Shown: piece by piece, positions 1 to 64,000 of the stretch
How positions within the stretch are numbered: position 1 is the first letter of the stretch
How the letters are laid out: each line of letters starts with the position of its first letter
Source: Futiania mangrovi
GTDB lineage: Bacteria; Pseudomonadota; Alphaproteobacteria; Futianiales; Futianiaceae
Length of the DNA: 64,000 bases
Assembly (NCBI RefSeq): GCF_024158125.1
Contig: NZ_JAMZFT010000001.1
Span: 310,001-374,000 of the forward strand
Reading direction: 5' to 3'
Position numbers and translations under genes: made by a program
Notes under the pieces: generated by a model
What the model saw: only the letters and a program-made list of their open reading frames with translations
Told to the model about the DNA's origin: nothing
Database searches by the model: none

Positions 1-972
1 TATGCGCAGGTCGGACTGCTCGCCCCGGTGCTTCTGGTGCTGGTGCGCCTGGTGCAGGGCCTGTCGGTCGGCGGGGAGTTTTCCTCGTCCGCCACCTATC
101 TGGTGGAGACCGCGCCGTCGGGGCGTCGCGGAGTGGTCGGAAGCTGGGCCAACATCGGGTCGATGACGGGGACGCTTCTCGGCGTCGGAGCGGCAGCCCT
201 CGTCACCAATCTCTTCAGTCCGGAAGCGCTCGATGCCTGGGCCTGGCGCATACCGTTTCTGGGCGGCGCAATCCTTGGCACGGCGGCCATCTGGATCCGC
301 AGCGGCCTGCATACCTCCGAGCGGTTCGAAGCCCACCATGCGGGCCGCGATGCGACCTCGCCCCTGTTCGAGGCGTTCACGACCAACCGGCGCGAGACGA
401 TGCTGGCCCTGGTCTTCGCCTCCGCCTATGGCATCTGCTTCTATGTGGCCTTCGTGTATCTGCCGGAATGGCTCTCGTCGCAGGGCCTGATGCCGAGGGG
501 TACGGCACTGGCGATCAACACGGCCCTGACGCTTATCGTCATTCCCGCCATGCCGCTGGCGGCCGCGGTTGGCGACCGATGTCTGCCGCGGCGGACCTGG
601 ATCGCCATCGCGATCGGCCTCCTCGGTCTCCTGATGTGGCCGCTCTACGCATGGATGCTGGCATCCGGCGGGTCGTTCGTTGCCGTGGTGACGGCGCATG
701 CGGTCGCCTTCGTGCTGCTCTCGGTCCCCCTGGGGTCGGGGCCGGCGCTGTTCGTGGAGATGTTCCCCGAATGCGACCGGCTGTCGGGGTACTCCGTCGC
801 GTTCAACATCGGCATGGGCGTCTTCGGCGGCATGACCCCCATGATTGCCACCAGCCTGATCGCCGCGACGGGCATTGCGGCTGCCCCGGCGCTCTATGTC
901 GCCGTTGCGGCATTCGCTGCCGTCGTCGCGCTCGCGCTGACGCCTGACCGCAGCCGCGCTCCCCTCCGATAG
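1..972 (+). CDS. MFS transporter, MHS (metabolite:H+ symporter) type, 5'-truncated
   Basis: This is the C-terminal part of a 12-helix inner-membrane secondary transporter; the frame is open through base 1, so the gene begins upstream of the window. The visible residues start inside a helix (RLVQGLSVGGEFSSSA), the loop-4 signature typical of the MHS group (ProP, KgtP, ShiA relatives). Hydrophobic segments continue to the end, with a basic tail (TPDRSRAPLR). The substrate cannot be read; family members import osmolytes, dicarboxylates or aromatic acids. No terminator is obvious after it, and the next gene has its own control region. Confidence 0.85.
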   Translation, partial: YAQVGLLAPVLLVLVRLVQGLSVGGEFSSSATYLVETAPSGRRGVVGSWANIGSMTGTLLGVGAAALVTNLFSPEALDAWAWRIPFLGGAILGTAAIWIRSGLHTSERFEAHHAGRDATSPLFEAFTTNRRETMLALVFASAYGICFYVAFVYLPEWLSSQGLMPRGTALAINTALTLIVIPAMPLAAAVGDRCLPRRTWIAIAIGLLGLLMWPLYAWMLASGGSFVAVVTAHAVAFVLLSVPLGSGPALFVEMFPECDRLSGYSVAFNIGMGVFGGMTPMIATSLIAATGIAAAPALYVAVAAFAAVVALALTPDRSRAPLR

Positions 973-1058
973 CAGCGAAGGGCAGGTGCGGGCAGCCATT
1001 CCCCGCCCCGTCCGAGGGCCGGTCGCCCTCCGTTCTGCGCAGCCCGCTTGCCCCATCC

Positions 1059-1082
1059 ATAAGCATCCCCTAAATAAGCATC
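1059..1082 (+). promoter_or_regulatory. Direct repeat, probable ArsR-family operator
   Basis: The nonamer ATAAGCATC occurs twice (1059-1067 and 1074-1082), 15 bases apart start to start, just before the ribosome-binding site of the regulator gene. Binding by that regulator is inferred from position; BigR/SqrR-type regulators usually control their own operon from an AT-rich site at this place. Confidence 0.45.
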
Positions 1083-1100
1083 ATCTTGAGGAGCTGTAAC

Positions 1101-1421
1101 ATGTCCCTGACCGCCGAGATCGATGTCAGCGCCTTCGAGGCGAACGCCGCCGAGGTCGAAACCGTGCTTCGGGCGCTGGCGAACCGCCGGCGGCTGATGC
1201 TGCTGTGCACCCTGGCGGGGCAGGGCGAGGCGAACGTCGGGCAGCTGAGCGAGGCCGTGGGGCTTGGCCAGTCTGCAACGTCCCAGCATCTTGCGAGGAT
1301 GCGGGAGGAGGGGCTCGTGGCCACCCGGCGGGAGGCGCAGACGATCTGGTACCGGATTGCCGACGCCCGGGTCGCCCGGCTGCTCGAGGTGTTGCACGCG
1401 CTCTATTGTCCTGCGGGCTGA
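1101..1421 (+). CDS. ArsR-family regulator, BigR/SqrR-like (two-cysteine persulfide sensor candidate)
   Basis: A 106-residue winged-helix repressor. The helix-turn-helix covers about residues 45-68 (LSEAVGLGQSATSQHLARMR). It has exactly two cysteines, C36 and C103, one in the early helix and one near the C-terminus. This matches the spacing of the redox pair that forms a polysulfide bridge in BigR/SqrR-type sulfide sensors. Metal-binding ArsR motifs such as ELCVCDL are absent. ATG at 1101 is preferred over an upstream TTG because GAGGAG (1088-1093) sits 7 bases before it. The next gene is a rhodanese, which supports a sulfur role. The function is inferred from the cysteine pattern and neighbour. 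Confidence 0.85.
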   Translation: MSLTAEIDVSAFEANAAEVETVLRALANRRRLMLLCTLAGQGEANVGQLSEAVGLGQSATSQHLARMREEGLVATRREAQTIWYRIADARVARLLEVLHALYCPAG

Positions 1422-1461
1422 ACCTGACGCCCGCGCAACGAGATGAAACTGGGGAAAGCAC

Positions 1462-1992
1462 ATGTCACTGGATGTCATCACGCCGCAGAAGGCCCGCGAA
1501 CTCATTGCCCAGGGGGCCGTGTTCATCGACGTGCGCGAGCCTGACGAGCACGCGCGCGAACGCATTCCCGGCGCGCACAATCACCCGGTCAGCGCGTTGT
1601 CGCCGCACACACGTGTCGCGCCGGGCGAGGCGGAGATCATCGTGTTCCATTGCCGCTCCGGCGCGCGGACCGTGGCGCACGGCGCGCGGCTGAAGCAGGC
1701 TGCGGGGTGCGACGCCTATATCCTCGACGGCGGTCTCGATGCCTGGAAAAAGGCCGGTTTCGACGTGGAGAAGGACAGCCGGCAGCCACTGGAACTGCAG
1801 CGGCAGGTGCAGATCGCGGCGGGCGGCATGATCGTGCTCGGCGGGATCCTCGGTGTGGCCGTGGACCCGTGGTTCTTCGCACTGTCGGTCGGCGTTGGGG
1901 CGGGCCTCGTCTTCGCGGGCGTCACCGGCGTTTGCGGTCTTGCCCGCTTCCTGCGCGCCATGCCCTGGAACCGCGCACTGCGCAGCGCCTGA
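1462..1992 (+). CDS. Rhodanese-DUF2892 membrane sulfurtransferase
   Basis: A 176-residue protein with an N-terminal rhodanese domain (about 1-110) holding the active-site loop CRSGAR with catalytic C64, followed by a C-terminal part with two hydrophobic helices (about 116-162) of the DUF2892 type, as in E. coli YgaP. Proteins of this build are inner-membrane thiosulfate or persulfide:acceptor sulfurtransferases with the rhodanese domain in the cytoplasm. It follows the two-cysteine ArsR regulator by 40 bases and is probably its co-transcribed target in sulfide/persulfide handling. Dioxygenase and SQR genes often found in such operons are not here. Confidence 0.9.
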   Translation: MSLDVITPQKARELIAQGAVFIDVREPDEHARERIPGAHNHPVSALSPHTRVAPGEAEIIVFHCRSGARTVAHGARLKQAAGCDAYILDGGLDAWKKAGFDVEKDSRQPLELQRQVQIAAGGMIVLGGILGVAVDPWFFALSVGVGAGLVFAGVTGVCGLARFLRAMPWNRALRSA

Positions 1993-1996
1993 CGCG

Positions 1997-2965
1997 TCAG
2001 TGCGCTGCGCGCTGGCGCTGGCCGAAGGTTTTCCGGCCGGTGACGGGCTCGGTTTGGGGTGCTCGCAGAGCCGGTGACCCGGCCTCCGCGGCCAGTGCGG
2101 CGGCTACCCCCAGTGCGGTCCAGTCCGGCAGGCTTGCTGCTGCAGCCGGGTGGCCGATGAGGCGGCCTTGCGCCGCGGTGAAGCCAAGGTCGGCCACCGT
2201 GCGCAGGGTCCGCGCATCCTCGACGCCCATTGCGACCGTTTCGATCCCCTGCTCGGCAACGAAGCGAAGGCGTGCGCGCGACAGCGGGCTGTCGCCGGTG
2301 CCGAGCACCCCCTCTACGAGGTGCCGGATCGCCGTGGCACCGATCTTCACCGTGTCGAAGGTGTGCGGCGCGAACATCTCCAGCGTCGAAAGGGCATCCG
2401 CAGTGCCGTCGAGCGCGACACGCACGCCCAGCGCCCTGAGTCCCGAGACGACGCCCTGGATCTCCGACCAGGCGCGGGCGGTGACCGTGTCCGCGCGCCG
2501 GTCCGGCGCATGGCGGCGCGGCCGCTCCTCGATGCGCCTGTTTGGCCCGAGATACGACAGCGTGTGCGGCAGTTCCAGCGTCAGAAGCGGCGCGGCGATA
2601 CCGTGGCGGGTCAGCGCCTCGGCGACGTTGTCGCACAGGGACGCCTCCCGCAGGTCGGCAAGCGAGACGTTGACGGAAACCCCGCACATCGCGCCTTCTG
2701 CCTGCCACTGCGCACATGCCGACAGCGCATCGTCCAGGATCCGCCGGGTAAGGTCGGGCATCCGCCCGTGCTCGGCCAGGAAATCGAGGAACAGGCCCGG
2801 CGGGATCGTTCCGAATTCCGGATGGCGCCAGCGCACGAACGCCTCCGCCCGGATCAGGGTGCGGTCGCCCACGCGCATCTGCGGCTGATAGGTGACGCGG
2901 AACTGTCCTTCCGCAAGTGCCGCGTCGATGTCGGCCGGCCGGAACCGGAAGCTGCGCACGAACAT
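1997..2965 (-). CDS. Degenerate EAL-domain protein, probably catalytically inactive
   Basis: A 322-residue protein made of one EAL (cyclic-di-GMP phosphodiesterase) fold without an N-terminal sensor. The fold is recognisable from TYQPQM, RAEAFVRWRHPEFG, SVNVS and a late EQGIET. Catalytic motifs are eroded: EAL reads EAF, the DDFGTG metal loop is replaced by LDGTAD, KID reads KIG, and the final motif has EQGIET instead of AEGVET. It is therefore more likely a c-di-GMP-binding or protein-interaction module than an enzyme. ATG at 2965 has GGAGTG upstream. It converges on the rhodanese gene with only 4 bases between stops. Confidence 0.8.
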   Translation of the reverse strand: MFVRSFRFRPADIDAALAEGQFRVTYQPQMRVGDRTLIRAEAFVRWRHPEFGTIPPGLFLDFLAEHGRMPDLTRRILDDALSACAQWQAEGAMCGVSVNVSLADLREASLCDNVAEALTRHGIAAPLLTLELPHTLSYLGPNRRIEERPRRHAPDRRADTVTARAWSEIQGVVSGLRALGVRVALDGTADALSTLEMFAPHTFDTVKIGATAIRHLVEGVLGTGDSPLSRARLRFVAEQGIETVAMGVEDARTLRTVADLGFTAAQGRLIGHPAAAASLPDWTALGVAAALAAEAGSPALRAPQTEPVTGRKTFGQRQRAAH

Positions 2966-3025
2966 GCTGGATCACTCCGCGGTTGAGGAGGTCTCCAGCA
3001 TGACGGTGCCATGGTTGCCAAACCG

Positions 3026-4117
3026 CTAATCCCCGCCGCCCGCGGCAGGCCGGCCGAGGATGCGGCGCGCAGCCAGCGGCATCGCCACCATCACCACGAT
3101 GATGCGCGCGGCGTGCAGCGTCGCGACGAATGCCGTGTCGGTGTCGATGGCCAGCGCGATCAGCATCATTTCCGCAAGACCGCCGGGCGCGAACGCGAGG
3201 AAGACCGCCAGTGTCGGCAGCGCCATGTGCGGTGCGACAAGCGCGGTGAAGGCTGCACTGACCGCGAGGATCAGGATGGCGATGGCGATGCCTTCGAAGA
3301 CGGGGCGGCGCAGTTCGGCAATCGGCGCCCCTGCAAATCGGCAGCCGATCCCGGCGCCGATCACGACCTGGGCGATGGCGACGAGAGTCTGGGGCGGTGC
3401 GTCCGCCGTGAACCCCGCCAGATGCACCACGGCAGAACCCGCAAGCGGCCCGAGCAGAGCCTTCGCCGGCCAGTTCATCAGCCGTGCAAGCCCGTAGCCC
3501 GCGAGGCCGCTCGCCACCAGCAGCGCCACGTCAGGCGGTGCAGGCCATGCGACGTTTCCCGCGATCCGGGGGGCGCTGGCATCGCCGCCGACCCCCAGCA
3601 GCAGCCTTACGGCGAAGGGCACGACCGTCACCACCACGAGGATACGCGTCGCATGGACAAGGCTTATGAAGCGACTGTCACCCCCCCAGCCGGTGCCGAT
3701 GATGATCATCTCGGTCATGCCGCCGGGCGGACTGGCGAAGAAGGCGGTGGTGCGGTCGGTCCGCTGCTTCCGCCGGAGCCAGAGGTACGATACCGCCGAA
3801 CCGATGAGCACGTAGAAGGGCAGCGCGACGAACGCGGGCCACCAGTTCGGCACGACGGAGAAGAGATCGGGCTTGAACGTCGAGCCCAGCAGCACGCCCA
3901 GCACCGCCAGCATCGGCAGGCGCAGCCACATCGGGATGACGACCGGAAGCCCCGCGAGCGCGGCGGCCAGTACCGCGAACATGGAGCCCAGCATGAAGGC
4001 CAGCGGGAGGTTGAAGACGCTGGCCGCGAAGCCGCCAGCGCCCCCGATGACAAGCGTGACCGCCAGGTTGGCCGCGGTCCGCGCAAGGCCTGGCCGGGGT
4101 GAGGGCGGCGGGCTCAC
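3026..4117 (-). CDS. AbrB-family integral membrane protein (putative transporter/regulator)
   Basis: A 363-residue, very hydrophobic protein with about nine to ten transmembrane helices built from two related halves, as in the AbrB membrane family (older databases label it 'ammonia monooxygenase'). It opens with a short polar tail and a glycine-rich helix ([12 protein letters not shown]). The conserved loop [11 protein letters not shown] and its second-half counterpart [11 protein letters not shown] are the family's paired signature. Its start overlaps the NAD kinase stop by four bases (ATGA), so the two genes are translationally coupled. The substrate is unknown; no ammonia-oxidation genes are near. 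Confidence 0.85.
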
Positions 4118-4881
4118 TGCAGGAACTGCTCCGTGATGATCCGCTCCGACAGGCTGCGGTCGGGATCGAACAGCATCAGCAGGGAGTGGCTGCGATCCTC
4201 GTGCACGTCGACGGCGATCACCTCGCGCACCTCGAGCTGGTCGGCAACGGCGGAGACGGGCCGCTTTTCCGGCTCCAGCACCTCGAAGCGGACGCGCGCC
4301 CGGTGCGGCAGCAGCGCACCGCGCCAGCGCCGGGGGCGGAAGGCGCTGATCGGGGTCAGCGCGAGCAGGTTGGAGTCGATAGGCAGGATGGGACCGTGCG
4401 CCGACAGGTTGTAGGCGGTTGAGCCCGCGGGCGTGGAGACGAGCGCCCCGTCGCAGACAAGCTCTTCCAGCCGCACCTTACCGTCGACGAGGATGCGCAG
4501 CTTGGCCGCTTGCCGCGTTTCCCGCAGCAGGGAGACCTCGTTGATTGCAAGGCCCTCGATGGTCTCGCCCCGGATCGTCTCGGCCCGCATGGCGAGCGGA
4601 TGGATCTCCGACCGGGCTGCGGCCGCGAGCCGGGCCGGCAGATCCTCGGCACGGTAGTCGTTCATCAGGAAGCCGACCGTGCCGCGGTTCATGCCGTAGA
4701 TCGGCACGCCCCGGTTCATGCTGCGATGCAGCGTGTTGAGCATCAGCCCGTCGCCACCCAGCGCGACGATGACGTCTGCCGCATCGAGCGGGGCGGACCC
4801 GTAGCGCGCCGTCAGGTCGGCCAGCGCGGCCTGGGCCTCGGGCGTTTCACTGGCAACGAAGGCAATGGCGGAAAAGCGCAT
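4114..4881 (-). CDS. nadK: NAD kinase
   Basis: This cytoplasmic enzyme phosphorylates NAD to NADP. The 255-residue length fits the short alphaproteobacterial form. Visible motifs are the GGDG catalytic loop at residues 42-45 (ALGGDGLML), INEVSLLRE, and TPAGSTAYN in the C-terminal NAD-binding part. ATG at 4881 is chosen because family members begin at this point; an in-frame GTG lies at 4914 but has no visible ribosome-binding site. A perfect hairpin lies just before the start. It is the first gene of a pair with the AbrB membrane protein, which overlaps its stop. Confidence 0.93.
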
Positions 4882-4887
4882 GGATCT

Positions 4888-4910
4888 AACCGTCGTGAGT
4901 GGCGACGGTT
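4888..4910 (-). promoter_or_regulatory. Leader hairpin immediately upstream of nadK
   Basis: AACCGTCG and CGACGGTT form a perfect 8-bp stem around a 7-base loop. It ends six bases before the nadK ATG, so on the transcript it would occupy the ribosome-binding region. No Shine-Dalgarno sequence is visible between hairpin and start. Translational control is inferred only. Confidence 0.4.
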
Positions 4911-5011
4911 CCACTAGTAGCGCGGCTGCCCCCGAAAGCGAAGGGCGGCGCGCGCATGGGGGCTGCTCCCCTGGACGCGGTGTGTCCGGCGAAAGGGCGC
5001 GGGCGGGCGGG

Positions 5012-6049
5012 TCAGCCGCCCGTCACGCTCATGTGGCGGGAGACGGCGGGGCGCTTGTGCTCCCGGTCGATGATGAAGTCGTGTCCCTTGGGCTTGCGCG
5101 CGATCGCCTCGTCGATGGCCTCCATGAGGAGGGCGTCGTCCTCGCTCTCGCGCAGGGGCGCGCGCAGGTCGGCGGCATCCTCCTGGCCCAGGCACATGTA
5201 GAGCGTGCCGGTGCAGGTCAGCCGCACGCGGTTGCAGCTCTCGCAGAAATTGTGCGTCATCGGCGTGATGAAGCCGAGCCGGCCACCCGTTTCCGCCACC
5301 GTGACATAGCGGGCGGGGCCGCCCGTGCGGTAGTCGCTCTCGGTCAGGGTGAACTGGCGCTCCAGGTTCGCGCGTACCAGCGTCAGCGGCAGGTACTGGT
5401 CGGTACGGTCGCCGTCGATATCGCCGAGCGGCATCGTCTCGATCACCGTGAAGTCCATGCCGCGCGCGTGCGCCCAGCGCATCATGTCGGCAAGCTCAGG
5501 CCCGTTTACGTCCTTGAGCGCGACGGCGTTGATCTTGACCTTGAGGCCCGCATCCTGCGCGGCGTCGATACCAGCCAGCACCTTGTCGAGCTTGCCCCAG
5601 CGCGTGATCTCGTGGAAGCGGTCGGGGTCGAGCGTGTCGAGCGAGACATTGATCCGCCGCACGCCCGCGGCATGGAGATCCTTCGCATAGCGGGCAAGCT
5701 GCGAACCGTTGGTGGTCAGCGTGAGCTCGTCCAGCAGCCCGGTGTCGAGGTGCCGGCCCAGCCGCTCGATCAGCCACATGATGTTCCGGCGCACCAGCGG
5801 CTCCCCGCCGGTCAGGCGCAGGCGGCGCACGCCGCGCGCGACGAACGCGCTGCACAGCCGGTCCAGTTCCTCCAGCGAGAGCACCTGCGACTTCGGCAGG
5901 AAGGTCATGTCCTCCGCCATGCAATAGACGCAGCGGAAGTCGCAGCGGTCGGTCACCGACACGCGCAGATAGGTGATGGCGCGCCCGAACGGGTCGATCA
6001 TCGGAGCGCCCGCCCCGGCAGACGAGTTCGGGCTGAACGGCAAGGTCAT
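5012..6049 (-). CDS. moaA: GTP 3',8-cyclase MoaA (molybdenum cofactor biosynthesis)
   Basis: A radical-SAM enzyme that converts GTP to the cyclic precursor of pyranopterin in the first step of Moco synthesis. The N-terminal cluster CxxxCxxC is C36, C40, C43 (CDFRCVYC). The C-terminal second [4Fe-4S] motif reads CESCNRVRL followed by a cysteine about 14 residues on, and the essential terminal GG dipeptide is present. ATG at 6049 is favoured because GAAGGG lies six bases before it; ATG at 6082 would add 11 residues. It is not in an operon with other moa genes, but a Mo-hydroxylase lies about 6 kb away. Confidence 0.95.
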
Positions 6050-6380
6050 CGGCATCCCTTCGCGTTTTCCGTCTGGAGCCATTCCAGAAAAGATTGGCCG
6101 AACGCCACGATTTGTAAAGGCCGCAGGCTGTTGCAGTGCGCCGCTGCGCGGTTGGCGCCGTGCTCAGGCGGGCGGAAGGCTCCCTGTCCCGGGACCATTT
6201 GCCGCATCGAGGGCTGAAATGTCCTGCATCAATGGGGGCGCCCTCCCATCGATCGGGCCGGAAAAATGGGGCTGTGAATTTGACATCCGGAGTCGAAGGG
6301 GGGTTCAATGAAAATTGTGCATGTCAGCCGAGTGCCCGTCGAAGGGCCTTTCGCGAGTGCAATAAGGGAGATTTGCCTAC
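6050..6380. other. Divergent intergenic region, moaA / peptide ABC operon
   Basis: About 330 bases without a convincing gene. The right half carries the candidate promoter of the ABC operon. The left half is the moaA leader, in which I saw no recognisable Moco-riboswitch architecture. Confidence 0.6.
6280..6309 (+). promoter_or_regulatory. Candidate sigma-70 promoter of the peptide ABC operon
   Basis: TTGACA (6280-6285) is a perfect -35 box, followed after 18 bases by TTCAAT (6304-6309), four of six matches to the -10 consensus. It lies about 70 bases before the substrate-binding protein gene, in the only long gap upstream of the operon. Confidence 0.45.
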
Positions 6381-8096
6381 ATGACTGTTGATGATCGGGA
6401 CGCCGAAGGGCGCGCCTATCACCCTGCCGTTGCCGGACTCTGCGACGACCTGAAGACGGGCCGCGTGGACCGGAGGGAATTTCTGAGAACCGTGACGCTG
6501 CTCGGCGTTTCGGCGGGCGCCGCCTACGGTATGGCCGGGACGATTCTCGGCGAACCCGTGGCACGGACGGCGGCCGCCCAGACGCCGAAGAAGGGCGGCA
6601 TCCTGCGCTGCTCGATGCCTGTCCAGGAAATGACGGATCCCGCCACCTTCTCGTGGACGGAGATGTCGAACGTGGCCCGCCAGATCGTCGAATACCTGAC
6701 GATCACGGGGCCGGACAACATCACGCGTCCCTATCTGGCCGAGCGGTGGGAGCCGAACGAGGACCTGACCTCCTGGACGTTCTACCTGCGCAAGGGCGTG
6801 AAGTGGTCGAACGGGGACGAGTTCAACGCCGACGACGTGATCCATAATTTCACCCGCTGGCTCGACCCGGCGACGGGGTCGTCGAACATCGGCCTGTTCG
6901 CGGCGATGGTCGAGGAATATGACACCGGCGAGAAGAACGAGGACGGCTCGCCGAAGATGGCGAAGCGGATGCGCGAGGGCGCGCTGGAGCGGGTCGACGA
7001 CTACACGATCCGCCTGAATCTGGCCCAGCCGGTGCTGTCGATCCCGGAGAACCTCTACAATTATCCGACGGCCATCGTGCATCGCGGCTTCGGCAAGGAT
7101 TACGAGGCCAACCTCGCCAAGAACCCCATCGGCACCGGGCCCTACACGCTGGCCGACTACGCCGTGGGCGAGCGCGCGGTGCTGAAGCGCCGGCCCGAGC
7201 CCTATTGGGGCGGGGAGGTCTATCTCGACGAGATCCGCTACATCGACCACGGACCCGCCTCGACGGCGCAGCTTGCCGCCTTCGCGTCCGGGCAGGTCGA
7301 CATGATCTACGAGTTCGACATCCAGTCGCTCGCCATGGCGCAAGCGATCCCGAACGCCACGATCTACGAGGCGCGCACGGCACAGACCGGCTGCGTGCGC
7401 ATGCAGGTGACGCAGGCGCCCTTCGACAACAGGAAGCTGCGCCAGGCCATCGTCGCGGCGGTGGACGCGGCGCGCTACCGGGAGTTGATCTACCAGGGCC
7501 GCGGCGACGTGGGCGAGCATCATCATGTCGCGCCGCTGCACCCGGAATATTTCAAGCTTCCGGCGCCGAAGCAGGACTACGAAAAGGCCAAGGCCCTGCT
7601 GGCCGAGGCGGGCTTTCCGAACGGGCTGGAGCTGTCGGTCGACTGCGGCAACACCAACGGCCCCTGGCAGCAGCAGGTCTGCGAGATCCTGAAATCGCAG
7701 CTCGAGCCCATCGGGATCACGCTGAACATCAACCTGATGCCGTCGGCCCAGTACTGGGACCTGTGGGACAAGACGCCCTTTGGCATCACGGCGTGGACGC
7801 ACCGTCCGCTCGGCACCATGGTGCTGTCGCTCGGCTACCGTTCGGGCGTGCCGTGGAACGAGACCAGGTACGCCAATCCGGAGTTCGACCAGGCGCTGAA
7901 CGAGGCCGAGGCGCTGATCGATGTCGAGCAGCGCCGCAAGGCCATGGAGAAGGTCGAGAAGATCCTCCAGGACGATGCGGTCATGGTGCAGCCGCTGTGG
8001 CAGCCCAAGTTCTTCGTCGCCTCCAACAAGGTGAAGAACCTCGGCGCGCATCCGACCCAGTACCACCAGTTCCGGGACGTGTGGGTGGACGCCTGA
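6381..8096 (+). CDS. ABC transporter substrate-binding protein, peptide/nickel family (SBP family 5), Tat-exported
   Basis: A 571-residue periplasmic solute receptor. An unusually long cytosolic n-region precedes a twin-arginine motif (RREFLRT, arginines 31-32), a hydrophobic stretch and AAAQ-type processing near residue 68, so export is probably by Tat. The mature part has the family-5 layout, including [28 protein letters not shown]-type sequence and a C-terminal lobe ending [15 protein letters not shown] (6364-6370) is its ribosome-binding site. It is the first gene of a complete importer. Ligands of the family include oligopeptides, glutathione and opines; nothing here fixes the choice. 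Confidence 0.92.
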
Positions 8097-8108
8097 TGAG
8101 GGCAGAGA

Positions 8109-8132
8109 CCCGCGGGCCCAAGGGTCCGCGGG
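8109..8132 (+). promoter_or_regulatory. Strong intercistronic hairpin after the binding-protein gene
   Basis: CCCGCGGGCCC and GGGTCCGCGGG pair over 11 positions with one G-U and a tiny loop, 12 bases after the binding-protein stop. It has no T-run, so it more likely limits read-through or protects the upstream message than acts as a full terminator. This is common where the binding protein must outnumber the permeases. Confidence 0.5.
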
Positions 8133-8220
8133 CAACCCGCCGCCTTGGCGCGGCTGCCCGTGAGGGTGGCCGCGGCTGGCGGGCTTGCGTCCGGCACCGG
8201 GCCGAATGGGGGATCGTCCG

Positions 8221-9153
8221 ATGCTCATCCTGACCTTGCGGCGCCTTGCGTCGATGGTGCTGATCATGATCACCGTCTCGGTGATCCTGTTCGTCATCTT
8301 CGAGGGCGACAAGGTGAACGTCGCGCGCAAGGTGCTCGGCCCATACGCGCAGGCGGACCAGCTCCAGATCTGGCTGGAGCAGAACGGCTACAACCGGGCG
8401 CTCTGGGTCCGGTATTTCGAATGGGCGGGCAATTTCCTGACCGGCGATTTCGGCCAGTCGATCCGCTACCGCGTGCCGGTGAGCGAGGTCCTGTGGCCGC
8501 GGCTCGCCAATACCGGCATCCTCGCCTTCTTCGTCTTCCTCATCATGATCCCGCTGTCGCTGACGCTGGGCGTGCTGGCGGGGATGAAGGAAGGCTCGAT
8601 GCGCGACCGCACGATCTCGGTCGTCTCGATCATCACGACCTCGATCCCGGAGTTTGCGTCGGCGACCTTCCTGCTCGTGGTGTTCGTGTTCACGCTGGGC
8701 TGGCTGCCGGGCACGTCGGGGTTCGCCAACGGCTTTTCCTTCGTCGAGCTGATCCTGCCCGTGGCGGTGCTGGTGATCTACGACTTCGGCTATGTCGCGC
8801 GCATGACGCGGGCGTCCATGGCGGAGGTGATGACCTCGCAATACATCCGCACGGCGATCCTGAAGGGGCTGCCCTATGGCCGCGTCATCATGCGGCACGC
8901 GCTGCGCAACGCGCTGATCGCGCCCTTCACGGTGATCGTGCTGCAGCTGAACTGGCTGCTGTCGGGCGTGATCGTCACGGAGATGGTGTTCGCCTACAAG
9001 GGTTACGGCGCGCTGATGCTCGATGCCGCGCTCTTCGGCGACATCTACGTGATCCAGGCCTGCACCATGGTCGCGGTCGCGATCGCGGTGCTGTCCCAGT
9101 TCATTTCCGACATCGGCTACACGCTTCTCAACCCGCGGATCCGCTTCTCGTGA
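8221..9153 (+). CDS. ABC transporter permease, DppB/OppB type
   Basis: A 310-residue inner-membrane permease with an N-terminal helix (LRRLASMVLIMITVSVILFVIF), a periplasmic loop and five further helices. The cytoplasmic EAA loop is around GLPYGRVIMRHALRNALIAP, the contact site for the ATPase. ATG at 8221 is chosen with GGGGAT just upstream and because the first helix starts at once; an in-frame upstream start at 8185 would add an unlikely polar tail. It forms the heterodimeric channel with the next gene. Confidence 0.92.
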   Translation: MLILTLRRLASMVLIMITVSVILFVIFEGDKVNVARKVLGPYAQADQLQIWLEQNGYNRALWVRYFEWAGNFLTGDFGQSIRYRVPVSEVLWPRLANTGILAFFVFLIMIPLSLTLGVLAGMKEGSMRDRTISVVSIITTSIPEFASATFLLVVFVFTLGWLPGTSGFANGFSFVELILPVAVLVIYDFGYVARMTRASMAEVMTSQYIRTAILKGLPYGRVIMRHALRNALIAPFTVIVLQLNWLLSGVIVTEMVFAYKGYGALMLDAALFGDIYVIQACTMVAVAIAVLSQFISDIGYTLLNPRIRFS

Positions 9154-9184
9154 GCGGCGCTGGCGTGAGGACGGGAGAACATCC

Positions 9185-10138
9185 ATGAGCGATGCGACAC
9201 TCGAACCCGGCGAAGAGGTGAAGCGGCCGAGCCGCCTGAAGGGCGCGCTGTCCACGCTCGCGCTGCTGAGCGAGTCGCCGGTGGGCATGGTGGGGGCGGG
9301 CCTCGTGCTCTTCTGGGTGGTGGTGGCGCTGCTTGCGCCCTTCCTGCCGCTCAACGACCCGAACCAGCCGCTGATGCCGTTCCAGCCGATCATCTCGGTG
9401 CCGCAGCCGGACGGGACGGTGCTGACGCTGGGCGAGGGCGCAGGCTATCCGGGCGATGTCGGCCCCAATGGGGAGACCTTGTGGTTCGGCCTAGACCACA
9501 AGGGGCGCGACATGCTCTCGCGCGTCATCTGGGGGTCGCGCACGGTGCTGTTCTGGGCGACGTTCGCCACCGCGGTCGCCTATGCCGTCGGCATGATCAT
9601 GGGCGTGATGGCGGGCTATTTCGGGCGCTGGGTGGACGAGGGCATCTCGTTCATCGCCAACGTCCTGCTGTCGTTTCCGGTCTTGGTGCTCTACATCGTA
9701 ATCATCACGAACCTGGGGCCGTCGGGCACGAATGTCGTGCTGGCGGTGACGTTCGCATCGGCGCCGCAGATCATGCGGATCGTCCGGGGGCTCGCGCTCG
9801 ACATCAAGACGCGGGACTATATCGCAGCGGCGCAGACGCGCGGCGAGAGCGCGCTCTACATCATGTTCGTGGAGCTTCTGCCGAACGCGAAGGGGCCGCT
9901 GATCGTCGATGCGTGCCTGCGCCTCGGCTACACGACGATTGCCATCGCCACGCTGGGTTTCCTTGGCCTCGGCCTGCCGCCGCCAGATGCGGACTGGGGC
10001 AAGATCATCGTCGAATCCATGCCGAGCGCACAGTTCGCGCCGCACATGGTCGTCATTCCCGCCATCGCGATCTCCTCGCTCGTCCTCGGCTTCAACCTGA
10101 TGGCCGACGGCTTGCGCGAGATCGCCATGCGCGACTGA
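9185..10138 (+). CDS. ABC transporter permease, DppC/OppC type
   Basis: A 317-residue permease with an amphipathic N-terminus, a first helix (GMVGAGLVLFWVVVALLAPFLPL), then the DppC-type extracytoplasmic segment with LGLDHKGRDMLSRVIWGSR-like sequence (here FGLDHKGRDML). The EAA loop is near AAQTRGESALYIMFVELLPNAKGP. It ends with the typical LMADGLREIAMRD. It is spaced 31 bases from the first permease and 16 from the ATPase gene and is part of one operon. Confidence 0.93.
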   Translation: MSDATLEPGEEVKRPSRLKGALSTLALLSESPVGMVGAGLVLFWVVVALLAPFLPLNDPNQPLMPFQPIISVPQPDGTVLTLGEGAGYPGDVGPNGETLWFGLDHKGRDMLSRVIWGSRTVLFWATFATAVAYAVGMIMGVMAGYFGRWVDEGISFIANVLLSFPVLVLYIVIITNLGPSGTNVVLAVTFASAPQIMRIVRGLALDIKTRDYIAAAQTRGESALYIMFVELLPNAKGPLIVDACLRLGYTTIAIATLGFLGLGLPPPDADWGKIIVESMPSAQFAPHMVVIPAIAISSLVLGFNLMADGLREIAMRD

Positions 10139-10154
10139 ACCGGAGGGGCAGGGC

Positions 10155-12296
10155 ATGGCCGAGGCAGGCACTGCGAACCGCGCGATCTTCGAGGTGAAGG
10201 AGGGGCCCGAGCCCATCCTGGAGTGCAAGGACCTGTGCATCTCCTACTACACCCGCGCGGGCGAGATCCCGGCGGTGGTGGACTTCAACCTGGTTGTCCG
10301 GCCGGGGGAATCCATCGGGCTGGTGGGGGAATCGGGTTGCGGCAAGTCGACCGTCGCCATGGCGATCATGCAGTACATGGGCGCGAACGGCGGCGTGACG
10401 GGCGGCGAGATCCGCTTCAAGGGCCGCGACATGACCGCCTTCACCGAGGAGGAGTTGCGCCAGCTTCGCGGCAAGGAAATCGCGATGGTCTACCAGGAGC
10501 CGATGTCGGCCCTGAACCCCTCGATGAAGATCGGCATGCAGCTGATGGAGGTGCCGCTCTACCATGAGAACGTGAGCGAGGAAGAGGCTTTCGCACGCGC
10601 CCGCGACATGCTGGAGAAGGTGCACCTGCCCGATCCCGAGCGGATCATGGACGCCTATCCGCACCAGATTTCCGGTGGCCAGCAGCAGCGCGTGGTGATC
10701 GCCATGGCGCTGCTGTCGTACCCGTCGCTGTTGCTGCTCGACGAGCCGACGACCGCGCTGGACGTCACGGTCGAGGCGGGCATCGTCGAGCTGATCGGCG
10801 AGATCGCGCGCGAGTTCGGCACCAGCATCATCTTCATCAGCCACAATCTCGGCCTCGTGCTGGAGACGTGCGAGCGCGTGTGCGTCATGTATTCCGGAGA
10901 GGCGGTGGAGACGGGCCCCGTCGCCGACGTCTTCCGCGAGATGTACCACCCCTACACGCGCGGGCTCTTCGGCGCGATCCCGCTGCCGTCGGCGGACAAG
11001 AACGCGCGGCCGCTGCGGGCGATCCCCGGCCAGTTGCCCTTGCCGCACATGCGCCCGCCGGGGTGCAATTTCGGGCCGCGCTGCGACCATTTCGCGGCCG
11101 GGCGCTGCGATGCCGGCGACATCCGGATGCAGCGGGTCAATCCGGACGCCCGCCATTCCGTCCGCTGCATCCGCTGGGACGAGATCGACTGGTCGGCGGC
11201 GGACGAGGGAGGCGAGGTGCGCCCGGCGCTGGAGCCCGGAGAGGTCGTGCTCAGCGTCGACCACATGCAGAAATATTACGAGATCGAGGACAATTCGATC
11301 GGCGCGCTCCTCGGCGGAAAGGCCACCCGATACGTCAAGGCGAACGAGGATCTCTCCTTCCGCGCCCGCCGGGCGGAAACGGTCGGTATCGTGGGCGAAT
11401 CCGGTTGCGGCAAGTCCACCTTCGCCAAGGTGCTGATGGGCCTGGAGGAGGCAACCGACGGCAGGATCATGTTCCGCGACGTAGACCTGGGGGAGGTCGG
11501 CGTTCACGACCGCACGCCCGACCAGATCGGCGCGATCCAGATGGTCTTCCAGAACCCGAACGAGACGCTCAACCCCTCGCTCTCCATCGGCGCGCAGATC
11601 GGCCGCGTGATCCGCAAGTTCGGCGTGGAGAGCGACGCGGAGAAGGTGCGCGAGCGGGTGGGCGAACTGCTCGACCTCGTCAAGCTGCCGCGCGAGTTCG
11701 CGCGCCGCAAGCCGCGCCAGCTTTCGGGCGGTCAGAAGCAGCGCATCGGCATCGCGCGCGCGTTCGCAGCCCAGGCCGACGTGGTGGTGGCGGACGAGCC
11801 GGTTTCCGCGCTCGACGTCTCCGTGCAAGCGGCGGTGACCGAGCTTCTGATGGACATCCAGCGCGACTACGGCACGACACTGCTCGTCATCGCGCACGAC
11901 CTGTCCTTCATGCGCTATCTCGCCGACCGGATCGTGGTCATGTACCTCGGTCACATCATGGAGAAGGGCACGACGGAGGAGATATTCGCGCCGCCCTATC
12001 ACCCCTATACGGAGGCGCTTCTCTCCGCGATCCCGATCGCCGACCCGAACGTGGAGAAGACGCACATCCTTCTCGAAGGCACGCTGCCGAGCCCGTCGAA
12101 CCCGCCCGAAGGCTGTCCGTTCTGCACCCGGTGCCACCGCAAGGCGCGCGCGCAGGAACTGGGCCGCGACTGCGACACGGAGATGCCACCGGACCAGAAG
12201 ACAGAGAGCGGGCACACGATCAAGTGCCATATCCCGCTCTCCGAACTCGCCGAGATCGAACCGGTGATCCGCATCAAGGGCGAGAGCGCGGCCTGA
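10155..12296 (+). CDS. Fused double ABC ATPase, DppD-DppF type
   Basis: A 713-residue protein with two complete nucleotide-binding domains that energise the preceding permeases. Domain 1 has Walker A GESGCGKST, signature SGGQQQR and Walker B LLLLDEPTTALD. Domain 2 repeats these as GESGCGKST, LSGGQKQR and VVVADEPVSALD. Each domain ends with the oligopeptide-family cysteine cluster (CNFGPRCDHF and CPFCTRCHRK). Most relatives encode the two halves as separate proteins; the single-chain form resembles GsiA of the glutathione importer. It closes the transporter operon. Confidence 0.93.
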   Translation: MAEAGTANRAIFEVKEGPEPILECKDLCISYYTRAGEIPAVVDFNLVVRPGESIGLVGESGCGKSTVAMAIMQYMGANGGVTGGEIRFKGRDMTAFTEEELRQLRGKEIAMVYQEPMSALNPSMKIGMQLMEVPLYHENVSEEEAFARARDMLEKVHLPDPERIMDAYPHQISGGQQQRVVIAMALLSYPSLLLLDEPTTALDVTVEAGIVELIGEIAREFGTSIIFISHNLGLVLETCERVCVMYSGEAVETGPVADVFREMYHPYTRGLFGAIPLPSADKNARPLRAIPGQLPLPHMRPPGCNFGPRCDHFAAGRCDAGDIRMQRVNPDARHSVRCIRWDEIDWSAADEGGEVRPALEPGEVVLSVDHMQKYYEIEDNSIGALLGGKATRYVKANEDLSFRARRAETVGIVGESGCGKSTFAKVLMGLEEATDGRIMFRDVDLGEVGVHDRTPDQIGAIQMVFQNPNETLNPSLSIGAQIGRVIRKFGVESDAEKVRERVGELLDLVKLPREFARRKPRQLSGGQKQRIGIARAFAAQADVVVADEPVSALDVSVQAAVTELLMDIQRDYGTTLLVIAHDLSFMRYLADRIVVMYLGHIMEKGTTEEIFAPPYHPYTEALLSAIPIADPNVEKTHILLEGTLPSPSNPPEGCPFCTRCHRKARAQELGRDCDTEMPPDQKTESGHTIKCHIPLSELAEIEPVIRIKGESAA

Positions 12297-12433
12297 GACC
12301 CGGACCGGCTGCAGGGCAGATTGGCTGCCGCGGGCACTGGTCGGCGCGTGCAGCCCCGCTACACTGACGCGCTGTGAACGCATCGCCGGGCGGGCCGCAC
12401 CGCGCCCGGCCGCAAGGGACAGGGAACGGCCCC

Positions 12434-14761
12434 ATGAAATTCGGCATCGGACAACCCGTTGTCCGCGTTGAGGATCCGCGCTTCATCACCGGTCGCGGAC
12501 GCTATGCCGACGACCGGCAGGACGAAGGCCTCCTGCACGCCGTCTTCGTCCGAAGCCCCTTCGCCCATGCGCACGTCGCGGGCTTCGACACGGCCGAGGC
12601 GAAGGCGGCCCCCGGCGTCGTCGCGGTCCTGACAGGCACGGACTGGGCGGCGGAGGGCTTCCCGGGCCTGCCCGTCCGCTCACAGCCGACGAACCGCGAC
12701 GGCACACCCGGTTTCCTGCCGCGGCGCGACGCGCTCGCCAGCGATACCGTGCGCCATGTGGGCGACGCGGTCGCCGTGGTGATCGCCGAAAGCCGCGCGG
12801 CCGCCGAGGACGCCGCCGAGCTTGTTGCCGTCGACTATGCCGAGATCGAGCCTGTCGCGGACCCGCGCGCGGCACTCGCCGATGACGCGCCCGCGATCCA
12901 TGCGCGCGAGGGGGAGGGGGCGGCCAACCTCTCCTTCACATGGGGGACGGGCGACGACGAGGCCGTCGAGGAAGCGTTCGCGCGCGCCGCGCACGTGACG
13001 CGGCTGACGGTCGTGCAGAACCGCATCGCGCCGAACCCGATGGAGCCGCGCGGCTGCGTCGCCCTGGTGGAGGAGGGCGGGCGGCTGACGCTCACCGGCG
13101 CGATCCAGGGCGTCTACGCCTTCCGCGACCTGATCTGCGGCCTGTTCGGCTGGGACAAGGCGAAGCTCCATGTGAAGGCCGAGGACGTGGGCGGCGGCTT
13201 CGGCGGCAAGAACCAGGTGCAGCCGGAACATGCGGTCTGCCTGTGGGCGGCGGAGAAGCTCGGCCGGTCCGTCAAGTGGATCTCGGGCAGGTCGGAGGCG
13301 TTCGTGACCGATGCGCACGGCCGCGCGGTGGTCAGCGAAGTGGCGCTCGCGCTGGACGAGGGCGGGCGGTTCCTCGCGCTCGACTGCGCGTCGCTCGCCA
13401 ATCTCGGGGCCTATTGCTCGACCAACGGGACGCTCATTCCGACGGCCTCTACTGCTGCGGTGCTGGGCGGGGCCTATGATATCGGCGCGGTGCGTCTCGT
13501 CACGCGCGGGGTCTTCACCAACACTGCGCCGACCGATGCCTATCGCGGCGCGGGGCGGCCCGAGGCGACCTACATGCTGGAGCGCGCCATCGACCAGGCG
13601 GCGCGCGAGATGGGCCTCGACCGCATCGACCTGCGCCGCCGCAACCTCGTGCGACCCGAGCAGCTGCCCTATCGCACCGCGCTCGGCAAGGAGATCGACA
13701 CGGGCGACTTCGCCCGCGTGCTGGACGAGGCGCTGGCCGCGGCGGACGCGGACGGTTTCGCGGCGCGTGCGGAGGAGAGCGCGGCGCGCGGGCTGAAACG
13801 GGGCCTGGGCATCGCAAGCTATCTCGAAAGCGTGCTGGGTCCGCCGGTGGAGAACGCGCGCGTGGGCTTCGAGAAAGACGGGACGGTGCTCGTCTCCGTC
13901 GGCACGCAGTCGAACGGGCAGGGGCACGAGACCGCGTTCGCGCAATTGGCCTGCGAGATGTTCGGGCTTCCCATCGACCGGGTGCGGTTCCTTCAGGCCG
14001 ACACGGACGCGCTGCCGCTGGGCGGCGGGCACGGCGGCTCGCGTTCGCTCCAACTCGGCGGATCTGCCATCCTGCGCGCGGGCGAGAAGGTGATCGAGAA
14101 GGCGAAGGCGCTGGCCGGGCACCTGCTGGAGGCGGCGGCGGACGACATCGAGCTTGTCGATGGCCGCTTTCGCATCGCGGGGACCGACCGGGAGACGGGC
14201 TGGGACGAGATCGTGGCGGCGGCCCACGACGGGCGGGCCGAACGATGGGGCCTCCGCGGTGGGCTGGTCGAACTGGCCGACTACACGCGCGAGAACCACT
14301 CGTTCCCGAACGGTGCGCACGTGGCGGAGGTAGAGGTCGATCCCGAAACGGGGCGCGTTGTCCTGCTTCGCTACACCGTGGTGGACGATTTCGGGCGCAT
14401 CGTGAACCCGCTGCTCGTCGCCGGGCAGGTGATGGGCGGCATCGCGCAAGGGGCGGGGCAGGCGCTGCTCGAAGGCGTCGTCCATGACGAGGCAGGGCAG
14501 CTTCTGACCGGTTCGTTCATGGACTACGCCATGCCGCGCGCCGACGACGTGCCGTCCTTCGACATCCGCTTCATGGAGGACGCGCCCTCGACGAGCAATC
14601 CGCTGGGCATCAAGGGCTGCGGCGAGGCGGGGACCATCGGCGCACCGCCTGCCATCGTCAACGCGGTGCTCGATGCGCTGGCCGGTCTGGGGGTGCGACA
14701 CCTCGACATGCCGCTGACCCCGGAGACTGTCTGGCGCGCGATCGCGGACGCGCGCGGCTGA
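12434..14761 (+). CDS. Xanthine dehydrogenase-family molybdopterin-binding (large) subunit, orphan
   Basis: A 775-residue catalytic Mo subunit of the xanthine oxidase/CoxL superfamily. It contains the N-terminal substrate-gate domain beginning [27 protein letters not shown], the CoxL-position motif [20 protein letters not shown], and [13 protein letters not shown] with the catalytic glutamate. The AYRGAGR motif marks a form II protein, not true CO dehydrogenase (form I has AYxCSFR with the active-site cysteine). FAD and 2Fe-2S subunits are not adjacent. It follows the ABC importer by 137 bases, so the imported compound might be hydroxylated here; that link is speculative. Confidence 0.9.
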
Positions 14762-14769
14762 AACGCGAA

Positions 14770-14797
14770 CGGGCGGCACCCCGAAGGATGCCGCCCG
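14770..14797 (-). terminator. Terminator hairpin shared by converging genes
   Basis: CGGGCGGCA and TGCCGCCCG form a perfect 9-bp stem with a 10-base loop, between the Mo-hydroxylase stop and the PEP-CTERM-like gene stop (25 bases from the latter). There is no strong T-run. It is nearly identical to the hairpin at 15653-15680. Confidence 0.65.
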
Positions 14798-14822
14798 CCG
14801 CCAATGCCGGAGACCGTGCGGT

Positions 14823-15446
14823 TCAGGCGCGCCGGCGCGCCATCGCGATACCGAGCATGCCGAGGCCCAGGAGCCCCCCAAGCGCCGGCTCGCTGATCTG
14901 GACGGAGCCAACGCCGCCGATGCGCACCTGGCGCGTCGTCTCGGCGATGTCGACGGACACGCTGGCGTCCGTGGTCCAGAACTCGATGAACGGAAGGTCC
15001 GCACCGGTGATCGTGAAGAAGTTGGCGCCGCCGCTGCTCAGGTCGAAGAAGCCGGAAAGGTCGGTGCCGTCGCCGAACTGGACCTGTCCGTCCTCGCTGG
15101 CGTTGATGTTCAGGATCAGGCTGTCGAAGCTCGTCCCGACAACCTCGATCTTCAGATAGGAGAAGCCATTTCCATCCTCCGCCTCGACGGTCGCCTGGCC
15201 GCCGGAGTAGGTGATCGCTTCGTCCGAGGTGAACAGCACCTGTTGGCCCCGGTCGCCATTGAGGCAACCCGCGACCTGCAGCGCGGGACCCGCGATGCCG
15301 ACGCCCGCATCGCAGCCGTTTGCGATCACATTGTCGTCGAACTGGGGGATGTTGCCTTCCTGAACGACGAAGGCGGCCTGCGCCGCAGACGCGGCGAAAA
15401 GAACACTCGCGGTTACCGCCGTTGCGGCCATGATCGACATACGCAT
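14823..15446 (-). CDS. PEP-CTERM-like exported protein, paralog 1
   Basis: A 207-residue secreted protein of unknown function. It has a Sec signal peptide (hydrophobic [17 protein letters not shown], cleavage near AQA-AF), a beta-rich middle with two cysteines, and a C-terminal sorting signal of SEPA, a glycine/leucine helix ([13 protein letters not shown]) and a terminal RRRA. That tripartite end is the PEP-CTERM plan, but the proline-glutamate-proline core is replaced by S-E-P. ATG at 15446 has GGGAG eight bases upstream. It is a tandem paralog of the next gene (shared segments [29 protein letters not shown]). No exosortase gene is in the window. Confidence 0.85.
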
Positions 15447-15652
15447 CACATACTCTCCCGACCGATCCGGTACACATGCGCGGTCTTCATCCAGACCGCC
15501 CCACCCCCCGCGATAGCAAGCTGAATGCCACGCTGGCAGGGTGCACCGAGAGAAACTTAATGAAACCTTTATAGATCCATTATGGCGAGTGAGTCACGAA
15601 AGATTCCCGCTGTGCGTGATTCTACGGTTCCTCGCCCGCTCCGAAACAGCAA

Positions 15653-15680
15653 CGGGCGGCGCCCCGGAGGACGCCGCCCG
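15653..15680 (-). terminator. Terminator hairpin after PEP-CTERM-like paralog 2
   Basis: CGGGCGGCG and CGCCGCCCG pair over 9 bp with a 10-base loop, 26 bases past the stop. Compared with 14770-14797 one A-T stem pair has become G-C with both sides changed, which indicates that the stem is maintained by selection after duplication. Confidence 0.65.
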
Positions 15681-15706
15681 CAAAAGTCTTTCGGCGAAGC
15701 TTTGGG

Positions 15707-16351
15707 TCAGGCCCGGCGGCGCGCCGCCGCGATCCCGATCAGGCCGAGGCCGAGGAGGCCGAGCAGCGCCGGCTCGGACACTTGCTGGCGCGGGCCGTAG
15801 GTCACGCGGACCTGCTTCACGTCGTCCACGCTGTCACCGAGCGCGATGGCGGCAACGCCGGACGTGGCCGTGAACTCGATGAAGGAGAACGGGCCGCCTG
15901 TGATCGTGAAGAAGTTGTTGCCGGAGCCGGACAACGCCTGCGGCGCGGAGGTGTCGACCCCGTCGCTGAACGTCACGAAGCCGTCGGTGATCGCGTCAAT
16001 GTTGAGGATCAGCTTCGAGATGAGCTGGCCCACAACCTCGATCTTCAGATAGGAAAAGCCGTTGCCGTCATCCGACACGATCTGCGCCTGGCCGCCTGCG
16101 GCGTAAGTGATCAGTTCGTCGGACGTGAAGTCCACTTGCTGGCCGTGATCATTCTGAACGCAAGCCGAGATCGTCGTCGCGGGACCCACATTGACGATGC
16201 CCGCATCGCAGGCATTGTTATCGATGACCAGGCTGCCGAGCGGCGGGTTGTTCCCGGTGTCGACGACCAGCGCCGCATTGGCGCCCGAGGATGCCGCGAT
16301 GGCGCCGAGAAGCGCCATGGCAGCGGCGCTGCCAACCAGATTCCAACGCAT
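15707..16351 (-). CDS. PEP-CTERM-like exported protein, paralog 2
   Basis: A 214-residue homolog of the neighbouring gene, in the same orientation. It has a signal peptide (GSAAAMALLGAIAASSGANA), a shared central region ([33 protein letters not shown]) with cysteines in equivalent places, and a C-terminal SEPA plus helix (LLGLLGLGLIGIAAA) plus RRRA. GGAGGG six bases before ATG 16351 sets the start. The pair looks like a tandem duplication that includes the terminator. The function is unknown; family members are usually surface or extracellular-matrix proteins anchored or processed by an exosortase/archaeosortase-type enzyme. Confidence 0.85.
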   Translation of the reverse strand: MRWNLVGSAAAMALLGAIAASSGANAALVVDTGNNPPLGSLVIDNNACDAGIVNVGPATTISACVQNDHGQQVDFTSDELITYAAGGQAQIVSDDGNGFSYLKIEVVGQLISKLILNIDAITDGFVTFSDGVDTSAPQALSGSGNNFFTITGGPFSFIEFTATSGVAAIALGDSVDDVKQVRVTYGPRQQVSEPALLGLLGLGLIGIAAARRRA

Positions 16352-16784
16352 GATAGACCCTCCAGAGGCCATGAGTGTTTTTTACGTGGAACGCAACTTG
16401 TTGACGCGATTCTGGTGGCTGGGGCCGGAGGTCTCTCTGTCACTGGTGACAGCCTGTTTGACACCCGGTGTCCGTTTACTTGCCACTCCCGATCGTTTCG
16501 GCCCGGCCAAGTCCTTGATCTTTCGAATTGCTGTGCGCGATCAACCGAAGAACATGGCGTTCGACCCAAATATGAGCAATTCGCATGCCAAGTTCTGGAA
16601 AAACCACCGCAAGGCGCTATCAAATAAAATAAAACAATCAATAGGTGAGTCAGGTTTGTGTGGATTTATGGAGGGCCGGCCGGGGGACGGTCCGCGCGAA
16701 AGGAAACGGCAGCGCCGCCAGGCACTGCCGGTGCCGAATGTCGCCGCGTCCGCGGGGAAGAGGAGCGCCGCTGCCGCGGGCAGG
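16352..16784. other. Intergenic region with an operator-like palindrome
   Basis: About 430 bases with no supportable gene. It holds CTGTCAC-TG-GTGACAG at 16437-16452, a 7-bp-arm palindrome about 86 bases before the PEP-CTERM-like start. It also has an AT-rich stretch near 16620-16650 that is unusual for this genome and could be promoter or upstream-element DNA. The last 130 bases are ordinary GC-rich sequence downstream of usg. Confidence 0.5.
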
Positions 16785-17048
16785 TCAGTGGACCACCCAT
16801 TCCCCTTGCGCGTGCGAGAAGTCGCTGGCGCGCACGATCTCCATCGTGCCCACGCGCACGGAGTGGAGCTTGCCGTCCAGATTGTGCGTCCAGAAGTCGA
16901 GGAAGCGCGTCAGGACCGGAAATTTCGGGGCAAGGTCCAGCTGCTGCCAGATGAAGGATTGCAGAAGGTGCGGATGGTCCGGCATGTGATAGAGGATCTC
17001 CGCCGTGGTCATGCGGTAGCCCTGCAGAAGTCTTTGCATCTCCGTCAT
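16785..17048 (-). CDS. usg: Usg family protein
   Basis: An 87-residue protein matching the alphaproteobacterial Usg family (first named from the Caulobacter trp region). Recognisable stretches are LTTAEILYHMPDHP-like sequence (here MTTAEILYHMPDHP), LLQSFIWQQLDLAP and FLDFWTHNLDGKLHSVRV. The biochemical function is unknown. GGGAG seven bases before ATG 17048 supports the start. It stands alone here, diverging from the LysE gene, and no trp genes are adjacent. Confidence 0.9.
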   Translation of the reverse strand: MTEMQRLLQGYRMTTAEILYHMPDHPHLLQSFIWQQLDLAPKFPVLTRFLDFWTHNLDGKLHSVRVGTMEIVRASDFSHAQGEWVVH

Positions 17049-17202
17049 GCGTGTTCTCCCGTCTGTCTCCCGAACCCTCTCCCTTTTTTCTTGCGTCCCC
17101 GACCTGTCGCGGGTCTCTTGTTCCCGGCCGTCGTCAGGTCCTCTTGCCTGAAAAGGCTAGATTCGACCCCTTTCCAAGTCACTAATCGGTTTTGGCAGCC
17201 GA

Positions 17203-17853
17203 ATGCTGAGTGTGCTGATAAATGGAGCCGTGATCGGCGTTATCGTCGCTGCGCCGATCGGGCCGGTGAACCTGGTCTGTATTCAGCGCACCATCCAGCA
17301 CGGGCGACTGAACGGACTGCTGGCGGGCATGGGGGCGGTTGCGGCGGACGCGGTGTTCGCGGCGCTGGCGGCGTTCGGCCTGGTGGCGGCGAGCGACCTG
17401 GTGGGCGGGCTCGGCGCGGGCATCCAGATCCTCGGCGCGCTGTTCCTGGTGATCCTCGGCGTGCGCACGATCCTGAAGGCGCGGCCGCGCGGCATGACCG
17501 CGGACGTGGCGGAGGGGGCGCGGGCGGGCCTCTGGCAGGCGCCGGCGCTGACCTTCCTGCTGACCATCACCAACCCGATGACGCTGCTCGGGTTCATCGC
17601 GATCTTCGCGGGGGCGGGCGGCCTCGTCGGCACCCATGTCGACACGGTCGAGGCGCTTCTGCTCGTCGCGGGCGTGGCGGCGGGCTCTGCCGGGTGGTGG
17701 CTGGCGCTGACGGGTGTCGTGGGCACGGTGCGCAGCCGCTTCACCGACAGCTGGGTGATGCGCCTCAACCAGTTCTCCGGCCTGTGCATCATGGGTTTCG
17801 GGGCGTGGCTGCTCTACCGGATCGCCGCCGCGGGCGGGCTGACGGTCAACTGA
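17203..17853 (+). CDS. LysE/RhtB-family amino-acid exporter
   Basis: A 216-residue inner-membrane protein with six predicted helices. The conserved N-terminal sequence IVAAPIGPVNLVCIQRTIQHGR is the family signature (G-P-x-x-x-x-x-I-R/Q loop after helix 1), and TFLLTITNPMTLLGFI marks helix 4. Such exporters remove amino acids or derivatives by proton antiport. The substrate is unknown. It converges on the FAD dehydrogenase gene with only 10 bases between them. Confidence 0.9.
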   Translation: MLSVLINGAVIGVIVAAPIGPVNLVCIQRTIQHGRLNGLLAGMGAVAADAVFAALAAFGLVAASDLVGGLGAGIQILGALFLVILGVRTILKARPRGMTADVAEGARAGLWQAPALTFLLTITNPMTLLGFIAIFAGAGGLVGTHVDTVEALLLVAGVAAGSAGWWLALTGVVGTVRSRFTDSWVMRLNQFSGLCIMGFGAWLLYRIAAAGGLTVN

Positions 17854-17863
17854 GCGCGCGGCC

Positions 17864-19288
17864 TCAGACGCGCACCACCTTGCCGGGGTTGAGCAGATTG
17901 TGCGGGTCGAGCGCGCGCTTGATCGCCCGCATGGCGGAAAGCTCGGCGGCACTCTTGTAGTGCGCGATCTCGTCCACCTTCATCTGTCCGAGGCCGTGCT
18001 CGGCGGAGATGGAGCCCGAAAGCTCAGCAGTGACGCCGTGCACGATGGCGGTCAGTTCGTCGGTGCGCGCGAGATAGGCGGCCGTGTCGGCACCGATGGG
18101 CTGGCTCAGGTTGTAGTGGACGTTCCCGTCGCCGATATGGCCGAAGGCCAGCGGGCGGATGCCGGGACAGGCCGCCCCGACCGCGGCGTCGGCGCGCGCG
18201 ATGAAGTCCGGGATGGAGCCGACGGGCACCGAGATGTCGTGCTTGATCGAGCCGCCCTCGGGCTTCTGCGCCTCCGAGATCAGTTCGCGCACCTCCCAGA
18301 ACCGGCGCGCCTGTTCTCCGGTCTGCGCGAGGGCGGCATCGGTAACGAGGGATTTCTCGAACGCCTCGGCCAGCGCGTCCTCCATGAGGGTGCGCAGCTC
18401 CTCTGCCTTGCCGCCGGAGGAAAGCTCGACCAGCACATACCAGGGGTGCGCCTCCTCGAACGGGTCGGCGCCGCCCTGCGTGTGGTCGAGGACGAAGTCC
18501 ACGGCGCGCCGCGGGATCAGCTCGAACGTGGTGACGCGGTCGCCGCTCGCCGCGCGCATGAGCTGCAGAAGCTGCACCGCGTCCGACGGGCTTTCGACCG
18601 CAACCATCGCGGTCTCCGTTGCCGAGGGGAGGGGGAAGAGGCGGAGGACCGCCGCCGTGATGATGCCGAGCGTCCCCTCGGACCCGATCAGCAGGTCCTT
18701 CAGGTCGTAGCCCGTGTTGTCCTTCAGCAGCGCGCGCAGGCCGGGCAGGACGGTGCCGTCCGCGAGCACCGCCTCGACGCCCAGGCACAGCGCGCGGGCG
18801 TTGCCGTACTTCAAGACCGCCGTACCGCCCGCATTGGTCGCGAGATTGCCGCCGATGGTGCAGGACCCCTCCGACGCCAGCGACAGCGGGAAGAGCCAGC
18901 CCATGCGGCGCGCCTCCTCCTGGCATTGCAGAAGGGTGACGCCCGCTTCGACCGTCAGCGTGCCGTTCGTGGCGTCGGCGGCGCGGACGCGGGTCATGCG
19001 CGCGAGCGAGAGCACGATCTGCCCGCCGCCCGCGTCCGGGATCTGCCCGCCGACGAGGCCGGTGTTGCCCCCTTGCGGCACGATGGCGACGCGCGCGGCG
19101 GCGCAGGCGGCGACGACGGCGGAGACTTCTTCGGTCGTGGCAGGCTTGACCACGGCGGGCGTTCGGCCCGTCCAGCGCCCGCGCCATTCGGTCAGGTGCG
19201 GGGCCATGGCGTCCGGGTCGGTGACAAGGCCCTTCTCGCCGACGATGCCGGCGAGGGTCTGGAGAAGTTCGGCGGGAATGGTGCTCAT
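17864..19288 (-). CDS. FAD-linked oxidoreductase, GlcD / D-2-hydroxyglutarate dehydrogenase type
   Basis: A 474-residue flavoprotein that probably oxidises a D-2-hydroxy acid. The N-terminal PCMH FAD-binding domain shows QGGNTGLVGGQ and the DLLIGSEGTLGIITAAVLRL motif. The C-terminal cap domain has FGHIGDGNVHYNL (metal-ligand histidines) and ends with SAEHGLGQMK...ALDPHNLLNPGKVV, characteristic of GlcD and D-2-HGDH. No GlcE/F partners are present, which favours a stand-alone D-2-hydroxyglutarate/lactate-type enzyme. It lies 52 bases after sua5 and is probably co-transcribed. Confidence 0.9.
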   Translation of the reverse strand: MSTIPAELLQTLAGIVGEKGLVTDPDAMAPHLTEWRGRWTGRTPAVVKPATTEEVSAVVAACAAARVAIVPQGGNTGLVGGQIPDAGGGQIVLSLARMTRVRAADATNGTLTVEAGVTLLQCQEEARRMGWLFPLSLASEGSCTIGGNLATNAGGTAVLKYGNARALCLGVEAVLADGTVLPGLRALLKDNTGYDLKDLLIGSEGTLGIITAAVLRLFPLPSATETAMVAVESPSDAVQLLQLMRAASGDRVTTFELIPRRAVDFVLDHTQGGADPFEEAHPWYVLVELSSGGKAEELRTLMEDALAEAFEKSLVTDAALAQTGEQARRFWEVRELISEAQKPEGGSIKHDISVPVGSIPDFIARADAAVGAACPGIRPLAFGHIGDGNVHYNLSQPIGADTAAYLARTDELTAIVHGVTAELSGSISAEHGLGQMKVDEIAHYKSAAELSAMRAIKRALDPHNLLNPGKVVRV

Positions 19289-19340
19289 GGAAGAACACTC
19301 TAGGTGCGGGCGCGGGCGCCGGCCAGAGGGTGCGTGCCGC

Positions 19341-20312
19341 TCAGGTTCGGGGGAGTTGGGTCCGGGGAGCGGCGGCGCGCGCCAGCCGGTCGTTGATCGC
19401 CTCGCCCAGCCCCACGTTCGGGACCGGCATGACGGCGATGCGGGCGTGTCCCTCGGCGTCGAGGGCGCGCAGGAAGGCGAAGAGATTGGCCGCCGCCTCC
19501 CGCAGGTCGCCGGCCGGCGAGAGGTTGAGCACCCGCGCCGCCGCACGCGGCACGTCCGGGCCGAAGGCGAGCAGCGCCTCGCCCTTGCGGGGGCCCGCGG
19601 CGTTCAGGCGCAGATGGGCCGCGGGGGCGTAGTGGCTGTCGAGTTGCCCTGGCGCGGTGATCGGACCGACATGGCCGCGCAGTTCGCCCACGATCTCCTC
19701 GATGGCGGCGCGGGGAAGGCCGCCGGGACGGAGCAGGCGCGGCGGTTCCCCCGGCTCGGCGAAACCGACGATGGTGCTTTCGACGCCGACCGTGCAGGGC
19801 CCGCCGTCGAGGATCAGGTCGACCGTGTCGCCCAGCCCATCGGCGACGTGGGCGGCGGTGGTGGGGCTGACCCGCCCGCTCGGATTGGCGGAAGGCGCGG
19901 CGAGCGGGCGGTCCACGGCCCGCAGCAACGCCTGCGCCACTGGGTGCGCGGGCACGCGGATCGCGACCGTGTCGAGACCCGCGGTCACGAGGTCCGCGAC
20001 CGGGCAGGCGGGCGCGCGCGGCACGACGAGGGTGAGGGGGCCGGGCCAGAACGCTTCCGCCAGCGCCTCGGCCCGCGCCTCGAACCGGCCGAGACGGCAG
20101 GCGGCCGGGAAATCGGGCACGTGGGAGATCAGCGGGTTGAAGCGGGGCCGGCCCTTCGCCTCGTAGATGCGGGCGACAGCCTCCCCGTTCGTGGCGTCGG
20201 CGCCGAGGCCGTACACTGTCTCCGTCGGGAAGGCGACGAGGCCGCCCGCGCGCAGCACATGGGCCGCGCGAGCGATCGCGGCGGGGTCTTTCGCATCGAG
20301 AATCTCAGCCAT
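19341..20312 (-). CDS. sua5: L-threonylcarbamoyladenylate synthase (Sua5/TsaC type)
   Basis: Makes threonylcarbamoyl-AMP from threonine, bicarbonate and ATP for the t6A37 modification of ANN-decoding tRNAs. The 323-residue length means the long, two-domain form: an N-terminal YrdC domain with FPTETVYGLGADATN and AKGRPRFNPLISHV, then a Sua5 C-terminal domain (SPGQLDSHYAP-type linker, here APGQLDSHYAPAAHLRL). ATG at 20312 begins MAEILDAKD, matching the usual start; the upstream extension to 20405 is unlikely. Cytoplasmic and expected to be essential or nearly so. Confidence 0.93.
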   Translation of the reverse strand: MAEILDAKDPAAIARAAHVLRAGGLVAFPTETVYGLGADATNGEAVARIYEAKGRPRFNPLISHVPDFPAACRLGRFEARAEALAEAFWPGPLTLVVPRAPACPVADLVTAGLDTVAIRVPAHPVAQALLRAVDRPLAAPSANPSGRVSPTTAAHVADGLGDTVDLILDGGPCTVGVESTIVGFAEPGEPPRLLRPGGLPRAAIEEIVGELRGHVGPITAPGQLDSHYAPAAHLRLNAAGPRKGEALLAFGPDVPRAAARVLNLSPAGDLREAAANLFAFLRALDAEGHARIAVMPVPNVGLGEAINDRLARAAAPRTQLPRT

Positions 20313-20403
20313 GGTGTCCTGTCGCTTGCCTGTCACCGCGCCGGGCATTAAGTCGTTTGCGGACCAGACGCCCGCGCATGTCCGCGCCGACCCCGGAGGG
20401 ATC

Positions 20404-22188
20404 ATGACCTATCGTGCCGCGTTAAACGATATCCGCTTCGCGCTCAATGCCATCGTCGGGGCGGGCCGCCTGGCCGAGACCGAACGCTATGCCGATGCGA
20501 CGCCGGAACTCGTCGACCAGATCGTCGAGGAGGCGGGCCGCTTCACGACCGAGGTTCTGGCTCCGCTCAACACGGTCGGCGACCGGCAAGGCTCGCACCT
20601 GAAGGACGGCAAGGTTGTGACGCCGGACGGCTGGGCCGACGCCTACCGCCAGTTCTGGGAAGGCGGCTGGAACGGCGTCGCGGCGCCGGCGGCGCACGGC
20701 GGCATGGGCCTGCCGATCCTGCTGCAGATGGCGGTCTCGGAGATGATGACCTCGGCCAACATGGCGTTCGGCCTCTGCCCGCTGCTGACGCAGGGCGCGA
20801 TCCACGCGCTGGAGGCGCACGGCACCGACGAGCAGAAGGAACGCTATCTCGGCAAGCTGGTGACCGGGGAGTGGACCGGCACGATGAACCTGACGGAGCC
20901 GCAGGCGGGCTCCGACGTGGGCGCGCTCACGACGAAGGCCGAGCCCGCGGGCGACGGCACCTACAAGATCACCGGAACCAAGATCTACATCACCTATGGC
21001 GACCACGAGATGGCGGAGAACATCATCCATCTCGTGCTTGCGCGCCTGCCCGACGCGCCGCTCGGCACGCGCGGCATCTCGCTGTTCCTCGTGCCGAAGT
21101 ACCTGCTGAACGAGGACGGCACGCCGGGGACGCGCAACGCGCTGCGCCCGCTGAGCCTGGAGAAGAAGCTCGGCATCCATGCCTCGCCCACCTGCGTCAT
21201 GTCCTACGAGGGCGCGACCGGCTTCCTCGTCGGCGAGGAGAACCAAGGCATGAAGGCGATGTTCACCATGATGAACGACGCCCGCCTCGGGGTCGGCACG
21301 CAGGGCGTCGGCATCATGGAGCGCGCGTTCCAGCAGGCGCTCGCCTATGCGCAGGAGCGCAAGCAGGGCAAGCCCGTGGGCAAGCAGCATGCGCAGAAGG
21401 AAATGGTGCCGATCATCGAGCATGCGGACGTCCGCCGTACGCTCCTGCACATGAAGGCGCTGACCATGGCCGCGCGCGGCCTGTGCTACGACACCGCCCT
21501 GCACGCCGACCTGTCGATGGCCGCGGCGACGGAGGAGGAGCGGGCGGCCGCCAAGGCGCGCGTCGAGCTTCTGACGCCCGTGGCCAAGTCCTGGTCGACC
21601 GACAAGGGGGTGGAGGTCGCTTCCCTCGGAATCCAGGTGCACGGCGGCATGGGCTTCATCGAGGAGACGGGCGCAGCCCAGCACCTGCGCGACGCGCGCA
21701 TCGCGCCGATCTACGAGGGTACGAACGGCATCCAGGCGCTCGACCTCGTGGCGCGCAAGCTGCCGATGCAGATGGGCGGCGTGGTGCGTGCCTATCTGGA
21801 GGAGGTGGTGGAGACGGCGGACGCGCTGCGCGCGACCAACGCGCCGCACCTCGTCACCATCGCCGACCGGCTGAAGACCGCGACGGAGCAGCTTGGCCGC
21901 GCGACCATGTGGATCGGCCAGAAGCTCGCGTCCGGCGAGATCGAGGATGCGCTGGCGGGCGCCACGCCCTACCAGTCGGCGTTCGGCACGGTCGCGGGCG
22001 GCTTCTACCTCGCCAAGGGCGTGCTGGCCGCGCACAAGGCGGGCGACGAGAGCCCCACGGCACAGACCGCGCTGCAACTGGCCCGCTTCTATGCCGAGCA
22101 GGAACTGCCGCACACGGAGGGCTATTGCGCCGCCGCGATGTCGGGCGCGGACCTCGTCGGGGTGACGGCGGAACAGCTCGCGAGCTGA
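20404..22188 (+). CDS. Acyl-CoA dehydrogenase, long subfamily with extra C-terminal domain
   Basis: A 594-residue FAD enzyme forming 2-enoyl-CoA from acyl-CoA. Signatures are MNLTEPQAGSDVGAL (FAD/substrate loop), VHGGMGFIEETGAAQHLRDARI and the base-bearing IYEGTNGIQALDLV. About 130 residues beyond the core correspond to the acyl-CoA dehydrogenase C-terminal domain found in the subgroup that includes DmdC (methylmercaptopropionyl-CoA dehydrogenase) and AidB-like proteins. GGAGGG precedes ATG 20404 closely. The exact acyl substrate cannot be told from sequence. Confidence 0.92.
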   Translation: MTYRAALNDIRFALNAIVGAGRLAETERYADATPELVDQIVEEAGRFTTEVLAPLNTVGDRQGSHLKDGKVVTPDGWADAYRQFWEGGWNGVAAPAAHGGMGLPILLQMAVSEMMTSANMAFGLCPLLTQGAIHALEAHGTDEQKERYLGKLVTGEWTGTMNLTEPQAGSDVGALTTKAEPAGDGTYKITGTKIYITYGDHEMAENIIHLVLARLPDAPLGTRGISLFLVPKYLLNEDGTPGTRNALRPLSLEKKLGIHASPTCVMSYEGATGFLVGEENQGMKAMFTMMNDARLGVGTQGVGIMERAFQQALAYAQERKQGKPVGKQHAQKEMVPIIEHADVRRTLLHMKALTMAARGLCYDTALHADLSMAAATEEERAAAKARVELLTPVAKSWSTDKGVEVASLGIQVHGGMGFIEETGAAQHLRDARIAPIYEGTNGIQALDLVARKLPMQMGGVVRAYLEEVVETADALRATNAPHLVTIADRLKTATEQLGRATMWIGQKLASGEIEDALAGATPYQSAFGTVAGGFYLAKGVLAAHKAGDESPTAQTALQLARFYAEQELPHTEGYCAAAMSGADLVGVTAEQLAS

Positions 22189-22202
22189 GGCGCCTGGCGT
22201 TC

Positions 22203-22231
22203 GGGCGGCGGCCGCATGGCGCGCCGCCCGC
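22203..22231 (+). terminator. GC-rich hairpin after the acyl-CoA dehydrogenase gene
   Basis: CGGGCGGC and GCCGCCCG can pair over 8 bp, 15 bases past the stop. No T-run follows, so it may be an attenuating or mRNA-end hairpin. Confidence 0.35.
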
Positions 22232-22302
22232 AACCCTGCCCCGCGCCGGTTCTGGCCGGGGCGCGGTTGACGTTTGCGTCAACTGGCCCATCATCGCCGC
22301 TC

Positions 22303-23424
22303 ATGACAGCTTCGACCGCCCAGAACGCCCAGAACGCCCGCAAGACCTCGCCGGACGCCTCCCTCACCGACCGCGACGACGGTCCCAGCCCGCGCGAGGC
22401 GCTCGTCTATCCCTTCGACTCCGTGCCGGAGGCCGGGGAGGCCCGGCCGGTCGCGCCCGGCGTCTACTGGATCCGCATGCCGTTGCCGGTGGGCGGCCTC
22501 GACCACATCAATGTCTGGGCGATCGCGGACGGCGATGGCTGGACGCTGGTCGACACGGGCATGCGCGATGCGGGTATTGCCGGCTTGTGGGAGCAGGTGC
22601 TGGCCGGCCCGCTGGGCGGGCGTCCGGTGCGGCGCGTGATCGTCACGCACTATCACCCCGACCATGTCGGGCAGGCGGGCCCGCTCTGCCGCGCGCACGG
22701 GGCGCGGCTGTGGATGACGCGGACCGACTATTTCTACGGGCGCACGCTGTCGCTCGACCGTTTCGAGGAACCGCATGGCGAGGCGGAGAGCTTCGCCCGC
22801 GCCTGCGGCTTCGACGCGCGCATGATGGAGGTGTGGCGCGAGCGGGCGCGGCGCGGCTTCTGGATGGTGGTCGAGCCCCTGCCGCCGGCGTACCGCCGCA
22901 TCGTCGACGGCGAGCGCATCGGGATCGGCGCGCACGACTGGGAAGTGGTCGTGGGCCGCGGCCACTCGCCGGAGCATGCCTGCCTGCATTGTCCGGAGCT
23001 TGGCGTGCTCATCTCCGGCGACCAGGTGCTGCCGCGCATCTCCTCCAACATCTCGGTCTATCCGACGGAGCCGGACGCCAACCCGCTCGAATCCTGGATC
23101 GCGTCCTGCCGGGCGATCCCGCAGCGGGTGGGGGCGGACGTCCTTGTCCTGCCCGCGCACAACGAGCCGTTCCGCGGCCTGCACGAGCGCTGCAACCGGC
23201 TGGCCGACCGCCACGAGGCGGGCCTCGATCGGCTGGCGGCGCTGCTGTCCGAGCCGCGCCGGGTGATCGACTGCTTCCCGGCGCTGTTCCGCCGCCGGAT
23301 CGGCGACGACGACCGGGGGCTCGCGACGGGAGAGACGCTCGCCCACCTCAACTGCCTGATCGCGCGGGGGCGCGCGCAGCGGACAACCGACGCCGATGGC
23401 GTGTGGTGGTATTCGGCGGCCTGA
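22303..23424 (+). CDS. Metallo-beta-lactamase-fold hydrolase
   Basis: A 373-residue cytoplasmic MBL-fold protein with the dinuclear-metal motif THYHPDH (HxHxDH) about 75 residues into the conserved domain, a VGRGHSPEH histidine, SGDQVLP aspartate and a late LPAHNEP. A C-terminal extension of roughly 90 residues (winged-helix-like in relatives) follows the domain. The closest general type is the glyoxalase II/thioesterase-like group, so it may cleave a thioester made by neighbouring acyl-CoA enzymes. ATG at 22303 is chosen; a short Q-N-A repeat occurs near the N-terminus (AQNAQNAR). Confidence 0.85.
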   Translation: MTASTAQNAQNARKTSPDASLTDRDDGPSPREALVYPFDSVPEAGEARPVAPGVYWIRMPLPVGGLDHINVWAIADGDGWTLVDTGMRDAGIAGLWEQVLAGPLGGRPVRRVIVTHYHPDHVGQAGPLCRAHGARLWMTRTDYFYGRTLSLDRFEEPHGEAESFARACGFDARMMEVWRERARRGFWMVVEPLPPAYRRIVDGERIGIGAHDWEVVVGRGHSPEHACLHCPELGVLISGDQVLPRISSNISVYPTEPDANPLESWIASCRAIPQRVGADVLVLPAHNEPFRGLHERCNRLADRHEAGLDRLAALLSEPRRVIDCFPALFRRRIGDDDRGLATGETLAHLNCLIARGRAQRTTDADGVWWYSAA

Positions 23425-23516
23425 CCGGGCGCGGGCCGCTTGACGCACCCCGCACGCCTCGGGTGCAATGCGTGCGACAACAACCGACACCGATTTCCCA
23501 AGGGGATGTTCCGCCC

Positions 23517-24722
23517 ATGCCGATCATCAACCGCATCGCCGCCTTCCATGACGAGATGACCGCGTGGCGGCGGCAAATCCACGCCCATCCCGAAACCGCG
23601 TTCGAGGAGCACAAGACCAGCGCCTTCGTCGCGAAGATGCTGGAAAGCTTCGGGGTGGAGGTGCATCGCGGCCTCGCCGGGACGGGCGTCGTCGGCACGC
23701 TGAAGGGGCGCACGGATACAGGCCGCGCCATCGGCCTGCGCGCCGACATGGACGCCCTCGACCTGCACGAGAAGAACGAATTCGAGCACGCCTCGCAGAA
23801 CCCCGGCAAGATGCACGCCTGCGGCCATGACGGGCACACGGCCATGCTGCTGGGCGCGGCGAAGTACCTGGCCGAGACGCGCAATTTCGACGGCACCGTG
23901 CATTTCATCTTCCAGCCGGCGGAGGAGAACGAGGGCGGCGGGCGCGTCATGGTCGAGGAGGGGCTGTTCGACACGTTTCCGGTCGAGCAGGTCTATGGCA
24001 TGCACAACTGGCCGGGCATGGAGGTCGGCAACATCGCCGTCATGCCCGGGCCGATGATGGCGTCCTTCGACATCTTCGAGATCACGGTGCAGGGCAAGGG
24101 CGCGCACGGCGCCATGCCGCACCTCGGCGTCGACTCCGTGGTCGTGGCGGCGCAGATCGTCACCGCGCTGCAGACCATCGCCAGCCGCAACACGCATCCC
24201 CTCGACGCCGTGGTGGTGAGCGTGACGCAGATCCATGGCGGCGACGCCTACAACGTCCTGCCCGACGAGGTGGTGCTGCGCGGCACGACCCGCAGCTTCA
24301 AGCCCGAGGTGCAGGACACGATCGAGCCCGCCATGCGGCGGATCATCGACGGGGTGTGCGCCTCCATGGGCGCGCAGGCGACGATGCGCTACGAGCGGCG
24401 CTACCCGCCGACCATCAATACGGAGGCGGAGACGGAGCTTGCCGCACGCGCCGCCGCCGCCGTGGTGGGGGAGGAGCACGTCCACCGCGACCAGCAGCCG
24501 TCCATGGGGTCTGAGGATTTCGCCTTCATGCTGCAGCAGCGGCCCGGCAGCTACATCTGGCTCGGCAATTCCTCGCCGAGCGGGGAGGTCGGCGGCTGCA
24601 TGCTGCACAACCCGCACTACGACTTCAACGACCAGGCGCTGCCCGTGGGCGCGAGCTATTGGGCGACGCTGGTCGAGCAGGTGCTGGCGCGCGCGGAGAC
24701 AGCGACCGGCAAGGCCGCCTGA
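23517..24722 (+). CDS. M20-family amidohydrolase (hippurate hydrolase-like)
   Basis: A 401-residue peptidase of the M20D/amidohydrolase group, removing an acyl group from an N-acyl amino acid. Metal-binding motifs include KMHACGHDGHTAML (first His/Cys ligands), QPAEENEGGGRVMVEEGLF (catalytic glutamates), GKGAHGAMPHLGVD in the lid domain and GSEDFAFMLQQRPG near the end. ATG 23517 begins MPIINRIAAFHDEM, the usual N-terminus of this family. The frame runs open far upstream but that part has no homology signal. Probably cytoplasmic. Confidence 0.93.
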   Translation: MPIINRIAAFHDEMTAWRRQIHAHPETAFEEHKTSAFVAKMLESFGVEVHRGLAGTGVVGTLKGRTDTGRAIGLRADMDALDLHEKNEFEHASQNPGKMHACGHDGHTAMLLGAAKYLAETRNFDGTVHFIFQPAEENEGGGRVMVEEGLFDTFPVEQVYGMHNWPGMEVGNIAVMPGPMMASFDIFEITVQGKGAHGAMPHLGVDSVVVAAQIVTALQTIASRNTHPLDAVVVSVTQIHGGDAYNVLPDEVVLRGTTRSFKPEVQDTIEPAMRRIIDGVCASMGAQATMRYERRYPPTINTEAETELAARAAAAVVGEEHVHRDQQPSMGSEDFAFMLQQRPGSYIWLGNSSPSGEVGGCMLHNPHYDFNDQALPVGASYWATLVEQVLARAETATGKAA

Positions 24723-25012
24723 CGCGCCGGACAGGCGTGCGGAACTGCGAAGGGGCGGCCCGCCGGCAAGCCCCTGACCAGATGTGTTGAAGAACACGCA
24801 TGGCCAATGTGATTCTAACAGGCAAATGCCCTCGCAGATAGCTGCGAGGATAGTTGCATCGTCTCGGATGTCGGCTGTGCGGGACATCGCGGGCGTTTGC
24901 GCTGGACACGGTTCATATCGTTTTGGCACCAGCTTCGCGTTGAAATCTTGGACGATCTCTTCGCGTGCTATACACCAACTACACCAGTCCGGTTGAAAAC
25001 AGAAAGTTGCAA
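24723..25012. other. Intergenic boundary of the AT-richer insert
   Basis: The first 50 bases are ordinary GC-rich sequence with a hairpin (AGGGGC 24751-24756, GCCCCT 24770-24775). From about 24780 the base composition drops visibly and stays low through the next gene. No other gene is supportable. Confidence 0.5.
24751..24775 (+). terminator. Hairpin after the M20 amidohydrolase gene
   Basis: AGGGGC and GCCCCT pair around a 13-base loop, 28 bases past the stop, without a T-run. The loop side contains the 15-mer GGGGCGGCCCGCCGG (24752-24766) that recurs at 25759-25773 on the other side of the AT-richer gene. Confidence 0.35.
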
Positions 25013-25627
25013 ATGCCAAGCCAAAGCAGGCTGCAGCCAATCGAAATTCACGAATCGCTACAAAGAGTTCTTGAAGCATGGGAAAGCCACGCAAGCGATA
25101 CATCTTTTAGTGAAATTCTTAGGAGAGACGGTAGAGAACTTGGCCTATTAAACGCAGCGTTGGGGCAGGCAAATGTTGCTTGGAGTATGTCATCCATTCT
25201 TGGCGAACTGGCAAGTCGCCCAGAAATCATGGCTTCACTGCGACCGCCGCCAAGTGACATTCCCGCGGATGTGTTTTTCTTTATGCAAGCGGATGCACTT
25301 GCATCCAACTCCATCCTTTACAGAACATTTGTTTCGGTTGTTTTGGGTCGAACGGAAGAATTCGTAAATGCCTTGAGCAGAGTACATAGGAGAAATCCGC
25401 GCGCACATTTTTCCGCAACGATGAATCTATTGCGAAACGATGAGGTTCGACGCCTTCGAAATGCAATCAGTCATGGAACTTTCTTGGTCGGCGGTCAGGT
25501 CTTAGAATATTGGGATCGAAAAAATCATCGTAAAATCTCCTTTCGTGAGCTTGATAAGGTCAATGGAGCAATTTGGTCGATTGTGCTTACCGGTCTGGTG
25601 GCAAGCTATGATTGGATAAACGATTGA
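25013..25627 (+). CDS. Hypothetical protein with a HEPN-like Rx4H motif, probably acquired
   Basis: A 204-residue, mostly helical soluble protein with no recognised family name. Near the C-terminus it has RRLRNAISHGTF, giving R149-x4-H154, the R-x(4-6)-H arrangement of HEPN-domain RNases, followed by a strand-like VLEYWDR and FRELDKVN. A HEPN ribonuclease or abortive-infection role is inferred from this motif only. Base composition is clearly lower in GC than all flanking genes. ATG 25013 has a weak AGAAAG site; an in-frame GTG lies at 24965. No antitoxin-like partner is adjacent. Confidence 0.7.
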   Translation: MPSQSRLQPIEIHESLQRVLEAWESHASDTSFSEILRRDGRELGLLNAALGQANVAWSMSSILGELASRPEIMASLRPPPSDIPADVFFFMQADALASNSILYRTFVSVVLGRTEEFVNALSRVHRRNPRAHFSATMNLLRNDEVRRLRNAISHGTFLVGGQVLEYWDRKNHRKISFRELDKVNGAIWSIVLTGLVASYDWIND

Positions 25628-25759
25628 CTGTAGGGGGTAGCGCACCGGCGATTATTCGTGACCGTCCGCTAAGAGCTCGAAGCGGACGAACGCCCTCTTG
25701 ATGGTCGCGACCGCCCTGGTCGCAACGATCAACACAATTGGTAAGGGGCTTGGCCCGCG

Positions 25760-25786
25760 GGGCGGCCCGCCGGGGCCGCCCTTTTT
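25760..25786 (+). terminator. Rho-independent terminator
   Basis: GGGCGGCCC and GGGCCGCCC form a perfect 9-bp stem around GCCG, followed by TTTTT (25782-25786). It reads rightward, so it ends transcripts coming from the HEPN-like gene or originally from the M20 gene, and insulates the converging acyl-CoA synthetase gene. Confidence 0.75.
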
Positions 25787-25791
25787 GCGTG

Positions 25792-27876
25792 TCAGCAGAG
25801 GGCCTCGGGCTCCGTCCCCTCGACGAGCGCGTCGATGGCGACCGCACCGTCGGAGGAGACGAGCACCGGGTTCACGTCGACCGAGGTCACGCGGCCCCCG
25901 CCCTCGATCAGCAGGCCGGCAACCGCGCGGGCCGCGCGCGCGATCCCCGCGACGTCGAGCGGCGGCTGGCCCCGCACGCCCCGGAAGAGCGGCGCGATGC
26001 GCAGCTTCATCAGCGCCGCGCGCACGTCCTCCGCGTCGAAGTGGGGGAGCAGCAGCGTGCTGTCGGGCATCGCCTCGACCAGGATGCCGCCGTCGCCCAG
26101 CGTGACCACCGGGCCGAACATGGGGTCGAGGCGGCCGCCCACGATCAGCTCCCGCGCACCCGACGCCATGCGGGCGGCGAGGATGCCGTCGAGCGCCACG
26201 CCGAGACCGGCCGCGTGCGTCTCGATGTCCCGCCAGGCGCGCGCGATGGCGTCCGCGTCGGCCAGCTTCAGGTGCACGAGGCCATGCTCGCTCTTGTGCG
26301 GCAGGGCGGCGGAACAGGCCTTGAGCACGATGGGCCCGCCGACATGGACCTGGAAGGCCTGCGCCTCGGCAAGGCTGTGGCACAGCCGCCGCTCGACGGC
26401 GGGGAGCCCGTGTCGCTCCAGCAAGCTGAGGGAACGGTGTTCGTCGAGGAAGCGGGTGCGTACGTCCCCCGACGGCCCCTTGGGCGCGAGCGCGGCGGGC
26501 TTTGCCGCGGCCATGATCGCATGATGGCCGGTGAACTGGGCGAGCGCGGCGACCGCCTCGTCCTCCGTCTCGAAGGCGGGAACGCCCTCCGCCACGAAGG
26601 CGTCGCGCACGATGGCCTGGGGTGCGGCGAGCACGACGGCCTTGCCGCTTTCGCGCATGAAGGCGCCCGCGTCCTTCGCATAGCGCGGATAATCGTAACC
26701 GCGCCCGCTCACCGGGATGCCGATGAGGAAGAGGTCGACGTCCGGATCGTTGCCCGCGACCGGCAGCACGTCGCCGAACAGCCCGGAATTGCTGAGCAGC
26801 GCCGCGGTGATGTCGATGGGGTTCGAGCTTGCGGCGAAGGAGGGCAGGATCTCCTTCAGCCGCGTCTCGGTTGCCGGCGCGAGGCGGGCGAGCGGCAGCC
26901 CGGCCCGGTCGGCGGCGTCCGCCGACAGCACGCAGGTCGCGCCGCTGTTGGAGATGACGGCCAGCTTGCGGCCCTTCGGTTTCCAGCCCTGCAGGTAAAG
27001 CTCGGCGGCGTGGACAAGCTCCAGCATGCCGTTCGCGCGCCAGATGCCGTGGCGTTCGAAAAAGGCGTCGACCACGCGGTCGGCGGTGGCGAGCGCGCCG
27101 GTGTGGCTTGCGGCCGCGCGCTTGCCGTCCTCCGACCGGCCGGACTTCACCGCGATGATCGGCACGCCGCGATCGCGCGCGATCTCCGCCGCGTGGGCGA
27201 GGTTTTCCGGGTCGTTGAAGGTTTCGAGATAGAGCAGCAGCAGCTTGACGCCGGGGTCCTGCACGACGGCGGCCGCCAGTTCCCCCACCGTCACGTCGCA
27301 GTCGTTGCCGGTTGCGTGCGTGTGGCGCAGGCCGATGCCGCGCGCCCTCAGCATGCCGTAGGGCACGACGCTCATCGCGCCCGACTGGCTGATGCAGGCA
27401 ACGGGGCCGTCCTGCGGCGGGCTCTCTATGAACATGGTCGAGAAGGAGAGGATCGCGCCATTGCCGAAGTTGGCGAGCCCCTGGCTGTTCGGCCCGACGA
27501 GGCGCATGCCCGCCGCGTGCGCCATGGCGCGCATGGCCGCTTCCTGCGCCTTGCCTTCGGGGCCGGTCTCGCCGAAGCCGCTCGCCATGATCACGGCGGC
27601 CTTGACGCCGGCGCGCGCGCACTCCTCAACCGCGGCGATTGCCGCGGAGCCCGCGACAGCGATGATGGCGGCCTCCGGCGCCTCGGGCAGGGAGGCGAGG
27701 TCGGGGTAGGACTTCAGGCCCTGCACCTGCTCGCGCGCCGGGTTCACCGGGTAGAGCGTGCCCGTGTAGCCGAACTTCTGCATGTAGTGGATGGGCCGCC
27801 CGCCGATCTTGTCGGGATTGTCGGACGCACCGACGATGGCGACCGAGCGCGGGTTGAGGAAGGCATCGAGGCTCAT
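25792..27876 (-). CDS. Acyl-CoA synthetase (NDP-forming), acetate-CoA ligase family
   Basis: A 694-residue single-chain enzyme of the ADP-forming acyl-CoA ligase type. The order is a CoA-binding Rossmann domain (NPRSVAIVGASDNPDKIGGRP), a succinyl-CoA-ligase-like domain with the phospho-histidine region (SNSGATCVLSADAADRAG), and a C-terminal ATP-grasp domain (LERHGLPAVE through FDAEDVRAALMKLRI). ATG at 27876 begins MSLDAFLNPRSVA. It is third in an operon with a DUF35 protein and a thiolase, suggesting activation of an acid for CoA-dependent breakdown. Confidence 0.9.
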   Translation of the reverse strand: MSLDAFLNPRSVAIVGASDNPDKIGGRPIHYMQKFGYTGTLYPVNPAREQVQGLKSYPDLASLPEAPEAAIIAVAGSAAIAAVEECARAGVKAAVIMASGFGETGPEGKAQEAAMRAMAHAAGMRLVGPNSQGLANFGNGAILSFSTMFIESPPQDGPVACISQSGAMSVVPYGMLRARGIGLRHTHATGNDCDVTVGELAAAVVQDPGVKLLLLYLETFNDPENLAHAAEIARDRGVPIIAVKSGRSEDGKRAAASHTGALATADRVVDAFFERHGIWRANGMLELVHAAELYLQGWKPKGRKLAVISNSGATCVLSADAADRAGLPLARLAPATETRLKEILPSFAASSNPIDITAALLSNSGLFGDVLPVAGNDPDVDLFLIGIPVSGRGYDYPRYAKDAGAFMRESGKAVVLAAPQAIVRDAFVAEGVPAFETEDEAVAALAQFTGHHAIMAAAKPAALAPKGPSGDVRTRFLDEHRSLSLLERHGLPAVERRLCHSLAEAQAFQVHVGGPIVLKACSAALPHKSEHGLVHLKLADADAIARAWRDIETHAAGLGVALDGILAARMASGARELIVGGRLDPMFGPVVTLGDGGILVEAMPDSTLLLPHFDAEDVRAALMKLRIAPLFRGVRGQPPLDVAGIARAARAVAGLLIEGGGRVTSVDVNPVLVSSDGAVAIDALVEGTEPEALC

Positions 27877-27890
27877 GGGACCTGGCACCC

Positions 27891-28268
27891 TCACTCGGCT
27901 GCGGAGACGCGGGGCAGGTGCAGGGTGCCCTCGGCGCTCTCGTGCGGGGCGAAGGAGAGCGCGACGCGCTGGCCGACGGACAGGTCGAGATCGGCGTGGG
28001 TCATCACCCGCACGCCCTCGTCGAGGTCCACGAGCGCGATCGCATAGGGCACCTTGGCGCGGTAGTCGGGCGTGGGCGCGCGGTGCAGGACGGAGTGGGC
28101 CGCAACCGTCCCCCCGCCCGCGGCGTGGCGCCAGTCGATGTCCTCGCTGCCGCAGGCCTGGCAGAACGGGCGTAGGAAGGCTTGGTTCGCCCCGCACGCG
28201 CGGCAGGACTGGAAGGCGAGGCGGCCGGCCTCGGCATCGGCGCGGTAGCGGTCGAGCAGGGCGCGCAT
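27891..28268 (-). CDS. DUF35 OB-fold protein with rubredoxin-like zinc ribbon
   Basis: A 125-residue protein. The N-terminal zinc ribbon has two cysteine pairs, CRAC and CQAC (FQSCRACGANQAFLRPFCQACGS region), then an OB-fold with VPYAIALVDLDEGVRVMTH. DUF35 proteins bind and assist SCP2-type thiolases and aldolases acting on CoA thioesters, and the gene order here (thiolase, DUF35) is the classical pairing. It starts at ATG 28268, 22 bases after the thiolase stop. Confidence 0.92.
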   Translation of the reverse strand: MRALLDRYRADAEAGRLAFQSCRACGANQAFLRPFCQACGSEDIDWRHAAGGGTVAAHSVLHRAPTPDYRAKVPYAIALVDLDEGVRVMTHADLDLSVGQRVALSFAPHESAEGTLHLPRVSAAE

Positions 28269-28290
28269 GGGCGGTCTCTCCCCTCTTGGC

Positions 28291-29436
28291 TCAGGACTGG
28301 GTGAGGAGAAGGCTGACGTGCGAGGACAGGATCCCGCCGTCGCCGTGGACGAAGCCGATCTCCGGTCGCGCGGGCATCTGGCGGGCATCCGCCTTGCCCA
28401 GCATCTGGCGCACCACCTCGACGAAATGGGCCATGCCGCCCGCGACGCCGGAGTGGCCGAAGGACAGAAGCCCGCCGTGCGTGTTGAGCGGCAGCACACC
28501 CTTCGGGCCGAAGTCGCCTGCGCGGGCGCGTGCCGCGGCCTCGCCCCGCTCGGCCAGTCCGATCTCCTCCAGCAGGATCGCGGCGGTGATCGTGAAGCTG
28601 TCGTAGACGCCCGCGACCTCCACGTCCTTCGGCGTGAGGCCCGCTTGCGCGAACGCGCGCGCCGCCGCCGGGCCGCCGCCGAACTGGCTGAGGCTGGGGG
28701 CGGCGGAGATGTGCTGGTGCTGGTGCGCCTGCCCCGCGCCCGCGAGCCGGACGCCCTTCGAACGGGTCTTGTCGGCGGTCACGATGACCGCCACGCCGCC
28801 GTCCGAGATCGGGCAGCAGTCGAGCAGCTTGAGCGGCGTCGCGATGGGGCGCGAGGCCATGACGTCCGCCACCGTGATCGGGTCGGTCAGGTGGGAGCCG
28901 GGGTGCAGCGCGGCGTGCGTGCGCATCAGGACCGCAAGCTCGGCCAGGTCCTCCTCGGTAATGCCGTAGGCGGCCATGTAGGCCGAGGCGAGCAGGCCGT
29001 AATAACCCGGGATGGTCGCGCCGAAGGGGACCTCCTGCGTGGCGTGACCCACTTGCGCCAGCGTCTGGATCACGCTGTCGCGCCCGCCGGTGCTGGTCAG
29101 CCGGTTCTCGCCCGCAGCGACGAGCACGGTGTCGCACTGGCCCGATTCCACGAGGAGTTTCGCCAGCATGACGAGGCCGCAGCCGGTGCCGCCGCCCATC
29201 TGCATGCTGTGGCAATAGCTGGGATCGAGGCCGAAATGCTCGGCAAAGAGCGAGGCGAGCATCAGGTGCGGCATGGCCGTCGAATAGCCTGTCAGCACCC
29301 CGTCCACGTCGGCGCGGGTCATGCCCGCGTCGTCAAGCGCGGCGCGCGTCGCCGCCGACATGAGGTCGAGCGTGTCCACGCCCTCGTGCCGTCCGAAGGA
29401 CGTGTCGCCCACGCCCGCGATCCATGCCGTCGTCAC
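28291..29436 (-). CDS. Thiolase-family protein (SCP2/lipid-transfer type)
   Basis: A 381-residue thiolase-fold protein. The N-terminus AWIAGVGDTSFGRHEG and MQMGGGTGCGLVMLAKLL around the nucleophile region place it in the SCP2-thiolase-like group that partners with DUF35 proteins; the C-terminal histidine motif is in NTHGGLLSFGHSGVAGG. GTG at 29436 is chosen because GGGGGG lies five bases upstream; an in-frame ATG at 29517 would add 27 polar residues. First gene of the operon with DUF35 and the acyl-CoA synthetase. Confidence 0.88.
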   Translation of the reverse strand: MTTAWIAGVGDTSFGRHEGVDTLDLMSAATRAALDDAGMTRADVDGVLTGYSTAMPHLMLASLFAEHFGLDPSYCHSMQMGGGTGCGLVMLAKLLVESGQCDTVLVAAGENRLTSTGGRDSVIQTLAQVGHATQEVPFGATIPGYYGLLASAYMAAYGITEEDLAELAVLMRTHAALHPGSHLTDPITVADVMASRPIATPLKLLDCCPISDGGVAVIVTADKTRSKGVRLAGAGQAHQHQHISAAPSLSQFGGGPAAARAFAQAGLTPKDVEVAGVYDSFTITAAILLEEIGLAERGEAAARARAGDFGPKGVLPLNTHGGLLSFGHSGVAGGMAHFVEVVRQMLGKADARQMPARPEIGFVHGDGGILSSHVSLLLTQS

Positions 29437-29685
29437 CTGATCCCCCCGCTGCACGGGCTTTCGCGCCCGTCTTGCTTCTTCCGGTGTCGTGTCCGTCCGG
29501 TATCGTTGCCCGTTCATCCCGCTGCATCAATGGCTTTCGGGGCCCCGCATGGTTGGAATGCGCCCCCGGCATCGGCGCCGGGCATGGGCGCGGGCTGGCC
29601 ACGGGGGCGGTGCGCCTGTATCGTGCCGGGGTGCCTGAAGCCCGCCTGCATGGTGCGGGGGCGTGCAGGCAAGAGGGGAAGAGAG

Positions 29686-30402
29686 ATGACCGAAGCCCTT
29701 TTCCGGGGGTGCCGGTTGCGTGGTCTGCCCCCGGTTATCCGTCTGTCCGCAGTCGCAGGAATGTTCGGCGCGTTCTTCGGGGCGCTGGTCCTGGGCCTCG
29801 GCGGTGCCATGCCCGCGCACGCGCAAGGGACGGCCGCCCCGCCCGTGACGGGGCAACTCGTCCATGTCGAGGGGGATGTCGCGCTGCTGCGCCCCGGCGG
29901 CCAGGCGCCCGCCGTCGTCGGCACTGCCGTGCATCGCGGCGACCGGATCAGCACCGGCGCGGCCGGGCGCGCGGAGATCCTGTTCCTCGACGGCGCACGG
30001 CTGCGCGTGGGCCATGACAGCATGCTTCACCTGACCGGCGCGCGCCGGGGCGCCGCCCCGCGTCCAGGCGGCCTCGTCCGCCTGTTCGAGGGCGTGGTCC
30101 GCATGGTGATCGATGCGCGCGCGCCCTCCGCGCACGCGGTGGCGACACCGACGGCGATTGCGGCGGCCCGCTCCACCGCCTGGCTCGTGCTGGCGGAGCC
30201 GGAGACGAGCGCCGTTTTCGTCAGTGCAGGCAAGGTCGAGGTGCGGGGCCTCGCGGGGGGCACGTCCGTCGTCCTCGCGCATGGCGAGGGCACCGACGTG
30301 CCGGCGGGCGAGCCGCCGCAACCGCCCAAGCGCTGGGGCCAGAAGCGCATCGACGCCGCGCTTGCCCGGCTCGGCCTCGGGCCAGTGCCCGGCCGGCAAT
30401 GA
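29686..30402 (+). CDS. FecR-domain periplasmic protein
   Basis: A 238-residue exported protein: a basic N-terminus, a hydrophobic signal segment (AVAGMFGAFFGALVLGLGGAMPAHA), then a FecR domain with GDVALLRPGGQAPAVVGTAVHRGDRI, AGRAEILFLDGARLRVG and a VRLFEGVVRMVI core. There is no anti-sigma helical region and no sigma-factor gene nearby, so it is not a FecI/FecR pair. Instead its stop overlaps the start of a CHASE2 cyclase by four bases (ATGA), which points to a periplasmic partner of that receptor. GAGAG lies just before ATG 29686. Confidence 0.85.
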   Translation: MTEALFRGCRLRGLPPVIRLSAVAGMFGAFFGALVLGLGGAMPAHAQGTAAPPVTGQLVHVEGDVALLRPGGQAPAVVGTAVHRGDRISTGAAGRAEILFLDGARLRVGHDSMLHLTGARRGAAPRPGGLVRLFEGVVRMVIDARAPSAHAVATPTAIAAARSTAWLVLAEPETSAVFVSAGKVEVRGLAGGTSVVLAHGEGTDVPAGEPPQPPKRWGQKRIDAALARLGLGPVPGRQ

Positions 30403-32234
30403 TCCGGGCGCTGGGGGCGGGACTTCTGGCCGCGCTGGTGGCCGCCACCGCCCTGCCGGTTCAGGACCGGGTGCCGGTGGTCGCCGGACTGGAGGAGATG
30501 ACGCGGGACTGGCGGTTCCGCCTGCGCGGCCCCCTCGCGCCAGGCGGTGGCGTGCTGATCGTGATGATCACCGACGAGACAGCGGCGTCGGCAGGCGGCT
30601 GGCCCTTGCCGCGCGAGGTGCTGGCGCGCGCGGTGAGCGCGCTGCGCGAGGCGGGCGCGGCGGCGATCGGAGTCGACCTGCTGCTGGTGGACGAGGGCGG
30701 GCGGACGGCCGCCGATGCCAGGCTGATGGAGGCGCTGGCACTGCCGGCCCCCGCCGTGATCGCCGTCGCGGCGGAGGCGGGCAAGGCGTCCGCGCTTTCG
30801 GCCGATGAGAGCGCCGGCCTGCTGGCCGCGTCCTACGACACCGTCTATTGGCCGGCGGACGCGGCCCCAGGGTCGGTGGAGGCCGCGCCCGTTTCCTTCC
30901 TCCTGCCGCTGGCACCGTTCCGGAATGCGGCACGCCTCGGCCATGTCATGCTGGACATGGGCGCAAGCGGACAGCCGCGCGCGATGCGCCTCGCCATACC
31001 GCTCGGCGCGAGTTTCGTCCCCGCACTCCCGGTGGAACTGGTCCGCATGGCGAAGGGGGCAGCACCCGCCGACGTGACAGTCTTGCCGGGCGAGGGGATC
31101 GACCTCGGCGGCTTGCGGCTGGAGGCGGCACAGGACTTCCGCGCCGGGATCAACCTCCTGGGTGGTGCGGGGCATGTCGAGACGGTCACGCTGCACGCGC
31201 TGCTCGACGGCGCGGTCGACACCGAACGCATCGCCGGGCGCGCGGTGCTCATCGGTACCAACGTGGCGGCGGTCGGCGACAGTTTCGCAACGGCCTTCGC
31301 GCCGGATGTGACGGGCGTGGAGGTGCTGGCAACCGTCACCGACAATCTGCTGACCGGGCGCGCCCTGCGCGAGGGCACGGCAGCGATGGGACTTGGCCTC
31401 GTGGTGATCCTCGCGGGCGCGGTGCTGGCGGCGGCGGCGGGCTGGTGGCTTCCGGGCCGGTGGGCGGCGCTGGCTGCGGGCGTGCTCGTTCTCGCGGAGG
31501 GCACGGTGGCGCAGATGGCATTCACGAGCGCGTACCTGGCCGTGCCGGTCGTGCTGCCCGCGCTTGCGACCGCGCTCGGAGCAGGCGGGGGGGCCGCGCT
31601 CGCCGCCGTGAACCGCGCGCGCGGCGGGCAGGCGCAGCCCGCGCGCGAAGGCCGGCAGGTCGCGACGATCATGTTCGTGGACATGGCGGGTTCGACGGCG
31701 CTGGCCGAAAGCGCGGCGTCCGACGTTGCGGTCGACCGGCTGCGGCGCTTTCACCGGATGACGGAGCAGGCCGTGCGCGCCGCGGGCGGGCGCGTGGAGA
31801 AGTACATGGGCGACGGCGCGATGGCGGTCTTCGCGCAGGCGGGCGGGGTGCATTCGCCGCCCGTCGCGGCACTGACGGCGGCCTTGCGCCTGTGCCGCCA
31901 GGTCGAGGCGTGGAACGTGGTCGAGCAGAAGAAGGGCGCGGTCCCGGTCGGCATCCGCATCGGCATCCACGCGGGGCCTGTCACGGTGGCGCGTCTGGGC
32001 GGCGACGACCTGCCCGACGTCACGCCGACGGGCGACACGGTCAATGTCGCAAGCCGGCTGGAAGCGCTGGCGAAGGAGGAAGGAGCGGTCATCGCCATCT
32101 CCGACGCGGTCGCGGCGGAGGCGCAAGGGCACCCGCGCGCCCGCCGCCTGCTCAAGGGCTTCCAGGAATTGCCCCCGCAGCAGATCCGCGGCCGGCAGGG
32201 GCTGCTGCCGGTGTGGGTCCGGCGGACCGGCTGA
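30399..32234 (+). CDS. CHASE2-domain class III adenylate/guanylate cyclase
   Basis: A 611-residue receptor cyclase producing cAMP or cGMP. Order: N-terminal helix, extracytoplasmic CHASE2 domain (about 30-310), three transmembrane helices (about 325-400), cytoplasmic cyclase domain. The domain shows a metal aspartate in IMFVDMAGST, the second in YMGDGAMAVF, lysine in GGRVEKYMGD and the transition-state Asn/Arg in TVNVASRLEAL. A threonine precedes the GDTVN segment where mammalian adenylate cyclases carry aspartate, as in many bacterial enzymes. Coupled to the FecR gene, which may supply or sense the periplasmic signal. Confidence 0.92.
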   Translation: MIRALGAGLLAALVAATALPVQDRVPVVAGLEEMTRDWRFRLRGPLAPGGGVLIVMITDETAASAGGWPLPREVLARAVSALREAGAAAIGVDLLLVDEGGRTAADARLMEALALPAPAVIAVAAEAGKASALSADESAGLLAASYDTVYWPADAAPGSVEAAPVSFLLPLAPFRNAARLGHVMLDMGASGQPRAMRLAIPLGASFVPALPVELVRMAKGAAPADVTVLPGEGIDLGGLRLEAAQDFRAGINLLGGAGHVETVTLHALLDGAVDTERIAGRAVLIGTNVAAVGDSFATAFAPDVTGVEVLATVTDNLLTGRALREGTAAMGLGLVVILAGAVLAAAAGWWLPGRWAALAAGVLVLAEGTVAQMAFTSAYLAVPVVLPALATALGAGGGAALAAVNRARGGQAQPAREGRQVATIMFVDMAGSTALAESAASDVAVDRLRRFHRMTEQAVRAAGGRVEKYMGDGAMAVFAQAGGVHSPPVAALTAALRLCRQVEAWNVVEQKKGAVPVGIRIGIHAGPVTVARLGGDDLPDVTPTGDTVNVASRLEALAKEEGAVIAISDAVAAEAQGHPRARRLLKGFQELPPQQIRGRQGLLPVWVRRTG

Positions 32235-32267
32235 GACACCAGGCCCCCAGCCCGCAGACCCGGGCCC

Positions 32268-33065
32268 TTAGCCCTCTCCCGGGTACCACGCGGGCTTGCG
32301 CTTCTGCAGGAAGCTTTCGAGCCCCTCGGTCGCCTCCGCGCCCGTGCGCGTGCGGGCATGGAACTGCGACAACCGGTCCGACAGACCTGCATCCACCAGC
32401 GCATTGCCAAGCTCAAGCGCCAGCGCCTTCGTCCCCGCGATGGCCTCGGGACCCGCCATCAGGAAGGCGTCGATCACGGGCGCGGCGGCAGCGTCGAGCC
32501 CGCCTTGCGTGCACACCTCGTCGACGAGGCCCACCTCGCGGGCGCGCGCCGCACCGAACCGCTCGCTCGAAAGCGCGTAGCGGCGCACGTTCTTGAGGCC
32601 CATGCGCGCGACGAGTTGCGGCAGGATCGGGGTGGGCACGAGGCCCCAGCGCGTCTCGGTGATGGCGAAGATCGCATCCTCGGACGCGACGACCACGTCG
32701 CAGGCCGCGACCATGCCGGTGCCGCCGCCGAAGCAGCCGCCGTGAACGAGCGCGATGGTAGGCTTTGGCAGTTCGTTGAGGGTGCGCACCGCCTGCGTCG
32801 TGGCGCGCGAGATGGCGAAGTTCTCCTCCTGCGTCAGGTCCTGGTTCGCGCGCACCCAGCGCAGATCGGCGCCGGCCTGGAAGTGCTTGCCCTCGCCGCG
32901 GAGCACCACGACGCGCACCTTCGGATCGCTGGCGGCGGCCTCCACCGCGGCGGCGAGGCCTGCGATCATCTCGGAATTGTAGGCATTGTGCACCTCGGGC
33001 CGCGACAGCCGGACGGTGGCGACGCCGCGGGCGTCGACCTCGGTCCGGACGGTGTCTGTGGTCAT
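32268..33065 (-). CDS. Enoyl-CoA hydratase/isomerase family protein
   Basis: A 265-residue crotonase-fold enzyme. The oxyanion loop appears in GKHFQAGADLRWVR, and the second in HGGCFGGGTGMVAACDVVVA with a glutamate-containing ITETRWGLVP following. The AGADLRWVR type is frequent in the 3-methylglutaconyl-CoA/terpenoid hydratase subgroup (LiuC, AtuE), but leucine-degradation partners are absent, so the substrate stays open. It starts at ATG 33065 and lies 36 bases downstream of the DMT transporter gene on the same strand. Confidence 0.9.
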   Translation of the reverse strand: MTTDTVRTEVDARGVATVRLSRPEVHNAYNSEMIAGLAAAVEAAASDPKVRVVVLRGEGKHFQAGADLRWVRANQDLTQEENFAISRATTQAVRTLNELPKPTIALVHGGCFGGGTGMVAACDVVVASEDAIFAITETRWGLVPTPILPQLVARMGLKNVRRYALSSERFGAARAREVGLVDEVCTQGGLDAAAAPVIDAFLMAGPEAIAGTKALALELGNALVDAGLSDRLSQFHARTRTGAEATEGLESFLQKRKPAWYPGEG

Positions 33066-33101
33066 GGCTTTTCTCCCTTGTTTCCGTGGGGATGTGCGCC
33101 C

Positions 33102-33965
33102 TCAGGACGCGACGAGCAGCACGACGCCCGCGACCGTCACCAGGATGCCCGCCAGCAGCCAGGCGCCGAGCGTCCGGTCGGCGAGGATCATCCGGTTGAG
33201 CGCCAGCGTCACCAGCGGATAGCAAGCGACCACGGGCGCGACCAGCTTGACCGGGCCCAGTGTCAGCGCGCTGTAGAGCGCGAGCAGTGCGCCGCCGTTG
33301 GCGAGCCCCACCGCCACGAACCACAAATCCGCGCGCCGCCGCGGCAGGCGCGGGGGCACGCCCCGGCTCGCCGCGATACCCAGGATCACGCCCGCCGAGA
33401 CGAGATAGGCAACCGTCGTGGCCGCGAACGGGTTTGGCCAGTCGATCAGACCCAGCTTCACCATGGGCTGCGCCAGACCGCGCACGAGGGCGGCCGCGAC
33501 CGGCAGGAGGAAGGCCCAGAGCGGCACGCCCGGCAGCGACGTCTTGCGCCCGCCGAACAACATCATTCCGCCGACGCAGACGGCGGTGAGGCCGGCAAGC
33601 TGAAGGAGGCTCGGCCGTTCGCCCAGCAGCACCGCGGCGATGGCGACCGCGAAGGCGGGCGAGACATTGCCGAGCGCGCCCGTCAGGTTCGGCCCGATGC
33701 GCCGGTTCGCCGCGAAGGTCAGCAGCGTGACCGCCGCCGGGAAAATCAGCCCCGCCGCGACGAACAGCAGCACGGCATGCGTGTTCCATTGCCCGAGGTC
33801 GATGGTTGCGGGCGCGATCAGCAGAAGGACGGCGGCGGTCGTCGGCACGCTCATCGACGCGCCCTGGATCGGCGTCATCTCGAATAGCCCGCGCCGCGTG
33901 AGCACGAGGCCGAGGCCGAAACAGAAGGCAGCGCAGAGGGAGAGCGCGAAGAGCAGCGGATCCAT
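33102..33965 (-). CDS. DMT-superfamily (EamA) transporter
   Basis: A 287-residue protein with ten helices in two EamA repeats. The first repeat contains GALGNVSPAFAVAIAAVLLGERPSL-like sequence and the second APVVACYPLVTLALNRMILADRTLGAWLLAG. These are the family's end-of-repeat motifs. Such proteins export amino acids or metabolites. ATG at 33965 begins MDPLLFALSLCAAF directly at helix 1; earlier in-frame starts add a non-hydrophobic tail. Confidence 0.88.
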   Translation of the reverse strand: MDPLLFALSLCAAFCFGLGLVLTRRGLFEMTPIQGASMSVPTTAAVLLLIAPATIDLGQWNTHAVLLFVAAGLIFPAAVTLLTFAANRRIGPNLTGALGNVSPAFAVAIAAVLLGERPSLLQLAGLTAVCVGGMMLFGGRKTSLPGVPLWAFLLPVAAALVRGLAQPMVKLGLIDWPNPFAATTVAYLVSAGVILGIAASRGVPPRLPRRRADLWFVAVGLANGGALLALYSALTLGPVKLVAPVVACYPLVTLALNRMILADRTLGAWLLAGILVTVAGVVLLVAS

Positions 33966-34156
33966 GCGCGCGAGCATAGCCGCGCCCGGGCCACCGTACA
34001 GTGCCGGGTAGCCCCCGCCGCGCGGGAAGCACCCATGCACGCAAGGCGGACAGGGGGGACGGGGCAGGCCCGCCCCTTGATGCGGGTCAAGGCGCGCGCG
34101 GACCGTGCCGGCCAGCCTGACTGCAAGATCCGGAAAACGGAAAGGGAGCGAAGGCC

Positions 34157-34411
34157 ATGACCCCAGCAGACGAGAGCGCGAAGCCGGCGGCGGCGTCGGA
34201 TATCGTAGCCCTGTGCCGCGACATCGCGGACTGGAAGGTGGCGCGCATCCTCGACACCGGCGCGAGCGTCGCCGACCTCGAGGTGGCGGTGCATTATGCG
34301 CAAGGGGAAAGCGACGTGCTCGGCGCCGCGCGCGTGCCGCTGGAGGGGCGTGCGGCGGCGGTCCACGCGATCCTGGTCGCCGACGAGGATATCTGGGGCG
34401 AGGACGTCTAG
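34157..34411 (+). CDS. Small hypothetical protein (84 aa)
   Basis: An acidic 84-residue soluble protein of unknown function, with an N-terminal Ala/Pro-rich stretch then ALCRDIADWKVARILDTGASVADLEVAVHYAQG, which looks like one or two helices. AAAGGGAG lies upstream of ATG 34157. Isolated between a minus-strand transporter gene and a minus-strand membrane protein gene. I do not recognise the family, but codon pattern and ribosome-binding site support a real gene. Confidence 0.7.
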   Translation: MTPADESAKPAAASDIVALCRDIADWKVARILDTGASVADLEVAVHYAQGESDVLGAARVPLEGRAAAVHAILVADEDIWGEDV

Positions 34412-34442
34412 GGCGATGACCGGGCCTGAGGGCCGGGGCCGC

Positions 34443-34856
34443 TCAGCGCCCGAGCCGTGCGCGCAAGGCCGGGATCAGCGCGAAGACGACCTGGCCCGCG
34501 AGCCCGATGCGGGCGGCAGGTTCGGCATAGACCGAGAGATGCTCGGCCAGAGTCCGCCCGAAGAGCCAGAGCGACAGCGCCGCCTCCAGCGCCATCAGAA
34601 CGGCGAAGGCGAGCCCGCCCATGGCAAGGCGCGGCGCGGCGCGCGGCGGGACGGCGAATCGGCGCGCCGCGAACCCCGCCGCGGCCCATGAGATCGCGAG
34701 CATGACCGGCACTTCCGCCGCGACCGCGCCCGTCTCCCCCAGCGCAGGCACGAGCAGCAGCACGCGCACGACGCCCATGGCGAACCCGGCGGCAAAGACG
34801 AGCGCGACATAGAGAAGGCCTGCGCCGATCCAGCGGGCGTGGGTGGTGGCGCTCAT
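34443..34856 (-). CDS. Small integral membrane protein, unknown function
   Basis: A 137-residue protein with four predicted transmembrane helices (GAGLLYVALVFAAGFAMGVVRVLLL, VPVMLAISWAAAGF, LAMGGLAFAVLMALEAALSLWLF, IGLAGQVVFALIPALRARL). Its start overlaps the LigD-polymerase stop by four bases (ATGA), so it is translated with the DNA-repair gene, although no functional connection is known to me. Confidence 0.8.
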   Translation of the reverse strand: MSATTHARWIGAGLLYVALVFAAGFAMGVVRVLLLVPALGETGAVAAEVPVMLAISWAAAGFAARRFAVPPRAAPRLAMGGLAFAVLMALEAALSLWLFGRTLAEHLSVYAEPAARIGLAGQVVFALIPALRARLGR

Positions 34857-35779
34857 GGCGGGGAAAGCTCCCCCGCCCGGCGCACCAGCGCCGATGCGCC
34901 GGTCGCCGCGTCCGCGATCCTGGCCCAAGGGTCGTCCTTGGCTCCCAGCCTGCGGAAGATGTTGGCGATATTGTATTTCTGCGGCGTCATGCCGGACGAC
35001 AGCGCCTCCTCCCAATCGAGTGGGGTCGCGAGCGGTGCGCCGGCCCGCGCGCGCACTCCATAGGGCGCGACCGATGTCTGCCCATAGGCGTTGCGCGCAA
35101 TGTCGAGGTAGACGCGGCCGCCGCGGTCCTTCTTGCGCTGCGCATTGGTCAGCGTCTCCGGATGGCGGGCGGCCAGAACCTCGCACATCTGGCGCGCGGC
35201 CTCGCGCACCGTATCGAAATCCTCCGTCCGGTCGAGCGGGACGACCACGTGCAGCCCGCGCGAGCCCGTCGTCTGCACGAAGGGCGCGGCGTCCATCTCC
35301 TCCAGCATGCCGCGGACCCACCGTGCCGCGTCCTGTACCTTCGCAAAGTCGCCGTCGGAGGGGTCGAGATCGAACACGAGCCGGTCAGGCCTGTCGATGC
35401 GGTCCACGCGCGACAGGCCGAGGTGGGGCGTGATCATGCCCTGGTTTGCGAGGTAGACCAGGGTTGCCGCCTCCTCGATCACCACATGGGTGACGGTGCC
35501 GTCCTCCTTCTCCAGTTCCGCCCGGGCGATCCAGCCGGGAAAGTGATCGGGCGTGTGCTTCTGGAAGAAACCGTCCTCGCCGATGCCGTCCGGGTAGCGC
35601 TCCATCGAGAGCGGGCGGCCCCGGTAGTGCGGCAGCGCCACCTCCGCGATGCGGGCGTAATAGTCGCCAAGGTCGCGCTTGGTGATGCCGTCTGCGGGGA
35701 AGAGCACCTTGTCCGGGTGGCTGAGGGCGACCTCGCGCCCGCCGGCCACGATGACGGCGCCATGGTCATCGCCAACCAT
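34853..35779 (-). CDS. LigD polymerase/primase module, stand-alone
   Basis: A 308-residue archaeo-eukaryotic-primase-type domain that in bacterial NHEJ fills gaps with (ribo)nucleotides. Key residues are visible: the metal-binding pair D137 and D139 in LVFDLDPSDG, a basic pocket TTGSRGLHVVVPL with catalytic histidine, and QRKKDRGGRVYLDIARNAYGQTSVAPY. In most bacteria it is fused to phosphoesterase and ligase domains; here it ends after the polymerase domain. Starts at ATG 35779, directly after the phosphoesterase gene stop. No Ku or ATP-dependent ligase gene lies in the window. Confidence 0.92.
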   Translation of the reverse strand: MVGDDHGAVIVAGGREVALSHPDKVLFPADGITKRDLGDYYARIAEVALPHYRGRPLSMERYPDGIGEDGFFQKHTPDHFPGWIARAELEKEDGTVTHVVIEEAATLVYLANQGMITPHLGLSRVDRIDRPDRLVFDLDPSDGDFAKVQDAARWVRGMLEEMDAAPFVQTTGSRGLHVVVPLDRTEDFDTVREAARQMCEVLAARHPETLTNAQRKKDRGGRVYLDIARNAYGQTSVAPYGVRARAGAPLATPLDWEEALSSGMTPQKYNIANIFRRLGAKDDPWARIADAATGASALVRRAGELSPP

Positions 35780-35781
35780 GC

Positions 35782-36366
35782 TCAGCCCTCCCCCTCTTCG
35801 CGGGCGATCTCGTCGCGCGTGCGCCCGCTCAGCACCGAGCGCGGCTCGGTCGAGACCGGGTTGCGGCGCGCGTCCGCTTCCGCGTCGTCCATCTTCACGA
35901 GCAGCCAGCGCGCGTCCTTCCCCTCGCCGGTGCGCTGCAGCGCATAGCCGCCGGTCAGCTTGCGGCCCTTCAGCCAGACGAGGAAATGGCCGTTTGCAAT
36001 GGCGCGCGCGGCGGGCACTGTCTTGCCGTCCTTTTCCGTGATGTTCTCGTAAGGCCCCTTGTCCCAGACGAGCACGGTGCCCGCGCCGTATTCGCCCTCG
36101 GGGATCACGCCCTCGAAATCGGCGTAGGCGAGGGGGTGGTCCTCGGTCGGGATGGCGAGGCGCTTCTCGCACGGGTCGGTGGAGGGACCCTTGGGCACCG
36201 CCCAGGACTTCAGCGTGCCGTCCACCTCGAACCGCACGTCGTAGTGCAGTGTGCTCGCGTCGTGCTCCTGGATCACGAAGACCGGATCGCCGCCCGATGT
36301 GCTCCCGCGCCCGGACTTCGGCTCGGGCGTGCGCCGGAAATCGCGCTTGTCGTCATAGTCGCTCAT
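35782..36366 (-). CDS. LigD 3'-phosphoesterase module, stand-alone
   Basis: A 194-residue protein corresponding to the PE domain of LigD, which removes 3'-phosphates or terminal ribonucleotides at breaks. Signature residues are FVIQEHDASTLHYDVRFE (His/Asp/His/Asp of the metal site), WAVPKGPS, and DHPLAYADFEGVIPEGEYGAGTV with a later VLVWDKG. It is followed after 2 bases by the polymerase module, so the two LigD activities are separate chains of one operon. ATG 36366 is used; an ATG two codons earlier is possible. Confidence 0.92.
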   Translation of the reverse strand: MSDYDDKRDFRRTPEPKSGRGSTSGGDPVFVIQEHDASTLHYDVRFEVDGTLKSWAVPKGPSTDPCEKRLAIPTEDHPLAYADFEGVIPEGEYGAGTVLVWDKGPYENITEKDGKTVPAARAIANGHFLVWLKGRKLTGGYALQRTGEGKDARWLLVKMDDAEADARRNPVSTEPRSVLSGRTRDEIAREEGEG

Positions 36367-36401
36367 CCGCATCCACCGCTTGCCAGATGCTCCCGCCGGA
36401 A

Positions 36402-36428
36402 AAACGCAGGAGAGCCCTTTGTGCGTTT
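36402..36428 (-). terminator. Rho-independent terminator of the SDR gene, overlapping its stop
   Basis: Read on the minus strand, AAACGCA and TGCGTTT form a perfect 7-bp stem around 13 bases, followed by further Ts (TGCGTTTTT). It begins inside the SDR stop codon region and lies before the LigD phosphoesterase start, so the repair operon has its own transcript. Confidence 0.55.
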
Positions 36429-37234
36429 CAGCTGACCTTGAGCGTCAGGCCCCCGTCGACGACCATCTCCAGCCCGGTCACGTAGCGCGCCTCGTCGGAG
36501 GCGAGGAACAGGCAGGCGTGCGCCACGTCCCAGGCGTCCCCCATGTGACCCATGGGCACCTGCGCATCGCGGGCGCGCCACATCGCCTCCACGTCGCCCT
36601 TTCCATATGAAGCGGCGAGACCCGCGGAATGTTCCACCATCGGCGTCTTCATCAGCCCGGGCAGGACGGCGTTCACGCGGATGTTCTTCGGCGCGTACTC
36701 GACCGCCGTCGTGCGGGTCAGGTGGTTCATCGCCGCCTTGGTCGCGTAATAAGTGGCGTAGGGCACGCCGGTGTAGCGGATCGAGGCCACGGACGAGATG
36801 TTGACGATGGAGCCGCCGCCCTGGGCCTCCATCACCGGGATCACATGCTTCATGGAGAGGTAGCAGCCCTTGAGGTTCACGTCGAAGACGCGGTCCCAGT
36901 CGTCCTCCGGCAGGTCGACGACCCCGCCGACATGGGCGAGCCCGACATTGTAGTCGAGCACGTCGATGCGCCCGAAGGCGCCGGTGCAGGCCGCGACCAT
37001 GGCGCGGATGTCGTCGTGGCTGGAGACGTCGGCGCGCACTGCCTCCGCCGTGCCGCCTTCGTCGCGGATGATGCGGGCGGTTTCTGCCGCGGCATCGGCG
37101 TTCACGTCGGCGCACATGACGCGGGCGCCTTCGCGCGCGAAGAGCACGGCCGCCGCCTTGCCATTGCCCCAGCCGGGCCCGATCGAGCCCGCGCCGACGA
37201 CGAGCGCCACCTTGTCCTTCAGCCGTTGGCCCAT
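36428..37234 (-). CDS. SDR-family oxidoreductase
   Basis: A 268-residue classical short-chain dehydrogenase. The cofactor loop is VGAGSIGPGWGNG, a longer glycine-rich variant than TGxxxGxG, with ADVNADAA after strand 2; NVGLAHVGG in place of NNAG; the catalytic serine in IVNISSVAS and YxxxK in YATYYATKAAMN. It ends GLEMVVDGGLTLKV. Reaction and substrate unknown. ATG 37234 has GGGGGAGG and GAGG upstream. Confidence 0.9.
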   Translation of the reverse strand: MGQRLKDKVALVVGAGSIGPGWGNGKAAAVLFAREGARVMCADVNADAAAETARIIRDEGGTAEAVRADVSSHDDIRAMVAACTGAFGRIDVLDYNVGLAHVGGVVDLPEDDWDRVFDVNLKGCYLSMKHVIPVMEAQGGGSIVNISSVASIRYTGVPYATYYATKAAMNHLTRTTAVEYAPKNIRVNAVLPGLMKTPMVEHSAGLAASYGKGDVEAMWRARDAQVPMGHMGDAWDVAHACLFLASDEARYVTGLEMVVDGGLTLKVS

Positions 37235-37365
37235 GATCCTCAGTCCTCCCCCGGTTTCATTGCGCCGCACGGCTCCGCCGCGGGCGTGCCGCCACCGCAT
37301 CTTGCGCCGGAGCGGCCGTAGAGGCAAAGCCCGGCCCCGCACGCGAACGCGCGAGCGGATGCGAA

Positions 37366-37395
37366 AAGGGGGCCGCCATCGCTGGCGGCCCCCTT
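37366..37395 (-). terminator. Rho-independent terminator of the third PEP-CTERM gene
   Basis: AAGGGGGCCGCCA and TGGCGGCCCCCTT pair over 13 bp around a 4-base loop. On the minus strand it ends in a TTTT run, 26 bases past the stop. It is the strongest intrinsic terminator in the window. Confidence 0.8.
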
Positions 37396-37421
37396 GTCGG
37401 TCGTGTGTCTGCGTTTGGGCG

Positions 37422-38117
37422 TCAAGCCGCCGCATGCGCCTTGCGGCGGGCCGCAGCGGCAAGGCCGAGGAGACCGATGCCGATCATCGCGAGGCCGGCC
37501 GGCTCCGGAATGGCCTGCAGGTTCACGTTGTCGATGCCGCGCACGCCGCCGTCGGCGGCCGTGCCCCGCATCTGGAACGCGATCGCATAGGCCGCGTACT
37601 TGCCGTCCAGGTCCGCAATCATCGGCGTGCTGCTGGTCCAGACGTCGCTATAGAGGCTGAGCGAGGCCAGAACCACCACGTCCGGGCCGCTGAACCAGGG
37701 CGCGAACGGGCTGACCGATCCCGCGGCCGTCAGGCCCAGGATGTAGGCCGTGCCGTCCGTGGTCGGCGGCTCCTGCTTGATGAAGTCGAAGGTCAGCTGA
37801 AGCTGCGTCGCCCCCGCCGGCACGACGGCCGAGGAGATTCCGTAGTACAGCAGGTTGGTGTGGTCGCCCGTCGGCGGATTCAGGTGACGCGCATAGTCGC
37901 CGTCGCAGGGGGCGACGCACTCAGCGCCGCTGGTGATGCCCCAGCGTGCCGGCGCGCTCGGCAGGTCGAGCCACATGTTGAGGTTCTGGGTCGGCGTCAG
38001 CGTCGCCTGCGAGATCGTCGCTGCCGTGAAGTCTTCGTCCACGAGGACGGTCGCATGCGCCATCGATGCCACCAGAAGCCCTGCGGACAGGGCAAAGGCG
38101 CCGAAAATCTTCTTCAT
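37422..38117 (-). CDS. PEP-CTERM sorting domain-containing exported protein
   Basis: A 231-residue secreted protein: a signal peptide (KKIFGAFALSAGLLVASMAHA), a beta-sandwich-like middle with one C-x3-C pair (CVAPC), and a canonical C-terminal PEP-CTERM tail of IPEPAG, a hydrophobic helix (LAMIGIGLLGLAAAA) and RRKAHAAA. It is not closely similar to the two SEPA-type proteins at 15-16 kb. GGGAG lies eight bases before ATG 38117. Processing would need an exosortase encoded elsewhere. The function is unknown; relatives are surface or matrix proteins. Confidence 0.88.
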   Translation of the reverse strand: MKKIFGAFALSAGLLVASMAHATVLVDEDFTAATISQATLTPTQNLNMWLDLPSAPARWGITSGAECVAPCDGDYARHLNPPTGDHTNLLYYGISSAVVPAGATQLQLTFDFIKQEPPTTDGTAYILGLTAAGSVSPFAPWFSGPDVVVLASLSLYSDVWTSSTPMIADLDGKYAAYAIAFQMRGTAADGGVRGIDNVNLQAIPEPAGLAMIGIGLLGLAAAARRKAHAAA

Positions 38118-38444
38118 GATCCGTACTCCCAATTGATCCTTTTTCTTCTGTCCGTTGTGCAACTGGGCGAAGTGATTAACCATGGTCGCAAGAAGTGGGC
38201 CACTTGGTTCGGGGCGGAAAATTGAATATGTGGCAATGGGTTGGCCTATCCGCCACCGCGATTTGGGCGGAAGGTGGTGTAAGCGTGGGTTAACTATTGT
38301 TAATTTTCTGGACGATGATTGCTTGCCTGCATCCGGCGCGGGCGATGGGCATATCCGCGTTGGCTGCATCGCCGGGTGATGCAGATCATGGCGGCGCCGG
38401 GCCTCGTGCCGCCACGCTCCCGCAGGTTTTCCGAGGAGGTGCCG
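38118..38444. other. Divergent intergenic region, PEP-CTERM gene / nitroreductase
   Basis: About 330 bases with lower GC than the surroundings and no gene. A perfect TTAAC-TATT-GTTAA inverted repeat lies at 38290-38303, about 140 bases before the nitroreductase start, and could be an operator or upstream promoter element. Confidence 0.45.
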
Positions 38445-39515
38445 ATGTCGCGACAGGATTATGCTGCTGCCGCCGCTGCCATCCGTACACCCTTGCGTGT
38501 CCCGGCGGGAGGCGGGCTGGACCTGGAGGAACTGGTCCGGCTCGGCACGCTGGCCGCCAACAGCCACAACACCCAGCCGTGGACCTTCTCCCTGGAGGCT
38601 GGCGCCATCCTGATCCGGCCCGATCCCGGCCGCCGCTGCCCGGTGGTCGACCCGGACGATGCCCACCTGTGGCGCAGTCTGGGATGCGCGGCAGAGAACA
38701 TCGTGCAGGGGGCGCAGGCCTTTGCCCATGCAGCCAGCGTGTCGGTGGACGGGGAGGTGCTGCGGATCGATTTCACGCCGGCCGAGCCGCGCGCGCCGGA
38801 TGCCCTCTGTCTCGCGATCCCGCGGCGGCAATGCGTCAAGACGGCCTATGACGGCCGGCCGGTCCCGGCGCACCAGCACGACCTCCTGCGGCAGGCCGGG
38901 ACGGTGGGGCTTGCGCGGGCAGTGCTCGTCACGGACGCGGACATGCGGGCGGGGATCGCCGACCTCGTCGCCGAAGGAGACCGCGCGCAATTGGACGACC
39001 CGGCGTTCCGGGAGGAGCTGACCGGCTGGATGCGGTTTTCCGATGCCACGGCGATCCGGACGGGCGATGGCCTTTCGGGCCGTACTGTCGGTCAGCCGGC
39101 GCTGCCTGACTGGCTGGCGCGGCCACTCGTGGGACTGATGCTGTCAGGCAAGGCGCAGGCGCGGACTGACCGCCGCAACATCGAAAGCTCTCCAGTGCTG
39201 GCGGTGATCGTCGCGGCTGGGGAGGGACCGGAGACCTGGGTCGACGCAGGCCGCGCGAGCGAGCGCTTCCAGCTCCAGGCCACGGCGCTCGGCCTCGCGA
39301 GCGCTTTCCTCAACCAGCCCGTGGAGGTGCCGCATCTCCGGCCGCGCTTGACGGCGTTGCTGGGACTTGCCGACGAGACGCCCCAGCTCATCCTTCGCGC
39401 GGGGTACGGTCCCGAGATGCCCTACAGCCAACGCAGGCCCGTGCGCAGCGTGATCCGTGCGCCGGGGGCGGATCCGGCGCGTCAGGCGCCGCCTGCCTTG
39501 CCCGCAGGCGATTGA
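38445..39515 (+). CDS. Acg-family nitroreductase-like FMN oxidoreductase
   Basis: A 356-residue double-length nitroreductase-fold protein. LVRLGTLAANSHNTQPWTF is the FMN-binding N-terminal motif of the Acg group. The C-terminal half has ERFQLQATALGLASAFLNQPVEVPHLRPRL-like sequence, then LILRAGYGPEMPYSQRRP at the end. Acg proteins (first described in M. tuberculosis) lack key lid residues of true nitroreductases and may store flavin. The strong GAGGAGG five bases before ATG 38445 fixes the start. Its last 34 bases overlap the convergent GT2 gene. Confidence 0.85.
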   Translation: MSRQDYAAAAAAIRTPLRVPAGGGLDLEELVRLGTLAANSHNTQPWTFSLEAGAILIRPDPGRRCPVVDPDDAHLWRSLGCAAENIVQGAQAFAHAASVSVDGEVLRIDFTPAEPRAPDALCLAIPRRQCVKTAYDGRPVPAHQHDLLRQAGTVGLARAVLVTDADMRAGIADLVAEGDRAQLDDPAFREELTGWMRFSDATAIRTGDGLSGRTVGQPALPDWLARPLVGLMLSGKAQARTDRRNIESSPVLAVIVAAGEGPETWVDAGRASERFQLQATALGLASAFLNQPVEVPHLRPRLTALLGLADETPQLILRAGYGPEMPYSQRRPVRSVIRAPGADPARQAPPALPAGD

Positions 39516-40339
39516 GCCCGCAGGGTCCGCAGACCAGGCGTTGCAGGGGGCCGGGTGTCCTCGGCGGCGGCAAGGGGCACAGCCGCCGCAGGCCGTACGG
39601 CCTCGACCCGTGGCAGGCGGCGACGGCGCATTAGCCAGGCGGCGCCCGCAAGGTCGACGATGCCGACAAGGGCACGCTGCAGATTGCCGTACTTCGACCG
39701 CCCGGCCACGCGCGGACGGTGGGCGACGTCGACGGTCTGGACGCGCAGCCCCTCGCGCTGAACCATCGCCGGCATGAAGCGGTGGATATGGTCGAAATAG
39801 GGAAGCATCAGGTAGACCTCGCGCGGGAAGGCCTTGAGCCCGCAGCCGCTGTCCCGCACCCCGTCCTTCAGAAGCCCGCCGCGAATGGCGTTGGCGAGGC
39901 GGGAGCCGGCCTTCTTCCAGCCGGTGTCGCGCCGTCCGACACGCTGCCCCTGGACGAGACCGAGCGTGCGGTCCGGTGCGGCGCAGAGAAAGGGCGCGAC
40001 CAGGCGGGGAAGTTCTGCCGGGGGGTTCTGGCCGTCGGCATCGAGCGTCGCGACGACCGTCCCCCGCGCGGCGTGTACCCCGGTGCGGATCGCGGCCGAC
40101 TGGCCGCACGACGCGGTGTGGCGCAGGCAACGCAGGTCCGGCATGCGCCCGGCGAGTTCGGCAACCCTGCCGGAGGTGTCGTCGGTGGAGCCGTCGTCGA
40201 CCACGACGATCTCGTGGCGGATGCCGGACAGCGCCTCCGCGATCTCGGCGATCAGGGTGCCGATCGACTGGGCTTCGTCCCTCGCCGGGATGACGACTGT
40301 AACTTCGAGGGCGGGAAAGCGGGGGGAGACGAGCGTCAT
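39482..40339 (-). CDS. Family 2 glycosyltransferase, DPM1/ArnC-like
   Basis: A 285-residue GT2 enzyme that probably transfers a sugar to undecaprenyl phosphate. It shows VTVVIPARDEAQSIGTLI, EIVVVDDGSTDDTS (DDGS nucleotide-binding), VATLDADGQNPPAELPRL (DAD metal motif) and SGCGLKAFPREVYL. The C-terminal part is basic (RRRRLPRVEA) without clear membrane helices, unlike many ArnC-type enzymes. The start overlaps the GT39 stop by four bases (ATGA). The product would be the lipid-linked donor for that enzyme. Confidence 0.88.
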   Translation of the reverse strand: MTLVSPRFPALEVTVVIPARDEAQSIGTLIAEIAEALSGIRHEIVVVDDGSTDDTSGRVAELAGRMPDLRCLRHTASCGQSAAIRTGVHAARGTVVATLDADGQNPPAELPRLVAPFLCAAPDRTLGLVQGQRVGRRDTGWKKAGSRLANAIRGGLLKDGVRDSGCGLKAFPREVYLMLPYFDHIHRFMPAMVQREGLRVQTVDVAHRPRVAGRSKYGNLQRALVGIVDLAGAAWLMRRRRLPRVEAVRPAAAVPLAAAEDTRPPATPGLRTLRAQSPAGKAGGA

Positions 40340-41997
40340 TGCGGCGCGGATCCTTTCTGCGGTGGCCGTGCGGCATCTGGCACGGGCCACACACGGTAGA
40401 GGCGCCCGCGGAAATTGATCTCGCGGACGGCCGGCCAGCCGGGCGACATCCGTTCCGCGCGGCCGATCACGGCGCCGCCGGGGTGCGTGGCGGCCCAGGC
40501 CGCGATCTCTCCGGGGATGCGCAGTTCCGCGACCGGGCTTGCGAGGCGGCCGGAGAAGGTGAACTCGCCGTGATAGTCCCCGCCCGTGTAGGCAAGGCCG
40601 CCGGACGCATATGGCGCCGCCGCCTCTGCCAGAAGCGCGCTGTCATAAACGGTGCGGAGGGGCGTGGCCGCCACGGCGTAGAAGATCAGCAGCGTTCCGG
40701 GCGCGATCAGGGCCCATGCGGCGAAGCGGCTCGGCATGGCGAGGACGGCGGCTGCGAGTGCCGCGAGCAGGCCGAGCGCAAGGGCAACGGACGCCGCATC
40801 GACGGTGAGACCTTCCTCCCGGGCATGCGGGACGAGCCCCAGCAGCACCGCCGCTGCCCCCGCCACGATGAGCAAGGCGGGAACGAGCGGCAGGAGCCGC
40901 CATCTCTTTGGTTCCGCGGCAGAGGTGTCTGCCGTTCCGGGCCAGGCGCGCGCCAGCAGCAGGGCGAGCGCGGGCAGTTCGGGAAGCAGATAGTGGATTT
41001 GCTTGCCGCTGATCAGGCTGAAGGCGAGGAGGGCCGCCCCCGCCCAGACGAGGCAGAACCGGACGGCTTCGTCCCGCAGCAGCGCCCTGGAGCCAAGCGC
41101 GCGCAACACGGCCGGCCGCCAGCCCCAGGGCCACAGGAAGGCCGGCAGCAACGCCACGAAGAACCAGGCCGGCTCGCGGTGCGCGAAGGACGAGACCATG
41201 CGGTCGGCACTCTGGTGCCAGAGGATGGCGTCCCGATACTCCGGCCCTCCCCACACCGCGGCCGGAACCAGCCAGACCGAGACGAGGCCGAGCCCGAAGA
41301 GGAAGGCAAGGCCGACGCCGCGGTACCAGGTCCCGGCCGCGGGCCGGGATGCCGTGTCGCGCCAAAGGGGGGCAAGGAGCGCGACGGGCATCACGTGGAG
41401 AAGAATGACAGGACCCTTGGCGAACGCGCCCAGCGCCAGCGCGGCGCCGACGCCCAGCCAGCCGAGGCGGTCCGGCGTCCTCCGCTGGCGCGCTAGGCCG
41501 ATCATGGCGAGCAGGGTCGCCGCGGTCAGCATCGCGTCGAACATGGTGAGCGAGGCGAAGACCAGGAACACGCCGAGGGTCGCGAGGATCCAGGGCGCGC
41601 GCCGTGCGGCTCCGGGGATCTCGGGCCAAAGGATGCGGGCGAGCGCGCCCGTCAGAAGCACCGAGAGCACCCCGAAGGCGGGGCCGACGAGACGGGCGGC
41701 AATCTCCGACACGCCCGCGACGGACCAGGCGAGGTCGATCAGCCAGAACAGGAGGGGCGGCTTGTGCGTGTAGACGGCGCCGTTGAAGTGAGGCACGAGA
41801 ATGTGCCCGTCCCGCCACATCTCCCACGCGACCGCGACATAGCGGGTCTCGTCGACCGGCAGCAGCGGACGCACCGCGATGCCGAGCACGGCCAGGCCGG
41901 CGAACACGACGCCGGCGGCGGCTGCTGCCGTGGCCAGCGCGGCGCTGCGTCCGGTCCCGGCCAGCGGCCGTGGGCCCGTCTCCATTGCCGTGCTCAT
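40336..41997 (-). CDS. Family 39 (ArnT/PMT-like) membrane glycosyltransferase
   Basis: A 553-residue integral membrane protein with about a dozen helices. The first periplasmic loop has the family aspartate-glutamate motif PVDETRYVAVAWEMW, then PHFNGAVYTHKPPLLFW, diagnostic of ArnT-like transferases that move a sugar from undecaprenyl phosphate to lipid A or another acceptor on the periplasmic side. The soluble C-terminal domain starts around TPLRTVYDSALLAEA. It is coupled by ATGA overlaps to both the GT2 gene and the LAB_N-like gene. Confidence 0.9.
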   Translation of the reverse strand: MSTAMETGPRPLAGTGRSAALATAAAAAGVVFAGLAVLGIAVRPLLPVDETRYVAVAWEMWRDGHILVPHFNGAVYTHKPPLLFWLIDLAWSVAGVSEIAARLVGPAFGVLSVLLTGALARILWPEIPGAARRAPWILATLGVFLVFASLTMFDAMLTAATLLAMIGLARQRRTPDRLGWLGVGAALALGAFAKGPVILLHVMPVALLAPLWRDTASRPAAGTWYRGVGLAFLFGLGLVSVWLVPAAVWGGPEYRDAILWHQSADRMVSSFAHREPAWFFVALLPAFLWPWGWRPAVLRALGSRALLRDEAVRFCLVWAGAALLAFSLISGKQIHYLLPELPALALLLARAWPGTADTSAAEPKRWRLLPLVPALLIVAGAAAVLLGLVPHAREEGLTVDAASVALALGLLAALAAAVLAMPSRFAAWALIAPGTLLIFYAVAATPLRTVYDSALLAEAAAPYASGGLAYTGGDYHGEFTFSGRLASPVAELRIPGEIAAWAATHPGGAVIGRAERMSPGWPAVREINFRGRLYRVWPVPDAARPPQKGSAPQ

Positions 41998-42284
41998 GCC
42001 GCGACCTTCCCGCGCGCATCTTCGCGGCGCCGGCGTCCGATCAGCACGAGATTGCGCAGATAGATGACCAGGCCGAGGCCCTGCCCCGCGATGAATACGG
42101 GGTCTTCGCGCCACAGGGCATAGGCGAACAGCGTGGTGCCGCCCGCGATGCTGAACCACCAGAAGGCCAGGGGCACGATGCTTTCGCGGCGCATTTCGCT
42201 CGCGATCCATTGCACGAGGAAGCGCCCGGAAAAGAGTGCCTGCCCGACAAATCCGATACCCAGCCAGAGCTGTTCGCCCGTCAT
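41994..42284 (-). CDS. Lipid-A-disaccharide synthase N-terminal-like (LAB_N) membrane protein
   Basis: A 96-residue protein with three helices: LWLGIGFVGQALFSGRFLVQWIASE, VPLAFWWFSIAGGTTLFAYALW and DPVFIAGQGLGLVIYLRNLVLI. This is the LAB_N family found beside ArnT/ArnC-type transferases, where it may act in flipping or handling the lipid-linked sugar. ATG 42284 is favoured by family length and an upstream GGACGG; starts at 42290 or 42314 are possible. First gene of the three-gene operon. Confidence 0.85.
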   Translation of the reverse strand: MTGEQLWLGIGFVGQALFSGRFLVQWIASEMRRESIVPLAFWWFSIAGGTTLFAYALWREDPVFIAGQGLGLVIYLRNLVLIGRRRREDARGKVAA

Positions 42285-42337
42285 CTGCATCCGTCCAACG
42301 GGGAGAACCCCCAATGGCAGCCGGTGTAACGGGCGAA

Positions 42338-42356
42338 CCTGTCGGCAAGCTGACAG
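42338..42356 (-). promoter_or_regulatory. Operator-like box before the glycosyltransferase operon
   Basis: CTGTCGGCAAGCTGACAG lies between the histidine-kinase stop and the LAB_N start. It contains GCTGACA (42349-42355), the same heptamer that is repeated in the PepSY/response-regulator divergent region, with an inverted partial copy to its left. Binding by the neighbouring OmpR-family regulator is inferred. Confidence 0.4.
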
Positions 42357-42379
42357 AGAGGGGGCGCAACGCCCGGCGG

Positions 42380-43732
42380 TCAGCGGCGGGGCGACTGGCC
42401 CTCGACCGGGAGCGTCAGCCGCGCCTCGAAACCGTCGGGGCGTCCGCTCGCAGGCGACAGCAGCCTGAGCGCACCGCCGCCCGCCTGGGCTATCGTGTCG
42501 GCGATGGCGAGGCCGAGGCCGGACCCCTCGGCGTCCGTCGCCCCGCGGACAAAGCGCGCCTTCAGGCCGGCCCGCGTGTCGGGCGGAACCGGGGGGCCGC
42601 CGTTGACGATGCTGAGCACGCCGTCTTCCGGCAGGAAGACCTCGACCGGTCCGCCCGCCGGTCCATGGTGCAGGGCGTTCTCGACGAGATTGCGCACCAG
42701 AACGGCGAAGGCGTCGGCATCGAGACGGGAGACGAGCGGACGGCCGGAGGGTGCCGGCCCCCGGATCCGGTCTCCCGCACCGGGGGAACGGCGCATCTCC
42801 TCCAGGACGTGGCGGAGCACGGGCACCAGATCCTGCGGTTCCTCCGCAGTCAGGCCGCCGCCCTCCGCGCGTGCGAGGTCCATGAGCTTCTCCGCGAGGC
42901 GGGCGATCCGTCGGAGCGAGGCCTCGATGCTGCGCGCGCGCTCCCGCACCGGTCCTTCCGGCGCTTCGGCGACGAGGCGCTGGGTCTGCGCGAGCGTTGC
43001 GGCGATGGGCGTGCGCAACTCGTGGGCGCTGTTCGCGGTGAAGCTGCGCTCGCTCTCGATGGCGCGGCGCAAGCGGTCCATCAAGCGGTTGACCGCGTCC
43101 GCGATGGGCGCGATCTCGGTCGGCAGCTTGCGCGCCGAAACGGGTTGGAGGTTTCCGTTGCCCCGCAGTTCGATCTCGCCGCGCAAGGTGTGCACGGGCC
43201 GCATGCTGCGGCGGACCAGAAGCCAGACCCCGATCAGGCTCAACGTCATCACGAAGGGCAGGGGCGCAAGCAGGCCCAGGGCCGATTCCAGCGCCGCCTC
43301 GCGCCGGTGTTGCAGCGGCTCGGCGACCTCGAGGATGATCGTGCCGGAAACCGCTGCCTCCCCATAGATCCGGTGGGTCGGGGTCGTGCGGAACCAGACG
43401 GCGGGCTTTTCGGGGAAGTGCGCGGGATCGGCATCGTGCGATTGCAGCAGCAGCCTGCCGTCCCGGTCCCGCACGATATAGGTGATGTATTCGCGGTGCG
43501 CGTGCAGCGAATCTACCCGCGCCGCCTGTGCGCCCGGTTCGCGTTCCATCACATCGGCCACCGTGAGCGGAAGCAGCCGCTGGGCGGCCTCCTGCAGGGC
43601 GCTGTCGAAGGCCTCGTCAAGCTCATGCCGGACGATCAGGCCGGAGCCGACGGTCGCCACCAGCCACATCGCCGTCACGGCCAGGGCCAACGCAAGGCCG
43701 AGCCGGCCCTGCAGACTGTTCGGAGCCCTCAT
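42380..43732 (-). CDS. Two-component sensor histidine kinase
   Basis: A 450-residue EnvZ/QseC-type kinase: one N-terminal helix (LALALAVTAMWLVATVGSGLIV), a periplasmic sensor of about 130 residues, a second helix (LLAPLPFVMTLSLIGVWLLV), HAMP, then a dimerisation helix with phospho-acceptor histidine in SFTANSAHELRTPIAA, N box LVRNLVENALHHG and G box GSGLGLAIADTIAQAGGG. Its start overlaps the response-regulator stop (ATGA). The sensor domain type resembles the two-component-sensor N-terminal domain of the QseC/PmrB group; the signal is unknown. Confidence 0.93.
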   Translation of the reverse strand: MRAPNSLQGRLGLALALAVTAMWLVATVGSGLIVRHELDEAFDSALQEAAQRLLPLTVADVMEREPGAQAARVDSLHAHREYITYIVRDRDGRLLLQSHDADPAHFPEKPAVWFRTTPTHRIYGEAAVSGTIILEVAEPLQHRREAALESALGLLAPLPFVMTLSLIGVWLLVRRSMRPVHTLRGEIELRGNGNLQPVSARKLPTEIAPIADAVNRLMDRLRRAIESERSFTANSAHELRTPIAATLAQTQRLVAEAPEGPVRERARSIEASLRRIARLAEKLMDLARAEGGGLTAEEPQDLVPVLRHVLEEMRRSPGAGDRIRGPAPSGRPLVSRLDADAFAVLVRNLVENALHHGPAGGPVEVFLPEDGVLSIVNGGPPVPPDTRAGLKARFVRGATDAEGSGLGLAIADTIAQAGGGALRLLSPASGRPDGFEARLTLPVEGQSPRR

Positions 43733-44388
43733 CGGCGTGCCATCCTGTAGCCCATGCCGCGCACGGTCTCGATGGCGTTTGCGCCCAGCTTCTTGCGCAT
43801 GCGGCTGACATGCACCTCGATGGTGTTGCTTTCCACCTCGCGGTCGAAGGCGTAGAGCCGGTCCTCCAGATGCGCTTTCGAGACGATCGCGCCGGGGCGC
43901 TGGACCAGTGCCTCGAACAGCGCCCACTCGCGCTGCGTCAGGTCGACCGTCCGCCCCGCGCGGGTCACGTTGCGCGCCGCGAGGTCGATCTGAAGTTCGC
44001 CGAGGCTGAGGAGCGGATTGGGATTGCCGGCATAACGCCGCGCAACCGCCGCAACCCGGGCCGAAAGCTCCGACAGGTCGAAGGGCTTGACGAGATAATC
44101 GTCGGCGCCGGCGTTCAGCCCCTCGATGCGGTCGGAAATCCTGTCTCTGGCCGTCAGGATGATGACCGGCGTGCCGTCTCCGGCCCGCCGCCGCGCCCGC
44201 AGGAAATCGAGCCCGCGCCCGTCCGGCAGCATCAGGTCAAGGAGAACGAGGTCGTAGGAGACGCCCGCCACGCTCGCCTCGGCCTCGTCGATCCGCCGGG
44301 CCCAGTCGACGGCATGGCCGTCGGCGCTGACCTGGTCGCGCACCGCGGCGCCGAGCAGGGCATCGTCCTCGATCAGCAGAATGCGCAT
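43729..44388 (-). CDS. OmpR-family response regulator
   Basis: A 219-residue DNA-binding regulator. The receiver has acidic pocket E7/D8/D9 region, phospho-acceptor D51 in DLVLLDLMLPDG, the switch threonine in VIILTARD and lysine in DYLVKPFDLSEL. The winged-helix output domain follows (LTQREWALFEALVQRPGAIVSKAHLEDRL, then NTIEVHVSRMRKKLG). It is transcribed away from the PepSY/cytochrome pair and leads the kinase gene. Likely targets are its own divergent promoter and perhaps the glycosyltransferase operon. Confidence 0.95.
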   Translation of the reverse strand: MRILLIEDDALLGAAVRDQVSADGHAVDWARRIDEAEASVAGVSYDLVLLDLMLPDGRGLDFLRARRRAGDGTPVIILTARDRISDRIEGLNAGADDYLVKPFDLSELSARVAAVARRYAGNPNPLLSLGELQIDLAARNVTRAGRTVDLTQREWALFEALVQRPGAIVSKAHLEDRLYAFDREVESNTIEVHVSRMRKKLGANAIETVRGMGYRMARR

Positions 44389-44441
44389 GCGTCAGGTTCC
44401 GGAACGTCCCGCGGGAAAACCGCCGACTTCTGCCGGCTCAA

Positions 44442-44492
44442 GCTGACACGGGGCTGACAGGACATCCTTCCCGATGTCAGGCGCACGTCAGC
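44442..44492. promoter_or_regulatory. Paired 11-bp-phased repeats in the divergent promoter, probable OmpR-type operator
   Basis: GCTGACA occurs at 44442-44448 and 44453-44459, 11 bases start to start. In opposite orientation TGTCAGG (44475-44481) and CGTCAGC (44486-44492) are likewise 11 bases apart. Direct half-sites one helical turn apart are the usual target of OmpR-family dimers; here one pair faces each divergent gene. It lies about 55-100 bases from both starts. Confidence 0.6.
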
Positions 44493-44543
44493 CCGTCGCA
44501 GCACTGTTGCCCGCATCGAAACCGCTCGCAAGGGAGCATGCAT

Positions 44544-44816
44544 ATGAAGACCACACTCGTCATCGCCACCCTGGTCGCCGCCGCGGCGGGCACGGGCGCC
44601 GCGTTCGCTAGCGACAAGTGCGACGTGCCCATGTCCGAATGGCAGCCGCGCGAGGCGCTTCAGAAGAAGCTCGAGGAGCAGGGCTGGCAGGTCCGGAAGA
44701 TCAAGACCGACGACGGCTGCTACGAGGCCTATGCCATCGACGACAAGGGCCAGCGCGTCGAGGCCTATTTCAACCCGAAGACCTTCGAGATGGTGAAGAG
44801 CAAGAAGGACGACTGA
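44544..44816 (+). CDS. PepSY-domain periplasmic protein
   Basis: A 90-residue exported protein: a signal peptide (KTTLVIATLVAAAAGTGAAFA) then one PepSY-like domain with PMSEWQPREALQKKLEEQGWQVRKIKTDDGCYEAYAIDDKGQ-type pattern and an ending NPKTFEMVKSKKDD. Two cysteines (CDVP and GCYE) could bridge. Single-PepSY proteins next to cytochrome b561 genes and two-component systems are a recurrent group linked to envelope redox or metal stress. ATG 44544 is favoured by AGGGAG seven bases before it. Confidence 0.88.
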   Translation: MKTTLVIATLVAAAAGTGAAFASDKCDVPMSEWQPREALQKKLEEQGWQVRKIKTDDGCYEAYAIDDKGQRVEAYFNPKTFEMVKSKKDD

Positions 44817-44817
44817 G

Positions 44818-45360
44818 ATGGCCGGTGCAACGATCCGCGTCTGGGATCCGCTGGTCCGCATCTTCCATTGGACGCTCGTCGCAAGCTTCGCCGTGGCGTG
44901 GGCGACGGCGGAAGACCGGGGCGGCCTGCACGAGTGGGCGGGCTACGCGGCCGCCGCGCTGATCACCTTCCGCCTCGCCTGGGGACTGGCCGGGCCGAAA
45001 TACGCGCGGTTCAGGCAGTTCGTCCGCGCGCCCTCGGAGGTGCTGGGCTATCTGAAAGCCTCGCTGCGCGGGGGCGAGCCGCGCTATGTCGGTCACAACC
45101 CCGCGGGCGGCCTGATGATCGTCGGCCTGCTCGCGGGTCTCGCGGGAACGGCGCTGACCGGCTGGATGTACACGCTCGACAGGTTCTGGGGCGCGGATTG
45201 GGTGGAAGAGACGCACGAGGCGCTCGCCACCCTCCTGCTCGCCATGGTCGGCCTGCACGTGGCGGGCGCCCTCTTTGCCAGCATGCGCCATGGCGAGAAC
45301 CTGGTGCGCGCCATGATCACAGGCCGCAAGCGCGCCCCCGGGCCCCTGGATATCGCCTGA
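44818..45360 (+). CDS. Cytochrome b561-type membrane cytochrome
   Basis: A 180-residue, four-helix di-haem b protein of the prokaryotic cytochrome b561/Ni-hydrogenase b-type group. It starts VWDPLVRIFHWTLVASFAVAW with an axial-ligand histidine in FHW. Further histidines lie in GLHEWAGYAAA, THEALATLLLAMVGLHVAGALF and MRHGENL. Such proteins pass electrons across the inner membrane. It follows the PepSY gene by one base and shares its promoter. Confidence 0.9.
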   Translation: MAGATIRVWDPLVRIFHWTLVASFAVAWATAEDRGGLHEWAGYAAAALITFRLAWGLAGPKYARFRQFVRAPSEVLGYLKASLRGGEPRYVGHNPAGGLMIVGLLAGLAGTALTGWMYTLDRFWGADWVEETHEALATLLLAMVGLHVAGALFASMRHGENLVRAMITGRKRAPGPLDIA

Positions 45361-45434
45361 AGTCGCAAGAACTGGTGCGTGGTGTCGCCGGGATGAGTCG
45401 ACACGCACGATCCCGCCGACAATTCCGGAGTTCG

Positions 45435-45463
45435 TTGACATGGGGGATGTCCGACATGACAAT
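45435..45463 (+). promoter_or_regulatory. Candidate sigma-70 promoter of the GMC oxidoreductase operon
   Basis: TTGACA (45435-45440), a 17-base spacer and GACAAT (45458-45463, four of six -10 matches) lie in an AT-richer pocket about 100 bases before the GMC gene. Confidence 0.45.
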
Positions 45464-45562
45464 TTTTGTTTAGGGATTTTCTACTTGGGAAGTTAGCCGC
45501 TTGCCTGCCGTCGACAGTATCGCTGTGCCGATCCGGCTCCGCTGTTGCCCGCCGGGCCGGCG

Positions 45563-47212
45563 ATGAGGGTGAGGGAGTGCGAGTTCGTCGTCGTCGGCTC
45601 CGGTGCGGCCGGCAGCGTGGTAGCCGGCCGCCTCGCCCAGGGGACCGATGACCGCGTCGTGCTGGTCGAGGCGGGCGGTCCCGACGGCCACCCGCTGACC
45701 ACGATCCCGGGTATCGCGTTCCTCGCCAGCGTCTCGCCGCGGCGCAACTGGAACTTCCTCACCGAACCGATCCCGGCGCTCGGCGGGCGGCGCATGGCCT
45801 GGAACCAGGGCCGGATCCTCGGCGGCGGCAGCAGCATCAACGGCATGATCTACATGCGCGGACATTCCCGCGAATACGACCAGTGGCGCCAGGCCGGCTG
45901 CACGGGCTGGGGCTTCGACGATGTGCTGCCCTTCTACCGCAAGTCGGAGGGCAGCGCGCGCGGCGCCGACCGGTGGCATGGAGGCGACGGGCCGATCGCG
46001 ACGCGGCCCTCGCACACGCCGCTGCCGATCTGCGCCGCCTTCCTGGAGGCAGCGCGCACGGCGGGCTTTCCTGTGGTCGAGGACCTCAACGCCGACGTGG
46101 CGGAGGGGTTCGGGCGCTTCGACATCAATGTGCGGGACGGACGGCGGGTCAGCGCGGCAACGGGATATGTTCGGCCCGCGCGCGGCCGGCCCAACTTCAC
46201 CGTGCTTACCGGCGCACTGGCGCGGCGGGTGATCGTCCGCGACGGGCGCGCTTGCGGCGTCGAGATCGCGTGCGGCGGCCAGATCGAGACGGTGCGCGCG
46301 ACCCGCGAGGTGATCGTCTCCTGCGGCGCGGTGAATTCCCCGCAACTTCTGCTGCTGTCGGGGATCGGGCCTGCGGACGAGTTGCGCGCGCTTGGCATCG
46401 ACGTGGTCGCCGATGTGCCGCAGGTCGGGCACAACCTGCACAACCACCCCGCCTACACGCTGCGCTATGCGTGCCATGCGCCGATCACGGCCTATCGCTA
46501 TGCCCGCCCGCTGGCCGCGCTCGGCCTGGCGGCGCGCTACGCTTTCGGGCGCCGGGGCCCCCTGGGCGAGAGCTACGTGGCACAGGGCGGCGTCTTCCGC
46601 ACCGATCCGGGACTGGAGATCGCCAACAGCATCGTGGTCATGGCGCCTGCGCTGGTCGAACGCGGGCGCGCGGGCGAGAGCTGGCGCAGCCTGTTGCCCC
46701 ATCGCCATGGCTTCGCCGTCTCCGTGAGCGTCGGCCGGCCGCTGAGCCGGGGCGTCGTCCGGCTGCGCTCCGCCGATCCTGCTGCGCCGCCGTCGATCCA
46801 GCCGAATTATCTCTCCGACCCAGCCGACGTGGCGAGCCTCGTGCGCGGAGTGGAACGGGTGCGCGAGATCATGCGGCAACCGCCGATCCGCGATGCGATC
46901 AGCGAGGAGCTTTCGCCGGGCCCCGCCGCCGAAAGGGACGGGCTCGAGGCCGAAATCCGGGCGGGCCTCGGCAGCTATTCCCACCCCGGCGGGACCTGCC
47001 GCATGGGCGGCGACGCAAGCTCCGTGGTCGATCCGCAGCTTCGGGTGCGTGGGATCGAGGGGCTGCGCGTGGCCGATGCGTCGATCATGCCGGGGCCGCT
47101 CAACGCCTGCACCCATGCGCCGAGCCTGATGATCGGTGAGAAGGCGGCGGCGATGGTGATGGCGGACCGGCAAGGGGGCGCCGGCACGCCTTTCGCCGAG
47201 ACACAGACCTGA
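45563..47212 (+). CDS. GMC-family FAD oxidoreductase
   Basis: A 549-residue glucose-methanol-choline oxidoreductase, probably an alcohol dehydrogenase. The ADP-binding motif is VVVGSGAAGSVVAGRLA; the GMC signature is GRILGGGSSINGMIYMRGHSREYDQW; the catalytic histidine region is YSHPGGTCRMG; the final His/Asn pair lies in ASIMPGPLNACTHAPSLMIGEKAA. ATG 45563 is chosen over an upstream TTG. First of three co-directional catabolic genes; relatives oxidise choline, terpenoid or polyethylene-glycol alcohols. Confidence 0.92.
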   Translation: MRVRECEFVVVGSGAAGSVVAGRLAQGTDDRVVLVEAGGPDGHPLTTIPGIAFLASVSPRRNWNFLTEPIPALGGRRMAWNQGRILGGGSSINGMIYMRGHSREYDQWRQAGCTGWGFDDVLPFYRKSEGSARGADRWHGGDGPIATRPSHTPLPICAAFLEAARTAGFPVVEDLNADVAEGFGRFDINVRDGRRVSAATGYVRPARGRPNFTVLTGALARRVIVRDGRACGVEIACGGQIETVRATREVIVSCGAVNSPQLLLLSGIGPADELRALGIDVVADVPQVGHNLHNHPAYTLRYACHAPITAYRYARPLAALGLAARYAFGRRGPLGESYVAQGGVFRTDPGLEIANSIVVMAPALVERGRAGESWRSLLPHRHGFAVSVSVGRPLSRGVVRLRSADPAAPPSIQPNYLSDPADVASLVRGVERVREIMRQPPIRDAISEELSPGPAAERDGLEAEIRAGLGSYSHPGGTCRMGGDASSVVDPQLRVRGIEGLRVADASIMPGPLNACTHAPSLMIGEKAAAMVMADRQGGAGTPFAETQT

Positions 47213-47249
47213 GCACGGGGCAACGACAACAAAGCGGGGGACGACCGAG

Positions 47250-48581
47250 ATGACGAGCCAGATCCACCTCCTGAGCTTTCCGGAGCATACCGAGGGCGTG
47301 CACCACGCGCTGGACAACGCGGTCAGGGATCCGGCCGACCGGCGGTTCCGTGGCAGCAGCATGATCGACTATTGGCAGAACGTCGCGCGGATCCTCGAGC
47401 GCGGGAAATTCGACGGCATCTTCTTCGCCGATACGGCGGCGATCTACGACCGCTACAAGGGGCGGCCGGACGAGTCGATCAAGTACGGGCTGGGCTGGCC
47501 GCGCCACGACATCATGCCGACGCTGGCGCTGATGGCGGCGGCCACAGAACGGCTGGGCTTCGCCTTCACCCAGTCGATCGGCGGCGCCTTTCCCTATCCC
47601 TTGATGCGGCTGATCTCGACGCTCGACTTCCTCTCGGATGGGCGCGTCGGCTGGAACATCGTGACCGGCAACACGCGCATGGAGTACGACGCCATCGGCA
47701 TCGAGGCGCTGGAGCATGACAGCCGCTACGACCGGGCGGACGAGTTCATGGAAATCTGCCGCGCCCTCTGGGACGGGATCCCGCGCGACGCCATCCTCAT
47801 GGATACCGAAGGCGGCATCGTCGCCGACCCCGCGAAGGTGGGCCGCGTCGATGTCGAGGGGAGGTATCTGAAAAGCCGCGCGGTGCCGCTGGTCGTTCCC
47901 TCGCCGCAGGGCCGGCCGGTTCTGTTCCAGGCCGGTTCGTCGGGCCGCGGCCAGCGCTTCGCGCTGCAGAACGCCGACGTGATCTTCGCCATCCAGAGCA
48001 CGACCGAGAACATGCGCCGCTATGTCGAGCAGTTGCGCGCGGCGGCGGAGGAGCAGGGGCGGTCGGATCCCGTCCGCGTGATCTTCGGCTTGCAGATCGT
48101 GCTCGGCAGCACCGAGGCCGAGGCGCGCCAGCGGCGCGAGGAGTTGCTTTCGCGCTACACGCTCGAGGCATCGCTCGCGCGGCTGTCCGGCTCGCTCGGC
48201 ATCGACTTCAGCGAGATCGATCTCGACAGCCCGATGGAGGAGTGGCCGAGCCAAGCCTCGCAGGGTCTGGTGAAGGCGCTCTCGAGCGACATGGGCGGCG
48301 GCAAGCGGCTGACGCTGCGCGACGTGGCGAAAACCTGGGCCACCTCCATCGGCACGCCGCACGTGGTGGGCACGCCCGAGCAGGTCGCCGCCGAGATCGA
48401 GACCATCTGGCGCAACACCGGCTGCCACGGATTCAACCTGCGCCCGGCGACGATCCCGGACAGCATCGAGGACTTCGTGGACAACGTGATCCCGATCCTG
48501 CAAGCCCGCGGGGTGTTCCGGACCGAGTATGAAGGCCCGACCTTCCGCGACAACATTCTTGGAACGGGTGCGGGCGCCTGA
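47250..48581 (+). CDS. LLM-class flavin-dependent monooxygenase (NtaA/SnaA/DszA family)
   Basis: A 443-residue bacterial-luciferase-like FMNH2-dependent monooxygenase. The pattern DYWQNVARILERGKFDGIFFAD, then LGFAFTQSIGGAFPYPLMRLISTLDFLSDGRVGWNIVTG and LFQAGSSGRGQRFA, matches the NtaA/SnaA/DszA group that oxidises nitrilotriacetate, sulfones and similar xenobiotics. It needs reduced flavin from a separate reductase, which is not in the window. Lies 37 bases after the GMC gene. Confidence 0.92.
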   Translation: MTSQIHLLSFPEHTEGVHHALDNAVRDPADRRFRGSSMIDYWQNVARILERGKFDGIFFADTAAIYDRYKGRPDESIKYGLGWPRHDIMPTLALMAAATERLGFAFTQSIGGAFPYPLMRLISTLDFLSDGRVGWNIVTGNTRMEYDAIGIEALEHDSRYDRADEFMEICRALWDGIPRDAILMDTEGGIVADPAKVGRVDVEGRYLKSRAVPLVVPSPQGRPVLFQAGSSGRGQRFALQNADVIFAIQSTTENMRRYVEQLRAAAEEQGRSDPVRVIFGLQIVLGSTEAEARQRREELLSRYTLEASLARLSGSLGIDFSEIDLDSPMEEWPSQASQGLVKALSSDMGGGKRLTLRDVAKTWATSIGTPHVVGTPEQVAAEIETIWRNTGCHGFNLRPATIPDSIEDFVDNVIPILQARGVFRTEYEGPTFRDNILGTGAGA

Positions 48582-48607
48582 CGCCCGGCCGCAGCGGGGG
48601 GGCCGCC

Positions 48608-49444
48608 ATGGAAGTATTCCAGTCCGATCTCGGGTTCATCGAGGGACCCGTCATCATGCGCGACGGCGCGGTTGTCGTGACCTCGATCGACCGGGGTGTG
48701 CTCTACCGCATCGCGGACGGGCGCGCGCGCGTGCTGGCAGAACTGGGCGGCGGTCCGAACGGCGCCACCGAGGGGCCGGACGGCGTCATCTATGTCGCGC
48801 AGAACGGCGGCAAGTGGCCGGCCGAGAACCGCGTCCGGGCCGCGCCGGGCATCCAGGCCGTTGCACCCGACGGAACCGTCCGGGTGGTCACCGACGTCGC
48901 GACCTCTCCCAACGACCTCGCCTTCGGACCCGACGGGCGGCTCTATTTCACCGATCCGACCCGCAAGCCGGAGCGCGACGACGGCAGGATATACGCCTGC
49001 GACATCGAGACGGGCGAGGTCGAACTTCTGCTGACCTGCGACTGGTATCCCAATGGCATCGGGTTCTCGACGGAGAACGACGCGATCTATGTCGCGGACA
49101 GCCGCCACAGCCGGATCGTCCGGTTTCCGCTGGATGCCGTGCGGCCGGAACGCATGGAGGTCTGCTGCCAGATGACGCGGGGCCTGCCCGACGGCTTCGC
49201 CTTCGATCGGGCGGGGCGGCTGGTCATCGCATGTCCCGGCCTGGGGGGCGCGCCGGGCAATCTGCAGGTGTGGACGCCGGATGGCACCCTGGTCGAGGAG
49301 ATCGACCTGGGCACATCGCCCTATTACACAAACCTGGCGATTTCGGCGGCCGGGGAGATCTATGTCTGCGACTCCAGCGCGGGCTGCCTGCTCACCGGGC
49401 GCTGGCCGTCCCCGGGCCTTGCCCTGCATCCATTCCGCGGGTGA
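48608..49444 (+). CDS. SMP-30/gluconolactonase-family lactonase
   Basis: A 278-residue six-bladed beta-propeller hydrolase. Metal-ligand positions are visible as LGFIEGPVI (glutamate), TSPNDLAFGPDGRLYFTDP (asparagine/aspartate) and PDGFAFDRAGRLVIACPG. Members open lactones such as gluconolactone. With the GMC oxidoreductase and monooxygenase upstream it suggests a route that oxidises a substrate to a lactone and opens it. Starts 26 bases after the monooxygenase. Confidence 0.9.
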   Translation: MEVFQSDLGFIEGPVIMRDGAVVVTSIDRGVLYRIADGRARVLAELGGGPNGATEGPDGVIYVAQNGGKWPAENRVRAAPGIQAVAPDGTVRVVTDVATSPNDLAFGPDGRLYFTDPTRKPERDDGRIYACDIETGEVELLLTCDWYPNGIGFSTENDAIYVADSRHSRIVRFPLDAVRPERMEVCCQMTRGLPDGFAFDRAGRLVIACPGLGGAPGNLQVWTPDGTLVEEIDLGTSPYYTNLAISAAGEIYVCDSSAGCLLTGRWPSPGLALHPFRG

Positions 49445-49637
49445 GGCGCGCGCAAGGACGGACCGATCGGACTGCCTGGCGCGCCGCCGCCCCTGCAACG
49501 CCTGCTGCGGCCGTGAACGCCGGGCGAAAGCCTGTCCGAGCCTTGCCAGCGACGGTCTCCCGTTCCCGGGGGGTGCCCCTTCGACAGTATCCGGGCGGTT
49601 GAGAGCGGCAATCGGCCGCTGCCCGATCAACCGGTCC

Positions 49638-49800
49638 GGCGTTGTCAGAGGAAGCTAATTTGATACCCAATCAACGGGTGACAGGTGGGTCTCAGCAGCG
49701 CTGCGGAAGACAATTCTCGCGGCAGACCAGTAAATCATTGGCCCCAAGCTGGGCGCTAAGGCCCCAAGGGGCATCCTCGGTTCATTCCTCTGACAACGCC
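49638..49800. mobile_element. Short element with perfect 16-bp terminal inverted repeats (MITE-like or decayed IS)
   Basis: GGCGTTGTCAGAGGAA at 49638-49653 is matched exactly in reverse complement by TTCCTCTGACAACGCC at 49785-49800. The 131 bases between carry no gene. The size and structure fit a non-autonomous miniature element or the fused ends of a deleted insertion sequence. I saw no clear target-site duplication in the flanks, and I cannot name the IS family with confidence. Confidence 0.6.
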
Positions 49801-49865
49801 CTCTAGATGCACGAAAGCTGGTCCCGGAGGGGGGCGAGCGAGTCGCCCTGAGTCATTTGATGCAT

Positions 49866-49899
49866 TTGATCCGCTTGAGGCCGCAGGCTTGATCCGCTT
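49866..49899. repeat. Two TTGATCCGCTT direct repeats, 23-base period
   Basis: TTGATCCGCTT occurs at 49866-49876 and 49889-49899; a shorter TTTGAT precedes them. The second copy is part of the hairpin that follows. Spacing is iteron-like but only two copies are present. Confidence 0.4.
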
Positions 49900-49915
49900 C
49901 AAGCGATTCTTTTTG
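49887..49915 (+). terminator. Terminator-like hairpin with T-rich tail
   Basis: GCTTGA (49887-49892) and TCAAGC (49899-49904) pair over 6 bp around six bases, followed by GATTCTTTTT. It is more than 440 bases past the nearest upstream gene, so it may end an unannotated small transcript. Confidence 0.45.
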
Positions 49916-50651
49916 CATCGTATTTCAGGGCCGGTGCATCACAACTGGAAATTTGCCCAGGTGTAAAGGGTTCATGCCTCGCCGCGAGTCTCTCGTGTTG
50001 CGAGACATGGCAATAGTCCTGCGTGCGCAGAGACCTGACGCCCGCAATAATGGCGGGACCGTTCCGGCGGGCTCCTCGCATTTGCTGCCCGCATTCAGCG
50101 GGAGGGTCGTTCCCGGATTGGCGCCCTGGTTCGCCAGATGGAAAGCTGTTCCCGCAATCGAGGACGCAGTCGATCACTTTCATCCGCGATTTTCGTTCTG
50201 CGTATCCACAAGAGCAATTGTGTGCGCAGACCGTAGATATTTGGGTAATGGAGCACTGGTTGACCGTCGGTGCTTGCGCGTCTAGCACAATTGCTTTGCC
50301 CGATTTGACAAGACGCATTCGTCTTTCTATGTTGACTCTGCCCGGGCAGCAGCGAGAGACGGGGAAGCCCTCGGCCTTCCCATATCGATCACGAGTACGG
50401 ACCGCGAGACGTCCCGCCTTCATTCGCGGGCGGACAAGGCTCGGACTCCAACCCGGTACGCGTTGCGCGTATCTGCCCATGATCGTGCGGGGAGCGGTGT
50501 CACCTCCTGCCCGACCGGCCCATATCCGCACTGCACGCGTCCCACCCCTATCTCGAGACGCTCGGCTTGCAGATCGCGCACCATTGCACGTGCGCAGATC
50601 TCTCGAAGGCCACGTCTTCGAACGAGAATCTTTCTGCCGGCGAAAATCGCA

Positions 50652-50703
50652 GAGTTTCCGCAGGAAACGTGTCGCATGAGTTTCCGCAGGAAACGTGTCG
50701 CAT
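50652..50703. repeat. Tandem pair of 26-bp repeats, each with a perfect palindrome
   Basis: Two identical 26-base units (50652-50677 and 50678-50703) sit head to tail. Each contains GTTTCC-GCA-GGAAAC, a perfect 6-bp-arm hairpin with a 3-base loop (50654-50668 and 50680-50694), then CGTGTCGCAT. The second palindrome ends immediately before the GTG start of the HUH-like protein gene. Such an arrangement would suit a Rep binding or nicking site or an autoregulatory operator. Confidence 0.8.
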
Positions 50704-52791
50704 GAGGTGAAAATTCATCCTCTCTCGAGGAAAGAGACGTGGACGTCGTGGCTGGACAACATTCCCTTCTGTGAGCGTCCCGATCGTCTTCGTCGTCTCC
50801 TCCTTCCCGAGATGTTGTTCCAGGCGGGATGGAGGAGCCGGACGAGGTTCAGCAACCAGCCCCTGGCTCACCAACTTGGATATTACGCGCTCTGCGTTCT
50901 CCGTCTCGACGTCGCCTTCACCACGCACGTCGCTTGTTCCCTCCAGCCCGGCGAGAGCCCGGGCGATCTCACGCGCAAGCTGCGCAACCTGGTGCGCAGG
51001 CACACCGACGAGCCGCTCCATTATTTCGGCGTCGCTTCAAGCGATCCCCATCCACATGCCCATCTCGCGATCGCCATGCCGGAGGGCAGCCGGGTGCGTC
51101 CGCTCGTGCAGGAGTTCCTGTGCCGGCGGGCGAACATCGACGTGCCGCAACTCTGGCGCCGCGGCCGCAAGGATGCGCCCCTGCAGGATGCGCACTGCGT
51201 CGAGATCACCATGCGCCGGCGGGGGTACTGGGGCTATTCCGGGCTTATCGCCTATATGGCGCGCCATGTGCCCATCCTCGACCGCAAGCCCCCGTTGGAG
51301 ATCGAGGTCTTCGCCAGTCGGGATGTGCATGGCGCGGCGGTGGAGCTTTCCGGCACATCCATCGACGAGCTCATCGACGAGATCGAGCGCTACAATCGTC
51401 GTGTCGCTGCAGAAGCGCTCGAGGGGCCTATGAAGGGCCCTCTGGCAGCCGGAAGCACATCGGCCGCCGGTCTTCTCTCTCGCGACGACATCGCGTCTCC
51501 AGGGGCGTCCGTGCCGCGGGACCTTGCCACGACACCCGTACATGGGTCCGCGGACGGTGTGGGCTCAGCGTCCTCCGCTTCCGGATCGGAGACCGGATCC
51601 GGTGCGGGGGTACATGGAGAGACGCTTGCCCGTCCCTATACCGGAGCGGATGCCGAGCCGTCCGCCGAGACGTTGGCCGGATCGGATGCGCATCCAGGCG
51701 CCAATACGGGTGGCGGCTCCGGAGTGCCCAGCTCGTCCTCCTCTATCGGATCTCCTGGAGCTTCGTCCGGCAACCCGGGAACCGGGACTACGGCGGCCAC
51801 GACGGCGACATCACCAGCACCTGCCGAGACAACGGCTATCGGCGCGCCTGGCAGCCACGGCAACGCTCATCCGGGCACCGTTACGTCGCCGGCTCCGGCG
51901 TCTGTCCACCCCGGTTCTTCGGGTGCCTCTGGAGCCTCAGTTCCCTCTGACGCATCCGCATCCTCTGAAGCCGCAGCGACTTCGACACAAACTGAAAGCG
52001 CAACCTCTCCATCCGCGACCCATCACGATCTGACCGGCACGACACATCCGACGACGACAACACATCCGACGACGACACGACACTGCCCTCGAACCGATCC
52101 CGCACACGATACGTCCAGACCAACGGCATCTTCAGCCACGACGACAGACGGCGACAACATTGCCCTGACAGAACGCGACATCAGACAGACATCAGACCCT
52201 TCGAATACCGGCACCTTCCCGACACGTGACATCTCATCTCACGATCCATTCGCCGACAGAGCAAGACACGCAGCCACGACGCATCCGGTTGACCCAGGTG
52301 CGGCCGGCACAGCCTCGTCTTCTGCGGGCTTTGCCGACACGCACCCTCACAATCCTTCAAGTCCTGTCCTGACGATCAGAACACGAACGAAGACGCATCG
52401 CCTGAGACCGCATCGCACGTCCGACAGACCGCGATCACGACACGAGACCAGACCCGAGATCCATCGACCCGAGCCGAACCCGATCTACACGCAAGTTCAT
52501 CCCATCGACCTGTTCACGCCCTTTGACTCGCCCTGGCGTCGCTGGCGGCGGCCGACAGGGATTACCCGGCCGCGGACACGGCTCGTCCTGAAGACCATGC
52601 CCGCACCGGGCGACAGTCCCGGCCGGGCCAGTCAAGCGGCGACAAGCTGTCGCCTGAACGCGTGTCGTGAGCAGATGCAGCCTGTAACGCGCGCACGCTG
52701 CACGCTAGCACGCGACGTCCGCACCCTGCCGGGCTGCGATGTCCTGCGCCCGGCAAGGCCCCCGCCTTTCAAACGACGCGAACAAGAGTAA
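50695..52791 (+). CDS. HUH-like Rep/relaxase-type candidate with long low-complexity tail
   Basis: A 698-codon frame. The N-terminal 200 residues look globular: a motif-1-like FTTHVACSLQPG (75-86), then DPHPHAHLAIAMP with H121-A-H123 resembling the HUH metal motif, and YWGYSGLIAYMARH with candidate nucleophiles Y178, Y181 and Y187. This is the order seen in rolling-circle Rep and related HUH nucleases; the identity is inferred from motifs alone. From about 235 to 610 the sequence is Ser/Thr/Ala/Gly/Pro-rich, and the end is basic. The later part uses AGA and CGA often, unlike neighbours, suggesting transfer. GTG 50695 lies in a repeat without a good ribosome-binding site, so the start is uncertain (GTG 50707 or ATG 50812 possible). 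Confidence 0.6.
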   Translation: MSHEVKIHPLSRKETWTSWLDNIPFCERPDRLRRLLLPEMLFQAGWRSRTRFSNQPLAHQLGYYALCVLRLDVAFTTHVACSLQPGESPGDLTRKLRNLVRRHTDEPLHYFGVASSDPHPHAHLAIAMPEGSRVRPLVQEFLCRRANIDVPQLWRRGRKDAPLQDAHCVEITMRRRGYWGYSGLIAYMARHVPILDRKPPLEIEVFASRDVHGAAVELSGTSIDELIDEIERYNRRVAAEALEGPMKGPLAAGSTSAAGLLSRDDIASPGASVPRDLATTPVHGSADGVGSASSASGSETGSGAGVHGETLARPYTGADAEPSAETLAGSDAHPGANTGGGSGVPSSSSSIGSPGASSGNPGTGTTAATTATSPAPAETTAIGAPGSHGNAHPGTVTSPAPASVHPGSSGASGASVPSDASASSEAAATSTQTESATSPSATHHDLTGTTHPTTTTHPTTTRHCPRTDPAHDTSRPTASSATTTDGDNIALTERDIRQTSDPSNTGTFPTRDISSHDPFADRARHAATTHPVDPGAAGTASSSAGFADTHPHNPSSPVLTIRTRTKTHRLRPHRTSDRPRSRHETRPEIHRPEPNPIYTQVHPIDLFTPFDSPWRRWRRPTGITRPRTRLVLKTMPAPGDSPGRASQAATSCRLNACREQMQPVTRARCTLARDVRTLPGCDVLRPARPPPFKRREQE
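52043..52078 (+). repeat. 18-bp tandem repeat inside the HUH-like gene tail
   Basis: Two adjacent 18-base units starting CACATCCGACGACGACA, differing only in the last base, encode a repeated THPTTT segment of the low-complexity tail. Confidence 0.75.
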
Positions 52792-53117
52792 CCGGGCGGG
52801 CGGAAGGGTCATGATCATGCACCGCGCATTTCCTGTCAGGGTGTGGGGGGTGGTTCACTGCACCTGTTTGAGAGGGCGTCCGGGCGTCAAGTTTCAATAG
52901 CCACCAAGCGGTGAATTTGTGCGGCGGCTAGCGGACATGTTCTGCCTGTTTCGATGGTTGCCACGGATCCGCTTTCAGGCGGTCGTATGCAGGCAGGTGC
53001 GCGCACTACCATAGCGGGTGCTTGGCGGATGAAGCCACTCGAAACGCCGGGCACGAATAAAACCGATGGAAGTGGGGGGTTGCTCTCGAAAGTGAAAAAA
53101 CGGTTGCTCGAGGAAGG
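52792..53117. other. Intergenic region between HUH-like gene and SDR gene
   Basis: About 325 bases between converging stops. No gene, clear terminator or inverted repeat was found; short frames here lack support. Confidence 0.5.
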
Positions 53118-53879
53118 TCATGCATCGACGGTTTTCGTCGCGAGCCACCCACCGTCGACGGGAAGCACAACCCCCGCAATGAAGCTCGCATCCTCTGACA
53201 GCAGGAAGGCTATTGCCGCGGCGACTTCTTCCGGATCGGCGACCCGCCCAATTGGCGTAGTGCCGATCATCTCCCGGCGATAGGCTGCATCGCCATCGAT
53301 GCGCGCGGCAGTCATCGGCGTGCGGATCACGCCGGGAGCCACCGCGTTTACGCGTATTCCCTGGCCGGCATAATCCGCGGTCATCTGGCGGGTGAGTTGG
53401 GCTACTCCTGCCTTTGCCACGGCATATGCAGCAGTTCCCCGGTAGCCGACCTCGCCGAAGGCAGACGCGACATTCACGATGCGTCCGCCCGGGTGCGGCA
53501 GATGTGCGAGAGCCGCGCGGCACAGGCGCATCACCGACAGCAGGTTGATATCGACGATCCGCTGGATGTTGGCGTCATCGCTTGCATCCAGTGGGCGCGA
53601 CCCGCCGACACCGGCGACGTTCGCGACCATGTCGAGGCGTCCGAAAGCTTCGATACAGGACACGACAAGCCGCGTCTCCATGCCCGGGCTCGCGACATCC
53701 GCGGTCATTGTCACGACGTTTGCGCCCCAGGTCGGGGCGTTTCGCTCAAGCGCCTCCCGCTGGACGTCCACCGCCAGAACGGATGCGCCTTCGCTTGCAA
53801 GGCGCGTGACGGTGGCGGCGCCGATGCCCCCCGCGGCACCGGTGACGAGGGCGGCCTGCCCCTCGAAGCGCGCGCTCAC
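53118..53879 (-). CDS. SDR-family oxidoreductase
   Basis: A 253-residue classical SDR. Motifs: TGAAGGIGAATVTRLA (cofactor), ADVA, NVAGVGG (NNAG position), serine in VNVASAFGEVG, YxxxK in YAVAKAG, and PVDGGW near the end, the pattern of NAD(P)-dependent alcohol dehydrogenases. GTG at 53879 overlaps the deacetylase stop by four bases (GTGA), making it the last gene of the GntR-led leftward operon. It could oxidise or reduce an intermediate of the proposed cyclic-amide pathway. Confidence 0.88.
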   Translation of the reverse strand: MSARFEGQAALVTGAAGGIGAATVTRLASEGASVLAVDVQREALERNAPTWGANVVTMTADVASPGMETRLVVSCIEAFGRLDMVANVAGVGGSRPLDASDDANIQRIVDINLLSVMRLCRAALAHLPHPGGRIVNVASAFGEVGYRGTAAYAVAKAGVAQLTRQMTADYAGQGIRVNAVAPGVIRTPMTAARIDGDAAYRREMIGTTPIGRVADPEEVAAAIAFLLSEDASFIAGVVLPVDGGWLATKTVDA

Positions 53880-54712
53880 ATCTGCTCCGCGGCGCAGGAG
53901 GCGATCTGCTCGCCCGTCGCGAACCAGACGTTGTCGTATGTCTTCAGGAACTGGATGAAGCGGCGCAGCATGGCCAGCCGGTTCGGCCGGCCGATGAACT
54001 GCGGGTGCATCACGAGGTCGAAAAGACCTCCCCATCGATAGATCTCGTGAAATTCCTCCTGCCAGATGCGCAGTATGGACTCCGAGTCGACGATCGTGCG
54101 CGGCGTCTGCACAGAGAACATCGAGAAGGGCGCATCATCGCAACTCCAGTGCCAGGGCAACTCGATCAGACCCGGCGATCCGTCCTCGAGCACGTGCCGG
54201 TAGGGGTTGATGGAGTCCATGAGCGAGGTGTCGTAGACAAACCCGCGCTCGGTCAGAAGGCGGATCATGTTGCCGCTGGTCTCACCTGCCGGCGAGCGAT
54301 AGCCCTTCGGACGAAGCCCGAGCGTCCGCTGCAGGGCGTCCAGGCCCTTGTCGAGCGCCTCCTCCTCCTGGTCCGGATAGTCGGGATGGATCCATTCGTG
54401 CAGATAGCCGTGATGGCCGATCTCGTGTCCGTCCTTCAGGATCGCTTCCGCGCGCGACTGGTGCCGTTCGGCCGTCCAGCCGGGTACGAAGAACGTGGCG
54501 GGGACCTGTTCCTCGCGCAACAACTCCAGGATCTTCGGCACGCCGACACGGGCGCCGTAAAGGCCCTGGGACAGGATCCCCGGCCGCTTGGCATTGTCGG
54601 GATTGCGCGAGAGCCAGAGGGTTTCGGCGTCGAAGTCGAAGGTCAGCATGACGGCGCACCGCGCGCCGTTCGGCCAGACGATCTCGGGGACGTCCGCGTT
54701 GCTCAGGGTCAT
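53876..54712 (-). CDS. Polysaccharide-deacetylase-fold hydrolase, imidase/PuuE-like
   Basis: A 278-residue NodB-fold enzyme. Motif 1 is LTFDFDAETLW (metal/base aspartates), motif 2 is GHEIGHHGYLHE (metal histidines), motif 3 is GYRSPAGETS, and a late DLVMHPQFIGR supplies the last histidine. It has no signal peptide, so a cell-wall role is unlikely. Cytoplasmic members of this type include allantoinase PuuE and cyclic imide hydrolases, and the adjacent hydantoinase genes favour an imidase role. Starts at ATG 54712, 28 bases after the C45 gene. Confidence 0.85.
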   Translation of the reverse strand: MTLSNADVPEIVWPNGARCAVMLTFDFDAETLWLSRNPDNAKRPGILSQGLYGARVGVPKILELLREEQVPATFFVPGWTAERHQSRAEAILKDGHEIGHHGYLHEWIHPDYPDQEEEALDKGLDALQRTLGLRPKGYRSPAGETSGNMIRLLTERGFVYDTSLMDSINPYRHVLEDGSPGLIELPWHWSCDDAPFSMFSVQTPRTIVDSESILRIWQEEFHEIYRWGGLFDLVMHPQFIGRPNRLAMLRRFIQFLKTYDNVWFATGEQIASCAAEQM

Positions 54713-54740
54713 GGTCGGGGCTCCGATGCTCTGGGGATGC

Positions 54741-55877
54741 TCAGGCGATCGCGGCAGATCGCTCCAAGGCATCAGGGTAGAGGGCGTATGCATTCATGGG
54801 ATGCGTGCAAGGCGTTCCCGCCGAGGCGTGCAGCACGCGCGCATCGAGATCGAGCACGAGAGCCGCGACCGTGGACACGTGCCGCGCCTCGGGCAGGGCA
54901 GGGTCGGGATGCCGGCAGACGGCAGCCGGATAGCCATAGTGATCGGTCAGCGCCTGTTCGATCGCCCCCATGTCGATTCGTGGACTTGCAGCCCGCAGCG
55001 TGCGCTCGACGCGAACGTCGCGGTAGAGCGTGTTGGGCGCGATCCACTCCATCCGCGATGCGATCGAGGAGGGGTGTTTCATATGATTCGCATGGACGAC
55101 GATGCCGGCCGAGGGATAGAGGACCTGGTGCGCGTTGGGCGAGAGTTCGAAGTTCAGGATCTCTCCCTCCGCCTGACCGATGAGCACATTGGTGGAGCAC
55201 ACCCGGCTGGTGTTCAGGAACGGATAGATGGCGAGGTCCATCCGGTCAGCGTCGATCGTCTCGCGGCACCGGACATGGACGGGCTTGCGATACTGGTTCT
55301 GCCCGTCCTCCGCCGTGACCAGTCCATTGATGCACAGGCCGATCCCGGCTTCGTTGATCGCCATCTTGCAGCCGACGATCCCGGCTTCGGCGTAGCCGAT
55401 GAAGTCGGGCTTCTCCTTGCGGCGGACGCGCATGATGAAGGTGCGGCCCCGCAGCCCGTCGAGCCAGTCCCAGTTCTGGCCGATCAGCGTTCCCCCGTGC
55501 GCGGTGACCGAAGGCATCAGGCCGAACGACGTGCAGCCGTCGGGCTCCTCCATCCTGCCTTCGGCGAGACGGGCCTCGCTGGAAAAGACGCCATAGGTGA
55601 TCTCGTATCGCGCATTGAGGACGGCGATATCGCCGAGCGGAAGACCGCAACCCTCGGCGACGCCTTCCATTTCCCGGAAGTATTCGGGATTGTCGGAGGC
55701 CATGAAGTCCACCCAGGCGCGTCCCTCCACGGCCGCGGCCTCGCGCGAGATGCCGCCAGCCTCGAAGCGGCGAAGATAGATCTCGAGCGTTTCGGCGATC
55801 TTCGCTCCCATGAACCTGCCATGCGCGACGCCCCGTTCAAAGGGATCGTCGCCAAGCTCGAGGATGGGAAGTGTCAT
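54741..55877 (-). CDS. C45-family autoproteolytic acyltransferase/hydrolase
   Basis: A 378-residue Ntn-hydrolase precursor related to isopenicillin-N acyltransferase. The self-cleavage site is DGCTSFG with C115, which becomes the N-terminal nucleophile; the downstream GQNWDWLDG and FIGYAEAGIVGCKMAINEAGIGLCINGL are typical of the family. It would cleave or form an amide bond in a small substrate. Its start overlaps the GntR stop (ATGA), so it is the second gene of the leftward operon. Confidence 0.9.
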   Translation of the reverse strand: MTLPILELGDDPFERGVAHGRFMGAKIAETLEIYLRRFEAGGISREAAAVEGRAWVDFMASDNPEYFREMEGVAEGCGLPLGDIAVLNARYEITYGVFSSEARLAEGRMEEPDGCTSFGLMPSVTAHGGTLIGQNWDWLDGLRGRTFIMRVRRKEKPDFIGYAEAGIVGCKMAINEAGIGLCINGLVTAEDGQNQYRKPVHVRCRETIDADRMDLAIYPFLNTSRVCSTNVLIGQAEGEILNFELSPNAHQVLYPSAGIVVHANHMKHPSSIASRMEWIAPNTLYRDVRVERTLRAASPRIDMGAIEQALTDHYGYPAAVCRHPDPALPEARHVSTVAALVLDLDARVLHASAGTPCTHPMNAYALYPDALERSAAIA

Positions 55878-56647
55878 GTCTCTTGGTCCTTCCTTGCCGG
55901 CGGCAATCGGTCCTGCGCCTTCGCGTCGGCCGCCAGGCGCTCCAGAAGCAGGTCGCGGGACCGCACGAGATGGGCTTCCATCGCTGCGGCCGCACGCACG
56001 CCGTCGCGTGCGAGCAAGGCGCTGACGATATCGTCGTGACCCTGCGCAATCCGGTCGGCGCGTCCGAACCTCAGATTGATGAGCGACAGGCCGAGCCGGA
56101 CCTGGTTGATGACGTTCTCGAACAGGGGGCGGAGGGTGTCGCTCCCCGCCAGGTCGACGATCAGCCGATGCAGCGCGAGGTCATGCTCGACGAATTCGGC
56201 GGGAGACAGCGACTGTTGCCGCCGGCACATCATTGCGCGCCAGTCGGCGAGGCGGGCAAGATCCGCGTCGCTGGCGGTCCTGGCAGCCTCTTCGACGGCA
56301 AAGCGCTCGAGCACGATGCGCACCCGGAACACATCGTTGATCTGGTCTGCCGTCAGGTCGCGCACGAAAAAGCCGCGCCGCGGCGAGAAGACGAGCAGGC
56401 CCTGCTGCGCCAGTTGCCGCTCGGCCTCGCGGATGGGACCGCGGCTTATGCCCATTTCCCGCGACAGAACGGATTCGGAAATCCGCTGGCCGAGCTTCAG
56501 CCGGCCCACGACGATGGCTTCGTGCAATTGGCGCGCGACCTCTTCCGTCAGGCTGCGCGCCTGCACTGGCTGGAACCCCAGCTCCTCGGTCTCATAGGAG
56601 GCGGTTCTGCCGTTTCCGAAGCCCTTGTTGCCGTCCTCAGGACTCAC
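55874..56647 (-). CDS. GntR-family regulator, FadR/FCD subfamily
   Basis: A 257-residue repressor or activator: an N-terminal winged helix (LTEEVARQLHEAIVVGRLKLGQ, then ISESVLSREMGISRGPIREAERQLAQQGL) and an all-helical FCD ligand domain (FRVRIVLERFAVEEAA; HDLALHRLIVDLAG with metal histidines; AAAAMEAHLVRSRDLL). GTG at 56647 is chosen because GAGG lies six bases before it; ATG 56692 is the alternative. It heads the leftward operon and faces hyuA across a region holding a strong inverted repeat, its likely operator. Confidence 0.9.
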   Translation of the reverse strand: MSPEDGNKGFGNGRTASYETEELGFQPVQARSLTEEVARQLHEAIVVGRLKLGQRISESVLSREMGISRGPIREAERQLAQQGLLVFSPRRGFFVRDLTADQINDVFRVRIVLERFAVEEAARTASDADLARLADWRAMMCRRQQSLSPAEFVEHDLALHRLIVDLAGSDTLRPLFENVINQVRLGLSLINLRFGRADRIAQGHDDIVSALLARDGVRAAAAMEAHLVRSRDLLLERLAADAKAQDRLPPARKDQET

Positions 56648-56764
56648 TGACTGCCTCGTTCGTTGGGCGTTGTGGCAAGCCGGCGCCCGCATATTCGGCT
56701 GCGCGCAGGACCACGGCCCCAACAGCTTGACGCGATTAAACGACGAACCGTCGCTAATCAACTG

Positions 56765-56785
56765 TTGACAGTGTACATCTGTCAA
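56765..56785. promoter_or_regulatory. Inverted repeat, probable GntR operator of the divergent hydantoinase locus
   Basis: TTGACAG and CTGTCAA are perfect 7-bp arms around TGTACAT, 21 bases in all, between the GntR gene and hyuA. The arms could also serve as -35 boxes in both directions, so binding would block both promoters. The ligand and the direction of control are not known. Confidence 0.7.
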
Positions 56786-56861
56786 ATTCACCCTTGCAAG
56801 GTCCGAAGGCATGTTGCGCATCAAACGCTTCCGGGACCGGGGATGAGGCGAGGGGATCCGC

Positions 56862-58871
56862 ATGTTGCAGCGGGTGGGCGTTGAGATCGGGGGTACGTTC
56901 ACCGATCTGGTTTGGCAGGTGCCGGGAGGGCAGCTCCGGACCCACAAGGTGCTGTCCACGCCGGAGGAGATACAACGTGCGGTGATCGAAGCCGTCGAGG
57001 GCAGCGGCGCGGACCTCCGGTCGATCGACCATCTGGTTCACGGATCGACCGTCGCGACCAATGCACTCCTAACCCGTTCCGGCGCGCGCACGGCGCTCCT
57101 CACCACGCGCGGCTTCCGGGATGTCATCGAGATCGGGACACACGACCGGCAGGGGAGCGTCTACGAGGTCTTTTACCGGAAGACGCCGTCTCCGGTCCCC
57201 CGTCACCTGATCGGCGAAGTCGACGAACGGATGGGCTTTGCCGGCGCCGTCATTCAGCCGCTGGACGAGGCGGGTGCGCGCGCCGCGGTCGAGGACCTGC
57301 TGGCCAGGGGCGCTTCGTCCTTTGCGATCTGCCTTCTGCACGCCTACGCGAACCCGGCCCACGAGCAGGCGCTGGCGCAGTTGATCCGCAGCCTCGCGCC
57401 CGACGCGCTCATCAGTTGCAGCCATGAAATTTCTCCGGAGTTCCGGGAGTATGAACGCAGCATGACAACCGTCGTGAATGCGTTCGTGAGCCCCGTCGTC
57501 ACACGATACGTGGACCGGCTCGGCGAGGATCTGCAGGCGCGCGGCTATGGCGGCATCTTGCAGATCATGCAATCGAACGGCGGCATCATGCCCGGGGCCG
57601 CCGCGGGCCGGAACGCCGTCCGCATGCTGCTTTCCGGCCCTGCAGCCGGCGTGCGCGGCGCCGTCTGGTTTGCCCGCCGCAATGGCATTTCGGACATTCT
57701 GACGCTCGACATGGGCGGCACCAGCACAGATGTCGCACTGGCTCCGGGTCTTGTGCCAGGGCTCGTCCCGGAACTCGTCGTGGACGGTCTGCCCGTCCGT
57801 ACCCCGGCAATTGACATGGTGACGGTCGGCGCGGGCGGGGGCAGCATCGCGCATCTCGACCCGGGTGGCTTTCTTGCCGTGGGGCCGGCGAGCGCGGGCG
57901 CCCGGCCCGGCCCCGCGTGTTATGGCCGCGGCGGGACGGCGGCGACGGTCACCGATGCGCAGGTCGTTGCCGGCCTGCTCAGGCCCGATCGCTTCTTCGG
58001 CGGCCGGATGAGCTTGCGTACGGATCTGGCGGCCGAGGCGCTGCGTAGCACTGGGGTCGGCGGTACTCCCCGCGAGATTGCCGATGCCGTCCTGCGAATG
58101 GTCAACAACAACATGGCGCAGGCGGTCCGGCTGGTTTCCACTGCGCGCGGCATCGACCCCACCGAATTCACGCTCGTGGCCTATGGCGGAGGCGGGCCGC
58201 TGCATGCGGCGACCGTCGCCGACGAAATCGGGATCCGGAGGGTGCTCGTTCCCTGGTCGCCGGGCCTTGCATCGGCGTTCGGCCTGATGGTCGCCGATAC
58301 GACCATCGACCTTGTGCAGACCGACCTGCAGCCACTGGGCGATGCCGCCCTGGACACCGCGCGCGTGGCGCAGCTTTCCGACCTCTGTACGCGCGCGGCG
58401 GCCGAGCACGGGCTCGATCCCAGCAGCTACAGCGTGGAGATCGGTCTCGATCTCAGGTATCGCGGGCAGGCATTCGAGTTGACGGTCTGGGGGGACGCCA
58501 GTCCGCGGTCCGCGGCGGAGTTGCGCGCGGCGTTCGAGGAATTGCACAGACAGCGTTACGGTTACGCGCGTGCCCAACTCGACGTCGAACTGGTGAACTA
58601 TCGCGCGCGCTTGGTCGAGCCGGTTGACGCCGCCGTCGCGACGCCGGAGCCGCCGCAAGCGGGCGAGCCCGCTCCCGAGCGTGGCGAGGTTTTCCTTAAC
58701 GGCGAGGTGCACGAGGCACTTTATCTCGAGCGGGCGAAACTGCCGCGCGGTTACGCCGTGGACGGCCCTGCAATCATCGAAGAAGATACGTCGACGACCG
58801 TGGTGCCACCGGGGTGGCGTGTGTGCGTGACGCATTGCGGCGATCTGCTGATGGAGCGGAGCGCAACATGA
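56862..58871 (+). CDS. hyuA: Hydantoinase/oxoprolinase subunit A
   Basis: A 669-residue ATP-binding subunit of the HyuA/5-oxoprolinase family. The actin-like nucleotide-binding motifs are VGVEIGGTFTDLVW at the start and ILTLDMGGTSTDVAL in the middle, with HGSTVATNALL and YGGGGPLHA typical of the family. With HyuB it opens cyclic amides such as hydantoins or 5-oxoproline at the cost of ATP. GAGGGG lies six bases before ATG 56862. The stop overlaps the hyuB start (ATGA). Confidence 0.93.
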   Translation: MLQRVGVEIGGTFTDLVWQVPGGQLRTHKVLSTPEEIQRAVIEAVEGSGADLRSIDHLVHGSTVATNALLTRSGARTALLTTRGFRDVIEIGTHDRQGSVYEVFYRKTPSPVPRHLIGEVDERMGFAGAVIQPLDEAGARAAVEDLLARGASSFAICLLHAYANPAHEQALAQLIRSLAPDALISCSHEISPEFREYERSMTTVVNAFVSPVVTRYVDRLGEDLQARGYGGILQIMQSNGGIMPGAAAGRNAVRMLLSGPAAGVRGAVWFARRNGISDILTLDMGGTSTDVALAPGLVPGLVPELVVDGLPVRTPAIDMVTVGAGGGSIAHLDPGGFLAVGPASAGARPGPACYGRGGTAATVTDAQVVAGLLRPDRFFGGRMSLRTDLAAEALRSTGVGGTPREIADAVLRMVNNNMAQAVRLVSTARGIDPTEFTLVAYGGGGPLHAATVADEIGIRRVLVPWSPGLASAFGLMVADTTIDLVQTDLQPLGDAALDTARVAQLSDLCTRAAAEHGLDPSSYSVEIGLDLRYRGQAFELTVWGDASPRSAAELRAAFEELHRQRYGYARAQLDVELVNYRARLVEPVDAAVATPEPPQAGEPAPERGEVFLNGEVHEALYLERAKLPRGYAVDGPAIIEEDTSTTVVPPGWRVCVTHCGDLLMERSAT

Positions 58872-60568
58872 CCGCAAGGGGCAGGCAAGCCAATCTGGAT
58901 CTGACGAAGGTGGCGATCATCGCCCGGGCGCTGCAATCGGCGGCCGACGAGATGAACGCGAACCTCATCCGGTCTGCGTTCTCGACGGTCGTGCGCGAGG
59001 CGCGCGACTGTTCCACCGCGCTGCTCGACGCCGATGGCAATGTCATCGCTCAGGCCGAGACCATTCCGATGCAGACCGCCGCCTTGGCGCTCTCCTTCAA
59101 GGCCGCGAAGTCCCAACTCGACCTGTCCACGGTGACGGACGGGCAGGCGATCATCATGAACGATCCCTACTCGGGCGGTCAGCACCTCAACGACATCATC
59201 CTGTTCCAGCCGATCTTTCATCAGGGCGATCTGCTCGGTTGGTCGGGCAGCACGGCGCACCACCTCGATATCGGCGGCGGCAGCGCCGGCGTGAACACCC
59301 GCGCCACCGATCTGATCCAGGAGGGTCTCGTCATCCCGCCGATCCTGTTCGACGTGGCGCGCGACTGGCACGGCGGGGCGATAGAACGCTTGATCTTCGC
59401 CAATATCCGCACCCGCGAAATCGGTCTCGGGGACATGAACGCGCAGTTCGCAGCCAACCATACCGGGGCTGTGCGCATGCGCGAACTTGCCGATCGCTAT
59501 GGCGTGGACACGCTGCGCAAGGCGATGGTCGAGGTGCTGGACTACAGCGAACGGCGGATGCGCGCCGCAATCGCTGAGCTTCCCGACGGCTCCTATACCG
59601 GCAGCGCGTCGATCGACCGCGATGTGTTCGAGGACCGGCCGGTCCATGTCCGCGCGACCGTGAGCATCGAGGGCAGCGAGATGACGATCGACTTCACCGG
59701 CACGGACCCGCAGGTGAAGAGCATGTTCAACTGCCCGCTGTCCTCGGCGCACGCCGCGGTCTTCGCCGCCGTGCGCTGCATCATGGGCGACAAGGACATG
59801 CCGGCAAACGACGGGTGCAACAGGCCGCTGACATTGGTGTTTCCGAAGGGCAGCCTGCTCAATCCCGCTGGTCTCGCGCCGGTGCGGGCGCGCATGGCAT
59901 CGGCCTACCGTGCCTTCGACGCGGTGCATGCGGCGCTGTCCGGGGCGGTTCCCGACCGCGTGCCCGCCCAGGGGTTCAACACCACGACTGGCTTCTATAT
60001 CGCGCAGCAGCGGCCAGAGGGCTACCGCGTCTTCGTCGATGTCCTGGGAGGCGGGTTCGGTGCCGGGCGCGACTACGACGGGGCGGATGCCTGCGACAAT
60101 ATCCTGAGCAACTGCCGGAACACGCCCATTGAAGCCTTCGAGCAAGCCAATCCGCATCTGCGCATGGAGGCCTACGAACTGGTCCCGGATTCGGGTGGCG
60201 CCGGGCGCTGGCGGGGTGGCCTGGGCTTCACGCGCGTGCTCAAGGTGCTCGAAGAGGGTGTTTTTCTCAATCTCTACTCCGACCGCTACAACGTACCCGC
60301 GCAGGGATCGTGCGGCGGGTTGCCAGGGGCGTGCGGCGGGCTTTCCGTCTTGCGTGCCGGCGAGGAAATCAGCTTGTCGCCGACCGCCGCCTTCGACTTG
60401 CAGCCCGGCGATACCGTGCGGCTCGCGACAGGTGGCGGCGGCGGCTACGGGGATCCGCGCGAGCGGTCGCGTGCGGATGTCGAACGCGATCTCGAGGATG
60501 GCCGGATTTCGGAAAGACATGCGCGCGAGGTCTATGGCTTCGCGCCGAGCAAGAAGAGCGCTGCCTGA
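58868..60568 (+). CDS. hyuB: Hydantoinase/oxoprolinase subunit B
   Basis: A 566-residue HyuB subunit. Family features are MNANLIRSAFSTVVREARDCSTALLDADGN, GQAIIMNDPYSGGQHLNDII, FDFTGT-like DFTGTDPQV, and GAGRWRGGLG followed by a C-terminal ATGGGGGYGDPRERS. It works with HyuA as a heteromeric ATP-dependent ring-opening hydrolase; relatives include acetophenone carboxylase and caprolactamase subunits, so the exact ring or ketone substrate is open. Confidence 0.93.
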   Translation: MTARGRQANLDLTKVAIIARALQSAADEMNANLIRSAFSTVVREARDCSTALLDADGNVIAQAETIPMQTAALALSFKAAKSQLDLSTVTDGQAIIMNDPYSGGQHLNDIILFQPIFHQGDLLGWSGSTAHHLDIGGGSAGVNTRATDLIQEGLVIPPILFDVARDWHGGAIERLIFANIRTREIGLGDMNAQFAANHTGAVRMRELADRYGVDTLRKAMVEVLDYSERRMRAAIAELPDGSYTGSASIDRDVFEDRPVHVRATVSIEGSEMTIDFTGTDPQVKSMFNCPLSSAHAAVFAAVRCIMGDKDMPANDGCNRPLTLVFPKGSLLNPAGLAPVRARMASAYRAFDAVHAALSGAVPDRVPAQGFNTTTGFYIAQQRPEGYRVFVDVLGGGFGAGRDYDGADACDNILSNCRNTPIEAFEQANPHLRMEAYELVPDSGGAGRWRGGLGFTRVLKVLEEGVFLNLYSDRYNVPAQGSCGGLPGACGGLSVLRAGEEISLSPTAAFDLQPGDTVRLATGGGGGYGDPRERSRADVERDLEDGRISERHAREVYGFAPSKKSAA

Positions 60569-60639
60569 ACGGACGGCGCCGGAACAGGAGAGGCCTGGGG
60601 GCATAAGGCGTCCAGGATGCTAAAGGAAGGGAGTGCAAC

Positions 60640-61782
60640 ATGAAACACTGGTCTCGAGTACTGGGGGCGGCGGCCGTTGCTGTCGGCCTCGCCGGGACGG
60701 CCATGGCGGCCGACCCCGTCAAGGTTGGCGTGATCCTTCCGCTGAGCGGTCCGAGCAGTCTCGCCGGATCGGAAGTCATTCAGGGAGTGCGCCTCGCGGC
60801 CGAGGAAGCAAACGCTGCGGGCGGCGTTCTGGGTGGCCGTCAGATCGAGCTCGTTGTCGAGGATGATGAAAGCTCGCCGACGAAGGGCGCGACCGCGGCC
60901 CGCAAGCTGATCGAGCAGGACGGCGTCGTGGCCATTGTCGGCACCTACAACAGCGCCGTGGCGATGTCGGCGCTGAAGGTCGCGGCAGAGGCGAAGATCC
61001 CGATGACCTCCGGCGGTTCCACGTCCGTTGGCGTCACCAACATGAACGAGCCCGGCAATCCCTGGTTCTTCCGGGCCTTCCCGGGATCCGACCAGCAAGG
61101 GTCGGAGTCTGGTCTCGACACTGTGAACGTGCTGGGCGCCAAGCGGCTCGCGATCGTTCACGACAACTCGTCCTACGGCAACTCTCTGGCCGACATGTTT
61201 GCCGAGGTCACGAAGGCGAACGGTGCGGAGATCATCGCGCGCGAGTCCTACAATGCGGGCGAGCAGGACTTCTACGCGATGCTGACCAAGCTCGGCGCGC
61301 TGAAGCCGGAGGCGGTGTATCTCGCCGGTCTCGTCGGCGATGGCGCGAACATCGTCCGGCAGGCCTCGGAAATGGGCATCCAGACGCAGTTCGTGGGCTC
61401 GGGCAGCATGATGACGGACAAGTTCATCGAACTGACGGGCCCGGCGTCGGAGGGTTTCGCCGTTTCGTCGATGTTCGAGCCTGACACGCCGAACGAGCAT
61501 GGGGCTGCTTTCGCGAAGCGCTTCAAGGAGCGTTGGGGCGTTAACGCCAACGTCCATTCCGCGCTCGGCTACGACTCCATGGCGGTTCTTGCGAAGGCCA
61601 TCGACCGCGCCGGCTCCACGGACGGGACCGCGATCCGCGATGCGATGATGAAATCCGGCGACGTTCCGCTGGTTCAGGGACCTCCGGGGACCACCGCCGC
61701 CTATGACGAGAAAGGTAGCGTCAACTTCAACATCGGCATGGCGATCGTGAAGGACGGTAAGCGGCAGCTGCAGCCCTTCTGA
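60640..61782 (+). CDS. Branched-chain-amino-acid-type ABC substrate-binding protein
   Basis: A 380-residue periplasmic receptor of the LivJ/Leu-Ile-Val family. Signal peptide KHWSRVLGAAAVAVGLAGTAMA, then DPVKVGVILPLSGPSSLAGSEVIQGVRLAAEE, which is the usual N-terminal lobe. AAGGAAGGGAG gives a strong ribosome-binding site. It follows hyuB by 71 bases and begins the transporter part of the locus. Family members bind amides, aromatic acids and urea besides amino acids, so the ligand may be the hydantoinase substrate. Confidence 0.92.
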   Translation: MKHWSRVLGAAAVAVGLAGTAMAADPVKVGVILPLSGPSSLAGSEVIQGVRLAAEEANAAGGVLGGRQIELVVEDDESSPTKGATAARKLIEQDGVVAIVGTYNSAVAMSALKVAAEAKIPMTSGGSTSVGVTNMNEPGNPWFFRAFPGSDQQGSESGLDTVNVLGAKRLAIVHDNSSYGNSLADMFAEVTKANGAEIIARESYNAGEQDFYAMLTKLGALKPEAVYLAGLVGDGANIVRQASEMGIQTQFVGSGSMMTDKFIELTGPASEGFAVSSMFEPDTPNEHGAAFAKRFKERWGVNANVHSALGYDSMAVLAKAIDRAGSTDGTAIRDAMMKSGDVPLVQGPPGTTAAYDEKGSVNFNIGMAIVKDGKRQLQPF

Positions 61783-61802
61783 TCGGTCTCGACCCCAAAG
61801 AT

Positions 61803-61838
61803 CCGGCGACAGCAGGGCGCCTGTCCCGCTGTCGCCGG
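61803..61838 (+). promoter_or_regulatory. Strong intercistronic hairpin between binding protein and livH
   Basis: CCGGCGACAGC and GCTGTCGCCGG form a perfect 11-bp stem around 14 bases, 20 bases past the binding-protein stop, without a T-run. It parallels the hairpin at 8109-8132 in the other importer and would favour higher expression of the receptor. Confidence 0.6.
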
Positions 61839-61873
61839 TCCTGGTTCCTCACGCAAACGCGGGCCCGGCACGC

Positions 61874-62761
61874 ATGTACACCATCGATTTTGCCATGACG
61901 CTTTTCGTGAACGGTGTGATCACGGGCAGCGTCTACGTGCTGGTCGCGATGGGTTTGACCCTGATCTTCGGCATCCTGCATGTGGTGAACTTCGCTCATG
62001 GCGAGTTCTACATGCTGGGGGGCTATTTCGGCATTGTCGCGGTCATGTATTCCGGGATGCCGCTGCTTGCCGCCCTTCTCGTGTGCATGGTGCTGATCGC
62101 ACTGATCGGCATGCTGGCGGAACGCCTCGTCTTCCGGCCGATCCGGGGGAGGGATCCGACGGATTCGATCATCTCTTCCTTCGGCCTCGCGGTTGCGATG
62201 CAGAACGCAGCGCTGCTCGTATTTGGGCCGCAACCGCAGATCATCCGCACGGAAATGGCGCGCGTCACGTTCAGCATCTTCGGCGTCTTCATGACGCTTC
62301 AGCGCGCCATCATTCCGATCATCGCGGCAGTTCTCGTGATCGTCTTCCACCTCGTGCTCCGTTACACCTGGACCGGGAGGGCGCTGCGGGCGGTCGCCCA
62401 GCATCCGACGGTAGCGACCCTGTCGGGCGTGGACGTGAACCGCGTGGCGCTGGCGACCTTCGCCATCGGGGCCGCGCTGGCGGCGGGCGCCGGGGTAATG
62501 ATGTCCAGCGTCTTCATGGTGCAGCCTGCTGTCGGCAACACCATCGCGCTGAAGGCGTTCACGGTCGTCATCCTGGGTGGCATGGGCAACATCTACGGCG
62601 CGGTCGCAGCCGGTCTGCTGCTGGGCATCGTGGAGAGTTTCGTCTCCGGCTACATCTCGAACGAGGCACGCGAGATCGTGGGCTTCGCCCTCGTGATCCT
62701 CGTGCTGATGGTGCAGCCGTCCGGCCTCTTCAGCTTTGGCAAGGCGGTCGACCGGGCATGA
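61874..62761 (+). CDS. livH: Branched-chain-type ABC permease LivH
   Basis: A 295-residue membrane protein with about eight helices. MGLTLIFGILHVVNFAHGEFYMLGGY is the LivH signature and GGMGNIYGAVAAGLLLGIVESF the C-terminal conserved loop. It pairs with the next permease; the two genes overlap by four bases (ATGA). Confidence 0.93.
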   Translation: MYTIDFAMTLFVNGVITGSVYVLVAMGLTLIFGILHVVNFAHGEFYMLGGYFGIVAVMYSGMPLLAALLVCMVLIALIGMLAERLVFRPIRGRDPTDSIISSFGLAVAMQNAALLVFGPQPQIIRTEMARVTFSIFGVFMTLQRAIIPIIAAVLVIVFHLVLRYTWTGRALRAVAQHPTVATLSGVDVNRVALATFAIGAALAAGAGVMMSSVFMVQPAVGNTIALKAFTVVILGGMGNIYGAVAAGLLLGIVESFVSGYISNEAREIVGFALVILVLMVQPSGLFSFGKAVDRA

Positions 62762-63711
62762 GCAGGATCGTGACGAACCCCTGGGGATTCGGGCTGGCAG
62801 CCGCCGCCCTCGGTGCGCTTGCACTGTTTCCGCTGACCGCGCCGAACAGCTATTTCCTCCACATCTTCATCATTGTCTTCATCTACGTGATCCTGGCTGT
62901 CGGCCTGGACCTCGTGTTCGGCTATTGCGGTCAGTATTCCTTTGCGCAAGGCGCGTTTTACGGGATCGGCGGGTACACGGCAGCAATCCTTTTCCGGGAC
63001 CTGGAATGGGGGTTCTGGGCGACATTGCCGTCCGGGATCGTTGTCGCCGGGCTGTTCGGTCTGCTGCTTGGCGTTCCATCGCTGCGCCTGGCGGGTCACT
63101 TTCTGGCGATCGTGACCATCGCGTTCCAGACGATCGTCTATCTGCTGCTCGGCTCCTGGACGGGCTTTACCGGCGGGCAGTACGGGATCGGGATGCCGCG
63201 GATCGAGCCCTTCGCATGGGCCGGTCTGCCGCGCCATGAGGGCTTCTATTACCTGGCGTTGCTGGCGATGGCCCTGGCCGTCCTGATCGGCTGGCGGCTT
63301 GCCGCCTCGCGGATCGGCAAGGAGTGGGTTTCCATCCGCGACGACGAGATGCTGGCCAAGGCCGTCGGCCTCAACACAACGCGCTCCAAGCTCATCGCCT
63401 TCGTTCTCAGCGCCGCGTTCGCGGGCGGGGCGGGCGTTCTGATCGTCTATTATCTCGAGGGCGCGTACCCGCAGGACTTCGCGATCATCACGTCGGCCAC
63501 CATCATCGCCATGGTGGTGGTCGGCGGGCGCGCGACGATCATCGGGCCGATCCTCGGTGCGGTCCTCTTCACGGCCATGCCCGAGTTCCTGCGCTTCACC
63601 GAGGACTACAAGCTGATCATCTACGGTTTGCTCATGATCCTTGCGATGACCTTCCTGCCGGCCGGCCTGATCGGCCTTGGGCGGCGGCTCGTCACGAGGA
63701 GGGCCGATTGA
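62758..63711 (+). CDS. livM: Branched-chain-type ABC permease LivM
   Basis: A 317-residue permease with helices from residue 10 on. VGLDLVFGYCGQYSFAQGAFYGIGGY corresponds to the LivM GQxSxGHAAFxGIGAY motif, and WVSIRDDEMLAKAVGLNTTRSKLIAFVLSAAFAGGAG is the ATPase-contact region. ATG 62758 overlaps livH; its stop shares a base with the livG start (TGATG). Confidence 0.93.
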   Translation: MSRIVTNPWGFGLAAAALGALALFPLTAPNSYFLHIFIIVFIYVILAVGLDLVFGYCGQYSFAQGAFYGIGGYTAAILFRDLEWGFWATLPSGIVVAGLFGLLLGVPSLRLAGHFLAIVTIAFQTIVYLLLGSWTGFTGGQYGIGMPRIEPFAWAGLPRHEGFYYLALLAMALAVLIGWRLAASRIGKEWVSIRDDEMLAKAVGLNTTRSKLIAFVLSAAFAGGAGVLIVYYLEGAYPQDFAIITSATIIAMVVVGGRATIIGPILGAVLFTAMPEFLRFTEDYKLIIYGLLMILAMTFLPAGLIGLGRRLVTRRAD

Positions 63712-64000
63712 TGGCACTGCTGACGTGCGAAGGCGTGACACGGACGTTCGGCGGCATGGTGGCCGTCAACGAAGTGGATCTGCACGTGAACGAAGGCGAG
63801 ATCGTCGGGCTGATCGGGCCGAACGGCTCGGGCAAGTCGACGATGGTCAACCTGATCACCGGCGTGCTGCCGCCGACCTCGGGCCGTATCATGTTCGACG
63901 GACGTGACATCACCGGTCTGCCCTCGTGGAAGATCAACCGGCGCGGCATTTCCCGGACCTTCCAGTTGTTGCGCCTCTTCAAGTCGCTGAGCGTTGCCGA
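63711..64000 (+). CDS. livG: Branched-chain-type ABC ATPase LivG, 3'-truncated by the window
   Basis: The first 96 residues of an ABC ATPase: LTCEGVTRTFGGMVAVNEVDL, then Walker A GPNGSGKST at about 35-43, and INRRGISRTFQLLRLFKSLSV, the LivG-type Q-loop region. GAGGAGGG (63696-63703) is a strong ribosome-binding site. The signature motif and Walker B lie beyond base 64000. Confidence 0.93.
   Translation, partial: MALLTCEGVTRTFGGMVAVNEVDLHVNEGEIVGLIGPNGSGKSTMVNLITGVLPPTSGRIMFDGRDITGLPSWKINRRGISRTFQLLRLFKSLSVA

Follow-up and report, generated by a model that had tools for sequence, protein, structure and literature searches.

A divergent gene of probable HUH-type Rep ancestry beside tandem palindromes in Futiania mangrovi

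Introduction

What is a gene with the motifs of an HUH endonuclease doing directly behind two small palindromes in the genome of Futiania mangrovi, and from what kind of element did it come? The gene lies in a stretch of 64 kb that we analysed as a whole (the window, to whose first letter all plain coordinates in the gene's neighbourhood refer). An earlier note on this DNA had read it as a possible self-contained replication protein (Rep) or transposase of the HUH class, with the palindromes as its origin or target. Here we consider the reading frame and its only detectable relative, the evidence on the fold, the surroundings of both genes, and the palindromes themselves.

Results

The reading frame, its motifs and its tail

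The open reading frame occupies 50695..52791 on the forward strand (698 codons) and does carry, as described earlier, FTTHVACSLQ, HPHAHLAI and YSGLIAYMARH in its N-terminal part. The first of these (aa 75-84, 50917..50946) forms a motif-1-like strand, the second (aa 119-126) overlaps the HUH motif 2, PHPHAH (aa 118-123, 51046..51063), and the third (aa 181-191) includes a motif-3-like helix, GLIAYMARH (aa 183-191, 51241..51267). Between the latter two lies LWRRG (aa 153-157, 51151..51165), which aligns with the LWxxG of microvirus Reps; all of these features are on the forward strand. Translation would begin at GTG 50695 or at GTG 50707, and the choice is uncertain because similarity to the homologue described below starts only near aa 29. 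A candidate sigma-70-like promoter on the same strand, TTGACA-17-TATGTT (50305..50333), lies ~360 nt upstream and is proposed solely on its match to 10 of the 12 consensus positions.

Codon statistics resemble those of the neighbouring genes for approximately aa 60-240 and do not for aa 245-698. The latter part corresponds to a low-complexity tail rich in Ser, Thr, Pro and Ala, followed by an Arg-rich end (51430..52791, forward strand), with neither a family match nor a coding signal. Pfam gave no match in aa 246-698, and hence no helicase domain was detected after the nuclease domain, in contrast to CRESS-type Reps, pCRESS Reps and Helitrons. The frame of the tail is nevertheless open beyond chance, with only 2 of 2,000 shuffles remaining open for as long. 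Its end is doubtful, because the last 40 codons sit within a 184-bp dispersed repeat (52672-52855) whose other copy in the same genome (C1:791469-791652, 84% identical) contains frame-changing gaps. The tail (aa 246-698) may thus be partly real.

A single homologue

Approximately 1,580 genome searches over the class, the phylum and one further order, with some genomes repeated, returned a single homologue (G056:C47:57736-58401, 34% identity, E 1e-24), which resides in a genome of another family of the same class as Futiania mangrovi (G056 hereafter). Such scans overlook distant relatives, and the rarity of the protein holds relative to the search tools used. When 84,980 genomes were scanned for a degenerate DNA motif, 46 matches emerged, none of them a relative by profile or translation. 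Likewise, nothing turned up in IMG/VR, whether the query was either protein, the alignment of the two, one of two motif patterns or the integrase of the homologue's element; a sequence search of plasmids found no relative, a search of phages gave only one match, at E 7 and attributable to chance, and a sequence search of the PDB returned nothing relevant. Several further candidates were rejected as chance matches: a putative paralogue in the Futiania mangrovi genome (C3:406030, E 0.014) runs antisense to a histidine-kinase-like gene, a match in G705 is by sequence a Gp37/Gp68-like phage protein, one in G401 is a sensor kinase, and one in G804 is antisense to a hydrolase-like gene and contains two stops.

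The two proteins share the blocks F-x-T (aa 75-77), LxYFG, PHxHxH (118-123), LWxRG (153-157), PLQxAH and GLxxYxxxH (183-191), and all statements on conservation made here refer to these two sequences (n = 2). F75, T77 and P118 are conserved, H119, H121 and H123 of the HUH motif are invariant (PHPHAH in the window protein, PHRHLH in the homologue), and Y187 and H191 are kept in the motif-3-like helix (GLIAYMARH and GLVDYWQHH, respectively). The expectation that both the histidines and the tyrosines would be conserved among homologues is therefore borne out for the histidines and for Y187, but not for Y181, the position of which is taken by isoleucine in the only homologue.

The homologue travels in a tRNA-integrated element, the window gene stands alone

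The homologue is part of a 10.9-kb element integrated at a tRNA-Ala gene (G056:C47:48050-59012, equivalent to L068 8050-19012). This element is delimited by att-like direct repeats of 65 bp (48050-48114 and 58948-59012, 58/65 or 89% identical), one of which includes the 3' end of the tRNA-Ala. The Rep homologue lies at the right end, beside the right att repeat, while just inside the left end there are a DUF6538 frame and a phage-type tyrosine integrase (Phage_integrase, E 3e-8). Some other genes of the element encode phage-tail-like and DNA-binding-like proteins and a resolvase N-terminal domain. The rep gene and a small ORF of 121 codons, both at the right att, are on the same strand as the integrase; since all of them read one way, rep would come to lie immediately ahead of int once the element is circular. 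The family to which the window gene belongs probably provides the Rep of a lineage of integrative elements.

The window gene is found alone in a GC-poor gap of 3.7 kb (49445-53117) between intact metabolic genes, SMP-30-like and SDR. There is no tRNA in the 64-kb window and no integrase match in the scanned frames around the gene, and the gap is spanned by no direct repeat longer than 10 nt, so that neither att repeats nor a boundary were found. The window copy is thus an orphan, and the simplest way to read it is as a remnant left stranded, which we regard as probable. The proposal that the gene is self-contained does not agree with these data: its homologue is a passenger of an element with an integrase of its own, and in the window we could recognise no element of this kind.

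Two other features of the gap deserve mention in their own right. At 49638-49800 there is a MITE-like element of 163 bp, bounded by terminal inverted repeats of 16 bp without mismatch (GGCGTTGTCAGAGGAA), which has relatives of ~160 bp and 75-88% identity elsewhere in the genome (C1:799528, C2:1115181, C4:96141 and C4:107208). It is followed by ~850 bp (49800-50650) with a coding signal on neither strand and a GC content of 0.49-0.68; the genes on the left have ~0.69.

Evidence for an HUH-type Rep

The only Pfam match of the window protein is to REP_ORF2-G2P (PF23343) at aa 91-136 (E 0.04, 14.6 bits versus a gathering cut-off of 27.8), and the homologue has no match to this family; a known microvirus Rep, phiMH2K Vp4, is a full member (E 1.9e-19). 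Profile comparison by hhalign of the pair with 10 aligned microvirus Reps gave a score of 27.3 (E 0.0042, probability 8%), in an alignment that places HUH on HUH (PHxH on PHxH) and LWxRG on LWxxG. Among the controls (n = 741), the highest scores were 20.0 for 400 column shuffles and 23.3 for 341 real ORFs. Taken singly, the proteins scored 22.6 and 23.3 and did not surpass the highest control, and the microvirus profile signal therefore rests on the pair.

The AF2 models of both proteins are weak (mean pLDDT 44 for the window protein and 49 for the homologue). In the best-modelled part of the former, residues 75-145, the predicted order strand-helix-strand-strand(HUH)-helix is that of the HUH core, and Y187 is placed on a later predicted helix (182-191), downstream of the HUH strand. 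When the window model was compared with BFVD using Foldseek, the named rows in the best 50 were parvo- and densovirus nonstructural proteins or Reps, HHV-6 U94 and microvirus Reps, and the named rows for the homologue model were 'Replication gene A protein' and 'Replication associated protein'; most BFVD rows are nameless, and that database may contain more Reps than any other kind of ferredoxin-like protein. Structure matches in the PDB (VIA-align, Z up to 5.8) are mixed and belong mostly to other ferredoxin-like folds, with the TYLCV Rep (Z 4.3) level with many others.

The PDB matches, and fold evidence that is weak throughout, leave room for a conserved non-HUH protein with a fortuitous HxHxH, for example another metal-binding or ferredoxin-like protein. 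The pair also departs from the nearest HUH family at two sites. The GEYG glutamate before PHxH and the YxxxY of motif 3 are both nearly invariant in the 10 microvirus Reps, whereas the pair has FG[VI][AY]S, without the glutamate, and YxxxH, without the second tyrosine. However, the order of the motifs together with LWxxG fits the microvirus Rep layout, the profile of the pair scores above every control, and the mobile-element setting of the homologue suits a Rep. We thus consider a non-HUH protein rather unlikely. Each line of evidence for the HUH class is weak singly, yet the Pfam, profile and Foldseek results point, weakly but consistently, in one direction, with microvirus Reps as the nearest group. 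The assignment to an HUH-like enzyme class, previously read from the motifs alone, is probably right, as the conserved motifs, the weak Pfam match, the microvirus profile and Foldseek agree on it; judging from sequence and model, the window protein is likely to be an HUH Rep. No match to an IS91, IS200/IS605 or RAYT transposase was found with Pfam or NCBIfam.

The tandem palindromes

Upstream of the gene, two exact copies of a 26-nt unit (GAGTTTCCGCAGGAAACGTGTCGCAT) stand head to tail on the forward strand and span 50652-50703 (copy 1, 50652..50677; copy 2, 50678..50703), each with the hairpin GTTTCC-GCA-GGAAAC, in agreement with the earlier description. The palindrome itself (GTTTCCGCAGGAAAC) occupies 50654-50668 in copy 1 and 50680-50694 in copy 2. 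The units had also been said to end exactly at the GTG. It is the palindrome of copy 2 that GTG 50695 directly follows, whereas the unit continues to 50703 and so covers codons 1-3. Three readings of this structure remain, namely slippage without function, a regulatory hairpin, and an origin or target.

The last of these readings, in which the gene is a self-contained Rep or a REP-associated transposase and the tandem palindromes are its origin or target, draws on how closely the palindromes adjoin an HUH-like gene, reaching up to its start codon, an arrangement that recalls RAYT/TnpA_REP systems, where an HUH-like protein is likewise found beside a short palindrome. The pair is the strongest tandem array of the window (score 113), its 13-mer TTTCCNNNGGAAA occurs twice in the window, both times within the pair (shuffles expect 0.03), and strand folding of the region exceeds that of shuffles (z -2.9 and -3.5). 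REP-associated transposases, however, act on many dispersed palindromes, whereas this unit occurs in one place only, as two tandem copies: a 17-mer around the palindrome has no further copy in the 3.39-Mb genome, even with one mismatch allowed. The window gene, moreover, matches none of the RAYT, IS91 and IS200 families, and 3 nt would be short for a loop that carries a nick site. Upstream of the G056 homologue we found no equivalent of the unit; the tandem pair present there is one of 24 nt, with imperfect copies (75% identity).

The hairpins carry limited weight for further reasons. Stems of 6 bp with a loop of 3-8 nt number 240 in the window and occur in about one in ten stretches of 26 nt, so that a hairpin by itself is weak evidence, and the two palindromes count as one event because copy 2 is a duplicate of copy 1. 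Local duplication is not peculiar to the upstream site either, since the ORF itself holds exact tandem duplications (18 nt x 2 at 52042-52077 and one of 11 nt at 52177-52197), the first of which makes slippage plausible for the 26-nt pair. Taken with the single genomic location of the unit and its absence upstream of the homologue, these observations speak against the palindromes as origin or target, and we view a self-contained Rep or transposase acting on them as very unlikely. Each Rep may have a hairpin of its own, the comparison with homologues resting here on n = 1.

A regulatory role would take one of two forms: pairing of the units in the mRNA could hide the AGGA before GTG 50695, or the protein encoded by the gene could bind the units, so that the gene would be autorepressed. 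Such a role concerns the repeats only and is compatible with a Rep derived from an integrative element. In RNA, both units are predicted to pair into a single extended stem (-20.4 kcal/mol, z -2.2) that takes in AGGA 50688-50691. This AGGA is merely 3 nt before GTG 50695, and the start codon is itself uncertain between that GTG and the one at 50707. Among 200 shuffles, only 4 matched this folding, but comparison lends the stem no support, as the unit is absent from the homologue, and we consider regulation by the palindromes unlikely as a specific proposal. Overall, a local duplication that perhaps regulates the start codon is more likely than an origin. Rfam has no family in this region.

A separate observation concerns the G056 genome. 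A perfect inverted repeat of 16 bp, with 6 nt in its loop (L005 1057-1094), lies past the start of a divergent gene, upstream of rep and ~400 nt from the region homologous to the window gene. It is unrelated to the 26-nt unit and could be a terminator or a candidate origin.

Discussion

Our preferred reading, to which we assign a probability of about two in three, is that the gene encodes a divergent HUH-type Rep with a microvirus/REP_ORF2-G2P-like layout, and that it derives from a Rep carried by small integrative elements. The homology, the motif conservation and the element context of the homologue are demonstrated; the fold, the chemistry, the origin and the status of the window copy as a remnant are inferred. 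If the protein works as its motifs suggest, two histidines of PHxHxH would bind a metal ion, and Y187 would attack one strand at an origin hairpin and remain attached to its 5' end. The free 3' end could then serve as the primer for rolling-circle replication of an excised element, in which circularisation would have brought rep next to int.

The closest likeness is to the microvirus Rep (VP4; PF23343, e.g., Vp4 of Bdellovibrio phage phiMH2K), which has the same order of motifs: strands with F-x-T, LxYF and PHxH, then LWxxG and a Tyr helix. In addition to the differences in glutamate and second tyrosine discussed above, the window protein has an extra third histidine (HxHxH) and a long low-complexity tail, and its gene does not lie in a phage genome. 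Among bacterial plasmids that are integrated site-specifically, the viral-like pCRESS Reps combine the nuclease with a helicase domain, and those of pCRESS4-8 have a histidine in motif III (YLxH) (PMC6668415). They are thus likewise Reps of integrated elements with a motif III histidine; the window protein differs in having no detected helicase and in its motif, YxxxH.

A parallel for the layout of the homologue's element is offered by the archaeal provirus SNJ2, in which the ends of the element join into one replication operon, a functional arrangement; its RepSNJ2, of the Rep-Arvir family, is described as a family apart from HUH, and its tested hairpin origin lies downstream of rep (PMC13107129). 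What SNJ2 and the G056 element share is the layout only, that is, rep near one att and the integrase near the other, joined in the circular form. SNJ2 is archaeal, and the layout of the G056 element is known from sequence alone.

One could go further and suppose an unnamed, rare family of HUH Reps, in which a motif-3 histidine stands in for the second tyrosine and the usual acidic residue ahead of the HUH strand is missing, and which would replicate tRNA-integrated elements only after rep and int have been joined and would recognise tandem hairpins at its own start. We find this combination of properties quite improbable. Most likely, the protein belongs, as a divergent member, to a superfamily that is well known, and it derives from a well-known kind of element.

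If our preferred reading is true, the window gene and its homologue represent a lineage of Reps that is rare and very divergent and is missed by the family models of Pfam, PHROGs and NCBIfam, and an unusual variant of motif 3, YxxxH, persists in integrated elements. This would leave the picture of rolling-circle replication unchanged, and would sharpen the recognition of Reps that reside in chromosomes.
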